Assembly (NCBI GenBank): GCA_029782365.1 | Contig: JAKOUW010000076.1 | Coordinates: 124,001-188,000 of the forward strand | Direction: 5' to 3' | Length of the DNA: 64,000 nucleotides | Source: Chloroflexota bacterium | Lineage (GTDB): Bacteria; Chloroflexota; Anaerolineae; Anaerolineales; UBA4823 | In this document: in pieces, positions 1 to 64,000 of the stretch | Layout of the letters: each line of letters starts with the position of its first letter | Numbering within the stretch: the first letter of the stretch is position 1 | Made by a program: the position numbers and the translations under genes | Notes under the pieces: generated by a model | Told to the model about the DNA's origin: nothing | The model's input: the letters and a program-made list of their open reading frames with translations, nothing else | The model's database searches: none

Positions 1-1
1 C

Positions 2-847
2 CCCGCGTTGCATTATGGGTTGGGTGTTTTTGAAGGTATTCGCTGCTATGCCACCGACAAAGGACCGGCTGTTTTTCGCTTGAGGGAACATATCACCAGG
101 CTGTTTAATTCTAGTAAGGTAGCCGGATTTCGCATCTTCCCATTTACCGTCCAGGAAATTATGGATGCTGTGCGCCAGACCGTCGCGGTGAATGGTTTTG
201 ATGAATGCTATATCCGGCCATTGGTGTATCTCACGGATGGCGGTTGGAATCTGACTGTGGATGCGGGCCGCATGGGGCTTGGCATCGCTGTTTGGGAATG
301 GAACAATTACCTGGGAAAAGAAAGTTTGGAGAACGGCATTCGGGCTAATATTTCAACCTATACCCGTCACCATCCCAATGTCTCGATGACCAAAGCCAAA
401 ATTACTGGCAACTATGCCAACAGCATTCTGGCAAAAACGGAATCGGTTCGCCTGGGTTTTGAAGAAGCCATTATGCTTGATCCACAAGGTTATGTAGCGG
501 AATGCACCGGTGAAAACCTGTTTGTCATACGCAATGGCGTTCTATATACGCCAATCACAGCGCCAGTCCTGGAAGGCATCACTCGCGATTCAATCGTGAC
601 ACTGGCGCATGACCTGGGTTATGAAGTGCACGAGGCGCCAATCTCTCGTGATCAATTGTATATAGCCGACGAAGTGTTTGTATGCGGGACGGCTGCTGAA
701 TGTATTGCTCTGCGAGAAATTGACTTTCGCACAATTGGCAGTGGGAAGATGGGTCCGATTACTCGCGCTATTCAAGAAACTTTCCAGTCGGCAATCCATG
801 GACGCCATCCACGCTCGGCGGAGTGGCTGGCGTACGTTCAGCCGTAA
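2..847 (+). CDS. ilvE: Branched-chain amino acid aminotransferase, 5'-truncated by window start
   Basis: Translation PALHYGLGVFEGIRCY...GNYANSILAKTE...ECTGENLFVIRNG is typical class IV aminotransferase (IlvE); frame stays open to the window edge. Confidence 0.93.
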   Translation, partial: PALHYGLGVFEGIRCYATDKGPAVFRLREHITRLFNSSKVAGFRIFPFTVQEIMDAVRQTVAVNGFDECYIRPLVYLTDGGWNLTVDAGRMGLGIAVWEWNNYLGKESLENGIRANISTYTRHHPNVSMTKAKITGNYANSILAKTESVRLGFEEAIMLDPQGYVAECTGENLFVIRNGVLYTPITAPVLEGITRDSIVTLAHDLGYEVHEAPISRDQLYIADEVFVCGTAAECIALREIDFRTIGSGKMGPITRAIQETFQSAIHGRHPRSAEWLAYVQP

Positions 848-893
848 TTACATTTACCTGCTTCTGGCTCTAAAAATAAATTTCGAACCTATA

Positions 894-922
894 CGGGGCT
901 GCTAAATCGGCGGCCTCGTTTT
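894..922 (+). terminator. Probable intrinsic terminator after ilvE
   Basis: CGGGGCTGC / GCGGCCTCG stem (two G.U pairs) followed by TTTTG. Confidence 0.55.
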
Positions 923-1010
923 GCATTAATCGAATACTCAGCTTGCTATATATTATGGTTTACCTATTTGGATATAATATATCTTGTTCATGTTTGAGGC
1001 AAAATAAATT

Positions 1011-4000
1011 ATGAAAAGATTTGCTGGTTTGCTTGCAAGCGTAATTGTTGTGATGATCCTCTTCTGGGGGAGAAACAGAGCTCTGGCCGGTGCGGAGACT
1101 AACCAGAATAATGCATGTTTATCAGGGGCGCTGAACACCAATACAATATGGAAATCTGCCAATAATCCTTACATGGTTTGCAGCAGCGGTTTAACTGTCC
1201 AATCTGGCGCGAAACTGACGATCCAGCCCGGCGTTGTTGTGCAGTTCCAGGCAGGAGGAACTCTATATGTACAGGGGGGGCTAGATGCAACCGGCAGCAT
1301 CACCCAAACAATTATTATGACAGGCCTCAATAGTGCGAAAGGTTACTGGGGGGGTGTTTATGTCAGCAGTAACACCGCCACGCCTGCGAATGCAAATTTT
1401 CAATATGTTAACTTAAATGGCGGCGGTATTCACGGAACCTATGGGGCTGAAATTTACGTTGAAAAAGGGAGCATCACCGTTTCTCATTCAGCCATCCGGA
1501 ACAGCGCTGGGAACGGTGTGCTTGTCATGTTCAATGGACAGGCTTATATAGACACAACTGATTTCGCAGGAAACGGCCAAAATGCAATTCAATTGAACCA
1601 ACCTACAACGGATTTGTTGAATCATGGACTTACTGCAGAAAATAACGGCGAAAATGCCATTCGTGTGGTTGGGGGGGCGATTGAGCGAGGACAAAAACGA
1701 TGGGTCAATCCCGGCATTCCTTATCTTGTCGATGGAGCCATCAGCAACCAATTCGGCGACCAGTTGAGGATAGACCAGGGCAGCAATTTGATTTTCACCC
1801 CCACTGGTTCGGTTTATATTGGCGGCATTTTGACAGCTATTGGCAGCCCTTCTCAACCGATCACATTTACAGGACAGACAAAATTACCCGGATTCTGGAG
1901 AGGCCTAGTGGTTTATGGAGGAACCACGGATGCAGTAGCACAGTTGGATTATGTGACAATAGAATACGCAGGTAATGACATCCAGGGTGGAAATATTGAA
2001 GTTGGAAATGGCAGGGTGAATATACACCATTCCAAAATTCGTTTTAGCCAAAAAGATGGCATCAAATTTGACAGCGCCGCCGGCGGCTCCATTATATCGA
2101 GCAAGATTTACAGCAACACACTATATGGGATCAACAATAATTTCAGCCCTACCAACGTGATTTTAGCTTCTAATAACTGGTGGGGCGCATCAGACGGGCC
2201 CAAAGCCGACAACCCCGCATGTTGGGTTGGCAATGGGGACCGGGTTTCCGACGGCGTCATTTTCAAGCCAGTCATCACTTCCACCAACGGATCGGCGAAT
2301 TTTCCACTGAGCGCGGCGCCTATTATTACCCTCAAACCAAGTCGTTGGTTTGCTCCTGCTGATGGGACAACACAAATTTATTTCAACATCACCGTGGTTG
2401 ATGGCAATGGAGGTCCTTTGGTTGGAAGGAAAGTGCGCTTGAAATCCAACACTGCCACGGTTTTTGATGGCGGTTTCACGGATATTAATGGGCAAACGCT
2501 GGCTTATGTGACTTCCAAAATGGTAGGAGATGCTTCAATCCAGGCTGTATTAGACCCGCTCACTTGCGAGGATTCCCAATCTCCCGAATCGGTAGTCACC
2601 TTTACGAAACCGATCAATGTAACGGACCTCTTCCCAAATTCCCAGGCACCATATTTTAGCCAAGATCTAGCTGTAACGCCTTTACCTGTGATTGTGGGTG
2701 TCACATCTACAATTCATGCCGTTTTGACAAATCCGCTGACTTCGACGGTCAATGTGGATGTCTCTTTCGGATTTGTTCAATCCAGCATCGGACTGGTATT
2801 CGGTCCGATCAAAGAAGTAAAAGGGGTGAATATTCCTCCGAATGGCAGTGTGAATCTCGATGCGTCATGGATGCCGAAGGTCTCTGGGCATTACTGTGTC
2901 GAGGTCAATTACTCGATTAATTCAGTTGGGACCTCTACCTACAATATACCAAACGCGCCCAACGGTGGCGGATCCAGCCAGAGAAGGAATTTGCAACCTT
3001 ACCAACCTAAAACCGACCCGCAATCATCCAAGGACTCTTTAGACAAAGCGGACAAAGCCTTTAAATTGGTCAGCAAGGCACCGGCTGGCCCAACCCAAAT
3101 TCAGAAGGGTATGATATCAGCCTGGTGGGGAGCCGTTAAGAAGGCCGCCAGTGATATATCGCAAAGCCTGGGATTTGACCCACCCCGGCAGGATTTTGCC
3201 CAGGTAACTCTGCCGATTTGGCACTTCTTTCCCCGGACAGATCCGACCAATTATATTTCAGCGGACCGAGCCAACGCGTTGAATGCGTTGAATGATTCGT
3301 TGTCTGAAATTGAGGCGTATGGAACAGCCGCCTCTGTAGCCATGGACCGTTACGGCGGCGCGGTGGATGCTCAAGATTTAACTTGGGCTGCCCAACAAGC
3401 CAATGAAATGCAATATTACAAGGAAAAGCTTGGAAGTGCTCTATTAACTTACGCTGACAGGCTGGATAATTTTGTAATACTGCTTAAAGCAGCAGGAGAA
3501 ACGCAAACTGTGATCGGCGTGACGGATGTAATCAGTTACCAGCAAAGGTTGGCTACTACAGGTTTCACCCAACAGGAAATTGCTGATGCCAAGTTAGCTG
3601 GATTGACCGACCTACAAATTGCGGATTTCAAATCTGAGATTATCGCCGCCAACCCTGCTGATGTTGCCGGAGATATCCTGGTGAAATATTCGGATGAGGC
3701 GGCTGCCAGTAGAGAATTAGGAAATGCACTACTGCACCCACAAACCTTTAATCCGGGCCTGACAGTTTCGGGTGGTGATCAAATGAAATCTCTTCAAACC
3801 AGCAGTAACAGCATGGTACAGGTATTTGATACGGAAGAAACCGTCACGGTCGGCAATCCTTATACTCAGACTCAAATCATCGATCTTAGAATACGACCGA
3901 TTGATTTGCCAGCCAGTTGGACAGCGACTCTTAGCCCGGCCCAAGTCACTCTGGACGGCGGCAAGCAGACTATAATCAATGTGATTTTTTCAGCTGGGGC

Positions 4001-4151
4001 TCCTGTACCCCAGGGCAGCGTGATCCAGGTGGCTGTAGAGGGATATATCGCAGGCAACTTGCTCGGCGGCGTCACAGTAGAAATCGTTACGCCGGCTTAT
4101 AGGCAGTTTAATGGCAAGATGCCGCTTTATTTACCAATGATCACTCGGTAA
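1011..4151 (+). CDS. Secreted protein with right-handed parallel beta-helix repeats and C-terminal linker region
   Basis: N-terminal signal-like hydrophobic segment, repeated GGxLxAxGSxxxPITFTG-type beta-helix signatures, GVxFxSxN style repeats. Confidence 0.75.
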   Translation: MKRFAGLLASVIVVMILFWGRNRALAGAETNQNNACLSGALNTNTIWKSANNPYMVCSSGLTVQSGAKLTIQPGVVVQFQAGGTLYVQGGLDATGSITQTIIMTGLNSAKGYWGGVYVSSNTATPANANFQYVNLNGGGIHGTYGAEIYVEKGSITVSHSAIRNSAGNGVLVMFNGQAYIDTTDFAGNGQNAIQLNQPTTDLLNHGLTAENNGENAIRVVGGAIERGQKRWVNPGIPYLVDGAISNQFGDQLRIDQGSNLIFTPTGSVYIGGILTAIGSPSQPITFTGQTKLPGFWRGLVVYGGTTDAVAQLDYVTIEYAGNDIQGGNIEVGNGRVNIHHSKIRFSQKDGIKFDSAAGGSIISSKIYSNTLYGINNNFSPTNVILASNNWWGASDGPKADNPACWVGNGDRVSDGVIFKPVITSTNGSANFPLSAAPIITLKPSRWFAPADGTTQIYFNITVVDGNGGPLVGRKVRLKSNTATVFDGGFTDINGQTLAYVTSKMVGDASIQAVLDPLTCEDSQSPESVVTFTKPINVTDLFPNSQAPYFSQDLAVTPLPVIVGVTSTIHAVLTNPLTSTVNVDVSFGFVQSSIGLVFGPIKEVKGVNIPPNGSVNLDASWMPKVSGHYCVEVNYSINSVGTSTYNIPNAPNGGGSSQRRNLQPYQPKTDPQSSKDSLDKADKAFKLVSKAPAGPTQIQKGMISAWWGAVKKAASDISQSLGFDPPRQDFAQVTLPIWHFFPRTDPTNYISADRANALNALNDSLSEIEAYGTAASVAMDRYGGAVDAQDLTWAAQQANEMQYYKEKLGSALLTYADRLDNFVILLKAAGETQTVIGVTDVISYQQRLATTGFTQQEIADAKLAGLTDLQIADFKSEIIAANPADVAGDILVKYSDEAAASRELGNALLHPQTFNPGLTVSGGDQMKSLQTSSNSMVQVFDTEETVTVGNPYTQTQIIDLRIRPIDLPASWTATLSPAQVTLDGGKQTIINVIFSAGAPVPQGSVIQVAVEGYIAGNLLGGVTVEIVTPAYRQFNGKMPLYLPMITR

Positions 4152-4157
4152 CGGATA

Positions 4158-4191
4158 GAGGAAGTTTTCATAGCTGGAAATGAAAAGCCTC
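4158..4191. terminator. Possible bidirectional hairpin between convergent genes
   Basis: GAGGaaGTTTTCAT / ATGAAAAgCCTC inverted repeat between convergent stops. Confidence 0.35.
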
Positions 4192-4197
4192 GACAAC

Positions 4198-5136
4198 CTA
4201 CTTGATCCGCATAGAAATATCGAACACCGGGGCAGAGTGTGTCAAAGCGCCGGATGAAATGTAATCCACACCGGTTTCTGCAATGGCCCGCACGGAGTCC
4301 AGGGTTACATTTCCGGAGGCTTCCAGCTTCGTGCGTTTGTTAGTGAGGATCACGGCCTGGCGCATTGTCACGAGGTCCATATTGTCTAGCATGATGCGGT
4401 CAACGTTTAGCTCCAACGCTTCACTCAGCTCCTCCAGGTTCTTCACCTCAACTTCAATAGCATATCGGTTTCCATATATGGCTCGCACGGCCTCCACTGC
4501 CTGGCGAATACCCCCTGCGCCGTCAATGTGATTGTCTTTGATCATCACCATGTCAAACAAGCCGATACGATGATTTTGTGCGCCGCCCAACTTGACCGCA
4601 TATTTATCGAGATAACGCAGCCCGGGGGCGGTTTTCCGCGTATCCAGGATAATAGCCCCGGTTCCCGAAACCTGCTCAACAAAACGATGAGCCAGTGTGG
4701 CAGTTCCGGACATGCGTCCTAAAAAGTTCAACGCACTGCGTTCCGCGCTGAGTAGACTTCTCCCGCTGCCACAAATTTCTGCCAGCAGTGTACCCTTTGC
4801 AACGCTCTGCCCATCTTGGACGACAGGAGTGAACTTGACTTGATCATCGACCAGGCAAAAGACAGCCTGGGCTACCGGCAGCCCGGCGACAATGCCCTGG
4901 CCTTTTGAGACGATTTTTGCAGATAAACTGTGCTCAGGCGGTATAGTAGCCATGCTGGAAATATCGCCCTGCCTGGGATCGGGCCATAAGCGATTAAAAT
5001 CAGCCTGGCTCTCCAGGTCTTCTGCCAGGCTGGTTTGAATAGCTAAATAGACAGCCGGATGCTGCAGATCAAGTGGCAAAATCTGGCGTATTGAATCCAA
5101 TCGCATTGTAATTGTATGTTCCATTCTTCGAATCAT
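4198..5136 (-). CDS. nadC: Nicotinate-nucleotide pyrophosphorylase (carboxylating)
   Basis: LNFLGRMSGTATL, ILDTRKTAPGLRYLDKYAVKLGGAQNHRIGLFDMVMIKDNHI, typical NadC motifs. Confidence 0.96.
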   Translation of the reverse strand: MIRRMEHTITMRLDSIRQILPLDLQHPAVYLAIQTSLAEDLESQADFNRLWPDPRQGDISSMATIPPEHSLSAKIVSKGQGIVAGLPVAQAVFCLVDDQVKFTPVVQDGQSVAKGTLLAEICGSGRSLLSAERSALNFLGRMSGTATLAHRFVEQVSGTGAIILDTRKTAPGLRYLDKYAVKLGGAQNHRIGLFDMVMIKDNHIDGAGGIRQAVEAVRAIYGNRYAIEVEVKNLEELSEALELNVDRIMLDNMDLVTMRQAVILTNKRTKLEASGNVTLDSVRAIAETGVDYISSGALTHSAPVFDISMRIK

Positions 5137-5245
5137 ACCATATGGATAACCTGCCTTTTCAGGGCAATTTTCGCTTATAATCAGTTCTCACTGGTTTTTG
5201 AGTTCGATGAATGCATCTCTCAAAACAACATGATTGGAGGATTTT

Positions 5246-5665
5246 TTGAGCAGAGTTATCAATCCCGAATCGGCTGGCAAAGACCGGTCCAGGCTGGTGA
5301 AAGGTGTGGCGTTGGCATTACGCCAGCTTGTTCAACAACAAGACACAGGCGCCAAAACTTATGATCTGGCTGCTTTTATAGCAATCGCGTTAGAAAATAT
5401 TGCCGAAACAGTTGAATTGTCCGTTATTCCCTGGGAGAAGAGGGATTATTGGGTTAAGGCAGATAAGTTTCGCATGGAATGGGCATGGGCTGGACGATTG
5501 GGAAAATCAATGCGTCAGGCAGTCCTGGCTGAAGATTGGCCGAGCGTGGCGCGCCTGTCCAGCGAAATTTTTAGCAAACTGGGTACAGTGAAAATTAGTG
5601 AACGCAATCGATTGGGCGAACCCTGGGCTGGGGCGTACCGGCGTTTGAAAGAAACGAACAATTGA
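5246..5665 (+). CDS. Conserved hypothetical protein
   Basis: ORF 5234-5665; GGAGG RBS at 5236 favours the TTG start at 5246 (MSRVINPESAGKDRSRLV). Confidence 0.55.
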   Translation: MSRVINPESAGKDRSRLVKGVALALRQLVQQQDTGAKTYDLAAFIAIALENIAETVELSVIPWEKRDYWVKADKFRMEWAWAGRLGKSMRQAVLAEDWPSVARLSSEIFSKLGTVKISERNRLGEPWAGAYRRLKETNN

Positions 5666-5674
5666 TGGGTAGGA

Positions 5675-6343
5675 TTAACCGGGTAAACTGTTGACCAAAT
5701 TGCGCAGGAAGGTGAGGATGAACTGAGTACCCAGAGAACCGAGGGATGCGAATAGAAAGCCTCCAAGGCCTCCCAACAACGGGCGAATTTTCTCCCATCC
5801 GTTGTCAGGTCTTTTTCGACTACCTAACGCCGCTGTGAGGAGACCGAAAAAGCTGGCAGAAGCAAGCATGCCAGGCAAATTGCCTGATATCAACCACACA
5901 GGCAGCCAAAACAGCGTACCGAAGATAACCCCGCCGGGGGCACTGATGGCTGCTAACCAATAAGGTTTATTGGCGAAACCAACCACGATGCCCAGAATTG
6001 TACCGGCCAATACACCCAACCACCAGCGTTCAATTCCGCCAGCAATGATTCCGAGCAAAAGGGTAGAGACGGCAATAGAGAAAGCCTCTGCTACCGTACG
6101 CCATAAAATTGCATACAAGTACCTGCCTTGCTGGACCACTTCTTCTATTTTCTCGACGTTTTCTTGTGCCTGGGATAATTTTACAGGATCGACAGAAGGT
6201 GAGGTGGGCTGGACAGGAGGTGGAGTTGAGCGTTGAGGGGTATTTGTCACGAGCGAAGCAAGCGGCGCGCCACAAGCCTCGCATTTCTGGCTGCCTGGTG
6301 GATTGTTCGTGTGACAGTAATCGCAAACCCGGGAATTCGTCAC
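5675..6343 (-). CDS. Zinc-ribbon multi-TM membrane protein
   Basis: N-terminal CDYCHTNNPPGSQKCEACGAPL zinc ribbon followed by several hydrophobic segments; overlaps hyuB stop by 4 nt. Confidence 0.7.
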   Translation of the reverse strand: MTNSRVCDYCHTNNPPGSQKCEACGAPLASLVTNTPQRSTPPPVQPTSPSVDPVKLSQAQENVEKIEEVVQQGRYLYAILWRTVAEAFSIAVSTLLLGIIAGGIERWWLGVLAGTILGIVVGFANKPYWLAAISAPGGVIFGTLFWLPVWLISGNLPGMLASASFFGLLTAALGSRKRPDNGWEKIRPLLGGLGGFLFASLGSLGTQFILTFLRNLVNSLPG

Positions 6344-7947
6344 AAAGATCTCCCTCCCCAGCCGCCGCCGCCCGGAGTATGGATGCTCAGAATTTGACCG
6401 GCGTGCAATTCAAATGTGCCTTTGCCGGGCAAATGAGTTTCAGCGGATTCATCCAGAAGAATGTTTTCGCCGCATTTCCCGGGCTCTCCTCCATTCAAGC
6501 CATAAGGATGGATAATTCGACGGTCTGTTAGCAAAGTAACCTGTGCATCCGATAGCAATTCAATAGAGCGGATGATACCATTTCCGCCAGAGTGTAATCC
6601 TGCTCCGCCCGAGCCTGGTCGCAGGCTGTATTGGTGGATGCGAAGCGGATATGCGTATTCCAGGGCTTCGATAGGTGTGTTGAGAGTATTGGTCATGTGG
6701 CTGTGAACGCCAGACGGACCGGTCGAGATCAATGGATCCACTCCAGGGCGAGCGCCCATCCCGCCTGCAATTGTCTCATAATAGGCGAAGGGGCGTTTCC
6801 GGGCTTGATCCCAACCACCGATCGTGATATTGTTCATTGTGCCCTGGCTGGCTGCGGGGATTCGATCCGGGCAAGCCTGGGCGAGAGCACCCAATAATGT
6901 GTCGACAATGCGCTGGGATGTTTCGACATTTCCACCTGCGACCGGCGCGGGTTTCTGGGCATTGACAATACTGCCTTCGGGAGTGATAACATCAATTGGC
7001 GCCAGGCAGCCGGCGTTATTTGGCACGTCCGCGCCAATCAAACAGCGAAACACATAATATACTGCCGAAAGGGTGATCGCCCGGACCGCATTCACGCTGC
7101 CTTTTTGTTGTGGAGCGGAACCGGTAAAATCTACCAGGGCGTGGTCTCCCGCAATGGATATTTTAACCCGTATTGGGATGGGCAGTAAGTTGATTCCGTC
7201 GTCATCCAGAAAGTCTTCAAACTGAAAATCCCCATCTGGCAGTGTGCTCAACAATCGACGGGTCATTCGTTCAGTGTAAGCCAGTAGAGATTCCATGATC
7301 CCCGACAAAGTTTCAAAACTATACCGTTCTATCATCGCCTGCAATCTTTGTGCGCCGCGCTGGTTGGCAGCTACCTGGGCTCGTATATCGCCCAGGCGTT
7401 CATCCGGTGTGCGAACATTGGCTAAAAGCAGGTCCAGAACAGGTTGGTTAACCGAGCCATTGGAAAACAGCTTCACAGGCGGAATGATCAAGCCTTCTTG
7501 ATAGATTTCTCGCGCGACAGGCATTGAACCAGGCGACATGCCGCCAACATCGGCATGGTGCGCCCTGCTGGCCACGAAACCTGCCAGACGCTGAGCCCCT
7601 GCATCCTGGATGAATACAGGGGTAACGAGTGTGATATCTGGAAGGTGGGTGCCGCCTAAATAAGGATCATTTAATATCACCGCGTCTCCGGGGTGGAGAT
7701 TATTTGATGGTGAGAATTTTGCCACGGCGGCTTCGACAGACAGCGGCATCGAGCCGAGGTGAACGGGAATATGCGCTGCCTGGGCCACCATGCGCCCCTG
7801 GGGATCGAATACTGCGCATGAGAAATCGCGCCGTTCCTTGATATTGGGTGAATAACTGGCTCTTCGCAGGGCAACTCCCATTTCTTCAGCCAGCGCTGAG
7901 AAAAGATGCTTGAAGATTTCCAGTTGGATTGGATTTTCGCCGTTCAA
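6340..7947 (-). CDS. hyuB: Hydantoinase B / oxoprolinase beta-type subunit
   Basis: Opening LEIFKHLFSALAEEMGVALRRASYSPNIKERRDFSCAVFD and HTPGGGGWG C-terminus are typical of the HyuB family. Confidence 0.92.
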   Translation of the reverse strand: MNGENPIQLEIFKHLFSALAEEMGVALRRASYSPNIKERRDFSCAVFDPQGRMVAQAAHIPVHLGSMPLSVEAAVAKFSPSNNLHPGDAVILNDPYLGGTHLPDITLVTPVFIQDAGAQRLAGFVASRAHHADVGGMSPGSMPVAREIYQEGLIIPPVKLFSNGSVNQPVLDLLLANVRTPDERLGDIRAQVAANQRGAQRLQAMIERYSFETLSGIMESLLAYTERMTRRLLSTLPDGDFQFEDFLDDDGINLLPIPIRVKISIAGDHALVDFTGSAPQQKGSVNAVRAITLSAVYYVFRCLIGADVPNNAGCLAPIDVITPEGSIVNAQKPAPVAGGNVETSQRIVDTLLGALAQACPDRIPAASQGTMNNITIGGWDQARKRPFAYYETIAGGMGARPGVDPLISTGPSGVHSHMTNTLNTPIEALEYAYPLRIHQYSLRPGSGGAGLHSGGNGIIRSIELLSDAQVTLLTDRRIIHPYGLNGGEPGKCGENILLDESAETHLPGKGTFELHAGQILSIHTPGGGGWGGRSL

Positions 7948-8001
7948 ATGGTTTTCAAATGCCTCGAGTTAATACTTTCGACACCAACAAACGAATTGGG
8001 A

Positions 8002-8967
8002 TCAATGTAATACCAATTTCGATGAAATGCTTTTGCCTTCGTGAATGTCAAATATGATCTCTGCCAGCATTGGAGCAATACTCAGCACTTCAATTTTCGG
8101 ATGCTGCTTTTCTGGCGGCACAGGAATCGTATTGGTCACTACCAATTTTTCGATTCTGTCGTCATGATCCAGGATTTCCAAGGCGCTCGACAAAAGAACA
8201 GGATGTGTTATCGAAAAGCAGGCTTTGCCTACAGCACCTTCGTCATATAAAACATCCAATTGTTTAAGCACACTACCACCGGCAATGATATCGTCAATAA
8301 TAATTGGACGGCGGCCTTCAATATCACCCACAACATGGGTTGTACGTGTCTCAGAGAAGCTGGTGCGCCGTTTGTGCATGACCACGAGAGGCAAGTTCAG
8401 TAAACCTGCGTACTTCCCGGCAACACTGGCGCGGCCTACGTCTGGGCTAACAATCGCCGAATTGGCATACTCGGGCTTGCGGAAATAATCAGCCAGCAAG
8501 GGAAGGGCTGTCAGCGGATCCACCGGAATATTGAAGAAACCCTGGGTCGCTGGATTATGGATATCGACGAAGATGACTCTCGATGCCCCTTGAGTCTCAA
8601 GGAGATTGGCTACAGCCCGCGAACTGATGGCTTCGCGTCCTCGCGCCATGCGGTCCTGGCGCGAATAAGGAAAATAGGGGATGACACAACTGATGGAATG
8701 GGCGCTGGCGCGCCGAAAGGCATCCAATAATAGGAGCAGCTCCATCAGATTATCGTTCACAGGCATGGAACAGGGTTGCACAAGGAAAATATCCTGGTCA
8801 CGCACAACCTCGTCGATTGTTACATAGACCTCGCTGTCGTTGAGATGCAGTGTTGTTGACAGACCGAGTGGAACATTTAGAATATCAGCAATTTCCTGTG
8901 CCAGGCCTCGGTGAGCAGAGCCTGTGAAAATGCGCAGAGGATGATTGGACATAGTTTTTCCCTTCAC
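8002..8967 (-). CDS. prs: Ribose-phosphate pyrophosphokinase family protein with altered PRPP loop
   Basis: [57 protein letters not shown] loop reads DDIIAGGSV. Confidence 0.88.
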
Positions 8968-9053
8968 AAAGGCAGCGTCAAGGGTATTGTACTCGTTTTC
9001 GGAGGGCTAAACAATCCAATCTTACCTTAAAAAATGCAGCTCGAAAACAATCG

Positions 9054-11138
9054 TTAACCTATTGTCACCAAGATATTCAAGAATTTGTCTACAACCCCGA
9101 TGTCCCCTTTTTCAAGTAAAATCGTTGTATCCTTCCGTAGAATTAAGGCCGGCCCCGAGATTTTACTGCCAGGTTCAAAGACATCCCAATCGTAACAGGG
9201 GATCATGTGTGGTCTGGGCGTGTTATCCTGCGCCCGAAAGTACACTTCCCTTAACTGAAAGGGCGAAGGTGAGACATTACTCTCGACATCGGTAGATCGA
9301 TCCGGGAGCAAAAGTCCGGGCTCGGGTCCACTGATGCGAATGCGCAAGTTGACAATTTCAACCTTCGTGGCAGAATTTGCATAACCATAGGAAGCCTGAT
9401 GTTGTTGGTGAAAAGATGCCAGGAAATCATCGAGCAAGCCCAGCCAGGGGATTTCCAATTCATAGGATTGACCTGTATAGCGCATATCCAACGAATATTG
9501 GACATTTTGATCTGCAATCGAAATACCTTCTGCCAGCATCTCCTCTCGAGCGCGCGCCAACAAGGGCGAGAATACCCTTTTGATTTCTTCGTTTGTAGTT
9601 GAATCGGGTAGCATGACAGTTAAAGAAAAATCCTTGATAGTTTTGGCTGCCAGCATGCCGAGCGCTGATAGCACCGACGCATGAGGAGGAAAAAGCACTC
9701 GTGGAATCCCCAGGCCCCTGGCGAGGGCCGAGGCGTGTAAGCCACCTGCCCCTCCAAAAGAGAGCAGGGTAAAGTCTCGCGGGTCGTGGCCGCGCTCTAC
9801 CGAAATTACACGCAGCGCTCGTTCCATATGGGCGTTGGCAATTTCTACAATTCCCAACGCGGTTTGATATATATCGAGGCCAAGCTCATTTCCCAATGAT
9901 TGCACCGCTTGCTCTGCCCTCCGGCGGTGAAGCGGTAAACTGCCGCCAAGCAAAGCATCCGAGCCTAGACGCCCCAGGAGGTAGTTCGCATCGGTGACTG
10001 TGGCGTAGGCGGGCCTGGCTGGTTTTTCATCTGGCGATCTGTAACAGGCCGGTCCGGGATCTGCCCCTGCGCTTTCTGGTCCAACTTTCATCGCGCCACC
10101 AATATCCGCAGAGGCGATTGAACCGCCGCCTGCGCCAATGGTGTGAATATCCAGTATCGGGATTCGGATTGGTAAACCGCTGATGGTCGACTCACTTGTC
10201 AAGCTCAGAGATCCATCAACCAGGGCTACATCTGTGGATGTGCCACCCATATCGAAGGTGATCAGCTTCACACGAGTCGGCTCTGAGCCTAGCCCAAGAT
10301 TTTCCGCAAGGCTTCCGATAAATCTAGCGCCCACCACACCGCCTGCCGGTCCGCTTAAGATACAGCGAATACCATTGCGGCGGGCTTCTTGAATTGTAAT
10401 GACGCCCCCGTTCGACTGCATGACGCGAAGTTTTACGCCAGAATTACCAGCGTAAACCGTAAGAGATTCTTCCAGGCTTCCTAAGTATTGTTGCATTACC
10501 GGTGATACATATGCGTTAACCACGGTTGTGCTCAACCGCTCATATTCGCGGTATTCCGGTAAGATTTCATGTGAAACAGAGACAAACAACCCCATCTGAC
10601 GCAAGGCAGTCGCAATGATCAGTTCGTGACCGGGATAAAGAAAAGAGAATAATAAGCAAACGGCTGCTGATTCTACTTTTGAATCAAGCACTTTTTTTAC
10701 GAGCCTGGTCACATCCTCAGGGTGCAATGCCTGGATAACTTTCCCCTCCGCCGAAATGCGTTCATTTACTTCCAAGCGTAAATCCGCAGGTACGAGAGGT
10801 GGAGGGATGACAACCTGCAGGTTATACAACTCAGGCCTGTTCTGACGGCCAATTTGGATAATATCTTTAAAACCAGCGGTCGTCACCAAAGCCACCCGAG
10901 CCCCTTTGCGTTCGAGCAAGGCATTGGTGGCAACTGTGGAGCCATGCATAATTTCCAGGTATGTATCTTTTGGCGGTGGAAGCAAGCCAGCCTTCAAGAG
11001 CCCTTGGATGACTGCATCAGCGGGGTTTGTCGGAGTTGAGAGCAATTTGAATGTAGTGAGTAATTGGGTATCTGTATCATGAACAGTAAAATCGGTGAAT
11101 GTCCCCCCGATGTCTATTCCAATGCGGATGGTTCTCAT
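9054..11138 (-). CDS. hyuA: Hydantoinase A / N-methylhydantoinase A family protein
   Basis: RIGIDIGGTFTDFTVHD, HGSTVATNALLERKGARVALVTTAGFKDIIQIGRQNRPELYNL, FDMGGTSTDVALVDG. Confidence 0.93.
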   Translation of the reverse strand: MRTIRIGIDIGGTFTDFTVHDTDTQLLTTFKLLSTPTNPADAVIQGLLKAGLLPPPKDTYLEIMHGSTVATNALLERKGARVALVTTAGFKDIIQIGRQNRPELYNLQVVIPPPLVPADLRLEVNERISAEGKVIQALHPEDVTRLVKKVLDSKVESAAVCLLFSFLYPGHELIIATALRQMGLFVSVSHEILPEYREYERLSTTVVNAYVSPVMQQYLGSLEESLTVYAGNSGVKLRVMQSNGGVITIQEARRNGIRCILSGPAGGVVGARFIGSLAENLGLGSEPTRVKLITFDMGGTSTDVALVDGSLSLTSESTISGLPIRIPILDIHTIGAGGGSIASADIGGAMKVGPESAGADPGPACYRSPDEKPARPAYATVTDANYLLGRLGSDALLGGSLPLHRRRAEQAVQSLGNELGLDIYQTALGIVEIANAHMERALRVISVERGHDPRDFTLLSFGGAGGLHASALARGLGIPRVLFPPHASVLSALGMLAAKTIKDFSLTVMLPDSTTNEEIKRVFSPLLARAREEMLAEGISIADQNVQYSLDMRYTGQSYELEIPWLGLLDDFLASFHQQHQASYGYANSATKVEIVNLRIRISGPEPGLLLPDRSTDVESNVSPSPFQLREVYFRAQDNTPRPHMIPCYDWDVFEPGSKISGPALILRKDTTILLEKGDIGVVDKFLNILVTIG

Positions 11139-11156
11139 AAGTGTATTTTACCTGGC

Positions 11157-13259
11157 TTAAGGATTGTTTTTCAGAGCAAGACGGACTATGCCCGCATGTT
11201 TTTCCAGCCGCTGGCGCGCTTCCTGCGGCGAGATATCTGCCAAGCTGGAAACAATGGCAGTCTTCACTTCATTATCACAAGTTTTGAGAATCTGTTCTGC
11301 CTTTTGTTCCTCTACTTTCACTGCCTCAGCGATGATGCGCGCCGCTCGCCGGCGCAATTTGGTGTTCGTCATTTGCAAATCGACCATCAAATTGCTAAAG
11401 GTTTTGCCTAAACGGATCATCACGCCGGTAGACAGCATGTTTAAGACGAGTTTTTGCGCACTTCCAGCTTTCATCCTGGTGGAACCAGCAATAACTTCTG
11501 GTCCTACCAAAGGATGGATGTGAATATCGGCAAATTCCTCGATTTGAGAAGGGTGGACACAAGCCAGGCTGACCGTCAAAGCACCCAGTACACGTGCCCT
11601 GGCAAGCCCAGCCTGAACGTAAGGGGTAGCGCCGCTGGCAGCCATGCCAACAAGGCAATCCAGGTCACATAAACCAATGAATTTCAAATCACGAACTGCA
11701 CCTTCCCGATCATCTTCAGCGCCTTCCACGCTTTGCATCAGGGCATTTTCTCCGCCAGCAATCAAGCCAACCACCATGCCTGGAGGCACGTTGAACGAGG
11801 GTGGGCATTCTGAGGCATCCAGAACGCCTAATCTTCCCGACGTGCCTGCGCCCATGTAAACTAACCTTCCACCGGCGCGCAGCCGATCCGCAATGGCATC
11901 GATAGCTTCTGCAATCGCTGGCAGTTCTTGTTGGACGGCAACAGCGATTAATTGATCCTCTTGATTGATAAGTTTGACCATTGTAAGGGTATCCAGAGTA
12001 TCAATATCAACGGTGCGAGGGTTGCGAGCTTCTGTGATTGGAGCATCGGTGCGCAAGGCGTTGACAGGTAAGGCGGCATTTACCGAGAAAATCGGAAGGC
12101 AATCTTTCTCACCTGGGGTTAGATCTCCGAGGATGACACGCCGCCCAGCTCCAGTAGCGGCAGGCAAGTTACCCGGTCTGTTATGAAAACTTTCATAAGC
12201 TAATACTGCGAAGGCGGCGGCTTCTTTTGCGAAGGGAGGCAAGCCAACTTCATCGGAGAGGAGGATCTGGCATTTGTCGCCTATTCCACGGGTCAAATGT
12301 CCCATCAAAGTGGCATTGTATGCACCGCCACCGCTGATAATCACTTCATCAGGAAATGCGGGCAAGAAGTTGAGATAGGCTGCCAGGATTGACTGAGCGG
12401 TTAATGCGGTCAGCGTGGCGATAACATCTTCTGCCGAAAGAGCAAAGTCCGCACCAGCCTGCCAGATTTCGGAGGCGTGTTGAGCGCCAAACTTTTCGCG
12501 CCCGGTCGTTTTTGGGGGTGGAAGCTGGAAATATGGATTGCTTAGCAAATAGGCCAGAAGCTGTTGGTGGATCTTACCGGACGCGGCGAACTGCCCACAA
12601 TCATCAAACGCCATGCGTCCCTGAGTGGCTCGCCGCACTGCATCATCAATTAGCATATTGCCTGGGCCGGTGTCAAAGGCAATCACACCATCCGTGACAT
12701 CCTGGCTTGAATGGTGTAGGGCAGGTAAGTAGGTCAGGTTGGCAATCCCACCAATGTTTTGAGCGACGCGTGTTTTTTGTGGGTGGCGCAACAACACTGC
12801 GTCAACGTAGGCGGTGAGGGGCGCCCCCTGCCCGCCGGCCGCCATATCGCGGGCTCGGAAATTGCTGAACACCGGCAGGCCGGTGCGTTCAGCGATCACG
12901 GCTGGTTCACCGATTTGAAGCGTGGATAGGTTTTTCTTATCTGGATGATGCCAGATTGTTTGGCCATGACTGCCAATCAAATCGACCTGGTGAAGTTGGA
13001 AGCCGGCAGCCTCTATCGCGGTGATTCCAGCCTGGGCAAAAGCTTCGCCAAGTTCAAAGTTCAACTGACAAATCGTTTCAGAACTGCTGCTTGGCTGACG
13101 AGATGCAGCTAAAATTTTTTCCTGGAATTCGGAGGTGTAAGAAGTGTGCAGGTGGTTGAGCAATTCCCAATGTAGCGATGGCGGTGCGCCATCCAGACGC
13201 ATAACCGCTGCATCGATGCCATCTGCTGATGTTCCGGACATGAGACCGACTACAATCAT
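11157..13259 (-). CDS. anmK-murQ: Fused anhydro-N-acetylmuramic acid kinase (N-term) and N-acetylmuramic acid 6-phosphate etherase (C-term)
   Basis: N-term MIVVGLMSGTSADGIDAAVMRLDG...DTGPGNMLIDDAVRR...ATGAGRRVILGDL (AnmK); C-term TEARNPRTVDIDTL...GGRLVYMGAGTSGRLGVLDASECPPSF...VEGAEDD (MurQ) in one 700-aa frame. Confidence 0.94.
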   Translation of the reverse strand: MIVVGLMSGTSADGIDAAVMRLDGAPPSLHWELLNHLHTSYTSEFQEKILAASRQPSSSSETICQLNFELGEAFAQAGITAIEAAGFQLHQVDLIGSHGQTIWHHPDKKNLSTLQIGEPAVIAERTGLPVFSNFRARDMAAGGQGAPLTAYVDAVLLRHPQKTRVAQNIGGIANLTYLPALHHSSQDVTDGVIAFDTGPGNMLIDDAVRRATQGRMAFDDCGQFAASGKIHQQLLAYLLSNPYFQLPPPKTTGREKFGAQHASEIWQAGADFALSAEDVIATLTALTAQSILAAYLNFLPAFPDEVIISGGGAYNATLMGHLTRGIGDKCQILLSDEVGLPPFAKEAAAFAVLAYESFHNRPGNLPAATGAGRRVILGDLTPGEKDCLPIFSVNAALPVNALRTDAPITEARNPRTVDIDTLDTLTMVKLINQEDQLIAVAVQQELPAIAEAIDAIADRLRAGGRLVYMGAGTSGRLGVLDASECPPSFNVPPGMVVGLIAGGENALMQSVEGAEDDREGAVRDLKFIGLCDLDCLVGMAASGATPYVQAGLARARVLGALTVSLACVHPSQIEEFADIHIHPLVGPEVIAGSTRMKAGSAQKLVLNMLSTGVMIRLGKTFSNLMVDLQMTNTKLRRRAARIIAEAVKVEEQKAEQILKTCDNEVKTAIVSSLADISPQEARQRLEKHAGIVRLALKNNP

Positions 13260-13277
13260 CTCTGCGCCTCGCTCAAT

Positions 13278-14414
13278 TCAGACCGAATCGACTGTGCTGA
13301 CTATCGCCGAATGAATTTTCACGCGCAGGCTGGCAATGTTGCGCGCCGTGCGGCCGTAATAAATATCATTGGTAAACAAGGTGACAACCAGCTCTCGTTC
13401 TGGATCCATCCACAAGGATGTCCCTGTGAAACCGGTGTGACCAAAAGCATTTTGGCTGAACGGATTGCCGCTGGCTTCCGGATCAGGGCTCCACAGTGAA
13501 AACCCCAATCCGCGGCGAGTACCATTGAATTCCGACTGCAATTTTCTCATTTCCTGAATCGTATCCATGCGTAATAAAGCCGGTCTGCCGAAAAAGGATT
13601 GCCCAAAAACGGCTGTATCATTTGCCGTGGAGAAAATACCTGCGTGCGCAGAAACACCTTCCAATCGCCAGGCGTTTTCATCGTGAACTTCTGCGAGCAG
13701 GCGTCGTTTTCGCCACTGGCAGTATTCTGTAGGTGCACACTGTGCAATGTCGGCACCAGTTCTCTGGTCCAATGGAATATATCCGGTGTTTTGTAGACTT
13801 AAGGGCTCAAGAACAAAGGTTCGAATCGATGTATCCAGGCTCTGGTGGGTGATCCTTTCAATCGCCATGCCTAATATGACCAGCCCGATATCGCTGTATA
13901 GAACCTGGGTGTGCGGCGCGTAGGAGAAGAATGTGGAAACGGCCATTTGCCTGGCAGACTGAGCCGTTGGTTGTAAATACAAAGGCCTCCAGGCGGGCAA
14001 TCCTGAGCGGTGACACAACAAATCGCGAAAGGTTATACTGCTGGGATCCACTTGTGAAGGATTGTCTTTTGAAACGACAACCACAGCACCTGGCTTCAAA
14101 GGGTCTTCATACGGCAATATAGGCCTCCAACCGTTAAATTCAGGCAAAACTTGCGAGACGGGCTGGTCCAGGCTGGCGAGCCCCGATTCCACCATACGTA
14201 GAAAACAAGCGCTGGCGAAGAGCTTGGTAACAGAAGCGATATCAAAACGAGTGTTTGCCGTCACTGGCTGTGTTTTTTCTGATGGATCCAGCCAACCTGT
14301 TTCATAATGCCAGGCATAATACCCTTTGAAATAGACCGAGACTTGCACTGCCGGAGCAATTGCAGGTACTGCACTCTCCAGGATCGTTTCGGCAATCGAA
14401 AAATCGGGCTTCAT
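13278..14414 (-). CDS. Serine hydrolase of the beta-lactamase/class C PBP fold, AmiE (YbbE)-like
   Basis: SxxK motif in RFDIASVTKLFASACFLRM, FGHTGFTGTSLWMDPE; clustered with nagZ and namZ as in the Bacillus ybb operon. Confidence 0.8.
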   Translation of the reverse strand: MKPDFSIAETILESAVPAIAPAVQVSVYFKGYYAWHYETGWLDPSEKTQPVTANTRFDIASVTKLFASACFLRMVESGLASLDQPVSQVLPEFNGWRPILPYEDPLKPGAVVVVSKDNPSQVDPSSITFRDLLCHRSGLPAWRPLYLQPTAQSARQMAVSTFFSYAPHTQVLYSDIGLVILGMAIERITHQSLDTSIRTFVLEPLSLQNTGYIPLDQRTGADIAQCAPTEYCQWRKRRLLAEVHDENAWRLEGVSAHAGIFSTANDTAVFGQSFFGRPALLRMDTIQEMRKLQSEFNGTRRGLGFSLWSPDPEASGNPFSQNAFGHTGFTGTSLWMDPERELVVTLFTNDIYYGRTARNIASLRVKIHSAIVSTVDSV

Positions 14415-15355
14415 AAGGATTTGAAAAAAGAAATATATTGGTTATAGAGGGTAAAGCCAAATTTGGCATAGAAACCAGTTTTGGTTGTCCAATCGATGAT
14501 ACAGCCTCTCACTCCATTGCCTTGGAGGATTTTTAAAGCCGCGTCAATCATAAATGTCCCATACCCTTTTCCCCGGCTGTTCTGTGCAATGCCTATCATT
14601 CCCAACTGCCCCCATGGACGGGGCAGACGTATGGGAAAATAGCGGTCAATTGGCCGGAGCGAATCTTCATAGGTGGTCGAACAAAATCCTATAATGCCTT
14701 CAGATGACCAAAGTGCAATCAAATCTGTGCTGGATCCCCCATCTCTTAGGAATTCCCGGATTTCAAAATCCCAGCGACCTGGAAATTCAAGCTCGGAGAA
14801 TTCAAACAAGGCATCTATTTCAGAAGATTGCACCGGGTGGGCGTCCAAAAAAGAGTGTGGCGAAATTGCTTGTGGATAATCCTGCAAATCGCGCGCCATG
14901 TCCCACTCATACGGCTGTTTCGGATTAAACTGAAAACCAGCTTTTTCGAAAAAAGATCTCCCGGCCAATTCAGTGGGAAAACCGGGTGCGAACGGCCGCA
15001 GGCTTCCTCCCAAGCGGCAGAGCGTGCAGCCTTGCTCCTTTAGCCAGGAAATTGCCCATGATAGTAGTGCAGAGCCTACCCCTCTTCTTTGAAAAGCGGG
15101 CAGTACAGCAATGGCATCCAACCAACCGAGTTGGTGGGAATGATCGGGGATGACAGCGCTTGCCAACACAAACCCGGCCAAACTTCCATTGACCACTGCC
15201 CAACGTCCCTCCTGTGAGCAGCCTGTTGTGGGCTGAGTATTGTAAGCCAGGAAACGCGAGGAAACGGAAAAATTCTCGCCGCAGGCGGCGTTCCAGGCAA
15301 GGGCAGCCTGTTCCTGTTCATATGAATTATGAAGACGGAAGAATTGGAGGTTCAC
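14411..15355 (-). CDS. GNAT acetyltransferase, two tandem GNAT-like domains
   Basis: LPAFQRRGVGSALLSWAISWL and IAQNSRGKGYGTFMIDAALKIL acetyl-CoA loops. Confidence 0.8.
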   Translation of the reverse strand: MNLQFFRLHNSYEQEQAALAWNAACGENFSVSSRFLAYNTQPTTGCSQEGRWAVVNGSLAGFVLASAVIPDHSHQLGWLDAIAVLPAFQRRGVGSALLSWAISWLKEQGCTLCRLGGSLRPFAPGFPTELAGRSFFEKAGFQFNPKQPYEWDMARDLQDYPQAISPHSFLDAHPVQSSEIDALFEFSELEFPGRWDFEIREFLRDGGSSTDLIALWSSEGIIGFCSTTYEDSLRPIDRYFPIRLPRPWGQLGMIGIAQNSRGKGYGTFMIDAALKILQGNGVRGCIIDWTTKTGFYAKFGFTLYNQYISFFKSL

Positions 15356-16977
15356 AGCAGGTTGTAAGTCATTCCTGATTTGATTGGAAACAAACCGGGT
15401 AATTCCACTGGAAGATGCCCAGAGGGTGCAACTTTTCCGATTAAGATGGCAGCAAGCGCCTGCATAACTGGTGGATGAGAGCCGTACGTCGCCAACATGG
15501 TAGCTGCGGAGGGAAAACGCATGAGATCATAAGGATCATGCACGGCGATCAGGATCAGGTGGGCTTTAGCCGCGAGTAAGCAATCCACGAGCCTACTTTG
15601 GATCGGATTGCTGGTCTGGTTGGCAATTCCGAGAATGACCGGCTGCCCATTTCCGGAAACCGCAGTAATCTCCGCGATTTCTGAATCAGACGGCTGATCG
15701 GTAATCACTAGCCGTGTTGCTCTGAGAATACCAGCCAAACCCTGGGTTAGGGGCGATTCGATAACGATTGGTTTATCGCTATCTGCCAGGGGTAATAAAC
15801 CTGCCCGGTTACGAAGCAAGGTGATACTTTGTTGCGCAACCTGGAGCGCGATAGCCTGGTGTGGAGGACTAGCGCACAATTGCCTTGCCTGGTCGACGTT
15901 GACAGGATTTGGATGAATCAGGTTGAAATGTGCCTTAAGAGTCAAGATGCGGAGGACAGCTTCGTTCAGGCGGGCAATTTGCAGCAGTCCATCCCGCAAA
16001 GCGTTTCGTATTGACTGGAATGCAGTCTTATGAAGGTCATGGTCTCGATTTAATAAAAGAATATCCGCTCCAGCAGCCAAAGCAGCGGGTGCGGCACGCT
16101 CAACAGGCCACCCTGTGGAGGACATAGCGCCCATCTCCAGAGAGTCGGTGGCAATCGCGCCTTGGAATTTCATCTCCTGGCGAATTAATCCTGTCAGAAT
16201 TGCTGGCGACACAGTGGCAGGTAAGACTGAATTCGGATCTAATGCAGGAAAAATGATATGCGCTGACATGATTCCTGCGACACCAGCTTGAATGGCGGCC
16301 TTGAAGGGAGCCAGTTCCACCTGCGCCAATCTCCGGCGATCATGTGCAATGACCGGCATGCCAAGATGCGTGTCGATGGTGGTATCTCCATGACCGGGGA
16401 AATGCTTGCCAAAGGCAGCGATGCCTTGGTTCTGTAAACCTTCCAGAAATGCAACTCCAAAGCGAGCAACAACCATTGGGTCAGAGCCAAACGACCGTGC
16501 GCCGATTATCGGATTGAACGGGTTATTATTGACATCCAAAACCGGTGCATAGTTAGCATTGATCCCGACCGCCCGCATTTCTTTTGCCATGATGGCAGCA
16601 ACCAACCGGGCATTCTCTGGATCGCCGGTGGCGCTGATTGCCATTGCAGAAGGAAATTGAGTGAAACCCTTTTCAGTAGTCAAGCGGGCAACAGGTCCGC
16701 CTTCCTGGTCTACGGCGACCAGTAAACCTGGGTTTCCGGCAGCGCTGCTCACTCGTTGGAGATGGTTCGTTAACTCAGTTATCTGGGCAGGAGAGACAAC
16801 ATTACGGGCGAAGATGGTTACTCCGCCTATATGGTAATTGGTAACCATTTCGAGAAAATCTGCATCCAGGCTTTTGCCATCGAAACCGATTACCAATACT
16901 TGACCAATTTTCTGTTCCAGAGTCATCCGCGACAGGATTTGATTGCAGACAAGATCAAAATTTGTTGTCATCGTCAA
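15352..16977 (-). CDS. nagZ: Glycoside hydrolase family 3 beta-N-acetylhexosaminidase
   Basis: AVDQEGGPVARLT, FGKHFPGHGDTTIDTHLGMPVI, GAIATDSLEMGAM. Confidence 0.93.
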   Translation of the reverse strand: MTMTTNFDLVCNQILSRMTLEQKIGQVLVIGFDGKSLDADFLEMVTNYHIGGVTIFARNVVSPAQITELTNHLQRVSSAAGNPGLLVAVDQEGGPVARLTTEKGFTQFPSAMAISATGDPENARLVAAIMAKEMRAVGINANYAPVLDVNNNPFNPIIGARSFGSDPMVVARFGVAFLEGLQNQGIAAFGKHFPGHGDTTIDTHLGMPVIAHDRRRLAQVELAPFKAAIQAGVAGIMSAHIIFPALDPNSVLPATVSPAILTGLIRQEMKFQGAIATDSLEMGAMSSTGWPVERAAPAALAAGADILLLNRDHDLHKTAFQSIRNALRDGLLQIARLNEAVLRILTLKAHFNLIHPNPVNVDQARQLCASPPHQAIALQVAQQSITLLRNRAGLLPLADSDKPIVIESPLTQGLAGILRATRLVITDQPSDSEIAEITAVSGNGQPVILGIANQTSNPIQSRLVDCLLAAKAHLILIAVHDPYDLMRFPSAATMLATYGSHPPVMQALAAILIGKVAPSGHLPVELPGLFPIKSGMTYNLL

Positions 16978-16992
16978 GCGAAACGGTAGAGG

Positions 16993-17034
16993 AAAAATTC
17001 CCTGGGAAACAGGCGATTTGTGTTCCCCAGGGAA
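16993..17034 (-). terminator. Intrinsic terminator-like hairpin inside the operon, after the binding-protein gene
   Basis: On minus strand TTCCCTGGGGAACA - CAAATCGCC - TGTTTCCCAGGGAA followed by TTTTT. Confidence 0.75.
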
Positions 17035-17046
17035 GCAAAAGAATAT

Positions 17047-18996
17047 TTATTTGACTAACGCATAACTATCAGCTACAACCGGAATATATTTGTTGTCAGC
17101 CCACATGTACCAAAACAATGGTGGATACATTAATGAGTAAGATGGTGTCCCTACATTTTGCTCCAGACTGTTGGCGCTGAAGTAATTCAGGTCATAATTG
17201 GGTGGTTGAAGATATGGCCAGATGGTATGAAACGACCCATCGCCGGAGGCGGATTTCTTCAATGTCCCATTCAGGAACTGGATGGCAATATAGTTATCTG
17301 CTCCCTGACCGTTTTGGTAAACAGGGTCGGATGGATCTAACCAACCATCAATACGCGTACCATAATTAATGGGATCGGTGGCAATGCGTTCAAACAGTGC
17401 CAGAACAGGAAGTTGTTCATTCACAATGCGGGCCAGCTTGGTGATATAAGGTTTTTGGCTTTGCGGATCGAGACCGCTGGCCGCTGCGGAAAGCAAGGTT
17501 GGAATATACACTGTTTCACCCGCCACCGTTTGGGTGAGCGGAAAACTCATTCCAACCAGGCCATCCGGAGAACCTGGTTTATTGCGCGGTGCAGACAGGT
17601 AGTAGTTGAAGGACGTTTGAGGGTGGGGAGGATTGTAGTAGATAGCCAGGTCCACAAGTATCTGATATTTTCCTTCCTTTTGCCTCGTAGGACGTTCGCT
17701 GGATGGATAACCACGGACTGTGGTTTTGATGCCAAAATTGTTTAATTGCTGGGCAGCATTTTCAGCCGCGCCAAGCCAGTCGGCAAAGTCTGCTGGTACG
17801 GAAAGCTCAAATGATAACTGCGTACCTTTATCATCCTCCCACATTGCATTTGCACCTCTTTTGAAACCAACCGAGGATAACAACTCTGCTGCTTTTTTCC
17901 AATCTTTGTTGTAGGGGACCAGGTTATTGATGGTGTCCTGGTCTAACCAGTTTTGCACACCAGTATCGGTGAAGCCGGCTTCATACTTGATCGCTGTTCC
18001 TGCTGGCCCCATGGCCACCTGGGCATTTTCAGTACGATCAATGATGTATGCGAATGCCATGCGGACTTCTTTTTTGTCTAGTGGAGCATACTTCTGGTTA
18101 AACCAAAGCCCAGGACCTGTGCCGGTCGGGCCGCCTATGACCTTCATATTTGGCATAGCCAGGATTTGTTCGACATCTGAAGGAGTATAGCCGTGGGTGG
18201 AGTAATCGATTTCATTACTTAATACCAGGGGCATCGAGTCGGCAGTTTCACCATAATAAACCAGCACGCGATTTAAACCGATTTTATCGGCATTATATCC
18301 CCCTGGATTTTTGGTTAGCACGAGCTGTGCTTCGGTGACCGAACTTGCATCGAGAACAAACGGTCCATACACAACCACGTTCTGGGGTTTGAACGCATAG
18401 AGGTCATCCAGCACTTTCTTCACCTCATCACTGCCCGGGTCTTTGCCATCTTTACGTAATTGAGCGAATTGATCCATCCACTTGCCATACACAGAGTAAG
18501 GGGCGAATTGATTTGACCGCAGAGCAAGGCGCAATGCACGCGGGGATGGATTGGTCAGCCAGAATTCAACTGTATAGTCATCCTTCGCTATGACATCTTT
18601 CACCAGGCTCCAAATGCTGGCCTGCTGTGCCCAATAAACCTGGTAAGAACCGACCAGGTCTTTTGAAGTAAGATCTGTGCCGTCGCTCCATTTTAGACCT
18701 TGCTTTAAGTGAACAACCAGAATTGTCCTCACCCCGGCTGGTAAGTTTGATTGGGTCGTTATCTCTGTGGCGACAGGCGTTTCGGTAACTTGGGATGGAG
18801 TAGGTTTCGGGGCCTCAGTATGCGTTGGCACTTGAACAGCCAGCGTTGTCGCAGATGGCAAAGGCGGTTCAGTTGGCTTAGGCGCTTCTGTGGTCGTTGC
18901 AGAAGAGCACGCAGCAAGTAGAAGGACGAAGGCAGTTAATAAACTTAGAACTTTCATAAATTTTTCTTTTTTCATTGTTGTTTTTTTCCTATTCAT
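17047..18996 (-). CDS. ABC transporter substrate-binding lipoprotein (SBP family 5, peptide type)
   Basis: Lipobox LLLAACSS, KWSDGTDLTSKDLVGSYQVYW, followed by DppBCDF-type genes. Confidence 0.9.
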   Translation of the reverse strand: MNRKKTTMKKEKFMKVLSLLTAFVLLLAACSSATTTEAPKPTEPPLPSATTLAVQVPTHTEAPKPTPSQVTETPVATEITTQSNLPAGVRTILVVHLKQGLKWSDGTDLTSKDLVGSYQVYWAQQASIWSLVKDVIAKDDYTVEFWLTNPSPRALRLALRSNQFAPYSVYGKWMDQFAQLRKDGKDPGSDEVKKVLDDLYAFKPQNVVVYGPFVLDASSVTEAQLVLTKNPGGYNADKIGLNRVLVYYGETADSMPLVLSNEIDYSTHGYTPSDVEQILAMPNMKVIGGPTGTGPGLWFNQKYAPLDKKEVRMAFAYIIDRTENAQVAMGPAGTAIKYEAGFTDTGVQNWLDQDTINNLVPYNKDWKKAAELLSSVGFKRGANAMWEDDKGTQLSFELSVPADFADWLGAAENAAQQLNNFGIKTTVRGYPSSERPTRQKEGKYQILVDLAIYYNPPHPQTSFNYYLSAPRNKPGSPDGLVGMSFPLTQTVAGETVYIPTLLSAAASGLDPQSQKPYITKLARIVNEQLPVLALFERIATDPINYGTRIDGWLDPSDPVYQNGQGADNYIAIQFLNGTLKKSASGDGSFHTIWPYLQPPNYDLNYFSANSLEQNVGTPSYSLMYPPLFWYMWADNKYIPVVADSYALVK

Positions 18997-19006
18997 TTAC
19001 TAAAAT

Positions 19007-19207
19007 TTATCGATTTGAAAACCGGACAATTATCACAATAATCAGCAAGATAGTCAATCCTATTCCCAGAGAGAAAACACTGATGATGAATTCGGCAGAA
19101 TCTCTGGTTTGAAAAGGCAGAAGAATCGCAGCAAGCATCGTGATCATAAAACCAATGCGAAACCAGAAACGAGAGAATTCAGGAGCCAATGGAACCCGCT
19201 TTGGCAA
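19007..19207 (-). CDS. Small membrane protein (66 aa)
   Basis: Two hydrophobic segments; overlaps the end of the upstream ATPase gene by 29 nt, in operon context. Confidence 0.5.
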   Translation of the reverse strand: MPKRVPLAPEFSRFWFRIGFMITMLAAILLPFQTRDSAEFIISVFSLGIGLTILLIIVIIVRFSNR

Positions 19208-20204
19208 GCGAATGAGCCTGGGTTACTGGGTGGCAGGCGACGGCGGAAGTTTCAGAATAGTATGTGAGAATCGGAATTTTTCCCTGACATATCTCCCCAG
19301 CAAAAGCAGGGCAGCGGGGATGAAAGGGACAGCCTGGCGGAATGCTCAACAAACTGGGAATATCTGTGCTGCGCAGGGCGATGTGCTGTTTCTGGCGAGT
19401 TATCTTTGGATCTGCCTCTGGAAGTGCAGAGAGTAAAATCTTCGTGTAAGGATGTTGAGGTGCTTCAATTAACTGCCTAGCTGGTGATATTTCTACCAGC
19501 CTGCCCAAGTACATGACCCCGATCCGGCCTTCCCAGGCGAAATATTTTGCCAATGCAAGATCGTGGGTGATGAAAAGAACCGCCAGTCCCATTTTTTCCT
19601 TCAAACGAAGGAGGGTTTTCAATAAACTGATGCGAATTGAGACATCAACCATGGAAACTGCTTCATCGGCTACAATAAACGAAGGTGTCACAGTCAGCGA
19701 GCGCGCAATGGAGACCCGTTGTCGTTGACCACCACTCAACTGGTGGGGGTATTTATCCAAGAAATCCTGTGCAGGTGTGAGTTCGACAAGTTCAAGCAGT
19801 TCAAAAGCCCGGTCGCGCACCAGGCTGGCTTTACCGCTGGTGATGATGTGACGAGACAGCGGAGCCGCCAATTGTTGGAGAACAGTGCGTGCAGGATTCA
19901 ACGAGGCGTACGGATCCTGGTGGATCATTTGCACACCCAGGCGGTATTGGTGGAAAACCTCTGATGACATTTTCGAAATATCCTGACCACGATAAAATAC
20001 TTGTCCACTTGAAGGATTCAGCAGCCCCGAGATGATTTTGCCGGCGGTTGTTTTTCCGCAGCCTGATTCGCCAACGATGCAAACAATTTCGCCTTCATCA
20101 ATCGATAATGAAAAATCATCGAGAGCATTTATCCTGACATTGCGATTCACCTGGAATGAACGGGATACATGGGAAAGCTCAATTAGCGAACTCATGAGAT
20201 TCAC
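19179..20204 (-). CDS. Peptide-type ABC transporter ATP-binding protein
   Basis: GESGCGKTTAGK Walker A, LSGGQRQRVSIARSL signature, C-terminal Cys motif CPFHPRCP. Confidence 0.93.
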   Translation of the reverse strand: MNLMSSLIELSHVSRSFQVNRNVRINALDDFSLSIDEGEIVCIVGESGCGKTTAGKIISGLLNPSSGQVFYRGQDISKMSSEVFHQYRLGVQMIHQDPYASLNPARTVLQQLAAPLSRHIITSGKASLVRDRAFELLELVELTPAQDFLDKYPHQLSGGQRQRVSIARSLTVTPSFIVADEAVSMVDVSIRISLLKTLLRLKEKMGLAVLFITHDLALAKYFAWEGRIGVMYLGRLVEISPARQLIEAPQHPYTKILLSALPEADPKITRQKQHIALRSTDIPSLLSIPPGCPFHPRCPAFAGEICQGKIPILTYYSETSAVACHPVTQAHSLAKAGSIGS

Positions 20205-20210
20205 TGGCTC

Positions 20211-21245
20211 CTATCCGTTCGATGATTTTGAGGATTTAGGGAAAGATTTCCAATGCCAACAGGCAACCAGGTGATTGGTTTGATCGGACTCTACGAGCTT
20301 TGGTTCTTGTTGGATACATTTTTCATCCGCAAATGGGCAGCGTGGATGATACTTACAACCTGTAGGCAGATCGATTAAATCGGGAGGGGAGCCAGGGATG
20401 GAATTGATGTCATCTTTGTGAGCAGATAGCGTGGGAACTGCCTGGAGCAAACCATTTGTATATGGATGGAGTGGATTCTGAAATGTCGAAAAAACATCAC
20501 CAGATTCGACAATCTCCCCAGCATAGATTGTTGCCATGCGATCGGCTAATTCAGCAGCTAAAGATAAATCATGAGATATAAAGATGAGTGTGAAATTCAA
20601 TTTCGCATGTAATTCTTTCAATACATCGATGATATTCCGTTGAGTCAAGATATCCAGAGCAGTGGTTGGTTCATCCAGTATGAGCAGTTGTGGTTCGAGT
20701 AAGAGACTTAAGGCGATCAAGACTCGCTGTCGCATTCCACCGGACAATTCATGGGGATAAGCTTTCCAAACCTGGTTGGGGTCCAGACGGACAAGGTTGA
20801 GCAAGTGAAATGCGCGCTCCTGAAGTGCTTTTCCGTGAAAATAACCATGAGCACGGCTGGTATCCGCGAACTGATCTGAGATGCGCAGGACTGGATTGAA
20901 TGCGTTGAGGGCAGCCTGAAAAACCATTGCGCATTCCTTCCAGCGGAATTGGCGTAATTGGTTGTTGTTCAATTCCATCACATTCAATTCTTTTCCATCA
21001 CGTCGGTAAAGGATTTTTCCGCTGTTGACTACTGCTGTATTTGGCAGTAGCCGCACCATGCTCAATCCCAAAGTGGTCTTTCCAGAGCCCGATTCTCCAA
21101 TCAAAGCCAGGATTTCGCCAGGTCGGATATCCAAGTTAACGTGACGGACGGCCTTGACCAAGCCGCGAGGCGCTCGGTATGATACGGAGAGATCTCGCAG
21201 ACGGATCGTGAAATCATGGTTGGTTTCGCCTGGCTCGAGCATCAT
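20211..21245 (-). CDS. Peptide-type ABC transporter ATP-binding protein
   Basis: GESGSGKTTLGL Walker A, LSGGMRQRVLIALSL signature, CKYHPRCPFADEKC. Confidence 0.93.
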   Translation of the reverse strand: MMLEPGETNHDFTIRLRDLSVSYRAPRGLVKAVRHVNLDIRPGEILALIGESGSGKTTLGLSMVRLLPNTAVVNSGKILYRRDGKELNVMELNNNQLRQFRWKECAMVFQAALNAFNPVLRISDQFADTSRAHGYFHGKALQERAFHLLNLVRLDPNQVWKAYPHELSGGMRQRVLIALSLLLEPQLLILDEPTTALDILTQRNIIDVLKELHAKLNFTLIFISHDLSLAAELADRMATIYAGEIVESGDVFSTFQNPLHPYTNGLLQAVPTLSAHKDDINSIPGSPPDLIDLPTGCKYHPRCPFADEKCIQQEPKLVESDQTNHLVACWHWKSFPKSSKSSNG

Positions 21246-22105
21246 CCAACTCCGCTACGCAGTCGAGGGTTGAAAATTTCTTCCAATGAACGAGAAAACA
21301 TAACCAAACCCAATTGGAAGAGAATAATTCCGCTCATTGGTACAAGCAAACTGGCGCGGGCGTTCGGGCTATAGATAGCATTTTTTGCATAAGCCAGGCT
21401 GAACATGACTCCCCAATTATTACCAAAAGGCACCATTCCCAGAAAGACAAGGCCGGTTTGGGAATAAATTGCACCGGCCATGGCATTAATCAGAGCAATA
21501 AAAATGTATGACGCCATATTGGGCAGCATTTCGCGGAAGATGATGTGCGAAGCGCCCAAATCCAGCAGTTGCGCGGCTTCAATGTACTCTCTACTTCTTA
21601 GCGAAAGAACCTGAGCGCGAATCTGGCGCGCCAGACCAGGCCAACCGATCAATGCTAGAAACAGCGCCAGGTACCAGGTATTATTCAGTTCGACCATGGT
21701 GGCAATTACAACCAGGAGTAAAAACCTGGGCAGTGCTAACCAAATATCCGTGACCGTCATTAAAGTACTGTCTACCCAACCTCCAAAAAAGGCGGAAGCT
21801 GAACCGACTGTGATCGAAGTGATAACCGTAAGAATGCCGGCCAAAAAAGCCACAGATAATACTTCTCGACCGCCATGAACGAACATGATCCAATTCTCGC
21901 GGCCCATGAAATCAGTACCTAGCGGGTGTGTTAAGGAAGGAGGCTTGTTAATTGCCTCCGTGTGTGATTGGGTTTCTGGGGCAATAAAAACCGGCCCGAG
22001 AAAAGCAATTAAGGTCAGCGTGACGATGATCAGGAATCCAACAAATCCGGCTTTGTTTGCGGTGAGTAATTTGACAGCATTTGACAGGAGTTTTACCAGG
22101 CTCAT
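21242..22105 (-). CDS. Peptide-type ABC transporter permease (DppC-like)
   Basis: HPLGTDFMGRENW, LRSREYIEAAQLLDLGASHIIFREMLPN. Confidence 0.93.
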   Translation of the reverse strand: MSLVKLLSNAVKLLTANKAGFVGFLIIVTLTLIAFLGPVFIAPETQSHTEAINKPPSLTHPLGTDFMGRENWIMFVHGGREVLSVAFLAGILTVITSITVGSASAFFGGWVDSTLMTVTDIWLALPRFLLLVVIATMVELNNTWYLALFLALIGWPGLARQIRAQVLSLRSREYIEAAQLLDLGASHIIFREMLPNMASYIFIALINAMAGAIYSQTGLVFLGMVPFGNNWGVMFSLAYAKNAIYSPNARASLLVPMSGIILFQLGLVMFSRSLEEIFNPRLRSGVG

Positions 22106-22107
22106 TA

Positions 22108-23208
22108 TCAGATCTCCTTGCCTGTTTGTATGTGGATGCGAGGATCTAACCAGCCATACACAAGATCTGCTAGGCCTGTAAAAAGAATTACAGTGACAGT
22201 ACTGACGAGGAGTATCCCTTGCATAATGGGATAATCTCTTTTGGCGATAGCCTGGCTAAGAAGCAAGCCAATACCCTGATAAACAAAAATGCTTTCAATC
22301 AAAATAGATCCACCAACAGCGAAACCGAGAGCTATTGCCAGTGCGGTGACCAGGGGCAAACTGGCATTTCTTCCGACATAAGCTGTGATGATGCGGAGAT
22401 CAGTCAGCCCGCGCGCTCTAGCGACAGTGACATAATCATCACCCAGAGTACTCATTGTACTGCTGCGCATAGCCAACATCCAGCCGCCAAGAGTGGTTAA
22501 AACATACACAGTTCCCGGAAGCATGTAGTGTTTGAGCACATCGCCAATGAAAACCAGGGAAAAGGCTGGTTTCACATTCGGTGAGAGAGAGCCCCGAAAG
22601 GCGTTCAAAGGCACCAGCCGCCATTCCACCACCACGAGAAGAATCAAGATAATTGCAATCAAGGTGTTCGGAGTCGAGTCAATGGCCGCGCTCAGATTGG
22701 TCAATATATGATCCAACCAGGAATTTCGCCGGTAAGCGGCGATCATGCCTAAGAAAATTCCGAGGCAAAAACTGATCAGTAACGAAGCGCCAACACTAAA
22801 TAAGGTCCACGGTAGGCGCGCCATGACCAATTCCATCACTGACTTACCTTGGGCAACCACATAAGAATCACCCAGGTCGCCGTGCAGCAAATTACTCATA
22901 AAATTGAGGTATTGGATGGGAAGGGGAGCGTCGAGAGGAATCCGCAATAGCGCCGCTGCTCGCAGCCTGGCCTCATCCTCCGATAATCCTTGAGAATCCA
23001 TTAAATTCATTATGAAGATATCAACCGGGTTGCCAGGTAAGGCACGGATTATCAAAAAGGAAATCGTGACGACCACCCAGATGATGAACAATTTCTTGAG
23101 CAAGGTTCGCAGCAAATAATTATTTAGAATTCGATTAAGGTATCTGGTAGAGTTTGCTGGCTCAGGCAAGATGGCGTGATCCTCTCTCATTAATAACCTC
23201 ATACTCAT
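22108..23208 (-). CDS. Peptide-type ABC transporter permease (DppB-like)
   Basis: FLIIRALPGNPVDIF, TVARARGLTDLRIITAYVGRNASLPLVT. Confidence 0.93.
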   Translation of the reverse strand: MSMRLLMREDHAILPEPANSTRYLNRILNNYLLRTLLKKLFIIWVVVTISFLIIRALPGNPVDIFIMNLMDSQGLSEDEARLRAAALLRIPLDAPLPIQYLNFMSNLLHGDLGDSYVVAQGKSVMELVMARLPWTLFSVGASLLISFCLGIFLGMIAAYRRNSWLDHILTNLSAAIDSTPNTLIAIILILLVVVEWRLVPLNAFRGSLSPNVKPAFSLVFIGDVLKHYMLPGTVYVLTTLGGWMLAMRSSTMSTLGDDYVTVARARGLTDLRIITAYVGRNASLPLVTALAIALGFAVGGSILIESIFVYQGIGLLLSQAIAKRDYPIMQGILLVSTVTVILFTGLADLVYGWLDPRIHIQTGKEI

Positions 23209-24356
23209 GCATAAAGCAGATATGGCGCCCGTTTTTGGATATAGGTTGATGTAGATTTGTCCAGGCTTGCCTGTATTTCTGAAAGTGGTATCTCTTGGTC
23301 GATTGCTTGCCTGACCCAGGCTGCACCTGCCAATCGATCGAAGGAATCTTTCCAGGCAAATTGGTTGGCATAATTATATTTCACAGCCTGGATAATTGCT
23401 ACACCGGTTAATACAGGGCGAAAATCGTGACGATCGGTCACATGGATTTGAATCCCATGGCAACCCACACCTGCATATTTCGATGCAGATGGAGTGAAAT
23501 GTACAGGCCGAAAACGAGCGCCAGGCAAGTCCAATTTGTTTAATCCATCAGCCAGGGTATAGGCGTCAATCCATGGAGCGCCACAAATTTCAAAAGGCAA
23601 AGTTGTCCCACGTCCTTCAGAAATATTGGTGCCTTCGAGTAAGCACATGCCAGGGTAAACGATGGTGGTGGAGAGATGGGGCATGGCTGGTGAAGTGGGC
23701 GTCCATGGCAGGCCGGTATCCTCGAACCAGTCACTTCTTTTCCAACCCAGGAGAGCGATCACTTCCAAATCTGCACCAAAATGGCATTCTGAATTCATAT
23801 ACAGCCCTAATTCCCCGATAGTCATTGCGTGGCGAATTGGTAAACCAGGCATCACACCTACGAACGATTCACACCCTGGTTCCAGGGCAGGTCCTTCTAT
23901 GGATAAGCCGCCCAATGGGTTTGGACGGTCCAATAGAATTACAGGTTTTCCGTACTCAGCCGCGCTCTTTAGCAGGTAATACAAGGTGCTTCCAAAAGTA
24001 TAAAACCTGGCGCCAATATCTTGAAAATCGAATACAAGAATTTCAACTTGTGCGAGCATTTCCTCAGTGGGTTCTCTATGTTCCCCATAAAGACTAAAAA
24101 CAGGAATCCCTGTTTGTCGATAAACATCATGTGTGATGTGTATGCCATCTGGGACAACACCATAAATACCATGTTCTCCGCTGAAAAGCGATTGAATTTG
24201 GATAGATCCAGCCAGAAGTGCATCAATTGAAGAGCGCAGATCTGATGTAACTGCCGCTTCATGAGTTACGAGCCCGACCCGTTTGTGACGGAGCAAATGT
24301 AACTGAGAACGAAGAAGGACGGCCAGGCCAGTTTCTACCATTGGTTCAATTGCCAA
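23205..24356 (-). CDS. namZ: DUF1343 protein, NamZ-type exo-beta-N-acetylmuramidase
   Basis: VGLVTHEAAVT, LFSGEHGIYG, VFDFQDIGARFYTFGSTLYYLLKSA, DRPNPLGGLSIEGPAL, EGTNISEGRGTTLPFEICGAPWIDA; start TTG 24356 or ATG 24341. Confidence 0.88.
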   Translation of the reverse strand: MAIEPMVETGLAVLLRSQLHLLRHKRVGLVTHEAAVTSDLRSSIDALLAGSIQIQSLFSGEHGIYGVVPDGIHITHDVYRQTGIPVFSLYGEHREPTEEMLAQVEILVFDFQDIGARFYTFGSTLYYLLKSAAEYGKPVILLDRPNPLGGLSIEGPALEPGCESFVGVMPGLPIRHAMTIGELGLYMNSECHFGADLEVIALLGWKRSDWFEDTGLPWTPTSPAMPHLSTTIVYPGMCLLEGTNISEGRGTTLPFEICGAPWIDAYTLADGLNKLDLPGARFRPVHFTPSASKYAGVGCHGIQIHVTDRHDFRPVLTGVAIIQAVKYNYANQFAWKDSFDRLAGAAWVRQAIDQEIPLSEIQASLDKSTSTYIQKRAPYLLYA

Positions 24357-24357
24357 G

Positions 24358-24373
24358 ACTGGTTTAGACCGGT
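24358..24373. promoter_or_regulatory. Candidate DasR/NagR (GntR/HutC)-type operator
   Basis: ACTGGTTTAGACCGGT compared with the dre-type palindrome ACTGGTCTAGACCAGT, 14 of 16 identical; overlaps the -10/start region of the namZ promoter. Confidence 0.6.
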
Positions 24374-24400
24374 TATAACAAAATATATCTATAAAGTCAA
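24372..24400 (-). promoter_or_regulatory. Sigma70-type promoter for the muropeptide operon
   Basis: Minus strand TTGACT (24400-24395), 17 nt spacer, TATAAC (24377-24372). Confidence 0.6.
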
Positions 24401-24446
24401 ATTAAGGAGAAAACCTGCAGAAGAAATATTGGAGATGGATGATCTG

Positions 24447-25589
24447 TCAGATCAAACTCAATTGGTGGGCAGGTTTCTTGCCATTCAGCAAGATAAAAGG
24501 TGCGGCTTTTGATGAATTGATCCCCAGCCTTTTCAAATCTTCCAGCTCTTGAAGTTTATTTTGTTGACGGGCTGTGAGGATAGCAGCCGCGCCTTTTGCT
24601 CCAATACCTGGAACGCGCATCAATTCCTGGCGTGAAGCATGATTAAGTTCTACCGGTTTTTCGTTTAGATACATCTCGGCCCAGGCTAGTTTAGGATCCA
24701 AATTCAGCGGCAGATTACCGTGCGAATCAAAAGGTAATTCTTCCACGGAAAACCCATAATCGCGCAGCAGAAACGACGCTTCATACAAACGGTTCTGGCG
24801 GACTAATGGCGTCGCCGGTAAATTCTCAAGTGGTGTACCCTCAATCGGATGAAACGCTGAAAAATAGGCGCGCTGGAGGCGAAGCTGGCGGTAAGTTTTT
24901 TCGGTGGTTTCCAAAAGTTCCAGGTCGCTTTCACCAACGGCCCCAACAACAAACTGGGTAACTGAGGAAGGCCAGCGGCCGTTCCACCCCAGGTGTTGGG
25001 GTTGGGAACGGCGGATTTCTTCCACCCAACGCAAAGGCTGGATCAGTTCATCCAGAAATTGTTTGCGCGGGGCGAGTTTTTCGAGGCGAGATGTGTTTGG
25101 AGCCTCTAAATTGATTGACACCCTGTTGGCTAACTGCATAGCGCGTTCCACCTGGGCACGTTCTGCACCCGGCATGATTTTCAAATGGATGTACCCATTG
25201 AATCGATATTTGTGACGCAGGATCTCAGCCGTGTCGATCAGCTTATCTTGTGAGGATATACCGCCGCGAATGATTCCTGAGCTTAAGAAAACGCCTTCGG
25301 CTGCTCCAGCGCGGTTGATGGCAGTAAATGTTTCTGCCATTTCATCAGGTGTAAAAGTAGCCCGGCGGAAATCCCGACCTGCCCGAAAAGGGCAGTAATA
25401 GCAATTTCTTTCGCAGGCGGAGGTAAGTAAAGTTTTCAGTAACTTGATTTGCCTGCCGTTCGGCAATGCTGCGGTTCCCACCATTACATCATTTTTGTGC
25501 TTTGCCGGCATAGCCGGACAATCGGCATCTTCTGATGGTTCGAGATGCATTTGATCTGTCAGTGACTGCAGTTTCTCCAACGAACTCAT
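24447..25589 (-). CDS. Radical SAM protein of the putative DNA modification/repair family with C-terminal helix-hairpin-helix
   Basis: CERNCYYCPFRAGRDFRRATFTPDEMAE radical SAM cluster motif; C-term NHASRQELMRVPGIGAKGAAAIL HhH. Confidence 0.85.
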   Translation of the reverse strand: MSSLEKLQSLTDQMHLEPSEDADCPAMPAKHKNDVMVGTAALPNGRQIKLLKTLLTSACERNCYYCPFRAGRDFRRATFTPDEMAETFTAINRAGAAEGVFLSSGIIRGGISSQDKLIDTAEILRHKYRFNGYIHLKIMPGAERAQVERAMQLANRVSINLEAPNTSRLEKLAPRKQFLDELIQPLRWVEEIRRSQPQHLGWNGRWPSSVTQFVVGAVGESDLELLETTEKTYRQLRLQRAYFSAFHPIEGTPLENLPATPLVRQNRLYEASFLLRDYGFSVEELPFDSHGNLPLNLDPKLAWAEMYLNEKPVELNHASRQELMRVPGIGAKGAAAILTARQQNKLQELEDLKRLGINSSKAAPFILLNGKKPAHQLSLI

Positions 25590-25733
25590 ACGTTTATTTT
25601 AGAACAAAAAATCTAAAATGTCAAATTGAATTTCTACAACCGGGAAAAAATACCCGTCGATTAGTAAAATTTTATCTAAAATATATTAAATATATAGTAA
25701 AATATTTTTTATTATTACCAGAAAGGACGAGCT

Positions 25734-26276
25734 ATGGAGACGATAACAGAAAAAATTACACTCGGCGGCGGCTGTTTTTGGTGCCTTGACCCGATTTATA
25801 GTGATTTGCGCGGCGTCAAGCATGTTTCCGTGGGCTACTCTGGCGGTAGAGTCCCTAATCCGCCCTATCGTCTAGTGTGCACGGGTTTAACAGGGCATGC
25901 TGAGGTTGTGCAAGTTGAATTCGATCCACAGGAGATAAGCTTGGAAGATGTCTTGCGTGTATTTTTTTCTATCCATGACCCGACGACCCTCAACCGGCAA
26001 GGCGCAGACGTTGGCACCCAATACCGCTCAGTGATTTTCTATAATTCCACAGAGCAGAAAGAAACAGCCCAGCGAGTGCGTGACGAAATCGAGCTTTCCA
26101 AAATTTGGCCGACGCCGATCGTGACTGAGATTGTGCCGTTCGTAGAATTCTATCCGGCTGAAGATTACCATCAGAAGTATTTTGAGAAGAACCCTGATGC
26201 GGGTTACTGCCAGATTGTGATTGCTCCAAAGGTAGCTAAGTTCCGCAAAAGTCATCTCGAACGGTTGAAATTGTAA
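25734..26276 (+). CDS. msrA: Peptide-methionine (S)-S-oxide reductase
   Basis: GGGCFWCLDPIYSDLRGV, GYSGG, DPTTLNRQGADVGTQYRSVIFY. Confidence 0.95.
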   Translation: METITEKITLGGGCFWCLDPIYSDLRGVKHVSVGYSGGRVPNPPYRLVCTGLTGHAEVVQVEFDPQEISLEDVLRVFFSIHDPTTLNRQGADVGTQYRSVIFYNSTEQKETAQRVRDEIELSKIWPTPIVTEIVPFVEFYPAEDYHQKYFEKNPDAGYCQIVIAPKVAKFRKSHLERLKL

Positions 26277-26326
26277 CCGACCTAAGTAGGGCTAATTTGA
26301 GAAGAGGCGTCTAAACAGCCCTAGAT

Positions 26327-28204
26327 TTATTCGCCAGGCCTCGAGACGAGCAGGGGCAATAGAGATTTGCGCGCTAGAATATCGGCATCAACGATGCCAA
26401 CGACTGTGTTATCACTGACCACTGGCAGGGCGGAAATCTCGTGATACTCTAGCTTCCGCACAATTTCAAGAATCGAATCTTGGGGAGAAGCGGATATTAC
26501 CTGGCGGGTCATGACCTTGGAGATAGTCTGGCTGGATTGAACACCGTCCGCGGTTGCGCGGGTGATATCCCAATCGGTGATCACGCCCGTCAACTCACCT
26601 GATTGCCCGGTGACAACCAGAGTAGGGCAGTGTGTTTCCATTGCTAGGGCAGCCGCACTCTGGATGGTGCTCGATTCGGGGATTGTCACCGCTCTTTCCA
26701 TAATATCGGCGGCAGTGCGCTTGCGTTCACGAGCAGTGATGCGGCCTACGCTGATTTGTTCAGCCGCTTCTGATGGCAGTAAATCCGTATCGGCAATGAG
26801 TAAATCAACCAATTCACGCATGTTTCGAGTGATCACTTCAGAACGCGCCTTTTCGCCTGCTGCCCGCCGTTTTTCAGCCAGCGAAAGCAGTTCATCTTTG
26901 TGATTTGCCAACCACTGATCAACCAGTTTTGTGTCTCCGAGCATGTGGTCAGGAATACGCAAATGAGCAGGGGTTTTAATCAAATGTTCCTGTGAACCAT
27001 AGATCACTGCACCTGAATTGACAAGGTAATCTGTGGCAATCATGATGCCTTTTTGGCGATAGACAGCCAGCTCCATTCGTTCACGACGAGCGCGTTCGGA
27101 CGGTTCTGGTGAATAAGTATTGGCGCCTTCCAAAACGATCGACCAGTGGCCCATATGATCAATGGTCATCGCCGGGTGGCTTGAGCTATCTGTGTCGAGG
27201 TAGTTGATTACCGGGGAAGCGGGGATAAAGCAGAAGGCATCCTCACGCAGGAGATCATCAGAATGAGTACCGTATTTGGTTTGAGCGCGCTTGTGACCTG
27301 TTGGCGCGATTGATTCCTGGTAAAAAGGCAGGCAGACAATTTTCTCGGTTTGCCAATATCCATGCAGTTGGTCAACCGGTAAACCAAAACTATTGTAAAC
27401 ATAACCTGTCGTGTCGCTCACGCCTACCAGGCGGGCGCCAGGCATTTTTTGTAATAAAATCCGAGCGGTTTGCGCCCCGACTGCACCGAAACCCTGCAAC
27501 ATGACGCTTACCTGATCTGGATCGGGTACCTGAAGATTTGCAAACTGCGGTAGAACTCTCAGCCGTGGCAGCTCATGCAAGAGAGCCTGAAACGCGATGA
27601 TCAACCCACCTCCGGCCGCGCCGGTTTCATCGCCGCGTGCGCCGCCCATTTCCGCCGGCTTGGATAACGCCGTATCCAGGCCGTTTACACTGGCAATCAT
27701 TTTCATGTCATCTGCGCGCGTGCCAACATCTGGACCTGGCAAGAAAACGTCTGTATAGCGATTTAACAGGCCGGCAAAACGCCGTATGAGCTCTGATTTG
27801 TTTTTTGGGTTGATCTTTTTTTCATCGGCGATGATACCTACCTTGCCGCCCCCATAAGGCAAGTTCGCGGCCGCATTCTTAAGGGTCATACCCCGAGCCA
27901 GATGATGCACAACGGCTGGCGTCAGCTCTGTGGAAATCCGGATTCCACCCATCGAAGGCCGCCCCATGGCCAGATTATCCACCACCAGATATCCGCCAAC
28001 CTCCAGCTCGCTCTCTTCATCCCAAATGCAAGCGACTAATTTCGGCCCAAGCTTGTCGGGGTGTATCCCTAACCGGTTGAGGCGGTCGACATCCATAGGG
28101 TAGAATTCCATAAAACATCGTCCATTTTCCCGCACCAGACGATTATGCCATGTACGCTCGGGCAAAACTTCCTTCAGGAAGCCTTCCATGATTTTTGGGA
28201 TCAT
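26327..28204 (-). CDS. Glu/Leu/Phe/Val dehydrogenase with C-terminal CBS pair
   Basis: GGIRISTELTPAVVHHLARGMTLKNAAANLPYGGGKVGI (GDH); C-term ADIMERAVTIPESSTIQSAAALAMETHCPTLVV...VMTRQVISASPQDSILEIVRKLEYHEISALPVVSD (two CBS motifs). Confidence 0.88.
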   Translation of the reverse strand: MIPKIMEGFLKEVLPERTWHNRLVRENGRCFMEFYPMDVDRLNRLGIHPDKLGPKLVACIWDEESELEVGGYLVVDNLAMGRPSMGGIRISTELTPAVVHHLARGMTLKNAAANLPYGGGKVGIIADEKKINPKNKSELIRRFAGLLNRYTDVFLPGPDVGTRADDMKMIASVNGLDTALSKPAEMGGARGDETGAAGGGLIIAFQALLHELPRLRVLPQFANLQVPDPDQVSVMLQGFGAVGAQTARILLQKMPGARLVGVSDTTGYVYNSFGLPVDQLHGYWQTEKIVCLPFYQESIAPTGHKRAQTKYGTHSDDLLREDAFCFIPASPVINYLDTDSSSHPAMTIDHMGHWSIVLEGANTYSPEPSERARRERMELAVYRQKGIMIATDYLVNSGAVIYGSQEHLIKTPAHLRIPDHMLGDTKLVDQWLANHKDELLSLAEKRRAAGEKARSEVITRNMRELVDLLIADTDLLPSEAAEQISVGRITARERKRTAADIMERAVTIPESSTIQSAAALAMETHCPTLVVTGQSGELTGVITDWDITRATADGVQSSQTISKVMTRQVISASPQDSILEIVRKLEYHEISALPVVSDNTVVGIVDADILARKSLLPLLVSRPGE

Positions 28205-28292
28205 GATTTCTCCTTCGATTGATTTAGGTGGATAATCGCAATCCTGCGATAGTTCAAGTCAATGATCTAAACGAAGCATAGATACGATTATT

Positions 28293-30083
28293 TTAATCCA
28301 CAGTCAAGGTTTTCGTCAGATTGCGAGGTGAATCCGGATCAGCGCCACGCAATAAAGCAAGCCTGAAAGCCAGGTATTGCAATGGAATAATACCCAGCAG
28401 AGGATTGAGCAAGGTGCCGGCCTCTGGTATTGTGATCATTTCGTTGGCGTTAGCGTGCAATTGAGCGTTTTCTTCACCAATTACAATTGCTCTACCACCC
28501 CGGCAGTTCACTTCGTTCAGCCCGCTGACAATGCGGTGATGATCCTCTGGCCCGGCGATAAAGATGACCGGGTAATCCTGGCTGACTGCTGAGAGTGGAC
28601 CATGCTTGAATTCTGATGATGGCAGACCTTCACAATGTATATAAGAGAGCTGTTTTATCTTCAATGCGCCTTCAAGAGCGATAGGATATGTAAGGCCAAA
28701 GCCTAGGCAGTACATCTCAGGCCAAGCGACCAGCTCATCAGCCAGGCGGTTGATGGGATCGACCACCATATCCAGGGTACGCTCCAAAAGGTCTGGCAGG
28801 CGGCTTAAACCCGCTATAGGTACATTTCCCATCTGGAGAGCCAGGTATAAGAAGGCGATTGATTCATTAAGGAATGTTTTCGTTGCAGGAATGGAAATCT
28901 CATAACCCGATGCAATAGGTAAATAACGTTCGCACACACGCGTTAAGCTGGAGCCAATGCGATTTACCAGGGCGAGCGTGCGCACTCCTCTCTGGCGCGC
29001 TACTTCTTCAGCGGCGATGATATCGCGTGTTTCTCCACTTTGGCTGACGAAAACCGCAACATCGCCCGCCTTCAGTGCTGGGCCATATTGGGCAGCGAAC
29101 TGCTGACCCGTTACAGCAATTGATGGTTGGCCGGCAACCCACGAAATATACATTGAGCCAAGCAAACAGGCATGGTAGCTGGAACCGCAACCAACCAGGT
29201 ATAAAGTGCGAGCATTTTGCATGCACTCGACCATAGGAATCGCATTCGGTGAATTTTCCAAAAGATGGATCAGTGCTCCAGCCGCTTGCGGTTGTTCGTG
29301 AATTTCTTTCATCATGAAATGAGAGAAGCCACCTTTTTGGGCCATCTCGACACTCTCATTAATCGTTTCAAATTCTCTTTGCACCAGACTGCCATCATTA
29401 ATTTTTCGAATCTCAACCTGTCCAGCGTTGATCTGGATAACTTCACCATCCTCCAAGAATAGGATTTTATGAGTTAGTGGTAAGATACAACTGGGCTCAG
29501 TCGAGATGTAGGCCGCAGAGTCTGAAATGCCAACAACAAGAAGTGAGCCTTTCTTTACAGCGCAAAGACCGGGTTCACTTTTATTTCCAATGACAAAAAC
29601 AAAATCGCCATCCAAATCATGGTAAGCTTTGCGACACGCTTCTAGCAGAGAAAAACCTCGCTGCACATACCTTTCAACAGCATGTATGCAGGATTCTCCA
29701 TCATTGGTGGAGCGAACGGTCATACCTTCGGAGATAAATTCCCGGCGCAGCTCAACATTGTTGACAACATTGCCATTATGGGCTCCCATCAAATCGCCAT
29801 TCGAGTCGAGATGAGGTTGAGCATTTGCCTGGGACGGCGCTCCGAATGTAGCCCACCGAAGCTGAATGATGCCGCGCTGCCCTTTCATCTCCGAAAACTT
29901 TAAGTGGGATGAGATTGTGTTGATTCGGCCTACATCTTTTCTCAGATCGATCAATCCACCACTCGTGATCGTGGCACAACCGACGGAATCATACCCTCCG
30001 TAGGATAAGCGTTCACCTGCTTCTAAAAGCACAGGCCCAATTGCCTGGTCTGATTGAGTGACAATGCCAAAAAAGCCGCACAT
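28293..30083 (-). CDS. glmS: Glutamine-fructose-6-phosphate aminotransferase (isomerizing)
   Basis: MCGFFGIV N-terminal nucleophile, two SIS domains (GCGSSYHACLLG, CEGLPSSEFKHGPLSAV). Confidence 0.95.
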   Translation of the reverse strand: MCGFFGIVTQSDQAIGPVLLEAGERLSYGGYDSVGCATITSGGLIDLRKDVGRINTISSHLKFSEMKGQRGIIQLRWATFGAPSQANAQPHLDSNGDLMGAHNGNVVNNVELRREFISEGMTVRSTNDGESCIHAVERYVQRGFSLLEACRKAYHDLDGDFVFVIGNKSEPGLCAVKKGSLLVVGISDSAAYISTEPSCILPLTHKILFLEDGEVIQINAGQVEIRKINDGSLVQREFETINESVEMAQKGGFSHFMMKEIHEQPQAAGALIHLLENSPNAIPMVECMQNARTLYLVGCGSSYHACLLGSMYISWVAGQPSIAVTGQQFAAQYGPALKAGDVAVFVSQSGETRDIIAAEEVARQRGVRTLALVNRIGSSLTRVCERYLPIASGYEISIPATKTFLNESIAFLYLALQMGNVPIAGLSRLPDLLERTLDMVVDPINRLADELVAWPEMYCLGFGLTYPIALEGALKIKQLSYIHCEGLPSSEFKHGPLSAVSQDYPVIFIAGPEDHHRIVSGLNEVNCRGGRAIVIGEENAQLHANANEMITIPEAGTLLNPLLGIIPLQYLAFRLALLRGADPDSPRNLTKTLTVD

Positions 30084-30349
30084 AGATTAGTCCCAAAAGC
30101 CAAAACCCTTCACCTGGTATAAGCCTTCTAAGGATAGGATAACGAAAAAACAACCACGCTGAAAGTAACTTCTTACCCGAATGTTATTGACAATTGTCGT
30201 ATCCTTTTTATGACATTTATACTTGTGGTCATTCGCATTGGTATACAGAAATGACAGGATTTTTTACGCGATATCTACATACAAGTCCCTGATCAAGTTC
30301 TATAATTTTTTTATTGACGCTTTAACCTATCCGGAGTCATCGGAAAGCC

Positions 30350-32062
30350 ATGAGTCATCCTGTTTTTATCCTGGTTAATCTAAATCCAGATTTCGCGCAG
30401 AAAATTATCCTGGACTGCCAGGGTCAAACCACAAATCTATTGGTTGAAAGTGGGAGGGCTGCGCTCGATTTATTGGAGCAAACCCCGGTGGATTTGATCT
30501 TGGCGACCCTGCCAGTGCCGGATATGAGCATTGAGGAATTTTCCCGTCGCACCCGGGAGACCCAACCTTGCACTGTAATCGCGCTACTCACAGAAACTGT
30601 GGATTTGGGGATTCTGAGCACAGTAACGAACCAGGGGACTCTACGGGGCTTATTTCTACCTCCCTGGACGCCTGAAGCGGTATTTCGCAAATGCATCGAT
30701 ATTGTTGATGAAGAGAAAACGAAAGCTGGCATCATGGCGGCAGACCAAATTATGTTATCTAACCAAGACCTGGAACGTGAAGTCAGATTGAGATTGACAA
30801 TCCAGGATTTACTGCAGACCGAAAAGGACTTGCTTTCCACAACGTTGATGAGTATTGGTGAAGGCGTCATAGTTACTGATGATCAAGAATGTATTATCTT
30901 GATCAACAAAGCCGCAGAACTGATAACAGGCTATAACGCGTTGGAAGCAGTTCAATCGCCCTTACACTCAATATTTCGGTTGTCTGACTCGGCTACATTG
31001 AAACCTTTTGATAATGAAATTGAAGCCTTATTTGAAATAGACCATGCTGAGAAAGCAGGTAAAAATGTCCACCATCCAACCTTGCAAACCAAGAATGGCC
31101 GCCGCATTCTTATAGCGTGCAATATCACTCCTCGAAGCTCCGAACATGACCACACAGGAGGCTATGTAATCATATTTCAGGATATCACTGAAAAGCAGAA
31201 GAATGAAGCTCAAACAGCGCTTTCCCAAAAAATGGAGGCTATTGGCCAACTGGCAGCTGGAATTGCCCATGAAATTAACACCCCAATACAATACATTGGC
31301 GATAATCTACGCTTTCTAAGCAAAGCATTTTCCAGATACTCTGAAACCCTGGATGCTTATCAGCTATTGGCTGCGGAACACGTAGGCAAGGTTGTCACCC
31401 AGGAGAATGTCAGCCGTTTGGAAGAATTAGGCCGGAATAACAAAATACCGCGCTATATACAGGAAATTCCCACTGCGATAGGTGAGGCCTTAGATGGGAT
31501 TGAGCGAGTCAGAAAAATTGTACTGGCAATGCGAGAGTTTTCTCACCCTTCAGAACGCGAGAAAAAGCTGGCTGATATAAATCATGGGATAGAAACAACT
31601 GTCACTATCTCGCGAAATGAATGGAAATACTGTGCAGATGTTGAGTTGAACTTAGACCATGAATTACCTCTAATTATCTGTCAAATTGATGAGATTAACC
31701 AGGTCATATTGAATATGATCGTCAATGCCGCTCAGGCTATCCAGGAAAAATTTCCGGTTGGATCGGGGCTAAAAGGGAAGATAACAATTTCTACATTTCA
31801 AAGGGACAGCAATATTTCTATAACCGTGGAGGATTGTGGAGCAGGTATTCCCGCTGAAATTCAAGATCGAATTTTTGACCCGTTTTTCACAACAAAAGGA
31901 ATTGGGCGAGGCACAGGGCAGGGACTTTCGGTAGCCCAGAATATTATCGTAAAGAAACATAGGGGAGCAATATCGGTAGATTCGAAGGTAGGCGAAGGGA
32001 CCAAATTTACGATCAGTCTTCCGATTGATAACGAAGAAGATGGTGGAAATGGAAACAAATAA
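30350..32062 (+). CDS. Histidine kinase with degenerate N-terminal receiver-like domain and PAS
   Basis: GQLAAGIAHEINTPIQYIGDNLRFL H-box, NMIVNAAQAI N-box, GRGTGQGLSVAQNIIVKKHRGAI; N-term receiver-like fold. Confidence 0.88.
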   Translation: MSHPVFILVNLNPDFAQKIILDCQGQTTNLLVESGRAALDLLEQTPVDLILATLPVPDMSIEEFSRRTRETQPCTVIALLTETVDLGILSTVTNQGTLRGLFLPPWTPEAVFRKCIDIVDEEKTKAGIMAADQIMLSNQDLEREVRLRLTIQDLLQTEKDLLSTTLMSIGEGVIVTDDQECIILINKAAELITGYNALEAVQSPLHSIFRLSDSATLKPFDNEIEALFEIDHAEKAGKNVHHPTLQTKNGRRILIACNITPRSSEHDHTGGYVIIFQDITEKQKNEAQTALSQKMEAIGQLAAGIAHEINTPIQYIGDNLRFLSKAFSRYSETLDAYQLLAAEHVGKVVTQENVSRLEELGRNNKIPRYIQEIPTAIGEALDGIERVRKIVLAMREFSHPSEREKKLADINHGIETTVTISRNEWKYCADVELNLDHELPLIICQIDEINQVILNMIVNAAQAIQEKFPVGSGLKGKITISTFQRDSNISITVEDCGAGIPAEIQDRIFDPFFTTKGIGRGTGQGLSVAQNIIVKKHRGAISVDSKVGEGTKFTISLPIDNEEDGGNGNK

Positions 32063-33272
32063 ACACAGGATCTTATTTGTTGATGATGATTTACTCGTTT
32101 TGAAAGGAATCCAGCGATCAGTAGATGAATTGACGTCTGATTGGGAATGTGACTTTGCCAGTTCTGGTCCACGAGCTTTAGAGAAACTTCGCTCTGGTCA
32201 TTTCGACGCAGTCATCACGGATATGCTGATGCCAGGCATGGATGGAGCCCAGCTTTTAGAATTGATCAGTCAGGAAATGCCTGATGTCCTCCGCTTTATT
32301 CTCACGGGCAATGTTAAAGATGCCCAGATATTGCGCGTGGTGCCATTGGTGCACCAAATGATTCCGAAGCCAAGTGACATTGAATATATTTATTCCCTCG
32401 TCGAAAAAGCATGTCGGTTGCGCGATTTACTTTCCGATCCGCAACTTTTAAAAATCATCACTGGCATTAAAACTCTGCCAAGTGTACCTGTGCTCTATAC
32501 TCTGCTAACGGAAGAATTGGAATCCCAAGATCCGAATCCCCAGAGAATTGGCGCTATCATCGCCCAGGATACAGCTATGACCGCCAAGATATTGCAATTG
32601 GTAAATTCAGCCTTTTTTGGCCTGGCCGCACGTATATCCAGTCCGCAACGTGCGGTGACGATCTTGGGTTTGAACACGATTCGTTCTTTGGTCTTGGGAA
32701 TCGATGTATTTTCAGGCTATCAAGGGCAGCATGCCTCAATTTCTGTGGATGGCTTGTGGCTGCACAGTGTTATGGTGAGCAATTTAGCGTATACAATTGC
32801 CCGCGGTTTAAAACTCAGCCTGGCAGAACAAGAGGAGGCGCGCGTCAGTGGCATTTTGCATGATATTGGGAAGTTATTGCAAATTCGAATTCCAAATTTT
32901 TTCGAGAAATTATCGTCCACTTCACCACGACGGGTCACATACCAAGAGGAGTATAAACATTTCGGCATCTCTCATGCGGAAATGGGAGGTTACTTACTCG
33001 GAATCTGGGGTCTGCCGAAATCAATCGTCGAGGCGGTGACATTTCACCACCGCCCAGACTATGTGGTGTCCAAAAAAGTAGATCTTCTGACGGCACTGCA
33101 TACAGCAAATGGCTTATTGTCTATGTGGCAGGTCGAAAAAACGCCCCAATTTGAGACTTACCTGGATATAAATTATTTGCAGCAATACGGGTTAGATAAA
33201 AAATTAGAAGAATGGTCTCAATACGCCTGCCGCCTTGTGGATGAGGGTTCCAGTACAGTTCAAGTTTCCTAA
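32049..33272 (+). CDS. Response regulator with HDOD domain
   Basis: RILFVDDD...DAVITDMLMPGMDG receiver; LQLVNSAFFGLAARISSPQRAVTILGLNTIRSL HDOD; start chosen at METNKHRIL. Confidence 0.88.
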   Translation: METNKHRILFVDDDLLVLKGIQRSVDELTSDWECDFASSGPRALEKLRSGHFDAVITDMLMPGMDGAQLLELISQEMPDVLRFILTGNVKDAQILRVVPLVHQMIPKPSDIEYIYSLVEKACRLRDLLSDPQLLKIITGIKTLPSVPVLYTLLTEELESQDPNPQRIGAIIAQDTAMTAKILQLVNSAFFGLAARISSPQRAVTILGLNTIRSLVLGIDVFSGYQGQHASISVDGLWLHSVMVSNLAYTIARGLKLSLAEQEEARVSGILHDIGKLLQIRIPNFFEKLSSTSPRRVTYQEEYKHFGISHAEMGGYLLGIWGLPKSIVEAVTFHHRPDYVVSKKVDLLTALHTANGLLSMWQVEKTPQFETYLDINYLQQYGLDKKLEEWSQYACRLVDEGSSTVQVS

Positions 33273-33284
33273 TGAAAGGCATGT

Positions 33285-34454
33285 ATGCATTCAGATAATA
33301 TTTTGATTGTGGATGATGAACAGCGCGTGCTTGCATCAATCACGCGCACACTCCTTGAGGAGGATTTTGATGCTGTCAGAACCGCTCAAAATGGGTTAGA
33401 TGCGCTTGAGATTGTCAGGTCCACGCCGAATCTTGCGTTGATTATTTCTGATCATCACATGCCTGGCTTAAGTGGGATTGACTTTTTGGTTCAGGCGAGA
33501 AAAATTACACCTTACACCACGCGAATCTTGCTGTCTGGGGCTGCAGACCTGGAAATGGCGGTTGACGCAGTCAACCGCGGTAGTATATTCCGGTTTTTGA
33601 TTAAACCCTGCCCAACAGAAATCCTGGTCGGTTCTGTGAAGGATGGTGTCAGGCAGTTTCAGATGCTGACGGGTGAACGAGATTTAATGAGCAAAACCCT
33701 TAATGGCAGTATTAAGCTCATGGTGGATCTATTGAGTGTCTTCAACCCGGGTGTATTCAACCAGGCCAGCCGTTTGCGAATATTGGCACGCACCCTGGCC
33801 TCAGCGATGAATTTGGAAGAACAATCTTGGGAGATTGAACTGGCTGCACTGCTCAGCCAGATCGGCGCGGTTGCACTACCGAAGAATGTCGTAGAAAAAT
33901 GGCAAAATAATGAAAAATTGGATCAGCCGGATGAAGAGATGATCCGGTCAATCCCCCAGATGGGTAAGCGCTTGATCAAGAATATTCCGCGACTGGATCG
34001 TATTGCTGATGCGGTGGGGTTTCAAGATTTACCTTACACGGGGAGAATAATGCCTGATATTCCTACAGGCATAAAAATTCCTCTTCCAGCTCGCATCTTA
34101 AAGATCATCATGGATTATGATCGGTTTTTACAAAAATCGAATAATGAGGTTGCTGCATTCCAGATGCTGAATCAGCGTGAAAAGGATTATGATCCGGAAA
34201 TTCTCGAAGTTTTCCAAAATAAAGTTCTTAAAGAAATCAGCATGCGTGTGAATGTACAGCCGGGGGAGAAACAAATTTTCGTGCGAGAAGTAAAAATTGG
34301 AATGATTGTGATGCGCGATGTGATCGATAAACAAGGCTTAATCGTTATGCCGAAAGGAACAGCAATCACCGAAGTCTTAAAAATGCAGCTTGATAATTAT
34401 TCTCGAACGTTTGCGATTGGCGACACTATTTATATTGACGAAAATTTCTATTAA
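33285..34454 (+). CDS. Response regulator with degenerate HD-GYP-like output domain
   Basis: ILIVDDEQRVLASITRTL...LIISDHHMPGLSGIDFL receiver; RpfG-like architecture without HD and GYP residues. Confidence 0.75.
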   Translation: MHSDNILIVDDEQRVLASITRTLLEEDFDAVRTAQNGLDALEIVRSTPNLALIISDHHMPGLSGIDFLVQARKITPYTTRILLSGAADLEMAVDAVNRGSIFRFLIKPCPTEILVGSVKDGVRQFQMLTGERDLMSKTLNGSIKLMVDLLSVFNPGVFNQASRLRILARTLASAMNLEEQSWEIELAALLSQIGAVALPKNVVEKWQNNEKLDQPDEEMIRSIPQMGKRLIKNIPRLDRIADAVGFQDLPYTGRIMPDIPTGIKIPLPARILKIIMDYDRFLQKSNNEVAAFQMLNQREKDYDPEILEVFQNKVLKEISMRVNVQPGEKQIFVREVKIGMIVMRDVIDKQGLIVMPKGTAITEVLKMQLDNYSRTFAIGDTIYIDENFY

Positions 34455-34548
34455 CATTATCGAATTTGAGGATTAATCGATGTATCCGCAATAAACACAT
34501 GCGCCTTGATAATCATTTATTTTTTCGTCTGACGATAGTCAGCGCCTG

Positions 34549-34830
34549 TTAAGGAACTGTTGATCCAGAATTATCTTTTACGTTCGCCGTGTCCACCATT
34601 TTCAACCGCTTTATGACATCCAAATTGAAAACCCAACCAATTTTCGTTGTAATGGCCTCAGTGAGGTTTGCCAATCCAATGAGAAAATCTTTAACCTGAC
34701 AATCGAGCTTATCATCCCAATTGTTCAGTCACTGATGGCATGGATCCCCGGGCGCTTTAAACTCCACAGCAAATTTTTTTACGTTAGGCGGTCTGAAATT
34801 GATTTTGAAACTGATTGTTTGTGAGTCGAT
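34549..34830 (-). pseudogene. Open-frame relic interrupted by one in-frame TGA
   Basis: Frame between TAA (34833-34831) and TAA (34551-34549): IDSQTISFKINFRPPNVKKFAVEFKAPGDPCHQ*LNNWDDKLDCQVKDFLIGLANLTEAITTKIGWVFNLDVIKRLKMVDTANVKDNSGSTVP; TGA at 34731-34729. Confidence 0.4.
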
Positions 34831-34921
34831 TTAGTAAGCCAGACCTTTGCACAGTTGAGAAAATCCGAGCTGTAAACTGAGCCAAATTTAAGACGACGGT
34901 CATTTATCACACTTGGTAGTC

Positions 34922-35599
34922 TCATTTGAGATTGATTTGCGCTCCGTTGGTTTTTAACCATTTTCTCCGTTGTTTATAATCTGGCAGAATATCTTCTACT
35001 TTGGCCCAGAACCTGGCCGCGTGGTTTCTTTCTACGAGATGAACCAATTCATGGACCACGACATAATCGATCACCTCTGGCGGACACATCACTAAGCGCC
35101 AGGTGAATGAAAGAGTTCCTTTGCTGCTACATGAACCCCAGCGAGTACGTGCTGAAGTGATCCGAATTTTCACCGGATTGAAGTGATGCTTGTTAGCATA
35201 CCAGGCCACGCGTTGGGAAATAAATTCCCGAGCTTGCGCAATATACCAGTTTTTGAAAATTTCAGCTCCTTTTGAACGGTGCTTTGGGTTGAGATGAAAA
35301 CCGCTGGCATCCAGAACCAGGTGGTCACCAGTCTTTGAATTTAGGTTGAGAGGGTGTTGATTTCCTAAAAATAAGAAAAGTTCGTCTTGCACAAAATGTC
35401 TGGTGGTTGTCAATTGTGGAACAACCTCCAATCTTGCACGGGCTTGTTCGATCCAATTCAGTTTTGAATTGATAAATAATTCAATTTGTGCCTTACTGGC
35501 TTTAAGCGGAGCGCGCACAACCACCTTGCCATCTGAATGTACGACAATGGCAATCGTTTTGCGTGAGCTGCGGATGATTTGATCAATCACCTGTGTCAA
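34922..35599 (-). CDS. YgjP-like (DUF45) zinc metallopeptidase
   Basis: TRWGSCSSKGTLSFTWRLVMCPPEVIDYVVVHELVHLVERNHAARFW. Confidence 0.93.
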   Translation of the reverse strand: MTQVIDQIIRSSRKTIAIVVHSDGKVVVRAPLKASKAQIELFINSKLNWIEQARARLEVVPQLTTTRHFVQDELFLFLGNQHPLNLNSKTGDHLVLDASGFHLNPKHRSKGAEIFKNWYIAQAREFISQRVAWYANKHHFNPVKIRITSARTRWGSCSSKGTLSFTWRLVMCPPEVIDYVVVHELVHLVERNHAARFWAKVEDILPDYKQRRKWLKTNGAQINLK

Positions 35600-36675
35600 C
35601 GAGTGACCACCACAGCAGAAACGGTGTCAGCCCGCAAGGACATACAGTTGACGCCTTGCACGACTCCTTCTTTAGCTGGCACCTCATCTGCGTTAAAGCG
35701 TATGATCTTACTCAGGCGAGATATCATGAATATGTCATCACCTGGATTGACAGCATAGACGGCCACCAGTTCATCCGTTTTCATTGCGATTTTCCCTGAC
35801 CCGCCTGCAGATTTATTGGCAGCAAAACCTGCCATCTGGCGGATTGTGCCTTTCCCGTTGGCGTCGGTTAAGAACACCGCGCCATCCTCTTGAACGGAAG
35901 CAATACCTACTGCAGAATCTCCTGCCTCGAGGCGGATGCCCGGTCCAGGTTGCGGAGGCACCAGTTTTTCGGAAAATCGAATTGCTCGCCCCTGGCGGGT
36001 AGCGATAAATAGATCATTATCGCCCGGTGTGCGGCAGGCTCCGACCAGCAGGCCGAACTTGAGAGGATCAAACATTGATGTGCCTGGTTTCATGTATTCT
36101 CCGAATACATGATGCCGGAGAAACCGCACAGCGCCGCGTTCGCTCACCAAGGCGATGCCGCCCTTGGGAATATCGGGCAGGGCAGCAACTAAACGCTCAT
36201 CAGCATTCAACGTAATTCTTTCGGTAATCAATTGACCCTTGGCCCTGATAGGGGTTTCCTGGATAAATGATACCGGCAGGCGGAATGCACGCGCTTGGTT
36301 GGAAAAAAGCAATAGAGCCTGGCTGGCTTCGGCGACAGATAAGATCCCCGGTGGTTCATTGTCTGGTGCGTCAATGTCAAAAATGCCCATGCCTCCCCGT
36401 CTTTGGCGCTGGTAATTATGCCTTGGTGTACGTTTGGCAAAACCAGAGGAGGTGATGACAATTAAGTTTAATGCGGTAGGTTCTTCGTTCATCACAAGCG
36501 GAATATTGAAGTAATCCTCTTCTGCTGGCGCGTCATTGACCGGCGTGGTTCCTTTTCGCCGGCTGGACGTATTGGCGGCTGCAAATTCTGCTTCCAGGTA
36601 TTCTATATATGCTCGAATTTGAGGATCTACATGCGTTAGATCGGGACGCTGCATTCTGCAATTCCTTTTGAACAA
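35596..36675 (-). CDS. Stand-alone GyrA C-terminal beta-pinwheel-like protein
   Basis: QRQRRGGMGIFDI resembling a GyrA box; repeated blades such as LFIATRQGRAIRFSEKLV, FMISRLSKIIRFNADEV; no gyrase catalytic core. Confidence 0.82.
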   Translation of the reverse strand: MFKRNCRMQRPDLTHVDPQIRAYIEYLEAEFAAANTSSRRKGTTPVNDAPAEEDYFNIPLVMNEEPTALNLIVITSSGFAKRTPRHNYQRQRRGGMGIFDIDAPDNEPPGILSVAEASQALLLFSNQARAFRLPVSFIQETPIRAKGQLITERITLNADERLVAALPDIPKGGIALVSERGAVRFLRHHVFGEYMKPGTSMFDPLKFGLLVGACRTPGDNDLFIATRQGRAIRFSEKLVPPQPGPGIRLEAGDSAVGIASVQEDGAVFLTDANGKGTIRQMAGFAANKSAGGSGKIAMKTDELVAVYAVNPGDDIFMISRLSKIIRFNADEVPAKEGVVQGVNCMSLRADTVSAVVVTR

Positions 36676-36847
36676 GCTGAATAAAATTTTTCTGTGACCG
36701 CATCGGTTGATATGCTTTTTCTATTTTACCTTAGAAAAAGTATGTTATTTTTCTTTTGAGCAAGGTACAAGTAGAAAGAATCTTATCTTTTGTTCCAAGT
36801 GGAATTTCTCTGGAAAACTTAATGTTTGATTAAAAACCCAATCATCT

Positions 36848-36876
36848 TTTACAAATATTTATTTTTATGCTAAAAT
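36848..36876 (+). promoter_or_regulatory. Extended -10 promoter-like sequence with no sense ORF downstream
   Basis: TTTACA (36848-36853), 17 nt, TGC-TAAAAT (36868-36876). Confidence 0.4.
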
Positions 36877-36882
36877 ACTCAA

Positions 36883-36921
36883 GCACAGGCTCGACCTGCC
36901 CCCCTCAGGCCGGGCTTGTGC
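36883..36921. other. 16-bp stem hairpin next to the 3' end of the kinase gene
   Basis: GCACAGGCTCGACCTG / CAGGCCGGGCTTGTGC with two G.U pairs and one mismatch. Confidence 0.55.
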
Positions 36922-36938
36922 ATTTAAAGGCCCGAAAT

Positions 36939-38711
36939 TTAAGGCAGTCCCCAAAGAGTCAATATATAAAAAATTCCGAATGGGATCAGGCTAAGCACCA
37001 GAGCTGTTAATACAGCCATCGCTGGGCTTTTGCGGAGTCGGATCGTGCGGTAACTTCCAAGCGCCAATCCCCAAAAAAGACCGGCTTCTACACTTTGAAT
37101 AAAAACCCAGACGATTTGTGGGTGGTATTGCAGTAGATATGCATTGGTGATGGTGGTCACCTGATTGCCAACCACATAACCTAAAATTGCCCCTAGGATG
37201 AGCGCCAGGATGGCAGAAATCTTGAGGTAATAAAAAGTCTGCTTATTGAGAAACAGAGCAATCATCAAGCTTACCGAGAAAATGATCAAGCCGACGAAAA
37301 CGCCAGCGATGTTGCCAGCATGCCCTGGATATGTGAATACAAGATTGATCAAGGCAAAGAGCGCAATTCCAGCCAGACCACCAAATAGGAGTTGCAAGCG
37401 AACCCCTTTCCACCAAATGCGCCGATCAAGACTCAAGCCGGCTGAAATGAAGTAATGACGCCACCTCTTTACTATTGGAGAGGGTGACGAAGGGAGTCGC
37501 ACCGCGTTCGTAAGCAGACCAGGCCAATTTATGCGAAGCAGGCCTGGTGATGGGGATGAAACGCTCTTCACACCAGTCGGTTTTATATTGATTGCGGCTA
37601 CTCCCAGCTGGTTCGGTGGGGCAGGAGCGAGCGCTGCCGGTCTGTTGACTGGCCTGGAACGTGGTCCCGACGCTGGCGGAAGGGCGACTTGCATTCTTTC
37701 CTGTTTCTTGGCGGCCTCGCGTTCACACCAGGGACACTTTCTTAAATGGTCCGAATAAAAATGATCAGGATTAACCTTGCAGATGATGATATCCTTTTGA
37801 ACTTTTTCTAAGGTCTCGACCCATTTTTCGGCAGATGGCCTGGCTGCGGGGTTTTGGTGCCCTGCTTGAAAACACTGCCGCATCAACTCCTGGATGGGTG
37901 GTGGTAATGTCTCGAACTTCGGCGCCATGATGGGCGGTTGGACGGTGGAGTTTTTTCTATCATAAGGAAAAGCCCCTACTTTCTGACAATAGAGTTGAGA
38001 TGGTTCCATCGTAGGCAGATCAACCTTGACGATGCCCATGAAAGGATGGACGCCTTCCATGAGCAATCGGAACATCAACACCCCCAGTCCAAAGTGATCG
38101 TGCTCCGGCAGGCGGTCAGCTTTATCCAGAGCAACGCCGAGCAGTTCTGGCGGCAAAAAATCCTCCTTACCAACACGGCAGCGAAAGATCCTACCCTGAC
38201 TGTCTCGAACCTGGAAAGAATCGGTATCGATAATGCTCACCAGCGCCCTTGAATTCACCAATACATTGCTTTCATTCAAGTCGCCGATCACATATCCTTT
38301 GGAGTGGATGGCGTCGACTGCAATCGCCAGGTTTAATGCGGTGAAAAATAAATATTTCCAGGTAAAACCGGGAGTCTCTTTAGCCCTTTTGACCGGATTA
38401 TATACTGTAAAAATTGTTGGGCTGCGCTCTAACCTGGGCATTAAAAAACCCACAAATTTTCCGTTCAGAAACAACCCATCGGTTGGCCAGGCAATCGATA
38501 CGTGGCCTCGCCGGCGCATTTTGTCTTCCGGAGGATTGGCGAGCATGGCTCGGATTTTCAGTTCGTGTTCTGGTGTGATAATTTTGGGGTGATAAAGTTT
38601 CGCAACATCCAACCGATTTTTAACTGTCCACACTTCCCCCTCGCCCCCGCTGCCCAGTAGATTGTCGAGCGTAACCGCCGTATTGGATATCGTTTGGTAA
38701 GTAACGGCCAT
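36939..38711 (-). CDS. TerY-P-type protein kinase with zinc knuckle and C-terminal TM segments
   Basis: GSGGEGEVW glycine loop, VIGDLNESNVLV catalytic loop, HLRKCPWCERE knuckle, hydrophobic C-terminal helices. Confidence 0.82.
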   Translation of the reverse strand: MAVTYQTISNTAVTLDNLLGSGGEGEVWTVKNRLDVAKLYHPKIITPEHELKIRAMLANPPEDKMRRRGHVSIAWPTDGLFLNGKFVGFLMPRLERSPTIFTVYNPVKRAKETPGFTWKYLFFTALNLAIAVDAIHSKGYVIGDLNESNVLVNSRALVSIIDTDSFQVRDSQGRIFRCRVGKEDFLPPELLGVALDKADRLPEHDHFGLGVLMFRLLMEGVHPFMGIVKVDLPTMEPSQLYCQKVGAFPYDRKNSTVQPPIMAPKFETLPPPIQELMRQCFQAGHQNPAARPSAEKWVETLEKVQKDIIICKVNPDHFYSDHLRKCPWCEREAAKKQERMQVALPPASGPRSRPVNRPAALAPAPPNQLGVAAINIKPTGVKSVSSPSPGLLRINWPGLLTNAVRLPSSPSPIVKRWRHYFISAGLSLDRRIWWKGVRLQLLFGGLAGIALFALINLVFTYPGHAGNIAGVFVGLIIFSVSLMIALFLNKQTFYYLKISAILALILGAILGYVVGNQVTTITNAYLLQYHPQIVWVFIQSVEAGLFWGLALGSYRTIRLRKSPAMAVLTALVLSLIPFGIFYILTLWGLP

Positions 38712-38726
38712 TGAATTGAACCAGGA

Positions 38727-39545
38727 TCAAGAGATTGTTTTTTTCCCAATGAGTAACAAGGTTTTGTCATCATCTGTTTTTACAGAAACCTGATCAGAAG
38801 CCATGAAATCAGCCAGGTTAGCCGATGCTTTTTGGAAATCCTTCACTCCGGGAAGCTGGCGGAACAACGGCTCAAAAAAAGGAGGGTGAGGCACGTTATC
38901 TGAACTGCGGATTGAGACATGCTGCATTCCGTCTGTCATCATCGCCAATGATTTTATCTTGGTGGGCCAGGCGGTAAATTGTGCGGCGGTCTCCATTTCT
39001 GGCATTGTTAATGGAAAGGTTACGTTTATGTATTCGCCATTTTGAGGAGCAGAGATCATTTCAAGCGAATCATCTTCCAGGTGTGCAACAACCGCGCCAT
39101 CGCCAATTTGACCACATACCAGCCATTCATCAGAAACAATGACCGAGATGAGTGTGGTGGCGAAATCATGCAAAGCAGATTGTTTTTCGGATGCCGCCTC
39201 CACCAGGCTGGCGCGAGCGGTATGAAACCCCGTTCTCATGATATCAATCCAAGCCTGTTCTGTAATGGGGAGCTTATCCGCCAGGCGACGACAAAAATAT
39301 TGAAGGGCTGTGGCTGATGCAAGCTTGGCGCCTTTCTCCGCCTGTAGGGCTGATCCCAAGCCATCGGCTACAACAGCCACGATCGTATTCGTATTAATGA
39401 TTTGAAAGGCGTGTGTATCCTGGCAAGGAATCTGGTGATGGATATGGCCGCGCCCCTGCACGCTGGCGCCAATCACTACCCATTTGAAATTTTGTGCAGC
39501 CGGGTGGTCCGGTTGGATGTAAATTTGCGGCTCCACCTGGTTCAT
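38727..39545 (-). CDS. PP2C-type Ser/Thr phosphatase
   Basis: VAVVADGLGSALQAEKGAKLAS, CGQIGDGAVVAHL, MMTDGMQH; start MNQVEPQ overlaps upstream stop as TGATG. Confidence 0.85.
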   Translation of the reverse strand: MNQVEPQIYIQPDHPAAQNFKWVVIGASVQGRGHIHHQIPCQDTHAFQIINTNTIVAVVADGLGSALQAEKGAKLASATALQYFCRRLADKLPITEQAWIDIMRTGFHTARASLVEAASEKQSALHDFATTLISVIVSDEWLVCGQIGDGAVVAHLEDDSLEMISAPQNGEYINVTFPLTMPEMETAAQFTAWPTKIKSLAMMTDGMQHVSIRSSDNVPHPPFFEPLFRQLPGVKDFQKASANLADFMASDQVSVKTDDDKTLLLIGKKTIS

Positions 39546-40228
39546 CACGCACTCGTTGTCGTCCAGCCATTTGTGGATGGGAGCGCCACTTGGTCTCCAG
39601 TTTTTGAACGGGAGACGCTGGAAAGACTGCTGGATAACCACACGAATAAAGCGCCGAACTCCAGGCCATTTAGTTTTGCAGGCGGTCGATTTTTTGGTGC
39701 GATTTGATTCAAGATATTGATATTTGCCTGATCAACCGCCACCACAAAGAAAGTGACGCCTTTGTGTTCTTCGAGAGCCTGAATGCGCGTGGCTGCTGCA
39801 TGCCACTCGTCTGTAGGCTCTCCATCGGTGATCAGGAAAACCCACGGACGAAAATAAGAAATTCCTGCTCTTTTATAGATTTGTTTCCGCTCTTCGAGCT
39901 TATCTAGAGCCATATTAATGGCTGCTCCCATTGGAGTGCCGCCTTGGGCTGCCAGTTCGGGAGGAGTAAATTGATCAGCCGTGACGAAATCTTGTTTTAG
40001 ATTTGGGGAACCGCCAAAGGTCAGGATGGCGACTTCCACACGCATTGCAGCGAGTTCGTTCTTCTGCAATGATTCGGCAAAGGATTTCAAGCCAGCATTT
40101 AATTGGTTTATTGGGGCACCTTTCATTGAACCTGATACATCTAAAAGTAAAACGCAGGGCAAACGTTGTTCAGGGTTTTCGGCTACGGTAGCAACCTTGG
40201 CATCAAATTCAAGTGAGTCAGAGGTCAT
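39545..40228 (-). CDS. vWA (TerY-like) domain protein
   Basis: CVLLLDVSGSMKGAPINQLNAGL MIDAS, GGTPMGAAI, FLITDGEPTDEW; start MTSDSLEFD preceded by AGGAG. Confidence 0.88.
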   Translation of the reverse strand: MTSDSLEFDAKVATVAENPEQRLPCVLLLDVSGSMKGAPINQLNAGLKSFAESLQKNELAAMRVEVAILTFGGSPNLKQDFVTADQFTPPELAAQGGTPMGAAINMALDKLEERKQIYKRAGISYFRPWVFLITDGEPTDEWHAAATRIQALEEHKGVTFFVVAVDQANINILNQIAPKNRPPAKLNGLEFGALFVWLSSSLSSVSRSKTGDQVALPSTNGWTTTSA

Positions 40229-40285
40229 ATTATCTCCTGGTGTGTATCTTGAACAAAATATCCTGGTAAGCAGTTTTACCAAACA

Positions 40286-40660
40286 TCATGATGGTGGAAA
40301 CATCGATTTTAAGACCGATTCAACCTGCCTGAATTGGATTGGCTTTGTAAAATAAGCCACTGGCGAGAGCCCTTGAACCCTTCTGGAGATTGTATCGCTG
40401 GAATAACCTGTCAAGAATGCAAAACGCACTTGGCCAGTTTCGGTTATTTTCTGTGCAACTTCAATGCCATCCATTGTGCCTGCCAACCCGATATCGATTA
40501 AAACAAAATCCGGCTTTTCCTCTGCGAAGATTCGCAGAGCTTCTTCGCCCGTGGAGGCTAATTTGCAAACATTAAAACCTAGTTTCTTGATCTGATTGCT
40601 CATCAACAAGGCATTTAACGCTTCATCTTCAATGATTAATATTTTAGGTGTAAGGCTCAT
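40286..40660 (-). CDS. Single-domain response regulator (CheY-like)
   Basis: ILIIEDEALNALL...DFVLIDIGLAGTMDGIEVA...FTKPI. Confidence 0.88.
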   Translation of the reverse strand: MSLTPKILIIEDEALNALLMSNQIKKLGFNVCKLASTGEEALRIFAEEKPDFVLIDIGLAGTMDGIEVAQKITETGQVRFAFLTGYSSDTISRRVQGLSPVAYFTKPIQFRQVESVLKSMFPPS

Positions 40661-40844
40661 AAGGATGAGAGTCCTTTTTTTCTATACTCGGACAATATCT
40701 TAGTTTACCACCGGATTTATTATCCAAACGATTGGATGGGATGCTTAGACTGAAATAATCATGCTTGTATTGCGATGCAAACGAATGGTAATGAACTTTG
40801 TTTCGTGAACTCCCCTCAAAATTGCGAATAGCTTTACTATTTGT

Positions 40845-42188
40845 TCATTCGTATTTAAGGGCATTGATAGGAACAAGTGTCGCAGCTCTCAGAGCTGGAT
40901 ACAATCCTGAAAGCAAGCCGATCAAAGTGGCGAAAACCAAGGCAAATATTGGCAACCAGGCTGGAGTGGACGCAGCAGTGGAAGGCGGCGCGCCGCCTTG
41001 TTGGGCAGCCTGGCTGGCCAAGTAGCTGATAGCCAATAAATTGAGCACCTGAGCAGCGCCCCATCCTAAAATAATGCCACCTATGCCGCCTAAAAATCCG
41101 ATTCCTGCCGCTTCACCCAAGAAAACAGAAAGTACATCACGGTTGGTGGCGCCAATGGCTTTCATCAACCCGATTTCCCGTGTGCGTTCTAGAATAGACA
41201 TCGTCATCGTATTGGCGATGCCGATGGCGGCAACCAGCAATGATATTGCGCCGACCCCGCCAAAGATCACTTGCAAGATGATAAAAAAGCTGTTGATACC
41301 CTGGACGAAGGATTGCGGCGTAGAAGCCTGGTAACCCAGCGCGACGATTTGATCATTGACTTCCAGGACTTTCTTGGGATCTTGAACACGTACGATCAGG
41401 CTGGCATAGCCATCTTTCGCCCGGTTGATGCGCTTACCGCTGAACCATTCATTGTAGGCAGTAATATCTTCGATGGTCATATAGAAACTAAAATCTGATT
41501 CCCCGCGCGTTTCTGCGACAACGCCAATTACGCGGATCGGGATCGTTTTCTTTATTTGCTGGCCATCCTGGGTATACTTGACCAGAACGAGCTTAACCGT
41601 CTGATCAAATAGATCCGGGGGCGGTGGAGGTGTTTGGCCTGGACGAAGGTTCGGGTTGTAAAAATTTTGAGCCACACTGACTCCAATGATGGCTGACCCA
41701 CGTTCGAGCTGGAGCTGTCCTTGTCGGGCAGCAAGGCCCATTTTTGACATGTCATGTTCTCCAGAGCCAATGATATTGGCATACGCCTGGGCGCGGTTGT
41801 ATTCGAAATACGCTTCGCCCATGATATAGTCGCGTGGAATGACGATATCGACGCCTGGTATAGAAGCGATATCAGTCAAAGCCTGTGTGGTCAGAAGCTT
41901 AACTTGTCCCTCTGAGCCTGGGCCGCTTCCCCCACCTCCCCCTCCGGCAACTTTGACAGCAACAGCCCCAGCTCCGTTTTGCCCGTAACCCGGATAAACA
42001 TCGATTCGGGCCAGATCAGAGATTCCATATAACGATTGGGTAGCGCTTTCTTGCAAACCTATCGCCAGCGAAACCAAAATGATCACAGCAGCGGTGCCAA
42101 TGATAACGCCGATCGCTGTCAAAGCCACACGGGCTTTGCGCTGGTTTAAATTCTCCAGAATCAGGCTGAGCAAATCAAGGAAAGACAT
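40845..42188 (-). CDS. MacB-like ABC transporter permease
   Basis: RKARVALTAIGVIIGTAAVI, TMTMSILERTREIGLMKAIGATNRDVLSVFLGEA. Confidence 0.9.
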   Translation of the reverse strand: MSFLDLLSLILENLNQRKARVALTAIGVIIGTAAVIILVSLAIGLQESATQSLYGISDLARIDVYPGYGQNGAGAVAVKVAGGGGGGSGPGSEGQVKLLTTQALTDIASIPGVDIVIPRDYIMGEAYFEYNRAQAYANIIGSGEHDMSKMGLAARQGQLQLERGSAIIGVSVAQNFYNPNLRPGQTPPPPPDLFDQTVKLVLVKYTQDGQQIKKTIPIRVIGVVAETRGESDFSFYMTIEDITAYNEWFSGKRINRAKDGYASLIVRVQDPKKVLEVNDQIVALGYQASTPQSFVQGINSFFIILQVIFGGVGAISLLVAAIGIANTMTMSILERTREIGLMKAIGATNRDVLSVFLGEAAGIGFLGGIGGIILGWGAAQVLNLLAISYLASQAAQQGGAPPSTAASTPAWLPIFALVFATLIGLLSGLYPALRAATLVPINALKYE

Positions 42189-43771
42189 TATGGTCCTTTG
42201 AGCGGCTGCCCATTTGGACTGACAGGCTCAATAATAGGTTTTGACTCTCCAGGCGTAGCGCCAGTCTGTTGTTTACCGCTGTCTAAGCCGAACAAACCTA
42301 GAATGAAGCGCCAAATTTTTTGCAAGAAAGTCTCGGGCTGCTCAATCACTACCCCACCTCCATTATCCGGCTCAAATGTCGGCTGGATAAATTCCTGGAT
42401 TTCAACGTTTAATGTTTTATTGATTTGACGCTGTTGGTTAAAGTCATCTGTATAATCGATCACGATAGATATTTCCAACGGCCCGGACTGCTGGGCAGTC
42501 AGGTTTGCATCCAGCGTGAAATAGCCTCCAGCGTCTAGTGCGCCGACTAACATGGAGTTATTGGTCATATCGGCGTTGGGCGCACTGACTTTCATATTGC
42601 CTAAGAGCACAGATTTGCGTCCCAGGTTGGTGATTTGCAAGGGAAGGATTGAGGTTTGACTTACGTATAATGGGTTCGGATCTCGGTAAAAGCCCACCTC
42701 AACCAAAGGCAGGGAATAAACTAACAACGTGATCACCTGTTCATCGCTGAGAATATTACCTTTAGCATCGGCATATACCAAAGAGACTTTCATCGGATAC
42801 GCGGCCGGGTTCGTCGTTACATTAACAATCAACGGCATCGTGGCATGGAGCACCGCTCCAGCAGCCAGATCTCCTAATGTCTGAATATTAGACGCACCCA
42901 GTGGAGCGAAGTTTGTGAATTCTCCACTGCCTCCGGCGATGCCACCAGCATCTGGTGTGCCGCTGCTGTTAAAGTTGCCTCCCCCAACCACAAGGGTAAC
43001 GGTGCGGGCATCCGCATTGCCAAGGTTCTTAATTTCCATATCCAACATAAACTGAACACCAGGTTGCAGAGGCGTGACATCTGTAGAGTAGCGCGTGACC
43101 ACTAATTGGGCTTTCTTAATTGAACTTGGTGTCGGCGTGGGGGTGGCAGTTGATGTGGGCGTTGCGCTCGGCACCCGGACGCGTGGTTGGGCAATCGGTA
43201 TCGAAATAGTGAAATTTTCCTGGTAGGCGGTTCCAGATTGGTCGGTATACGAAATTGTGATTTGCAGGCTGCCAACACTTACTCCATATAAACCCTGACT
43301 GGCTGTCAGAGGTTGGAGCACTGTTTCATGATTATCTGGTGTCACTTCTTTGACTGCAATGACCCCCCCGGTTTGGCGAGCGATAAAATCGCCTGCCTTA
43401 AAACTGATGACGACATTGTTTGCCACCGATTTTCCGGAATTGTAAAGTTGTACCTTTAGATCGAAATCATCACCCGGATAAATACTGTCACTGCTGGGCG
43501 CATACCAGGATATAACCACTAATGGCCGGGTAAAAACTGGCTGAGGGGATAAAGTTGGTGTGATTGTATTAGTCGGAGTGGGAGGAATCGGAGTATCTGT
43601 CTGTGTCGGGGTAGGAGTTGGTGTTTCTGTATCGGTTGGCGTTACCTGGTTTAAGGCTGCCCTGGCAGATGGCATGGAAGTTTGGAGCCAAAATATCGCT
43701 GCAATGAATACTTGAAAAAGAAGAAGCGCCCAATTTTTTTTGATTGTACGATTAGGATTCTCGTTGGTCAT
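42188..43771 (-). CDS. Secreted/anchored CARDB-like adaptor protein of the ABC operon
   Basis: Signal-like N-term, TPTDTETPTPTPTQTDTP linker, repeated VVSFKAGDF / ITNLGRKSVLLG CARDB-like segments. Confidence 0.7.
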   Translation of the reverse strand: MTNENPNRTIKKNWALLLFQVFIAAIFWLQTSMPSARAALNQVTPTDTETPTPTPTQTDTPIPPTPTNTITPTLSPQPVFTRPLVVISWYAPSSDSIYPGDDFDLKVQLYNSGKSVANNVVISFKAGDFIARQTGGVIAVKEVTPDNHETVLQPLTASQGLYGVSVGSLQITISYTDQSGTAYQENFTISIPIAQPRVRVPSATPTSTATPTPTPSSIKKAQLVVTRYSTDVTPLQPGVQFMLDMEIKNLGNADARTVTLVVGGGNFNSSGTPDAGGIAGGSGEFTNFAPLGASNIQTLGDLAAGAVLHATMPLIVNVTTNPAAYPMKVSLVYADAKGNILSDEQVITLLVYSLPLVEVGFYRDPNPLYVSQTSILPLQITNLGRKSVLLGNMKVSAPNADMTNNSMLVGALDAGGYFTLDANLTAQQSGPLEISIVIDYTDDFNQQRQINKTLNVEIQEFIQPTFEPDNGGGVVIEQPETFLQKIWRFILGLFGLDSGKQQTGATPGESKPIIEPVSPNGQPLKGP

Positions 43772-44487
43772 GAACTGCCTGCCTTTATTGATGAATTTCG
43801 TAGATATTCTTCACCTGAGACGATCCGGCCATCTAGAATAAAGACCTGGTGAGTTGCAAATGCAGCCATGCGCGGATCGTGGCTCACAACAACAACCGTA
43901 CGACCGCTGAGGTGAAGATCGGATAATAATTGCATAATGCTGGCGCTGGAATGCGTATCTAAATTTCCTGTTGGTTCGTCGGCGAAAATGATCTTGGGGT
44001 CGTTAACCAGAGCGCGGGCAATCGCCACTCGCTGTTGTTGGCCGCCAGAGAGCTCACCGGGGCGGTGCGATTTTCGATCACCTAGCCCTACTCGCTCCAA
44101 TAAATCGAATGCGATGCTTTGGCGTTGTTTTCTCCCCTGGCGGGCAAATCGCATAGGGAACTCGACATTTTGAGCTGCAGTCATATTGGTTATCAAATTG
44201 AAAGATTGAAAAATAAATCCCACTGTTTTCCGTCGAAAAATAGCCAGTTCATTTTCATCCATGCTTTCAATAAATTGGTTATCTACACATATTTTGCCCG
44301 AAGATGGGCGATCGAGCCCGCCTAATAAATAGAGAAGAGTACTCTTTCCAGAACCGGACGGTCCCATAATCACCGTGAGTGAGCCCTCTTCAATGGATAG
44401 ATTGACGCCATCCAAAGCATGAACAGACGTTGTTCCCATCTGGAAGGTTTTTCGCAGGTCTGAAACCTGGATGATACTCGCAACCAT
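43768..44487 (-). CDS. LolD/MacB-type ABC transporter ATP-binding protein
   Basis: [53 protein letters not shown]. Confidence 0.95.
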
Positions 44488-44490
44488 AAA

Positions 44491-45252
44491 CTAGAAGAAA
44501 AACGGCCGAGTAAACGATAAGCTTCCCAGTGAGCTTAATCCAAAACTGATGAGAGCTTGACCCACCACGACCAAGATAATCACGATCAACGCGCCAAGTA
44601 CAGCCTTTGACCTGGATATCCCTGTGATTGTGCGAACACCGACGATCATTAAAATAATTTGCCAGATCAGGTAAATATCGATTAATGCCAAAATCGCCGA
44701 CCAAAAGAATGAAAACCCACCCGGGGTTGTATCCACGAAACCAGATAACCCTGGTTGTGTTATCGTTTTTTGGCTGACTAGGGTGTACGCCGCACGCACA
44801 AGTTCCCGCAATGCCAGGGGGATATTCGCCCAGGCAATGATATTCATACTTGCACTCGTATCACCCCGGCCGCCAAGCAAGGTAATGACCAGGTGCAGGA
44901 GACCACCGAGAATCAGCAACCCCAACCAGATAGTCGTCAGGTTACCCAGAGCAGGCAGTAAATATAGGAAAACAGGTCCCTGGCGCTGTTGGTAAGTTTG
45001 CATATATTGGGCCTGCTGGTCTTGAGACCAATATTGGAAATCTGGCGGAGTTGGAATCACGCCTGCCTCGGCAGCTTTGCTTTGAACCCAACCTGAGGCA
45101 AGAATGGAAAGTAACACTGCTATCGACAGAACCAACATTGGCGTCAACCAACTATTCTTCGCAGTGCTGATGGACTGAAATGTTTTGCGCGGCTGGAACA
45201 TTGTTCCAGGAATCCAGGATAGATAAAAGCGTTTTGTTGAATTCATATCCAA
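44491..45252 (-). CDS. Yip1-family membrane protein
   Basis: MFQPRKTFQSISTAKNSWLTPM plus five hydrophobic helices typical of Yip1 domain proteins. Confidence 0.7.
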   Translation of the reverse strand: MDMNSTKRFYLSWIPGTMFQPRKTFQSISTAKNSWLTPMLVLSIAVLLSILASGWVQSKAAEAGVIPTPPDFQYWSQDQQAQYMQTYQQRQGPVFLYLLPALGNLTTIWLGLLILGGLLHLVITLLGGRGDTSASMNIIAWANIPLALRELVRAAYTLVSQKTITQPGLSGFVDTTPGGFSFFWSAILALIDIYLIWQIILMIVGVRTITGISRSKAVLGALIVIILVVVGQALISFGLSSLGSLSFTRPFFF

Positions 45253-45296
45253 TTAGACGTTACATACGTGGATTTTGTTCCGAAATATGAAGGTAA

Positions 45297-46016
45297 TTAA
45301 CTGTGTTCCTCAGGATTATTCTCAGCTTGTGATTGGCTTTCCGCAACCTTATAAGGAAGCCGTAACGATAACCAAACGGTCATCAGGCTAACTTCATCTA
45401 GTGAGTTATTCGCTTCTGGGAAAAGCTTTATGAAATCATTGTATATATCTTCGTAGCTTTGTGCCGCGGGCCAATATATTAGAAATCCTGGAAGACGCGC
45501 ACGATTCGCATTTGGCGGTAAAACTCCCCAATCTGCCTCCGTCCTTAATTTGAGATTCTCTGCCAGGCTGGATGGATCCTGTATTTCATCTGGAAACATC
45601 ATCCATCCGCGCTGTTTAAGAACTTTATAGATTTGCTGGCGTAGGTCACTTTGAATTTCTGCCCAGGCGGTCAGCAAAGCCGCGACCAACTCGGGGCTCT
45701 TTTGAAAAGCAGAAACCGTTGGAATAAGCTTGACGGCGGTAGGCGCATGTTCACTATTCCGAAATCCGGGCACTTTAACGACTTTATGAATAATCCGGTT
45801 AATTGGATCTTGAATGGAAGCGGGTAGTGAGGATTGATTGCTCAGAACGGTGCGGATAATTTTCATGCGAAAATCATCCCGCATAAACTCATTGATTGCA
45901 CTGAATGGCAAGAATTGGATCTGGTTATCTTCCATATTCACTTGGTGGTTGAAATGACCAGTTGGCGGCTGGTTGAAGGAATGGCTTTTATCATGGCTGG
46001 CTTGTTGTATGCTCAA
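45297..46016 (-). CDS. Hypothetical protein
   Basis: Uninterrupted 239-codon ORF in an otherwise non-coding gap, same strand as neighbours. Confidence 0.6.
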   Translation of the reverse strand: MSIQQASHDKSHSFNQPPTGHFNHQVNMEDNQIQFLPFSAINEFMRDDFRMKIIRTVLSNQSSLPASIQDPINRIIHKVVKVPGFRNSEHAPTAVKLIPTVSAFQKSPELVAALLTAWAEIQSDLRQQIYKVLKQRGWMMFPDEIQDPSSLAENLKLRTEADWGVLPPNANRARLPGFLIYWPAAQSYEDIYNDFIKLFPEANNSLDEVSLMTVWLSLRLPYKVAESQSQAENNPEEHS

Positions 46017-46102
46017 GCAGGTTTATAAACAGGCTGCCAGCCGGATATTATAAATTATACATGAAAATTTTCACCATTCTTCGCTGAAGGAATCACAGGA
46101 AA

Positions 46103-47083
46103 TCACCGTCCGATCAGAGTGTCAATTTTCGCCATACCTTCAAGTAAGTCGGACCCAAGAAAAGTGCCAGGCATTTTTAATTGCCATTCAGGTGATTTCG
46201 AGAAGATTCTACCGCCAAAACAAAGGGGTGGTTGGTTGTGAGCGGCGGATTCGGGTAGAAATTTTGGCCATTCCGCTAATTCAATAGCAGAAATCTCTGT
46301 CATTGCCACAACGATGATCAGACTTGGTTTGATTTCGCGTGCGAACGAAGCTAAATCAAATAAAGGCACCGCCTGGCCTAAGTATGCCACTGGATAGCGT
46401 TTGCGTCTGAGAAGAGCGCCTAGCATGAGCAAACTGCCCTCATGCCATTCTCCTGGTGCGCAAGCAAGGATGATTGGCGGCATGTTCATAGGAGGCGGAC
46501 CACTGACCATCCACATCAAGAGCCTTTGGCGCAAATAATTGGTGGCAAGATGTTCCGTAGCAACTGTGATCAAGTTGTGTTCCCATGCTTCACCAATGGC
46601 AGCCATTGCCGGTCCGATGACAACAAAAATTAAGTCATCAGGAGAATAAACCGCTAAAGCCTCTGCCAGAATCATATCCGCTTTTTGTAAATTTCTTTGG
46701 ACAAGCGCGTTGAAAAGCTGGTCTCGATATATTTCACTAGATAATTTCGGTTGGTCTTGTTTGGATTCTGTGACTAAAGAAACATGAGAGTCTTGGTCTG
46801 ATAAAATAAAGCCACTTTCTTCTTGATGGTGCAAAGCCTGGATAGCCTGGGCTGTTTGCATGCCATCGTCAATCCTATCTTTTACCCAGCGCAAGCGCAT
46901 GATATCTTTTTCGGAATACAGGCGATGCCCACCGCTGGTTCGGCCAGCTTCGGGGAAATCATACCGCCTTTCCCAAGCGCGCAGAGTAGCCATCGAAATT
47001 CCAGTCATTCGTGTCACTACGCCTATATTGTAAAGTAGGTCAGTGCTGCTGCTTGCGGAAGGTGCCTCAGGTAATAAATTCAT
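46103..47083 (-). CDS. MerR-family cobalamin-binding photoreceptor repressor (CarH/LitR-type)
   Basis: MerR HTH GVVTRMTGISMATLRAWERRYDFPEAGRTSGGHRLYSEKDI; B12 domain WEHNLITVATEH fits Wx9EH and APGEWHEG; start MNLLPE behind AGGAG. Confidence 0.9.
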   Translation of the reverse strand: MNLLPEAPSASSSTDLLYNIGVVTRMTGISMATLRAWERRYDFPEAGRTSGGHRLYSEKDIMRLRWVKDRIDDGMQTAQAIQALHHQEESGFILSDQDSHVSLVTESKQDQPKLSSEIYRDQLFNALVQRNLQKADMILAEALAVYSPDDLIFVVIGPAMAAIGEAWEHNLITVATEHLATNYLRQRLLMWMVSGPPPMNMPPIILACAPGEWHEGSLLMLGALLRRKRYPVAYLGQAVPLFDLASFAREIKPSLIIVVAMTEISAIELAEWPKFLPESAAHNQPPLCFGGRIFSKSPEWQLKMPGTFLGSDLLEGMAKIDTLIGR

Positions 47084-47112
47084 AATTACTCCTACCAATT
47101 TTATACGAAATG

Positions 47113-47141
47113 AATATAACATGCTCTACACAATTTGTCAA
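47113..47141 (-). promoter_or_regulatory. Promoter of the CarH-like gene
   Basis: Minus strand TTGACA (47141-47136), 17 nt, TATATT (47118-47113). Confidence 0.7.
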
Positions 47142-47168
47142 TATTATAAACAAATTATGAACATCATC

Positions 47169-47197
47169 TTGACATAGAGTGCAACAAAGTATATAAT
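47169..47197 (+). promoter_or_regulatory. Perfect sigma70 consensus promoter
   Basis: TTGACA (47169-47174), 17 nt, TATAAT (47192-47197). Confidence 0.8.
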
Positions 47198-47199
47198 AA

Positions 47200-47221
47200 T
47201 TGTATAGATTTTGTTTAGTAT
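47200..47221 (+). promoter_or_regulatory. Candidate CarH operator, tandem 11-bp direct repeat
   Basis: TTGTATAGATT TTGTTTAGTAT directly abutting the -10 box; a related TTGTGTAGAGC lies on the minus strand at 47133-47123 inside the opposite promoter. Confidence 0.45.
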
Positions 47222-47386
47222 GTTAAATGGTCTGTGATTCGTTGAAACGTTAATGGGATAAGAGATATTGCGCCACTTTCAACCATGCTTATTTATTTCT
47301 TAGAGAGATGTGGTATGTTCCAAAGTGAATCAAGAATTGCTGAGATTTGGTAAGTTGTTATATGTTTACTTTGAAAGGATTGAAAA

Positions 47387-48310
47387 ATGAAAGTGATTAT
47401 TACGGGAGGCACTGGATTTCTCGGAAAAGCCCTGGCGGCAAACCTGTCAGCAGACCAGCATGAGGTGATCGTTCTCAGTCGAAATCCTGGAGAGAACAAA
47501 GGTCTCCCTGCCGGGGTTAAAGTAATTGCCTGGGATGGTAAATCTGCAAAAGGTTGGCACCAATATGCCGAAGGCGCAGACGCAATTGTAAACCTGGCTG
47601 GAGAAAGTATAGCCGGTGAAAGTCTATTAAAAATTCGCTGGACCGCGGCACGTAAAGAACGCATCTTGCAAAGCCGGGTGAACGCAGGCAAAGCAGTCAC
47701 AGAGGCAGTCCAGTTGGCGCAGAGAAAACCTTCCGTGGTTGTACAGGCGTCAGCCGTGGGGTTTTATGGACCCCGCGATGCGCGGCCTGTTGATGAAACG
47801 GCAGCCTCTGGGAACGATTTTCTATCCAAAGTTTGCCAGGATTGGGAGGCTGCTACGGCCGGTGTGGAAGCATTCGGAGTGCGGCGCGTGATCATTCGCA
47901 CGGGGGTGGTATTGTCAAAAAATGAGGGCGCTTTGCCGATGCAGTCATTACCCTTCAAATTGTTTGCAGGAGGTCCAATTGGAACTGGCAAGCAAGGGTA
48001 TCCGTGGATTCACATAAGAGATGAGGTCAAGGCTATTCGATTTTTAATCGAAAACCCATTCGCTGAAGGTGCTTTCAACCTGACGGCTCCTCAAATAGTC
48101 AATAATTTGCAATTCAGCCAAGCCCTTGGCAGGGCCATGCATCGACCATCACTTTTGCCGACCCCGACTTTTGTTTTTAAAATCTTATTTGGTGAAGCTT
48201 CCACAGTCTTGGTAGATGGACAGGTGGTTGAGCCTAAGCGTTTAATACAAGCTGGATTCCATTTCGAATTTCCCGAGGTTGGCCCTGCTTTGGAAGATAT
48301 ATTCCATTAA
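47387..48310 (+). CDS. TIGR01777-family epimerase/SDR
   Basis: MKVIITGGTGFLGKALAANL, WDGKSAKGW, NLAGESIAG, GVVLSKNEGALPMQSLPFKLFAGGPIGTGKQGYPWIHIRD. Confidence 0.95.
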   Translation: MKVIITGGTGFLGKALAANLSADQHEVIVLSRNPGENKGLPAGVKVIAWDGKSAKGWHQYAEGADAIVNLAGESIAGESLLKIRWTAARKERILQSRVNAGKAVTEAVQLAQRKPSVVVQASAVGFYGPRDARPVDETAASGNDFLSKVCQDWEAATAGVEAFGVRRVIIRTGVVLSKNEGALPMQSLPFKLFAGGPIGTGKQGYPWIHIRDEVKAIRFLIENPFAEGAFNLTAPQIVNNLQFSQALGRAMHRPSLLPTPTFVFKILFGEASTVLVDGQVVEPKRLIQAGFHFEFPEVGPALEDIFH

Positions 48311-48338
48311 TTGTTCATCGGTTGAAATCATTGAAGAA

Positions 48339-48626
48339 ATGCACTATCAACATCGTTTTCTGGTAAAAAAAGCTTCGCTAGATATATCTGATTTTCATAA
48401 AAAACCGTGCAGCCTGGGTTTTTATATCTCTGTGCCTGTTGAGGTAAAAATCCCTCAGGCACCAGATGTAATTGCGCATTGTGAAAGTGTCGATTTTGAA
48501 CTCTGGGTTGGCCCATCGTCCTCGTATTCAGAGGCAATTTTCGAGAATGTCACAAACACCAACATTAGGGATTGGCACATCACAGGTCCGGTTAAGCTGT
48601 GGGTGTATAAGAAAACGAATCGATGA
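48339..48626 (+). CDS. Short SRPBCC-like protein, apparently C-terminally truncated
   Basis: [23 protein letters not shown]...ADFxLWxGP-like [11 protein letters not shown]...[15 protein letters not shown]; resembles the N-terminal half of SRPBCC proteins that accompany TIGR01777. Confidence 0.5.
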
Positions 48627-50143
48627 AGAGAGTAGTCCTAATCGGCGCAGGCATTGGCGGCCTGGCAACAGCGGCTGTCTTAGCGAAGTCGGGTTATGAT
48701 GTGACAGTCTTAGAAGCGCACGTGTACCCGGGAGGCTGCGCGGGTACGTTCTACCATCAGGGTTATCGGTTTGATGCCGGTGCAACCCTGGCAGGTGGAT
48801 TTTATCCCAGCGGGCCTATGGATGTCGTGGCAAAGGAAGCAGGCATCTCAGGTTGGGCAGGCATCCTCGATGAGCTTGCTATGGCGGTACACATGCCTAG
48901 TGGGCAAGTTGTCCGGCGTTGGTCAGATGAGCGCAGCCTGGAAGAATCTAAGGCGGTTTTTGGTGATCAAGTGGAAATGTTTTGGCGTTGGCAGCAGAAG
49001 ACCGCGGATGCATTGTGGAATTTGGCCTTACGCCTGCCCTCTTGGCCTCCTAAGGGATTGGAACAGATTAGCCGGCTGGCATTCACTGGATTATCCTGGA
49101 TCCAACAAGACCCGGTCGGCCGGTTATCGCCGGTACTGTTTGCGGATATCATCCGGCCAGTAACCTATCACCTGAGGGGTTTACCTGAGGCATTCCGCCT
49201 ATTTGTAGATGGCCAGTTGCTCATTTCTGCTCAAACAACGAGCGAACAGGCGAATGCGTTGTATGGGGCTTCTGCCCTGGATTTACCCCGCAGGGGCGTC
49301 ATGCATTTCCAGGGAGGCATAGGCACAATTGCTGAGACATTAGCCCATTCGGTAGAACAAAATAAGGGGAGAGTGATCTACAGGCAGGAAGTTAAGCGTA
49401 TCATTTTTGAAAATGACAAACCGGTTGCCGTCGAAGGAAAAAGAAAAGAGAGATTTGATGCTGATATCGTCGTGTGCAATCTCACCCCATGGAATATTGC
49501 CCAATTGACCGAGGATTCTGGTTGGGATCGAATGAAGTGGTTTTCCGATCGATCCGAACATTTTTCAGTATTTGACTCTGGGTGGGGCGCCTTTACAGCC
49601 TATATCGGTTTTGATGGCTCGATTGTCCCAAAGGATTTTCCACTGCACCAGCAGAAAATATTTGGGGAGCCGTTGGGAGAAGGGAATTCGATATTCATGT
49701 CATTAAGCCCCGAATGGGATGTTTCACGCGCTCCTTCAGGCCACCGGACCCTGACGATTTCCACCCATACACGCCTGGAACCCTGGTGGAGACTTTTTTC
49801 CGATGATCCTGCAAGATATGAACAGAAAAAAGAAGCGTTTCTTCAGGAAATTATCTGCAAAGTAGAGCAAATCTTACCGCAGTTGACAAATGCTATCCAC
49901 CTTGCGCTGCCCGGCACGCCGGTGACATTTCAACGCTTCACAAGACGAAAAGCAGGGTGGGTAGGCGGGTTTCCTCAAAAAGATCTATTTCAAGCCTGGC
50001 CAGCCCGCCTGGCGCCGGGTCTTTGGATGGTTGGGGACAGTATCTTTCCTGGGCAATCGATTGCGGCTGTTGCTCTGGGGGGGGTGCGCATAGCCAAAGA
50101 GATAAAAAGCTCGGATAATATCGAAAGAATGCAGCCCATATGA
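48623..50143 (+). CDS. CrtI/phytoene desaturase-like FAD-dependent oxidoreductase
   Basis: [41 protein letters not shown] dinucleotide fold; [26 protein letters not shown]-term. Confidence 0.9.
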
Positions 50144-51555
50144 CTACGGCAATTTGGTGGCTGCGGCGAGACTTACGATTAGCCGATAACCAGGCTTTGC
50201 TTCAGGCGGCTGAACGAGCAGATAAGATTATCCCACTCTTCATTCTCGATCCCGCATTATTGAATTCCAAATACGTTGGACCAAAAAGGATATCGTTTCT
50301 TTTTGCCAATCTTCGAGAACTTGACCTCAACCTAAGGAGCAAAGGCAGCCGGCTGATTCTCCGACAGGGTGATCCGCTCCAGATCCTAAACGAAATTGTG
50401 ACCGAAAGCGGCGCACAAGCAATTTATGCTGAAACAGATTATTCTCCGTACGCCCGCAAGCGTGATGAAAGAATTAGCCGGTCACTTCCTATCCACCTTG
50501 TAGGCTCACCTTGCGTTTTTCCTCCGGAGTTTGTTCTCAAGCCCGATGGAACTCCTTATAAGACTTTTACGCCATTTTGTAAAACTTGGAAGTCTCTACC
50601 AGATCCAGGCAAACCGCTCCCTGCTCCAAGCCAGTTGGTTACTCCTGAATCGATCGCCAGTCTTGAGATTCCCATACCCGCATATAACGAGATGCCGATG
50701 GTTTTTCAGCCTGGAGAAGCGGCAGCCCACCTCCACCTGGAGCGTTTCACAATTGGCTTTGAAGCGCCTATTGGACATTATGATGAGGACAGAAATATAC
50801 TCGCATTGGAAGGCACTTCCGGATTATCACCCTATTTGCGTTTTGGAATTTTGTCTGCTCGTCAGGCAGTACACGGTTGTCGTTTGGCGATCAGCAACGC
50901 GGGTACGGTCGACGCCCGAAATTCAGCCGAGACCTGGTTAAATGAATTAATATGGCGGGAATTCTTCATTTCAATTTTGTATTATTTTCCGCATGCAAGG
51001 CAAGAAAGTTTTCAAGAAAAAATGCGCTATATTCCCTGGCATAATGATCCACTAACTTTCGATGCCTGGAAGCATGGGAAGACAGGTTTTCCGGTTGTGG
51101 ATGCTGGAATGCGCCAGTTGATAAAAACCGGATGGATGCATAATCGGGCGCGTATGATAACGGCGTCATTTTTGACAAAACATTTATTAATCGATTGGCG
51201 CTGGGGAGAAATGTTTTTCATGCAGCATTTGATAGATGGTGATCCAGCGTCGAATAATGGCGGTTGGCAGTGGACAGCTGGCACCGGAGTGGATGCGGCA
51301 CCCTACTTTCGAGTGTTTAACCCGATTACCCAAGGGGAAAAATTTGACTCTGATGGCGTTTATATTCGGAGATGGGTGCCTGAATTAAAAGAGGTACCAA
51401 CTGAATATATTCACCAACCCTGGTCGATGCCAGAATGGGCACAAGACAAATACAACTGCCGGATTGGCAGAGATTATCCATTTCCGATCGTGGACCATGC
51501 AACTGCACGCCAATTGGCTTTGGACACATTTTCAATGGCTCAGAAAGCGAAATAA
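50140..51555 (+). CDS. phrB: Deoxyribodipyrimidine photo-lyase
   Basis: [59 protein letters not shown]. Confidence 0.95.
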
Positions 51556-51659
51556 TTTCGGGATTTTTCTTCTTCGAAAGAATTCATGCAAGTTACTTTG
51601 GAATCACAGTGAGGCGTTATAATGCGGTATCATCCTGTCTGGTTTATAAAAGAGGTTTC

Positions 51660-52364
51660 TTGGATATAGCACCGGCACCCGATACATACATCCGCTTGTT
51701 CCAACTGTGCAAACATTATCAAGAAGGAGAAATTTCTCGCCTGGTTCTCCAAAACGCCAGCGCGCAAATCCGCTGTGGCGAATTTGTTGCCATTTTAGGG
51801 AAATCGGGAAGCGGTAAAAGCACTTTGTTGAATCTGATCAGCGGCATCGATCAGGTGGATTCGGGCGAAATTTGGTTTGATGATCAGAACTTGACGGCGA
51901 TGAGTGATTATCGTCGGACGATTTTCAGACGTATGAACACTGGTTTTATTTTCCAATTCTTCAACTTAATTCCTACTCTCACAGTCTGGGAAAACACCAT
52001 CTTACCATTGGAATTAAGGGGGAAACCTGATCGGCAGGGTTTAGAACGAGCAGAGAGTTTACTCGCCGAAGTCGGGCTGATCAGCCGGCGCAACACTTTT
52101 CCAGACCGATTATCTGGCGGCGAGCAGCAACGTGTGGCATTGGCACGTGCCTTAGTTCACAATCCTCAACTGGTATTGGCAGACGAGCCCACGGGTAACC
52201 TGGATGAGGAAACCGGAAAGCAAGTGTTGGATTTGTTGGATCGGCTAACTCGCCAGTCAGGAAAAAACCTGATTATGGTAACTCACAGTAATGAGGCAGC
52301 AAAATATTCAGACCGGGTCCTACTACTGCGTGATGGAAAGTTGGAGCCAATAGAAATTCTATAA
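51660..52364 (+). CDS. ABC transporter ATP-binding protein (LolD-like)
   Basis: [54 protein letters not shown] start MDIAPAPDT chosen because the longer ORF runs into phrB. Confidence 0.9.
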
Positions 52365-52387
52365 TCTCTGAAATTGCGGAGGACAAG

Positions 52388-53512
52388 ATGTTGAAAATTG
52401 AAAAGATTGATACTTCAAGTAGATCGGAGGTTAATGATTTTGTTCGTTTACCTTACCGACTCTACCAGAATCATGCACAGTGGGTTCCTCCGTTATTTAT
52501 TGATGCGAACATGCAGCTAAACCGGCAAAAGCATCCATTTTATGAACATTCCGACGCGGACTTTTGGGTCGCCAGGCGAGATGGAAAGGTTATTGGTCGA
52601 ATTGGGGTCTTGGAAAATCGCCGTTTTAATGATTACCACCACACAAAGGAGGCTACATTTTACCTCTTTGAATGCGAGGATGATTCTGAAGCAGCGAGCG
52701 CTCTTTTTGATCGAGCATTTGAATGGGCTCACCAACGCGGCTTGGATACGCTGATTGGGCCGAAAGGTTTTGGGGTTGTGGATGGTTATGGTATGGTCGT
52801 TGAGGGATTTGAACATCGGCAAATCATGACTATGATGAATTACAATTATCCCTATTACCCTAAGTTGGTTGAAGCGTTGGGGTTTGAAAAGGAAGTGGAT
52901 TTTGTATCGTGTTATCTGCCAGGCGATTTCCATTTACCAGATCGTATTCACCAGATTGCTGATCGAGTCCAACAACGCGGCACTTTAAGAGTCCAACGAT
53001 TTCAAACGAAGAAAGACCTGAAGAATTGGTCGGATAAAATTGGCAAAGCGTACAATTCAGCATTCGTACATAACTGGGAGTATTACCCGCTGACAGAGCG
53101 AGAGATAAAATTTTTACTAGACAATCTGCTGACGATCGCTGATCCAAAGTTGATTAAAGTGATTACACATAATGACGATGCCGTGGGGTTCTTGTTTGGT
53201 TTCCCGGATGCTTCGGCAGCGCTGCAGCGCGCAAAAGGACATCTTAATCCTGTTTCCCTGGTCGATTTATTAATTGATCTCAAGCGGACCAAATGGATCG
53301 CATTGAATGGGGCTGGCATCTTACCTGAATTTCAAGGACGGGGTGGAAATGCGCTGTTATACACGGAGATGGAAAAAACAGTCCGGGATTATCATTTTGA
53401 CCATGCGGATTTAACCCAGGTTGCTGAGACTGCTGTAGAAATGCGTGCGGATTTAATAAAATTGGGTGGAAAGATGTACAAAAACCATAGAGTATATCGC
53501 AAAAAAATTTAG
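52388..53512 (+). CDS. GNAT-like N-acyltransferase
   Basis: DFWVARRDGKVIGRIGVLENRRFNDYH, GPKGFGVVDGYGMVVEGFEHRQIM. Confidence 0.75.
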   Translation: MLKIEKIDTSSRSEVNDFVRLPYRLYQNHAQWVPPLFIDANMQLNRQKHPFYEHSDADFWVARRDGKVIGRIGVLENRRFNDYHHTKEATFYLFECEDDSEAASALFDRAFEWAHQRGLDTLIGPKGFGVVDGYGMVVEGFEHRQIMTMMNYNYPYYPKLVEALGFEKEVDFVSCYLPGDFHLPDRIHQIADRVQQRGTLRVQRFQTKKDLKNWSDKIGKAYNSAFVHNWEYYPLTEREIKFLLDNLLTIADPKLIKVITHNDDAVGFLFGFPDASAALQRAKGHLNPVSLVDLLIDLKRTKWIALNGAGILPEFQGRGGNALLYTEMEKTVRDYHFDHADLTQVAETAVEMRADLIKLGGKMYKNHRVYRKKI

Positions 53513-53521
53513 CAATTTTTC

Positions 53522-53550
53522 TTGACGCCGCTATCCGAGCGTGGTAAACT
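53522..53550 (+). promoter_or_regulatory. Promoter of the small leader ORF
   Basis: TTGACG (53522-53527), 17 nt, TAAACT (53545-53550). Confidence 0.6.
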
Positions 53551-53591
53551 CTATACGTCTTAATTTCCGAATCGTTTGAAAGGAGGCGTGC

Positions 53592-53651
53592 ATGTTTAAT
53601 GAGAAATCGGTGCTTGTTGCATTCAAGCTGTTTGTGCACGCCTGCTGCTAA
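53592..53651 (+). CDS. 19-aa leader-peptide-like small ORF ending in Cys-Cys
   Basis: GAAAGGAGGCGTGC-ATG; MFNEKSVLVAFKLFVHACC*; below the size cutoff of the supplied ORF track. Confidence 0.6.
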   Translation: MFNEKSVLVAFKLFVHACC

Positions 53652-53684
53652 GTTTGAGTACGTGATTTCTTACTGACACTAAGG

Positions 53685-53720
53685 CCACGGGCGCGCACAA
53701 TCGCCCCGTGGTTTTGTTTT
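53685..53720 (+). terminator. Intrinsic terminator 1 downstream of the small ORF
   Basis: CCACGGGCG / CGCCCCGTGG stem followed by TTTTGTTTT. Confidence 0.85.
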
Positions 53721-53771
53721 AAGCGGGTTCTTGATTCAATCAAGCTATACCCGAAAAATAGATTTATTATT

Positions 53772-53805
53772 GCCAGCCACGGGTTCGAACCAGGCTGGCT
53801 TTTTT
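53772..53805 (+). terminator. Intrinsic terminator 2, just upstream of rsgA start
   Basis: GCCAGCC / GGCTGGC stem with inner GGTTCGAACC, followed by TTTTTT. Confidence 0.8.
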
Positions 53806-53822
53806 GTTAACAGGATTTCAAA

Positions 53823-54815
53823 ATGAATAATTTGCATATGAACCGACAACCAACCTTTACTTCTGGAGAAATAGGTGACGGGATTGTCGTCAGAAAATCG
53901 ACCAATCAATACGTGGTAAAACAGGCTGACCAAACTTTCGATTGTACACTCAGTCCAAAATTGAAGCACTTAGAGAGCAGTAATCGAAGAGCTGATCTGA
54001 TCGCGCTTGGTGATCGAGTGAAGATTGTTTCCAGCCCTACAAACAATTCGCTGATTGTGGAAATCCTCCCCCGGCGGAACAAACTTTCACGCCGGTCAGC
54101 GGTCCCTATGCCCGGCGCGGTGCCTTATGAACAACTGATCGCAGCCAATATCGATCAAGTAGTACCTGTATTTGCTGCGGCCAGCCCGGCTCCGAAGTGG
54201 GGACTGCTGGATCGTTATTTAGCGCTTGCCGAAGCTGAGGAATTGGAAAGCTTGATCGTCATTACCAAGCTGGATTTGGCTACCCAAAACAATGGCGAAG
54301 TTGACATGGACTTCCAGACAATCATCGAGGAATATCGCTGTATTGGTTATTCCGTCTTGCTGACCTCGGCAATGAACGGCCTTGGGATCGTTGAGCTACG
54401 CAATCAACTTCGGGGTAAAACATCTGTTATGTTAGGTAAGTCCGGGGTAGGAAAGAGTGCCCTCCTAAATGCTGTACAACCAGGGTTAGGACTACGTACC
54501 GGCGCAGTGAGCACTGTCACAGGCAAAGGAAAGCATACTACAACCCATCTTGAAATGTTTGAGTTGTTGTTTGGAGGAAACCTGGTGGATACGCCTGGAG
54601 TGAGGGAGTTTGGCTTATGGGATGTGGATGGTCAGGATATTGCGTATCTGTACAAAGAATTTCGTCCATATTTAGGCCGCTGTCGTTTTGGCTCGGGCTG
54701 CCATCATCAGCATGAGCCCAATTGCAGCGTGCAAGAAGCTGTTAACCAAGGCCACATAACTGCCCGGCGGTATTTGAGCTATTTGAACTTACGCCATGAG
54801 TTGGAAATGGAATAG
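53823..54815 (+). CDS. rsgA: Ribosome small subunit-dependent GTPase A
   Basis: MLGKSGVGKSALLNAV, circularly permuted G motifs, DTPGVREFGLW, CRFGSGCHHQHEPNCSV zinc motif. Confidence 0.95.
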   Translation: MNNLHMNRQPTFTSGEIGDGIVVRKSTNQYVVKQADQTFDCTLSPKLKHLESSNRRADLIALGDRVKIVSSPTNNSLIVEILPRRNKLSRRSAVPMPGAVPYEQLIAANIDQVVPVFAAASPAPKWGLLDRYLALAEAEELESLIVITKLDLATQNNGEVDMDFQTIIEEYRCIGYSVLLTSAMNGLGIVELRNQLRGKTSVMLGKSGVGKSALLNAVQPGLGLRTGAVSTVTGKGKHTTTHLEMFELLFGGNLVDTPGVREFGLWDVDGQDIAYLYKEFRPYLGRCRFGSGCHHQHEPNCSVQEAVNQGHITARRYLSYLNLRHELEME

Positions 54816-54828
54816 ACCATGCTTTCTT

Positions 54829-55294
54829 CGAAAGACTCTCGCTATACAGGAAACTGGCTGGCGCAAATCGATGTTTTCTTTTGTGGTTTTGTGGATCTCA
54901 GGTGACAAATGAAGTGGTTATAGCAGGAGTGATCCATCATAATCACTTTCCTTGCCGCCTGTGGTCCCGTCATTTGGATTGGAAATCAGCCGGCGACCGT
55001 CTCTCCGCTTGCAAAGGTTTGATGAAGCCGATTGGATTGTGTCTGAAGCGAGTGAACAAACGTTATCCAGCGGTTGGTGAATTGATGCTGATCCACTGCT
55101 GCACAATTTGTGATGCCATTTCGATTAACAGGATTGCTGCAGATGATGATATCGAAACCTTGATAAATGTTTTCGGAGACAATCTTCATTTTCTTGCCGA
55201 AAAAAAGAGAAAAACTAAAATCGATCGGCATCGCGAACTTGGAATCGGACGATTACCAAATTGTGCTGGATCAACTGTATGGCGCGCACGTTAG
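54829..55294 (+). pseudogene. RNHCP-domain protein gene, frameshifted and with degraded Cys motif
   Basis: Frame 1 MLSSKDSRYTGNWLAQIDVFFCGF then, after a -1 shift at GGTTTTG (~54886), CGSQVTNEVVIAGVIHHNHFPCRLWSRHLDWKSAGDRLSACKGLMKPIGL...IHCCTICDAISINRIAADDD. Confidence 0.65.
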
Positions 55295-55335
55295 TACAAT
55301 TCGTTAAAGGATGAAATCGTTTACAATTATGGAAT

Positions 55336-56565
55336 ATGCATAAAGTGAGAAAACAAATACAAATTTGGGTGTCTAAAAGCAGAGCTGCGTGGAATGAATA
55401 TGATGGCATTGTCATTTTGGCGCTTAGCTTCACCCTGGCTATTACACTCATTCCAATCTATTTTTGGCGTTCACAAGATGGCGTCAACTCAGATTTTGGC
55501 TTACATCTTCTTTTCACACGCAAATTTATCCAAGGCCGATTTTCAGATATTCCTCCCTACATTTTGGCTCATTCGGGATTGCAACTACTCCACGCTGTTC
55601 TTTATTGGCTGACTATAAAGAAGGTCCCCCTCATTTGGATCAACGTATTCATCCTTACCAGTGCACAAATTGTCACAGCCGTGAGCATTTACTGCTGGAT
55701 TGGTGCGTCGCAAAAACGCGGCTGGAACATTCTGCGAGCGTTCGTGGTTTATTTGTTGATGATTGCAGCGCCTGTAATGCTCCTGGCGGGACTGGATGGG
55801 AGATTTTATTATGGCTACATTGGGTTAGCGAATTACCATAATCCGACGATCATCCTTCTGAGGCCTTTCGCACTGTTAAGTTTTTGGATGATCTGCGCGG
55901 TGATTGAGAAAAATACCAGATATTCCTGGAAAATGATCCTTGTATCTGTACTGCTTGTCACCTTTTCAGCTTTCGTGAAACCGAGCTACATTTTTTGTTT
56001 GTTTCCCGCACTTTTGCTCATGATTGTCTGGGCCATCTACAGAACTCAGGCAGTGGATACACGCTTTTTGTTTTGTGGAGTTCTCCTGCCAGGATTAGTT
56101 GTCCTTGGTTTACAAGGCTATTTTACATATCTTTCGGCCAACAGCGGTGGGAGTAAAATAATAATTTCTGCTTTGACAGTAGAAAGTGGATTCTCAGATT
56201 TTTTGGCGGTAAAGTTCCTCTTATCCATCATATTTCCCTTAACGGTTTTTTTGGTAGGTGGATCGGAAATACATAAAGATCCTGTTGTCTTGCTTGCATG
56301 GTGTGGTTTTTTGATTGGCGCAGCACAGGCCTATTTGCTGGCAGAGTCAGGTTCGCGATTGTGGGATGGAAACTTTCGATGGGGAGCCCAGATTATGCTG
56401 TTCCTTCTATTGGTCGTGGAGGCCCGTAGTTGGCTGCAAAAACGCTTTCTTAACGGTAAAGCCGTTAAACTTGAACGGTGGTTGGTTTGGATCACTTTGA
56501 TCGCTCACAGCGCAGCCGGGATTGCTTATATTGTTTATTTGTTTTTACAGATTTCCTATGCTTAA
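55336..56565 (+). CDS. Multi-TM membrane protein
   Basis: About ten hydrophobic helices in a 409-aa ORF. Confidence 0.75.
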   Translation: MHKVRKQIQIWVSKSRAAWNEYDGIVILALSFTLAITLIPIYFWRSQDGVNSDFGLHLLFTRKFIQGRFSDIPPYILAHSGLQLLHAVLYWLTIKKVPLIWINVFILTSAQIVTAVSIYCWIGASQKRGWNILRAFVVYLLMIAAPVMLLAGLDGRFYYGYIGLANYHNPTIILLRPFALLSFWMICAVIEKNTRYSWKMILVSVLLVTFSAFVKPSYIFCLFPALLLMIVWAIYRTQAVDTRFLFCGVLLPGLVVLGLQGYFTYLSANSGGSKIIISALTVESGFSDFLAVKFLLSIIFPLTVFLVGGSEIHKDPVVLLAWCGFLIGAAQAYLLAESGSRLWDGNFRWGAQIMLFLLLVVEARSWLQKRFLNGKAVKLERWLVWITLIAHSAAGIAYIVYLFLQISYA

Positions 56566-56589
56566 ACTTCAATATTAGAAAAGGCTGTG

Positions 56590-56618
56590 TTGACGATTCC
56601 TGAGCCTGATGCCATAAT
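56590..56618 (+). promoter_or_regulatory. Promoter of foldase gene
   Basis: TTGACG (56590-56595), 17 nt, CATAAT (56613-56618). Confidence 0.5.
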
Positions 56619-56700
56619 ATAGCCTCTTCCGGCCTTCGCCTTTCTTGTTGAGGATGGTGGCGGTGTTTCCAAGATTTTCATCCAGGATGGAATATTTGTT

Positions 56701-57843
56701 ATGAAAAGCATCTTTCGAATAATTGTAACTTTCAGCTTGCTGGCAAGCTTCATCACAGCTTGTGGGGAGAGCAGTGTGCAGACTCCAACCGAAGTGAGCG
56801 CCCAATTTGCGTCCGTTGGTACGGATTTCATCACTCAAAAATCATTCGAGGAGGCGACGCGCTATTTCCGTTTTACTTTGATCAACCAATACCAACAAAT
56901 AGTGCTGCTAGCCAACGCCGCAACGAATTCACCAGCCCTTCAAGAGAGTTATTTCAAAAAGCTCGACCAATTAGCAGCATCTCTCCAGCCGGCTGCTGTT
57001 GGGCAAAGTGTTTTAAATTCAATGATTAACAATCTATTGATCAGGCAGGAAGCCAAACGGAGAAATATCACGGTATCGCCAGCCGAGCTAGACGCCTTTA
57101 TCAAAGAACAGTTTGGTCTCTATTCTGGCCAAGGTGCTGGTCCCAGCCCGTTGCCGACATCAACATTAAATCCTACACAAGCTGCTCTGGTGGATTCCCA
57201 AGGCCTGACCAGTCAGGCTGTAATAGCAGCCACACCGACTTCAATTTCAGAAACCGATTTTTCGACAAAATACGCTGAATATATAAAGCAAGCCAATGAC
57301 CAGGCCGAAATTTCTGAAGCAACTATTCGGTATTCCTTTGAAAGCAATTTATTTCGCCGCAAGGTAATGGACGCTGTTGTTGACAGAACAAGCATTCCTC
57401 GTGTTCAAGAACAGGTCTGGGCGCGTCACATCCTGGTTGCCGATCAGGAATCTGCGTTGAAAGTTATTGCACGACTGAAGGCAGGCGAAAAGTTCTCAAA
57501 TATAGCTGCAGATGTTTCAATCGACACTTCTACTGCTCTGCAAGGCGGAGATTTGGGCTGGTTCAGTAAAGGGGACACACTGCCTGAGTTTGAAGCGGAA
57601 GCATTCCGGCTGCAGATTGGCGAAATCAGCGCGCCGATCAAGACGTCAAGTGGGTACCATGTCATCCAGGTATTGGGGCATGAAATTCGGCCATTATCCG
57701 ACAGCCAATACCAATCGAAGGTTAATCAGTCTTTTAATGATTGGCTGGATGGGCAGTGGAAAAACGGAGCAGTGAGAATTCGTTCTGATTGGCAGAGCCT
57801 GGTGCCAATGCTGCCTGCATTTACACCAGTACCACTGCCGTAA
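56701..57843 (+). CDS. PrsA/SurA-type peptidyl-prolyl isomerase lipoprotein
   Basis: Lipobox SFITACGES; VWARHILVADQESALKVIARLKAGEKFSNIAADVSID...GGDLGWFSKGDTLPEFEAEAF parvulin domain. Confidence 0.9.
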   Translation: MKSIFRIIVTFSLLASFITACGESSVQTPTEVSAQFASVGTDFITQKSFEEATRYFRFTLINQYQQIVLLANAATNSPALQESYFKKLDQLAASLQPAAVGQSVLNSMINNLLIRQEAKRRNITVSPAELDAFIKEQFGLYSGQGAGPSPLPTSTLNPTQAALVDSQGLTSQAVIAATPTSISETDFSTKYAEYIKQANDQAEISEATIRYSFESNLFRRKVMDAVVDRTSIPRVQEQVWARHILVADQESALKVIARLKAGEKFSNIAADVSIDTSTALQGGDLGWFSKGDTLPEFEAEAFRLQIGEISAPIKTSSGYHVIQVLGHEIRPLSDSQYQSKVNQSFNDWLDGQWKNGAVRIRSDWQSLVPMLPAFTPVPLP

Positions 57844-57850
57844 GTCTTTT

Positions 57851-60409
57851 ATGCCAGTTTACCTGGTCCGACTTGCCCGCAGGTATTTACTGCGCCATCC
57901 CTGGCAAACGATGCTGATGGTGGTGGGAATAACACTTGGTGTTGCGGTTGCTGTCGCCGTTGACCTGGCGAACGCCAGCGCCAGCCGAGCATTTGCACTC
58001 AGCACAGAAGCAGTGGCCGGCAAAGCAACCCACTTTATTTCAGGCGGACCAACGGGCATTGATGAGGCGATCTATACCAAGTTAAAGCGCGCTGGTATAC
58101 AAAACCCTATGGCGCCAATTTTGACAGCCTACATTTCTGCGCCAAGACTAGGCAGTGGATTATTTCAACTGCTCGGGGTCGATCCCTTCGCTGAAACGCC
58201 CTTCCGCAATTACCTTTCTCAGGGTCAAGGTGGACCGGTGGTGAATGACCTGTTGCCTTTTCTAACCAAACCTGGGGCAATCTTATTATCTTCTGCTGTA
58301 GCTCAAAAGTATGATTTAAAGCCGGGTGATACATTTGACTTGTTTATTGACGGGCGATCCATGCCCGTGACTCTCACTGGAATAATCAATCCCGCCGATT
58401 CGCTGACTGAAGACGCACTATCCACGCTCGTTTTGGCGGATATTTCAACTGCTCAAGAAATTACCCACCGGACAGGGTATCTGGATCGTATTGATTTGAT
58501 CCTGCCGGAAAATGGTTCGGCGGTTCTACAAGAGAAAATAAAAAATCTCCTGCCAAAAGGCGCAAATTTGCTTCCGGTGAATGCCCGCACAGGAGCTATC
58601 ACCCAAATGACCGGCGCTTTTCAATTAAACCTGACCGCTCTTAGCCTTCTGGCCCTGGTTGTGGGGTTGTTCTTAATCTATAACACAATCACTTTCTCAG
58701 TAGTCCAACGGCGGGCATTATTTGGCACGCTGCGCTGCTTAGGAGCCACCCGGCTGGATATATTTTTTCTCGTTTTGGGTGAAGCGGCTCTTGTAGGTTT
58801 GGTTGGCTCATTGTTCGGCGTCGTTTTGGGGATAATATTGGGGCAGGGAGCAGTCCACCTGGTTACGCAAACAATAAATGATTTATTTTTTGTTGTTTCT
58901 GTGGAAGGTGTTCAGGTTCCCTTTACCAGTTTGGTAAAAGGAATGATGCTGGGAATTATCGCAACCGTTTTTTCTGCAGCGCCGCCAGCCTGGGAAGCGG
59001 CTTCTGTTCCAGCAAGGCTGGCTCTATCTCGATCAGGATTGGAAGGGAAGGCCCGCCGGGCAGTATTAGTCGCCGCCTGGGCTGGCATTGGCATCCTGCT
59101 ACTTGGTGGATTGGTGTTGTCCATCCCAACCAACAATCTGGTTATCAGCTTCGTTGGCACCTTTTGTGTAATTTTAGGCTGCGCATTGTTGGCGCCTGTT
59201 TCGACCTTGATTATTTCAAGGGTAGCTATGCCAGTCTCACAAGCATTGTGGGGTACTCTGGGAAGAATGGCTCCACGAAACGTCGCTGCGTCCTTGAGCC
59301 GAACATCGGTTGCAGTTGCTGCGTTAATGGTAGCGGTTTCCGTCACAATCGGGGTAAGTTTAATGGTTGGCAGCTTCCGGTATACCGTTGTGGTTTGGTT
59401 GGCTGAAGTTCTACGTGGGGATATTTATGTCTCGACACCTTCCATTACAGGCGCGCAAACATCCGCGCCGATAGCGCAAGAGGTTATCAATCGACTGGAA
59501 TCATGGCCAGGCGTGGAACAACTGTACCGGCTGAGAGCAGTGACGGTTGATTCGCCACAAGGGCCAATACAAATTTCTGCATCAGATAATGCTGATTTAA
59601 CGGAAGAACGTCTTTTTGTGTACAAAGCGTATTCGATCGATGAAATCAAACAGCAGATGCAAGCGGGCGGAGTGCTAGTGTCAGAGCCGCTAGCGAATCG
59701 ATTGAATCTTGCGTCACAAACCGCCTTTGTAAGTTTATTTACCGACGAGGGACCCCGGTCTTTCCCTGTTTTGGGTGTGTTTTATGATTATGGATCACCC
59801 CAGGGTTCGGTTTTAATGACTTTACAAACATATCACATGTATTGGCGAGATGATGTGATTACGGCAATTTCATTAAAACTGCAACCTGGTCGCGATCCAG
59901 CTTCCCTTTCAAGTGATTTGAGGGATTCATTGTCGTCGATTCAATTGTTGAATATACGGCCGAATCTTGCGCTTCGCAATGAAGTGATGCAAATCTTTGA
60001 CCGGACGTTTGCAATAACGGGCGCTCTGCAAATTTTGGCCACATTGGTTGCCTTTATTGGTATATTGAGCGCCTTACTCTCATTAGAGTTAGAGCGTCAA
60101 AAAGAGATGGGCATTCTCCGCTCGGTCGGCTTAACCGTCCGGCAGTTGTGGCAGTTAATTAGCCTGGAGACCGGGCTTTTGGGGTTGGTCGCTGGATTGC
60201 TCTCAATGCCAACAGGCTATGTCTTAGCGTTGATTCTGATCTATATTATCAACCGGCGTTCTTTTGGTTGGACTCTTCAAATGCAAATCAGCCCGGACCC
60301 GTTCGTGCAGGCGGTGGGCATTGCGATGGCGGCGGCGTTGTTGGCGGGAATTTATCCTGCATATAGGATGGGAAAAATGATCACTGCAGAAGCAATGCGG
60401 TTCGAGTGA
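57851..60409 (+). CDS. FtsX-type ABC transporter permease (double MacB-like module)
   Basis: YLLRHPWQTMLMVVGITLGVAVAVAVDLAN, two FtsX blocks, LERQKEMGILRSVGLTVRQLWQLISLE. Confidence 0.92.
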   Translation: MPVYLVRLARRYLLRHPWQTMLMVVGITLGVAVAVAVDLANASASRAFALSTEAVAGKATHFISGGPTGIDEAIYTKLKRAGIQNPMAPILTAYISAPRLGSGLFQLLGVDPFAETPFRNYLSQGQGGPVVNDLLPFLTKPGAILLSSAVAQKYDLKPGDTFDLFIDGRSMPVTLTGIINPADSLTEDALSTLVLADISTAQEITHRTGYLDRIDLILPENGSAVLQEKIKNLLPKGANLLPVNARTGAITQMTGAFQLNLTALSLLALVVGLFLIYNTITFSVVQRRALFGTLRCLGATRLDIFFLVLGEAALVGLVGSLFGVVLGIILGQGAVHLVTQTINDLFFVVSVEGVQVPFTSLVKGMMLGIIATVFSAAPPAWEAASVPARLALSRSGLEGKARRAVLVAAWAGIGILLLGGLVLSIPTNNLVISFVGTFCVILGCALLAPVSTLIISRVAMPVSQALWGTLGRMAPRNVAASLSRTSVAVAALMVAVSVTIGVSLMVGSFRYTVVVWLAEVLRGDIYVSTPSITGAQTSAPIAQEVINRLESWPGVEQLYRLRAVTVDSPQGPIQISASDNADLTEERLFVYKAYSIDEIKQQMQAGGVLVSEPLANRLNLASQTAFVSLFTDEGPRSFPVLGVFYDYGSPQGSVLMTLQTYHMYWRDDVITAISLKLQPGRDPASLSSDLRDSLSSIQLLNIRPNLALRNEVMQIFDRTFAITGALQILATLVAFIGILSALLSLELERQKEMGILRSVGLTVRQLWQLISLETGLLGLVAGLLSMPTGYVLALILIYIINRRSFGWTLQMQISPDPFVQAVGIAMAAALLAGIYPAYRMGKMITAEAMRFE

Positions 60410-60418
60410 GTTAGGCTT

Positions 60419-62182
60419 ATGGATATTTCATTATTTTTGCGTGGCCTTGTTATTGGGTTTTCGATTGCAGCGCCTGTTGGACCGATTGGGGTTTTATGCA
60501 TTCGCAGAACATTGGCAGAAAGCCGCCTCGTTGGATTTTTATCCGGGGTTGGGGCTGCCAGCGCGGATTGCGTTTATGGAGCCGTTGCAGCCTTTGGGTT
60601 GGCTGCATTATCTGACCTGCTTTTGCAACAACAATTTCTACTCCGATTGGTCGGCAGCCTTTTTTTGGTGTTCCTGGGAATGCGAACCTTTTTTTCAAAG
60701 CCAGCAACAATGTCCGCTAGAAGTGTCGCTCATCCGTCGAACCTTCTATCAGCGTACTTCTCGACATTTCTCCTTACGATTACCAATCCAATGACGATCC
60801 TTTCGTTTTTGGCGATTTTCGCCGGTTTAGGCGCTGTCTCCAAACAAGATAATTGGTCTGGATTTTTCATTGTCTTGGGGGTGTTCTGCGGCTCGGTAAC
60901 CTGGTGGTTTCTATTGAGTTTCCTGGCAGGTATGTTTCAAAAATACCTTGAGGGAGCACGCCTGGCCTGGGTAAACCGTTTCTCTGGCATTATCATTCTG
61001 GCTTTCGCTGTATCGGTTTTGTATGGTTTGGTGGCGAATATGCAATCCTCGTCAGCAGCTTTCAGCGGCAGTGTGCTGATTGGAGAAAAAGGCAGTCAAC
61101 CAGCGGCCGCTGCATCCGTTGCCGGATACACGCGTGCGGATGGAAAGCGAACACTCACCTTTCCAGATGATTTTGGCGCGCATTTGGATTACCAGACTGA
61201 ATGGTGGTATTACACCGGTAATTTAAAATCGCCAAATGGAAAGCGTTTTGGTTTTCAGCTCACCTTCTTCCGCCGAGCCATACAACCGCCCATGGATCAA
61301 ACCGAACGCACATCCGATTGGGCTACTAATCAGGTGTACTTGGCGCATTTTGCCATCACGGACGCGGCTGCAAACCAACATTATTCGTTTGAACGCCTGG
61401 AGAGGGGCGCGGCCGAATTGGCAGGTGCATCTGCGTCGCCTTTCAGAGTCTGGTTGGATGATTGGCAGGTGACCCAAACCGAACTCGGAGTTTATCATCT
61501 ACAGGCTTCTATTCAAGCGAACGCGAATCAAACTAACCAGAAGCCAACCTCAATTGCCTTGGATTTGGTCTTAACCGATGCGAAAGGGCCCGTTTTACAG
61601 GGCAAGCAGGGATACAGCCAGAAAGGCTCGAATGCGGGTAATGCATCATATTATTACAGCCTCACTCATCTGGTGAGTTCTGGTACGATCTCCATAGACG
61701 GCAGTCATATTCCTTTGAGCGGCTCCGCCTGGATGGACCACGAATTTTCCACATCGGCATTGTCCCCTGACCAGGTTGGTTGGGATTGGTTTTCAATCCA
61801 GTTATCAAATGACCAGGAATTGATGCTTTTTCAACTGCGCAAGGCGGATGGAACGGTGGATAAATTCTCTAGCGGAGCGCTGATCGACTCGGCAGGTCAT
61901 ATTGAAAACCTGGAAAGCTCAGATTTCCAGATTCAAGTTTTATCAACCTGGCGCAGCCCGAGGTCGGGAGCGGTGTACCCAGGCAGTTGGCAAATTAATA
62001 TTCCAAAGAAAGGTATATCATTGAAATTAACACCTATCGTTGCTGATCAAGAGCTAAATTTGCGGTATAAATATTGGGAAGGAGCTGTCGATATTCATGG
62101 AAATATTGGTCCACTGCAAGTGAATGGCGTTGGATATGTAGAATTGACCGGTTACGCTGGCTCCATGGCTGGAGAGTTTTGA
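60419..62182 (+). CDS. Fusion: LysE/RhtB-family exporter domain plus AttH/CrtC-like lipocalin domain
   Basis: N-term GFSIAAPVGPIGVLCIRRTLAESRLVGFLSGVGAASADCVYGAVAAFG and NPMTILSFLAIFAG (LysE); C-term FPDDFGAHLDYQTEWWYYTGNLKS...AWMDHEFSTSALSPDQVGWDWFSIQL (AttH/CrtC). Confidence 0.88.
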   Translation: MDISLFLRGLVIGFSIAAPVGPIGVLCIRRTLAESRLVGFLSGVGAASADCVYGAVAAFGLAALSDLLLQQQFLLRLVGSLFLVFLGMRTFFSKPATMSARSVAHPSNLLSAYFSTFLLTITNPMTILSFLAIFAGLGAVSKQDNWSGFFIVLGVFCGSVTWWFLLSFLAGMFQKYLEGARLAWVNRFSGIIILAFAVSVLYGLVANMQSSSAAFSGSVLIGEKGSQPAAAASVAGYTRADGKRTLTFPDDFGAHLDYQTEWWYYTGNLKSPNGKRFGFQLTFFRRAIQPPMDQTERTSDWATNQVYLAHFAITDAAANQHYSFERLERGAAELAGASASPFRVWLDDWQVTQTELGVYHLQASIQANANQTNQKPTSIALDLVLTDAKGPVLQGKQGYSQKGSNAGNASYYYSLTHLVSSGTISIDGSHIPLSGSAWMDHEFSTSALSPDQVGWDWFSIQLSNDQELMLFQLRKADGTVDKFSSGALIDSAGHIENLESSDFQIQVLSTWRSPRSGAVYPGSWQINIPKKGISLKLTPIVADQELNLRYKYWEGAVDIHGNIGPLQVNGVGYVELTGYAGSMAGEF

Positions 62183-62232
62183 TAAACTAAGATAACAAGC
62201 ACGAAGGGATAGAATATAGAAAGGAAAACTCG

Positions 62233-62706
62233 ATGGACGAAACAATCGACCCAGAAGAGAATTTTGATGAAACATCAAGTGAACCTGCACCACAAGTAGA
62301 GCAGTTTTCTGAGGCTGCTGCCAATACAGTTGCATCACAAGGCGATATCTACATGACGAACTCAGCAGCTGTGGTCGTGCAGGCGGCAGGCGATGTGTCG
62401 TTGGAGTCGAGCGCGACTCTGGCAGTTATGAGTGGAGGGGACGCGTCGATCAGCAACGGTTTTTCACCTGTAGTTGTGGCCGGGGATGATCTTGATTTGG
62501 CCGATTCAGCAGCCTTGAGCATCATCTCTGGAGGCAACACAACGGCAAACCAAAGCTTTGTGGGGGTGCTGATTACGGAGGAAGCCACAATTGCTGAAGG
62601 CAGCCAGGTTTTGTTAAATACTCCCCAGGCTATTGCATTTGGCGCTGCGTTTGGTGCGGTTTTCGCTTTGTTTTCATGGCTTTTCCGCCGGCGAGGAAAC
62701 CGATAA
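62233..62706 (+). CDS. Membrane-anchored mini beta-solenoid protein, six 16-residue repeats
   Basis: Acidic N-term, six contiguous 16-aa coils (aa 36-131), C-terminal TM and RRRGNR. Confidence 0.75.
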   Translation: MDETIDPEENFDETSSEPAPQVEQFSEAAANTVASQGDIYMTNSAAVVVQAAGDVSLESSATLAVMSGGDASISNGFSPVVVAGDDLDLADSAALSIISGGNTTANQSFVGVLITEEATIAEGSQVLLNTPQAIAFGAAFGAVFALFSWLFRRRGNR

Positions 62707-62742
62707 AGTTCAAGGTTATAAACCTTGCTGGTTGGTTTTTCC

Positions 62743-62770
62743 TTGACACGGCAAAGTAACGTGCTATAAT
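62743..62770 (+). promoter_or_regulatory. rpmF promoter
   Basis: TTGACA (62743-62748), 16 nt, TATAAT (62765-62770). Confidence 0.75.
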
Positions 62771-62775
62771 CGTTT

Positions 62776-62798
62776 CGCCTGCCCAATAGGGGCAGGCG
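62776..62798 (+). promoter_or_regulatory. 5'UTR hairpin at the rpmF transcript start
   Basis: CGCCTGCCC-aata-GGGGCAGGCG directly after the -10 box. Confidence 0.55.
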
Positions 62799-62842
62799 TT
62801 ATTATGATTTTGTCATTTGACTAGTAGAAAGAGGAGTAAGAC

Positions 62843-63034
62843 ATGCCCCCACATCCAAAGCGCAAACATACTTCTGGTCGCCGAGACCGACGCCGCGCCC
62901 ATGACGCGTTGGAAAGCGCCAATTTGGTGCAATGCGAGAACTGCGGCGAAATGCGCCTGCCTCACACTGTATGCCCCAAATGTGGCCACTATCGAGGTAA
63001 AGAAGTAATCGAAGTTAAGGAAGAAAAGAAGTGA
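62843..63034 (+). CDS. rpmF: 50S ribosomal protein L32
   Basis: MPPHPKRKHTSGRRDRRRAHDAL...CENCGEMRLPHTVCPKCGHYRGKEV. Confidence 0.96.
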   Translation: MPPHPKRKHTSGRRDRRRAHDALESANLVQCENCGEMRLPHTVCPKCGHYRGKEVIEVKEEKK

Positions 63035-63038
63035 GAGA

Positions 63039-63063
63039 TTGCGGGCGGCTCAGCCGCCCGCAA
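63039..63063 (+). other. Strong hairpin between rpmF and fabD
   Basis: TTGCGGGCGGC-TCA-GCCGCCCGCAA, perfect 11-bp arms, no T tract. Confidence 0.7.
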
Positions 63064-63093
63064 CGTTTAAGGGGAATTTGTGTTTAAGGGTGT

Positions 63094-64000
63094 ATGAATA
63101 TTCAGCCTGAAACAACTGCTTTTATTTTTCCTGGCCAAGGCTCACAAACCCTCGGCATGGGCAAGGAACTGTCCGACACTTTTCCCACTGCGGCCCAAAC
63201 TTTTTTGCAAGCTGACCAAATCCTTGGGTTCTCATTATCAAGAATTGCTTGGGATGGCCCCGAAGAGTTTTTAAACGACACACTAAATACACAGCCGGCG
63301 CTGCTGGTGCACTCGATCGCTGCTCTGCGTGTTTTTCAAGAGAAAGCACCCGGCTTTCGCCCTGCATTCGCTGCGGGTCATTCTATGGGCGAGGTCAGCG
63401 CATTGGTCGCCTGTGGTGCACTACCTTTTGAGGATGCGCTTCTTTTAGCGCGCGAGCGCGGCCGCTTAATGAAACTTGCGGGGGAGATTAATCCAGGCGG
63501 GATGGCTGCGATTTTAGGTTTAGACATTCCGACACTTGAAAGAATTTGCCAGGATGCTTCTTCCAGTACCGAGATCGTGCAGGTGGCCAATGATAATTGC
63601 CCTGGCCAGGTGGTGATTTCGGGCGCATCATCCGCATTGGATCGAGCGCTCGTTGCAGCCCAACAAGCTGGAGCACGGCGGGCTGTGCGCCTGGCCGTGA
63701 GCATTGCCGCTCATTCACCTTTGATGAGCCATGCTCAAGAGGCTTTTAACCAGGCTGTGAATCGGGCGGCGTTCCGGAATCCGGTATTGCCTCTTGTTGG
63801 AAACGTGACAGCCAGACCATTGAAGACTGAAGCTGAAATCCGCTCCGATTTACAGGGACAGCTCAACAACCGGGTACGTTGGACCGAATCGGTTCAATGG
63901 ATGGCAGGCCAAGGGGTGATATCTTTTGTTGAATTTGGCGCTGGTTCTGTGCTTGGAAGCTTGATAAAACGGATCAATAAAGAGGTTAGCACCTACACAA
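63094..64000 (+). CDS. fabD: Malonyl CoA-acyl carrier protein transacylase, 3'-truncated by window end
   Basis: MNIQPETTAFIFPGQGSQTLGMGKEL, AGHSMGEVSALVACGAL, GSVLGSLIKRI; open to window end. Confidence 0.95.
   Translation, partial: MNIQPETTAFIFPGQGSQTLGMGKELSDTFPTAAQTFLQADQILGFSLSRIAWDGPEEFLNDTLNTQPALLVHSIAALRVFQEKAPGFRPAFAAGHSMGEVSALVACGALPFEDALLLARERGRLMKLAGEINPGGMAAILGLDIPTLERICQDASSSTEIVQVANDNCPGQVVISGASSALDRALVAAQQAGARRAVRLAVSIAAHSPLMSHAQEAFNQAVNRAAFRNPVLPLVGNVTARPLKTEAEIRSDLQGQLNNRVRWTESVQWMAGQGVISFVEFGAGSVLGSLIKRINKEVSTYT

Follow-up and report, generated by a model that had tools for sequence, protein, structure and literature searches.

A short-ORF leader with alternative pairings upstream of an RsgA paralog, probably one of a family of ribosome-dependent attenuators in Chloroflexota

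The leader upstream of rsgA2

In the 64,000-nucleotide stretch of Chloroflexota DNA analysed here (the window), a paralog of rsgA, designated rsgA2, is preceded by a promoter, a short leader ORF and two terminators (Table 1). The coordinates of the promoter, Shine-Dalgarno sequence, ORF, complementarity and terminators had been given in an earlier reading of the letters without database searches (the sequence-only reading), and a check of the sequence found them accurate to the base. Upstream, an ORF of 374 amino acids (window 52388-53512) ends 10 nt before the leader promoter; the upstream neighbour, an ABC-transporter-like ATPase ORF (51435-52364), overlaps the end of the ORF preceding it (50140-51555).

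Table 1. Features of the rsgA2 leader and of the gene behind it (window positions)
Feature	Position	Strand	Evidence
Promoter: TTGACG (53522-53527), 17 nt, TAAACT (53545-53550)	53522-53550	+	sequence; recurs in relatives
Element 1, GAAAGGAGGCGTGCATG: Shine-Dalgarno and leader-ORF start codon; pairs with element 2	53578-53594	+	complementarity, coevolution, compensatory changes
Leader ORF, 19 codons, MFNEKSVLVAFKLFVHACC and stop; GGAGG, then ATG at 53592	53592-53651	+	short ORFs in relatives
Element 2, TTGTGCACGCCTG: end of the leader ORF; partner either 1 or 3	53632-53644	+	pair counts, slide control
Element 3, CGGGCGCGCACAA: loop of terminator 1 and inner part of its left arm; antiterminator with 2, terminator with 4	53688-53700	+	coevolution
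Terminator 1, AAGGCCACGGGCG...CGCCCCGTGG TTTTGTTTT; right arm is element 4 (53702-53711)	53681-53720	+	pairing in relatives
Terminator 2, GCCAGCC...GGCTGGC TTTTTT; element 5, CCACGGG (53777-53783), mostly in the loop	53772-53805	+	sequence
rsgA2, rsgA paralog, presumed target gene, 330 aa	53823-54815	+	TIGR00157 match

The product of rsgA2 matches TIGR00157 at 232 bits (cut-off 100), and its G1 motif GKSGVGK and the residues of the Cys/His zinc site (C287, C293, H295 and C301) are invariant in 12 relatives. The source genome (6.8 Mb) carries two rsgA genes, the canonical copy (C135:42321-43196) being 44% identical to rsgA2. Many genomes from the family and order of the source genome carry relatives of rsgA2 (46-58% identical) alongside a canonical copy, and a phylogenetic tree separates leader-bearing RsgA from canonical RsgA with 99% SH-aLRT support. 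A single-protein scan of the genome contigs with the window RsgA returned no relatives, whereas an alignment query did recover them. The named carriers include Ornatilinea apprima, Longilinea arvoryzae and MAGs assigned to Bellilinea and Levilinea, and the carrier group is therefore the Chloroflexota, class Anaerolineae and kin.

Within the leader, AGGCGTGCA (53584-53592) and TGCACGCCT (53635-53643) are exact reverse complements, and GGCGCGCAC (53690-53698) lies within the left arm and loop of terminator 1. The pairing of elements 2 and 3 had been noted with one mismatch; it is present, but longer than first described, joining 53632-53637 to 53695-53700 and 53639-53644 to 53688-53693 around an A/C mismatch, with 12 pairs in all, one of them G-U. 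The right arm of terminator 1 is in turn complementary to element 5 (CCCGTGG, 53705-53711, with CCACGGG), most of which is dispensable for the stem of terminator 2; the sequence-only reading had not mentioned this complementarity. The fold of 53557-53822 surpasses 200 of 200 dinucleotide shuffles (z -3.3), and the window promoter, scanned on its own, scores no better than chance. Of two further hairpins, the CGGGT/ACCCG one (53724-53753), likewise pointed out before, is present in the window, but its conservation was not seen by eye in relatives. The other, CTTG..CAAG, falls within the leader ORF and is flanked by elements 1 and 2 (window 53612-53628); it occupies the same site in many rsgA leaders together with a recurring TCGGTGCTTGTT (SVLV) stretch, and is possibly a pause hairpin.

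Coevolving pairings and a variable leader peptide

The same leader stands before rsgA2 in many Chloroflexota. The order upstream of the gene is a TTGAC(A/G) - TAxACT promoter, GAAAGGAG(G)CGC..ATG and a short ORF, followed further on by the ORF end GCATGGGCGCGCCTG and a terminator, GGCCACGGG(C/T)GCGC..CCCGTGG with a run of T; a second terminator with CCACGGG is often present. Of 168 leaders, 136 carry the promoter pattern, the median distance to the leader being 24 nt; shuffled sequences gave 3 and the region 190-300 nt upstream gave 4. The sequence-only reading had proposed an attenuator logic of 1:2, 2:3 and 3:4 pairings and suggested aligning the region upstream of rsgA in relatives. In this alignment both the ORF and the pairings are conserved, and the coevolution of 1:2 and 2:3 supports the proposed logic.

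Pairs were counted in a MAFFT alignment of 24 rsgA leaders that was not fitted to structure. For 2:3, 87% of the pairs are standard, 7 of 13 pairs show double changes, and 21 cells are doubly changed where 5.2 are expected; pairing drops to 26-62% when the partner is slid by 1-3 columns. Terminator 1 is paired in 97.9% of cells, with double changes at two pairs. Compensatory changes are also seen in 1:2, and in four leaders (L037, L039, L041 and L049) a coherent G-C to A-U change runs through elements 1, 2, 3 and 4. An RNAalifold consensus fold recovered terminator 1 only, because element 2 can pair in two ways and element 1 is not evenly spaced among the leaders.

In a permutation test on 72 non-redundant leaders (20,000 permutations), the duplex energy of a leader's own elements was compared with that of elements from mismatched leaders. 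The ORF-end region gave z -10.1 with element 1 and z -10.2 with element 3 (terminator left arm and loop), 0 of 20,000 permutations being as low in either case, whereas the control pair 1:3, not required by the model, showed no coevolution in these leaders (z 0.4); relatedness is only partly removed in this test and weighs equally on the control. The pairing of element 4 with its own downstream region reached z -5.7, and a downstream complement of at least 7 nt is present in 35 of 91 leaders, against about 4% in shuffles. This 4:5 complementarity, found mainly in rsgA and RIO leaders and absent from most exporter leaders, is more weakly supported than 1:2 and 2:3.

A short ORF follows directly after the Shine-Dalgarno sequence in 164 of the 168 leaders, with a median of 22 codons and mostly 16-36. 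It is open through element 2 in 85% of leaders, against 46% with shuffled interiors, and its stop codon lies a median of 15 nt beyond element 2, near enough for a terminating ribosome to cover this element. Examples of peptides in the rsgA set are MFNAGSVLACNRAVWARLPFGRVC, MLRKVAVLDTVQDAWARLHAAV, MSYLKSVNVLDNAWTRIQVTG and MDSRIVERVINRILCVRLEAAG. Between close relatives, substitutions outside element 2 number 169, 202 and 227 at codon positions 1, 2 and 3, and the codon differences, in pairs that are not all independent, comprise 98 synonymous and 329 non-synonymous ones. Synonymous bias had been put forward as a check on the leader codons, and these counts suggest that translation of the ORF is kept while the peptide is hardly constrained. 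Moreover, element 2 is read in differing frames by sub-class (AWARL, SRSAPVDR, HACC). Together, the loosely constrained peptide and the shifting frame make a sensor of specific codons, cysteine included, unlikely. No motif common to the leader peptides of the family, such as a conserved arrest motif of the macrolide RLR type, was found.

Leaders before several gene classes

A covariance model built from the 24 rsgA leaders was used to search 396 genomes of the class (E <= 0.001) and matched 87 places in 73 of them. Among the 85 proteins encoded behind these leaders, 24 contain ABC_tran (17 with an exporter membrane domain), 22 RIO1, 18 RsgA (including about two weak P-loop cross-matches of ABC-F proteins), at least 10 GNAT, 3 MFS and 3 tRNA-synt_2, the last (behind L159, L175 and L190) being aspartyl-tRNA-synthetase-like by sequence. 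Two of the ABC-F proteins (L149 and L154) pass the NCBI cut-off for 'ribosomal protection-like ABC-F', and one MFS protein (L139) is closest to TetA(P) efflux pumps, yet falls under the specific cut-off.

A second covariance model, built from 89 leaders, was used to search 400 genomes of the phylum; since it was built from matches of the first, its E-values are not independent. The genes behind the new leaders outside the model (n=58) encode 26 ABC, 19 GNAT, 11 RIO1, one MFS and one peptidase M24 protein, so that 57 of 58 fall into the classes already found with the first model. As the model is blind to downstream genes, this agreement independently supports the reality of the leaders. In the source genome, the first model had given the rsgA leader as the sole confident one; the second recovered it (E 7.5e-16) and added four, before an ABC ATPase (6.4e-6), an ABC exporter (2.9e-5), an MFS transporter (8e-5) and, the weakest, a RIO kinase (0.005). 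Across 26 control genomes of other groups, reached through loci other than those of three named Anaerolineae carriers, the second model gave one match only, in Slackia; it precedes a glyA-like gene, has no plausible leader ORF and was rejected as false.

Apart from a tRNA, nothing in the window or at 20 related loci matched an Rfam family at its gathering score, and a known Rfam RNA family was accordingly rejected. A literature search, with most subscription journals outside it, found no paper on this leader family; the remark in the sequence-only reading that no leader of such form had been described before rsgA thus holds. That reading had also considered a stand-alone micropeptide RNA, which leaves the repeated placement before the same gene classes unexplained. 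We conclude that the leader probably belongs, in Chloroflexota, to a family of homologous transcription attenuators that depend on the ribosome and whose genes would be induced by blocked early translation.

Some leaders depart from the common plan. In two leaders of Longilinea arvoryzae (L289 and L290, before ABC-F and MFS genes) and in L052, the Shine-Dalgarno sequence has apparently been lost and the ORF begins close behind the -10 box, as if leaderless. Such leaders seem to have no element 1, and so no 1:2 pairing, while element 2, element 3 and the terminator are kept. Several exporter leaders (L118, L128, L232, L242, L251 and others) carry a small GACCG..AGGTC hairpin spanning the stop codon of the leader ORF. 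Finally, rsgA2-like genes are present in MAGs labelled Armatimonadetes, WOR-3 and Eisenbacteria (L040, L047 and L055), each with a short ORF upstream whose end apparently complements its own Shine-Dalgarno region and which went unscored by the second model; these genes may reflect transfer or misbinning.

Ribosome position, the candidate switch and known systems

We folded 89 leaders at the stage of transcription immediately preceding synthesis of the right arm of terminator 1, with ribosome footprints masked. With no ribosome present, element 3 pairs with the ORF-end region at a mean probability of 0.59; this becomes 0.78 when a ribosome occupies the start codon and 0.22 when it occupies the stop codon. 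In 88 of the 89 leaders, occupancy of the start codon makes 2:3 likelier than occupancy of the stop codon does (0.78 vs 0.01 in the window leader). In the window transcript truncated at this stage, 2:3 has the advantage even when no ribosome is present, so that 1:2 must act by forming first; in the complete window leader terminator 1 wins at equilibrium in every ribosome state, and the switch must therefore be kinetic.

Whereas the anatomy, homology, pairing coevolution and gene classes are observations, we infer which way the switch works, what induces it and how the genes are expressed. The simplest reading consistent with the folding would be a leader that is off without translation, off with full translation and on with a ribosome held near the start codon. 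Without translation, 1:2 would form and terminator 1 (3:4) with it. Under normal fast translation, the ribosome at the stop codon would sit on element 2 and 3:4 would again form. A ribosome that halts or lingers on the start codon, or directly behind it, would instead cover element 1 and leave element 2 free, such that 2:3 could form before element 4 is made, terminator 1 would fail and the gene would be transcribed. In a subset of leaders, those of the rsgA type, the freed arm 4 could in addition bind element 5, making terminator 2 less effective. The signal would be blocked early translation, caused by translation inhibitors or initiation defects, with little dependence on peptide sequence, and the output a dispersed regulon for resistance and translation repair comprising RsgA2, RIO kinases, ABC-F proteins, ABC and MFS exporters and GNAT enzymes.

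The same strands could also report ribosome availability: frequent initiation at the leader ORF would cover element 1, 2:3 would form, and the genes would be on when translation is strong and off when free 30S subunits are scarce. The Shine-Dalgarno sequence and start codon are themselves the switch strand, and masking element 1 always favours 2:3, which speaks for this alternative. It is nevertheless unlikely, given that resistance pumps, ABC-F proteins and GNAT enzymes are expected under impaired translation and that the terminating ribosome, with the stop a median of 15 nt beyond element 2, covers that element. Nascent-peptide arrest, in which class-specific C-terminal motifs (AWARL in rsgA leaders, SRSAPVDR in exporter leaders) would stall the ribosome in the presence of a drug, accounts for the recurrence of SAP and APV tails in exporter, GNAT and RIO leaders; these tail residues are, however, what element 2 encodes, and that element is under constraint at the RNA level; elsewhere the peptide is under hardly any constraint, and a stall at the tail would cover element 2 and favour termination. 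We regard it as distinctly improbable.

For the sensed signal, the sequence-only reading had offered cysteine or ribosome state, and the second guess agrees with the switch proposed here. In the trp and his leader-peptide attenuators, a short ORF is combined with mutually exclusive 1:2, 2:3 and 3:4 helices, and the Chloroflexota leaders share both, but have no run of control codons and no biosynthetic target. An attenuator of this style, sensing cysteine or another amino acid through the codons at the end of the leader ORF, would suit the window ORF, which ends Cys-Cys-stop, yet this ending occurs in one of 164 peptides, the window's own, element 2 is read in different frames and no biosynthetic genes lie downstream. 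Cysteine sensing was rejected on the peptides of relatives, none of which ends in Cys-Cys, and on the nearly even spread of changes over codon positions, and amino-acid attenuation in general is very improbable. That the locus merely holds tandem terminators of the usual kind behind the upstream gene, the ORF and the complementarity having arisen by chance, is scarcely credible and was rejected: intergenic terminators are common and the promoter scan alone is at chance level, but conserved promoters, ORFs and coevolving pairings stand before defined gene classes.

The preferred switch, induced by ribosomes held near the start codon, is of a type already known from vmlR and hflXr, precedents with this three-structure logic that other groups have tested. 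In Bacillus subtilis, vmlR is induced by drugs that stall initiating ribosomes, and variants of its uORF still work (PMC9226507). Its leader, which controls an ABC-F gene, likewise comprises a uORF in an anti-antiterminator hairpin, an antiterminator and an intrinsic terminator (PMC9226507). The likeness is one of architecture: the vmlR uORF has three codons and serves a single gene, whereas the ORFs described here mostly have 16-36 codons, their leaders are copied before many genes, and the Shine-Dalgarno sequence and start codon form the switch strand. In Listeria, hflXr/rli80 is a short-ORF attenuator with anti-antiterminator, antiterminator and terminator over a paralog of a ribosome-associated GTPase; it differs in the RLR macrolide-arrest motif of its ORF, in its target (HflX rather than RsgA) and in belonging to Bacillota (PMC6310831). 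Judged by sequence, the Chloroflexota leaders share with this type a Shine-Dalgarno-led short ORF, exclusive helices and genes countering translation inhibitors, and would be expected to share its drug-induced, translation-dependent read-through. New are the leader family itself and the scattering of its homologous copies, as cis-elements, over a whole gene set within one phylum, the family-wide use of the Shine-Dalgarno sequence and start codon as switch strand, the possible two-terminator relay and the link to RsgA2 and RIO kinases.

The gene set resembles the antibiotic-induced WblC/WhiB7 regulon of Streptomyces (Actinomycetota), which includes aminoacyl-tRNA synthetases, ABC transporters, ATP-binding cassette proteins, GNAT and MFS proteins and the RsgA paralog SCO6149, with uORF attenuation upstream (PMC7157823). 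There, one attenuator controls a transcription factor that activates the regulon, whereas each gene of the Chloroflexota set has its own attenuator. By analogy with hflXr and SCO6149, attenuator control of rsgA2 would not stand alone. RIO kinases are unmentioned in the text of the WblC/WhiB7 paper (PMC7157823), and their place in a translation-stress response is a new suggestion. We give about even chances to the broader view that Chloroflexota possess a dispersed, cis-acting counterpart of the WhiB7 regulon, which would read ribosomes held at the start codon regardless of the peptide, and in which RsgA2 and the bacterial RIO kinases would be unrecognised ribosome protection or repair factors. 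With the leader family, a candidate translation-stress regulon can be read from sequence alone in a large and poorly studied phylum, its genes being found by the covariance model, and two puzzling families, the second RsgA and the bacterial RIO kinases, would gain a physiological context, with the prediction that both act together with ABC-F proteins and drug pumps. The leaders also form a natural series, with varied peptides and conserved pairing, suited to asking whether start-codon occupancy alone is the signal. The aspartyl-tRNA-synthetase-like genes behind L159, L175 and L190 recall the aminoacyl-tRNA synthetases of the WblC regulon.
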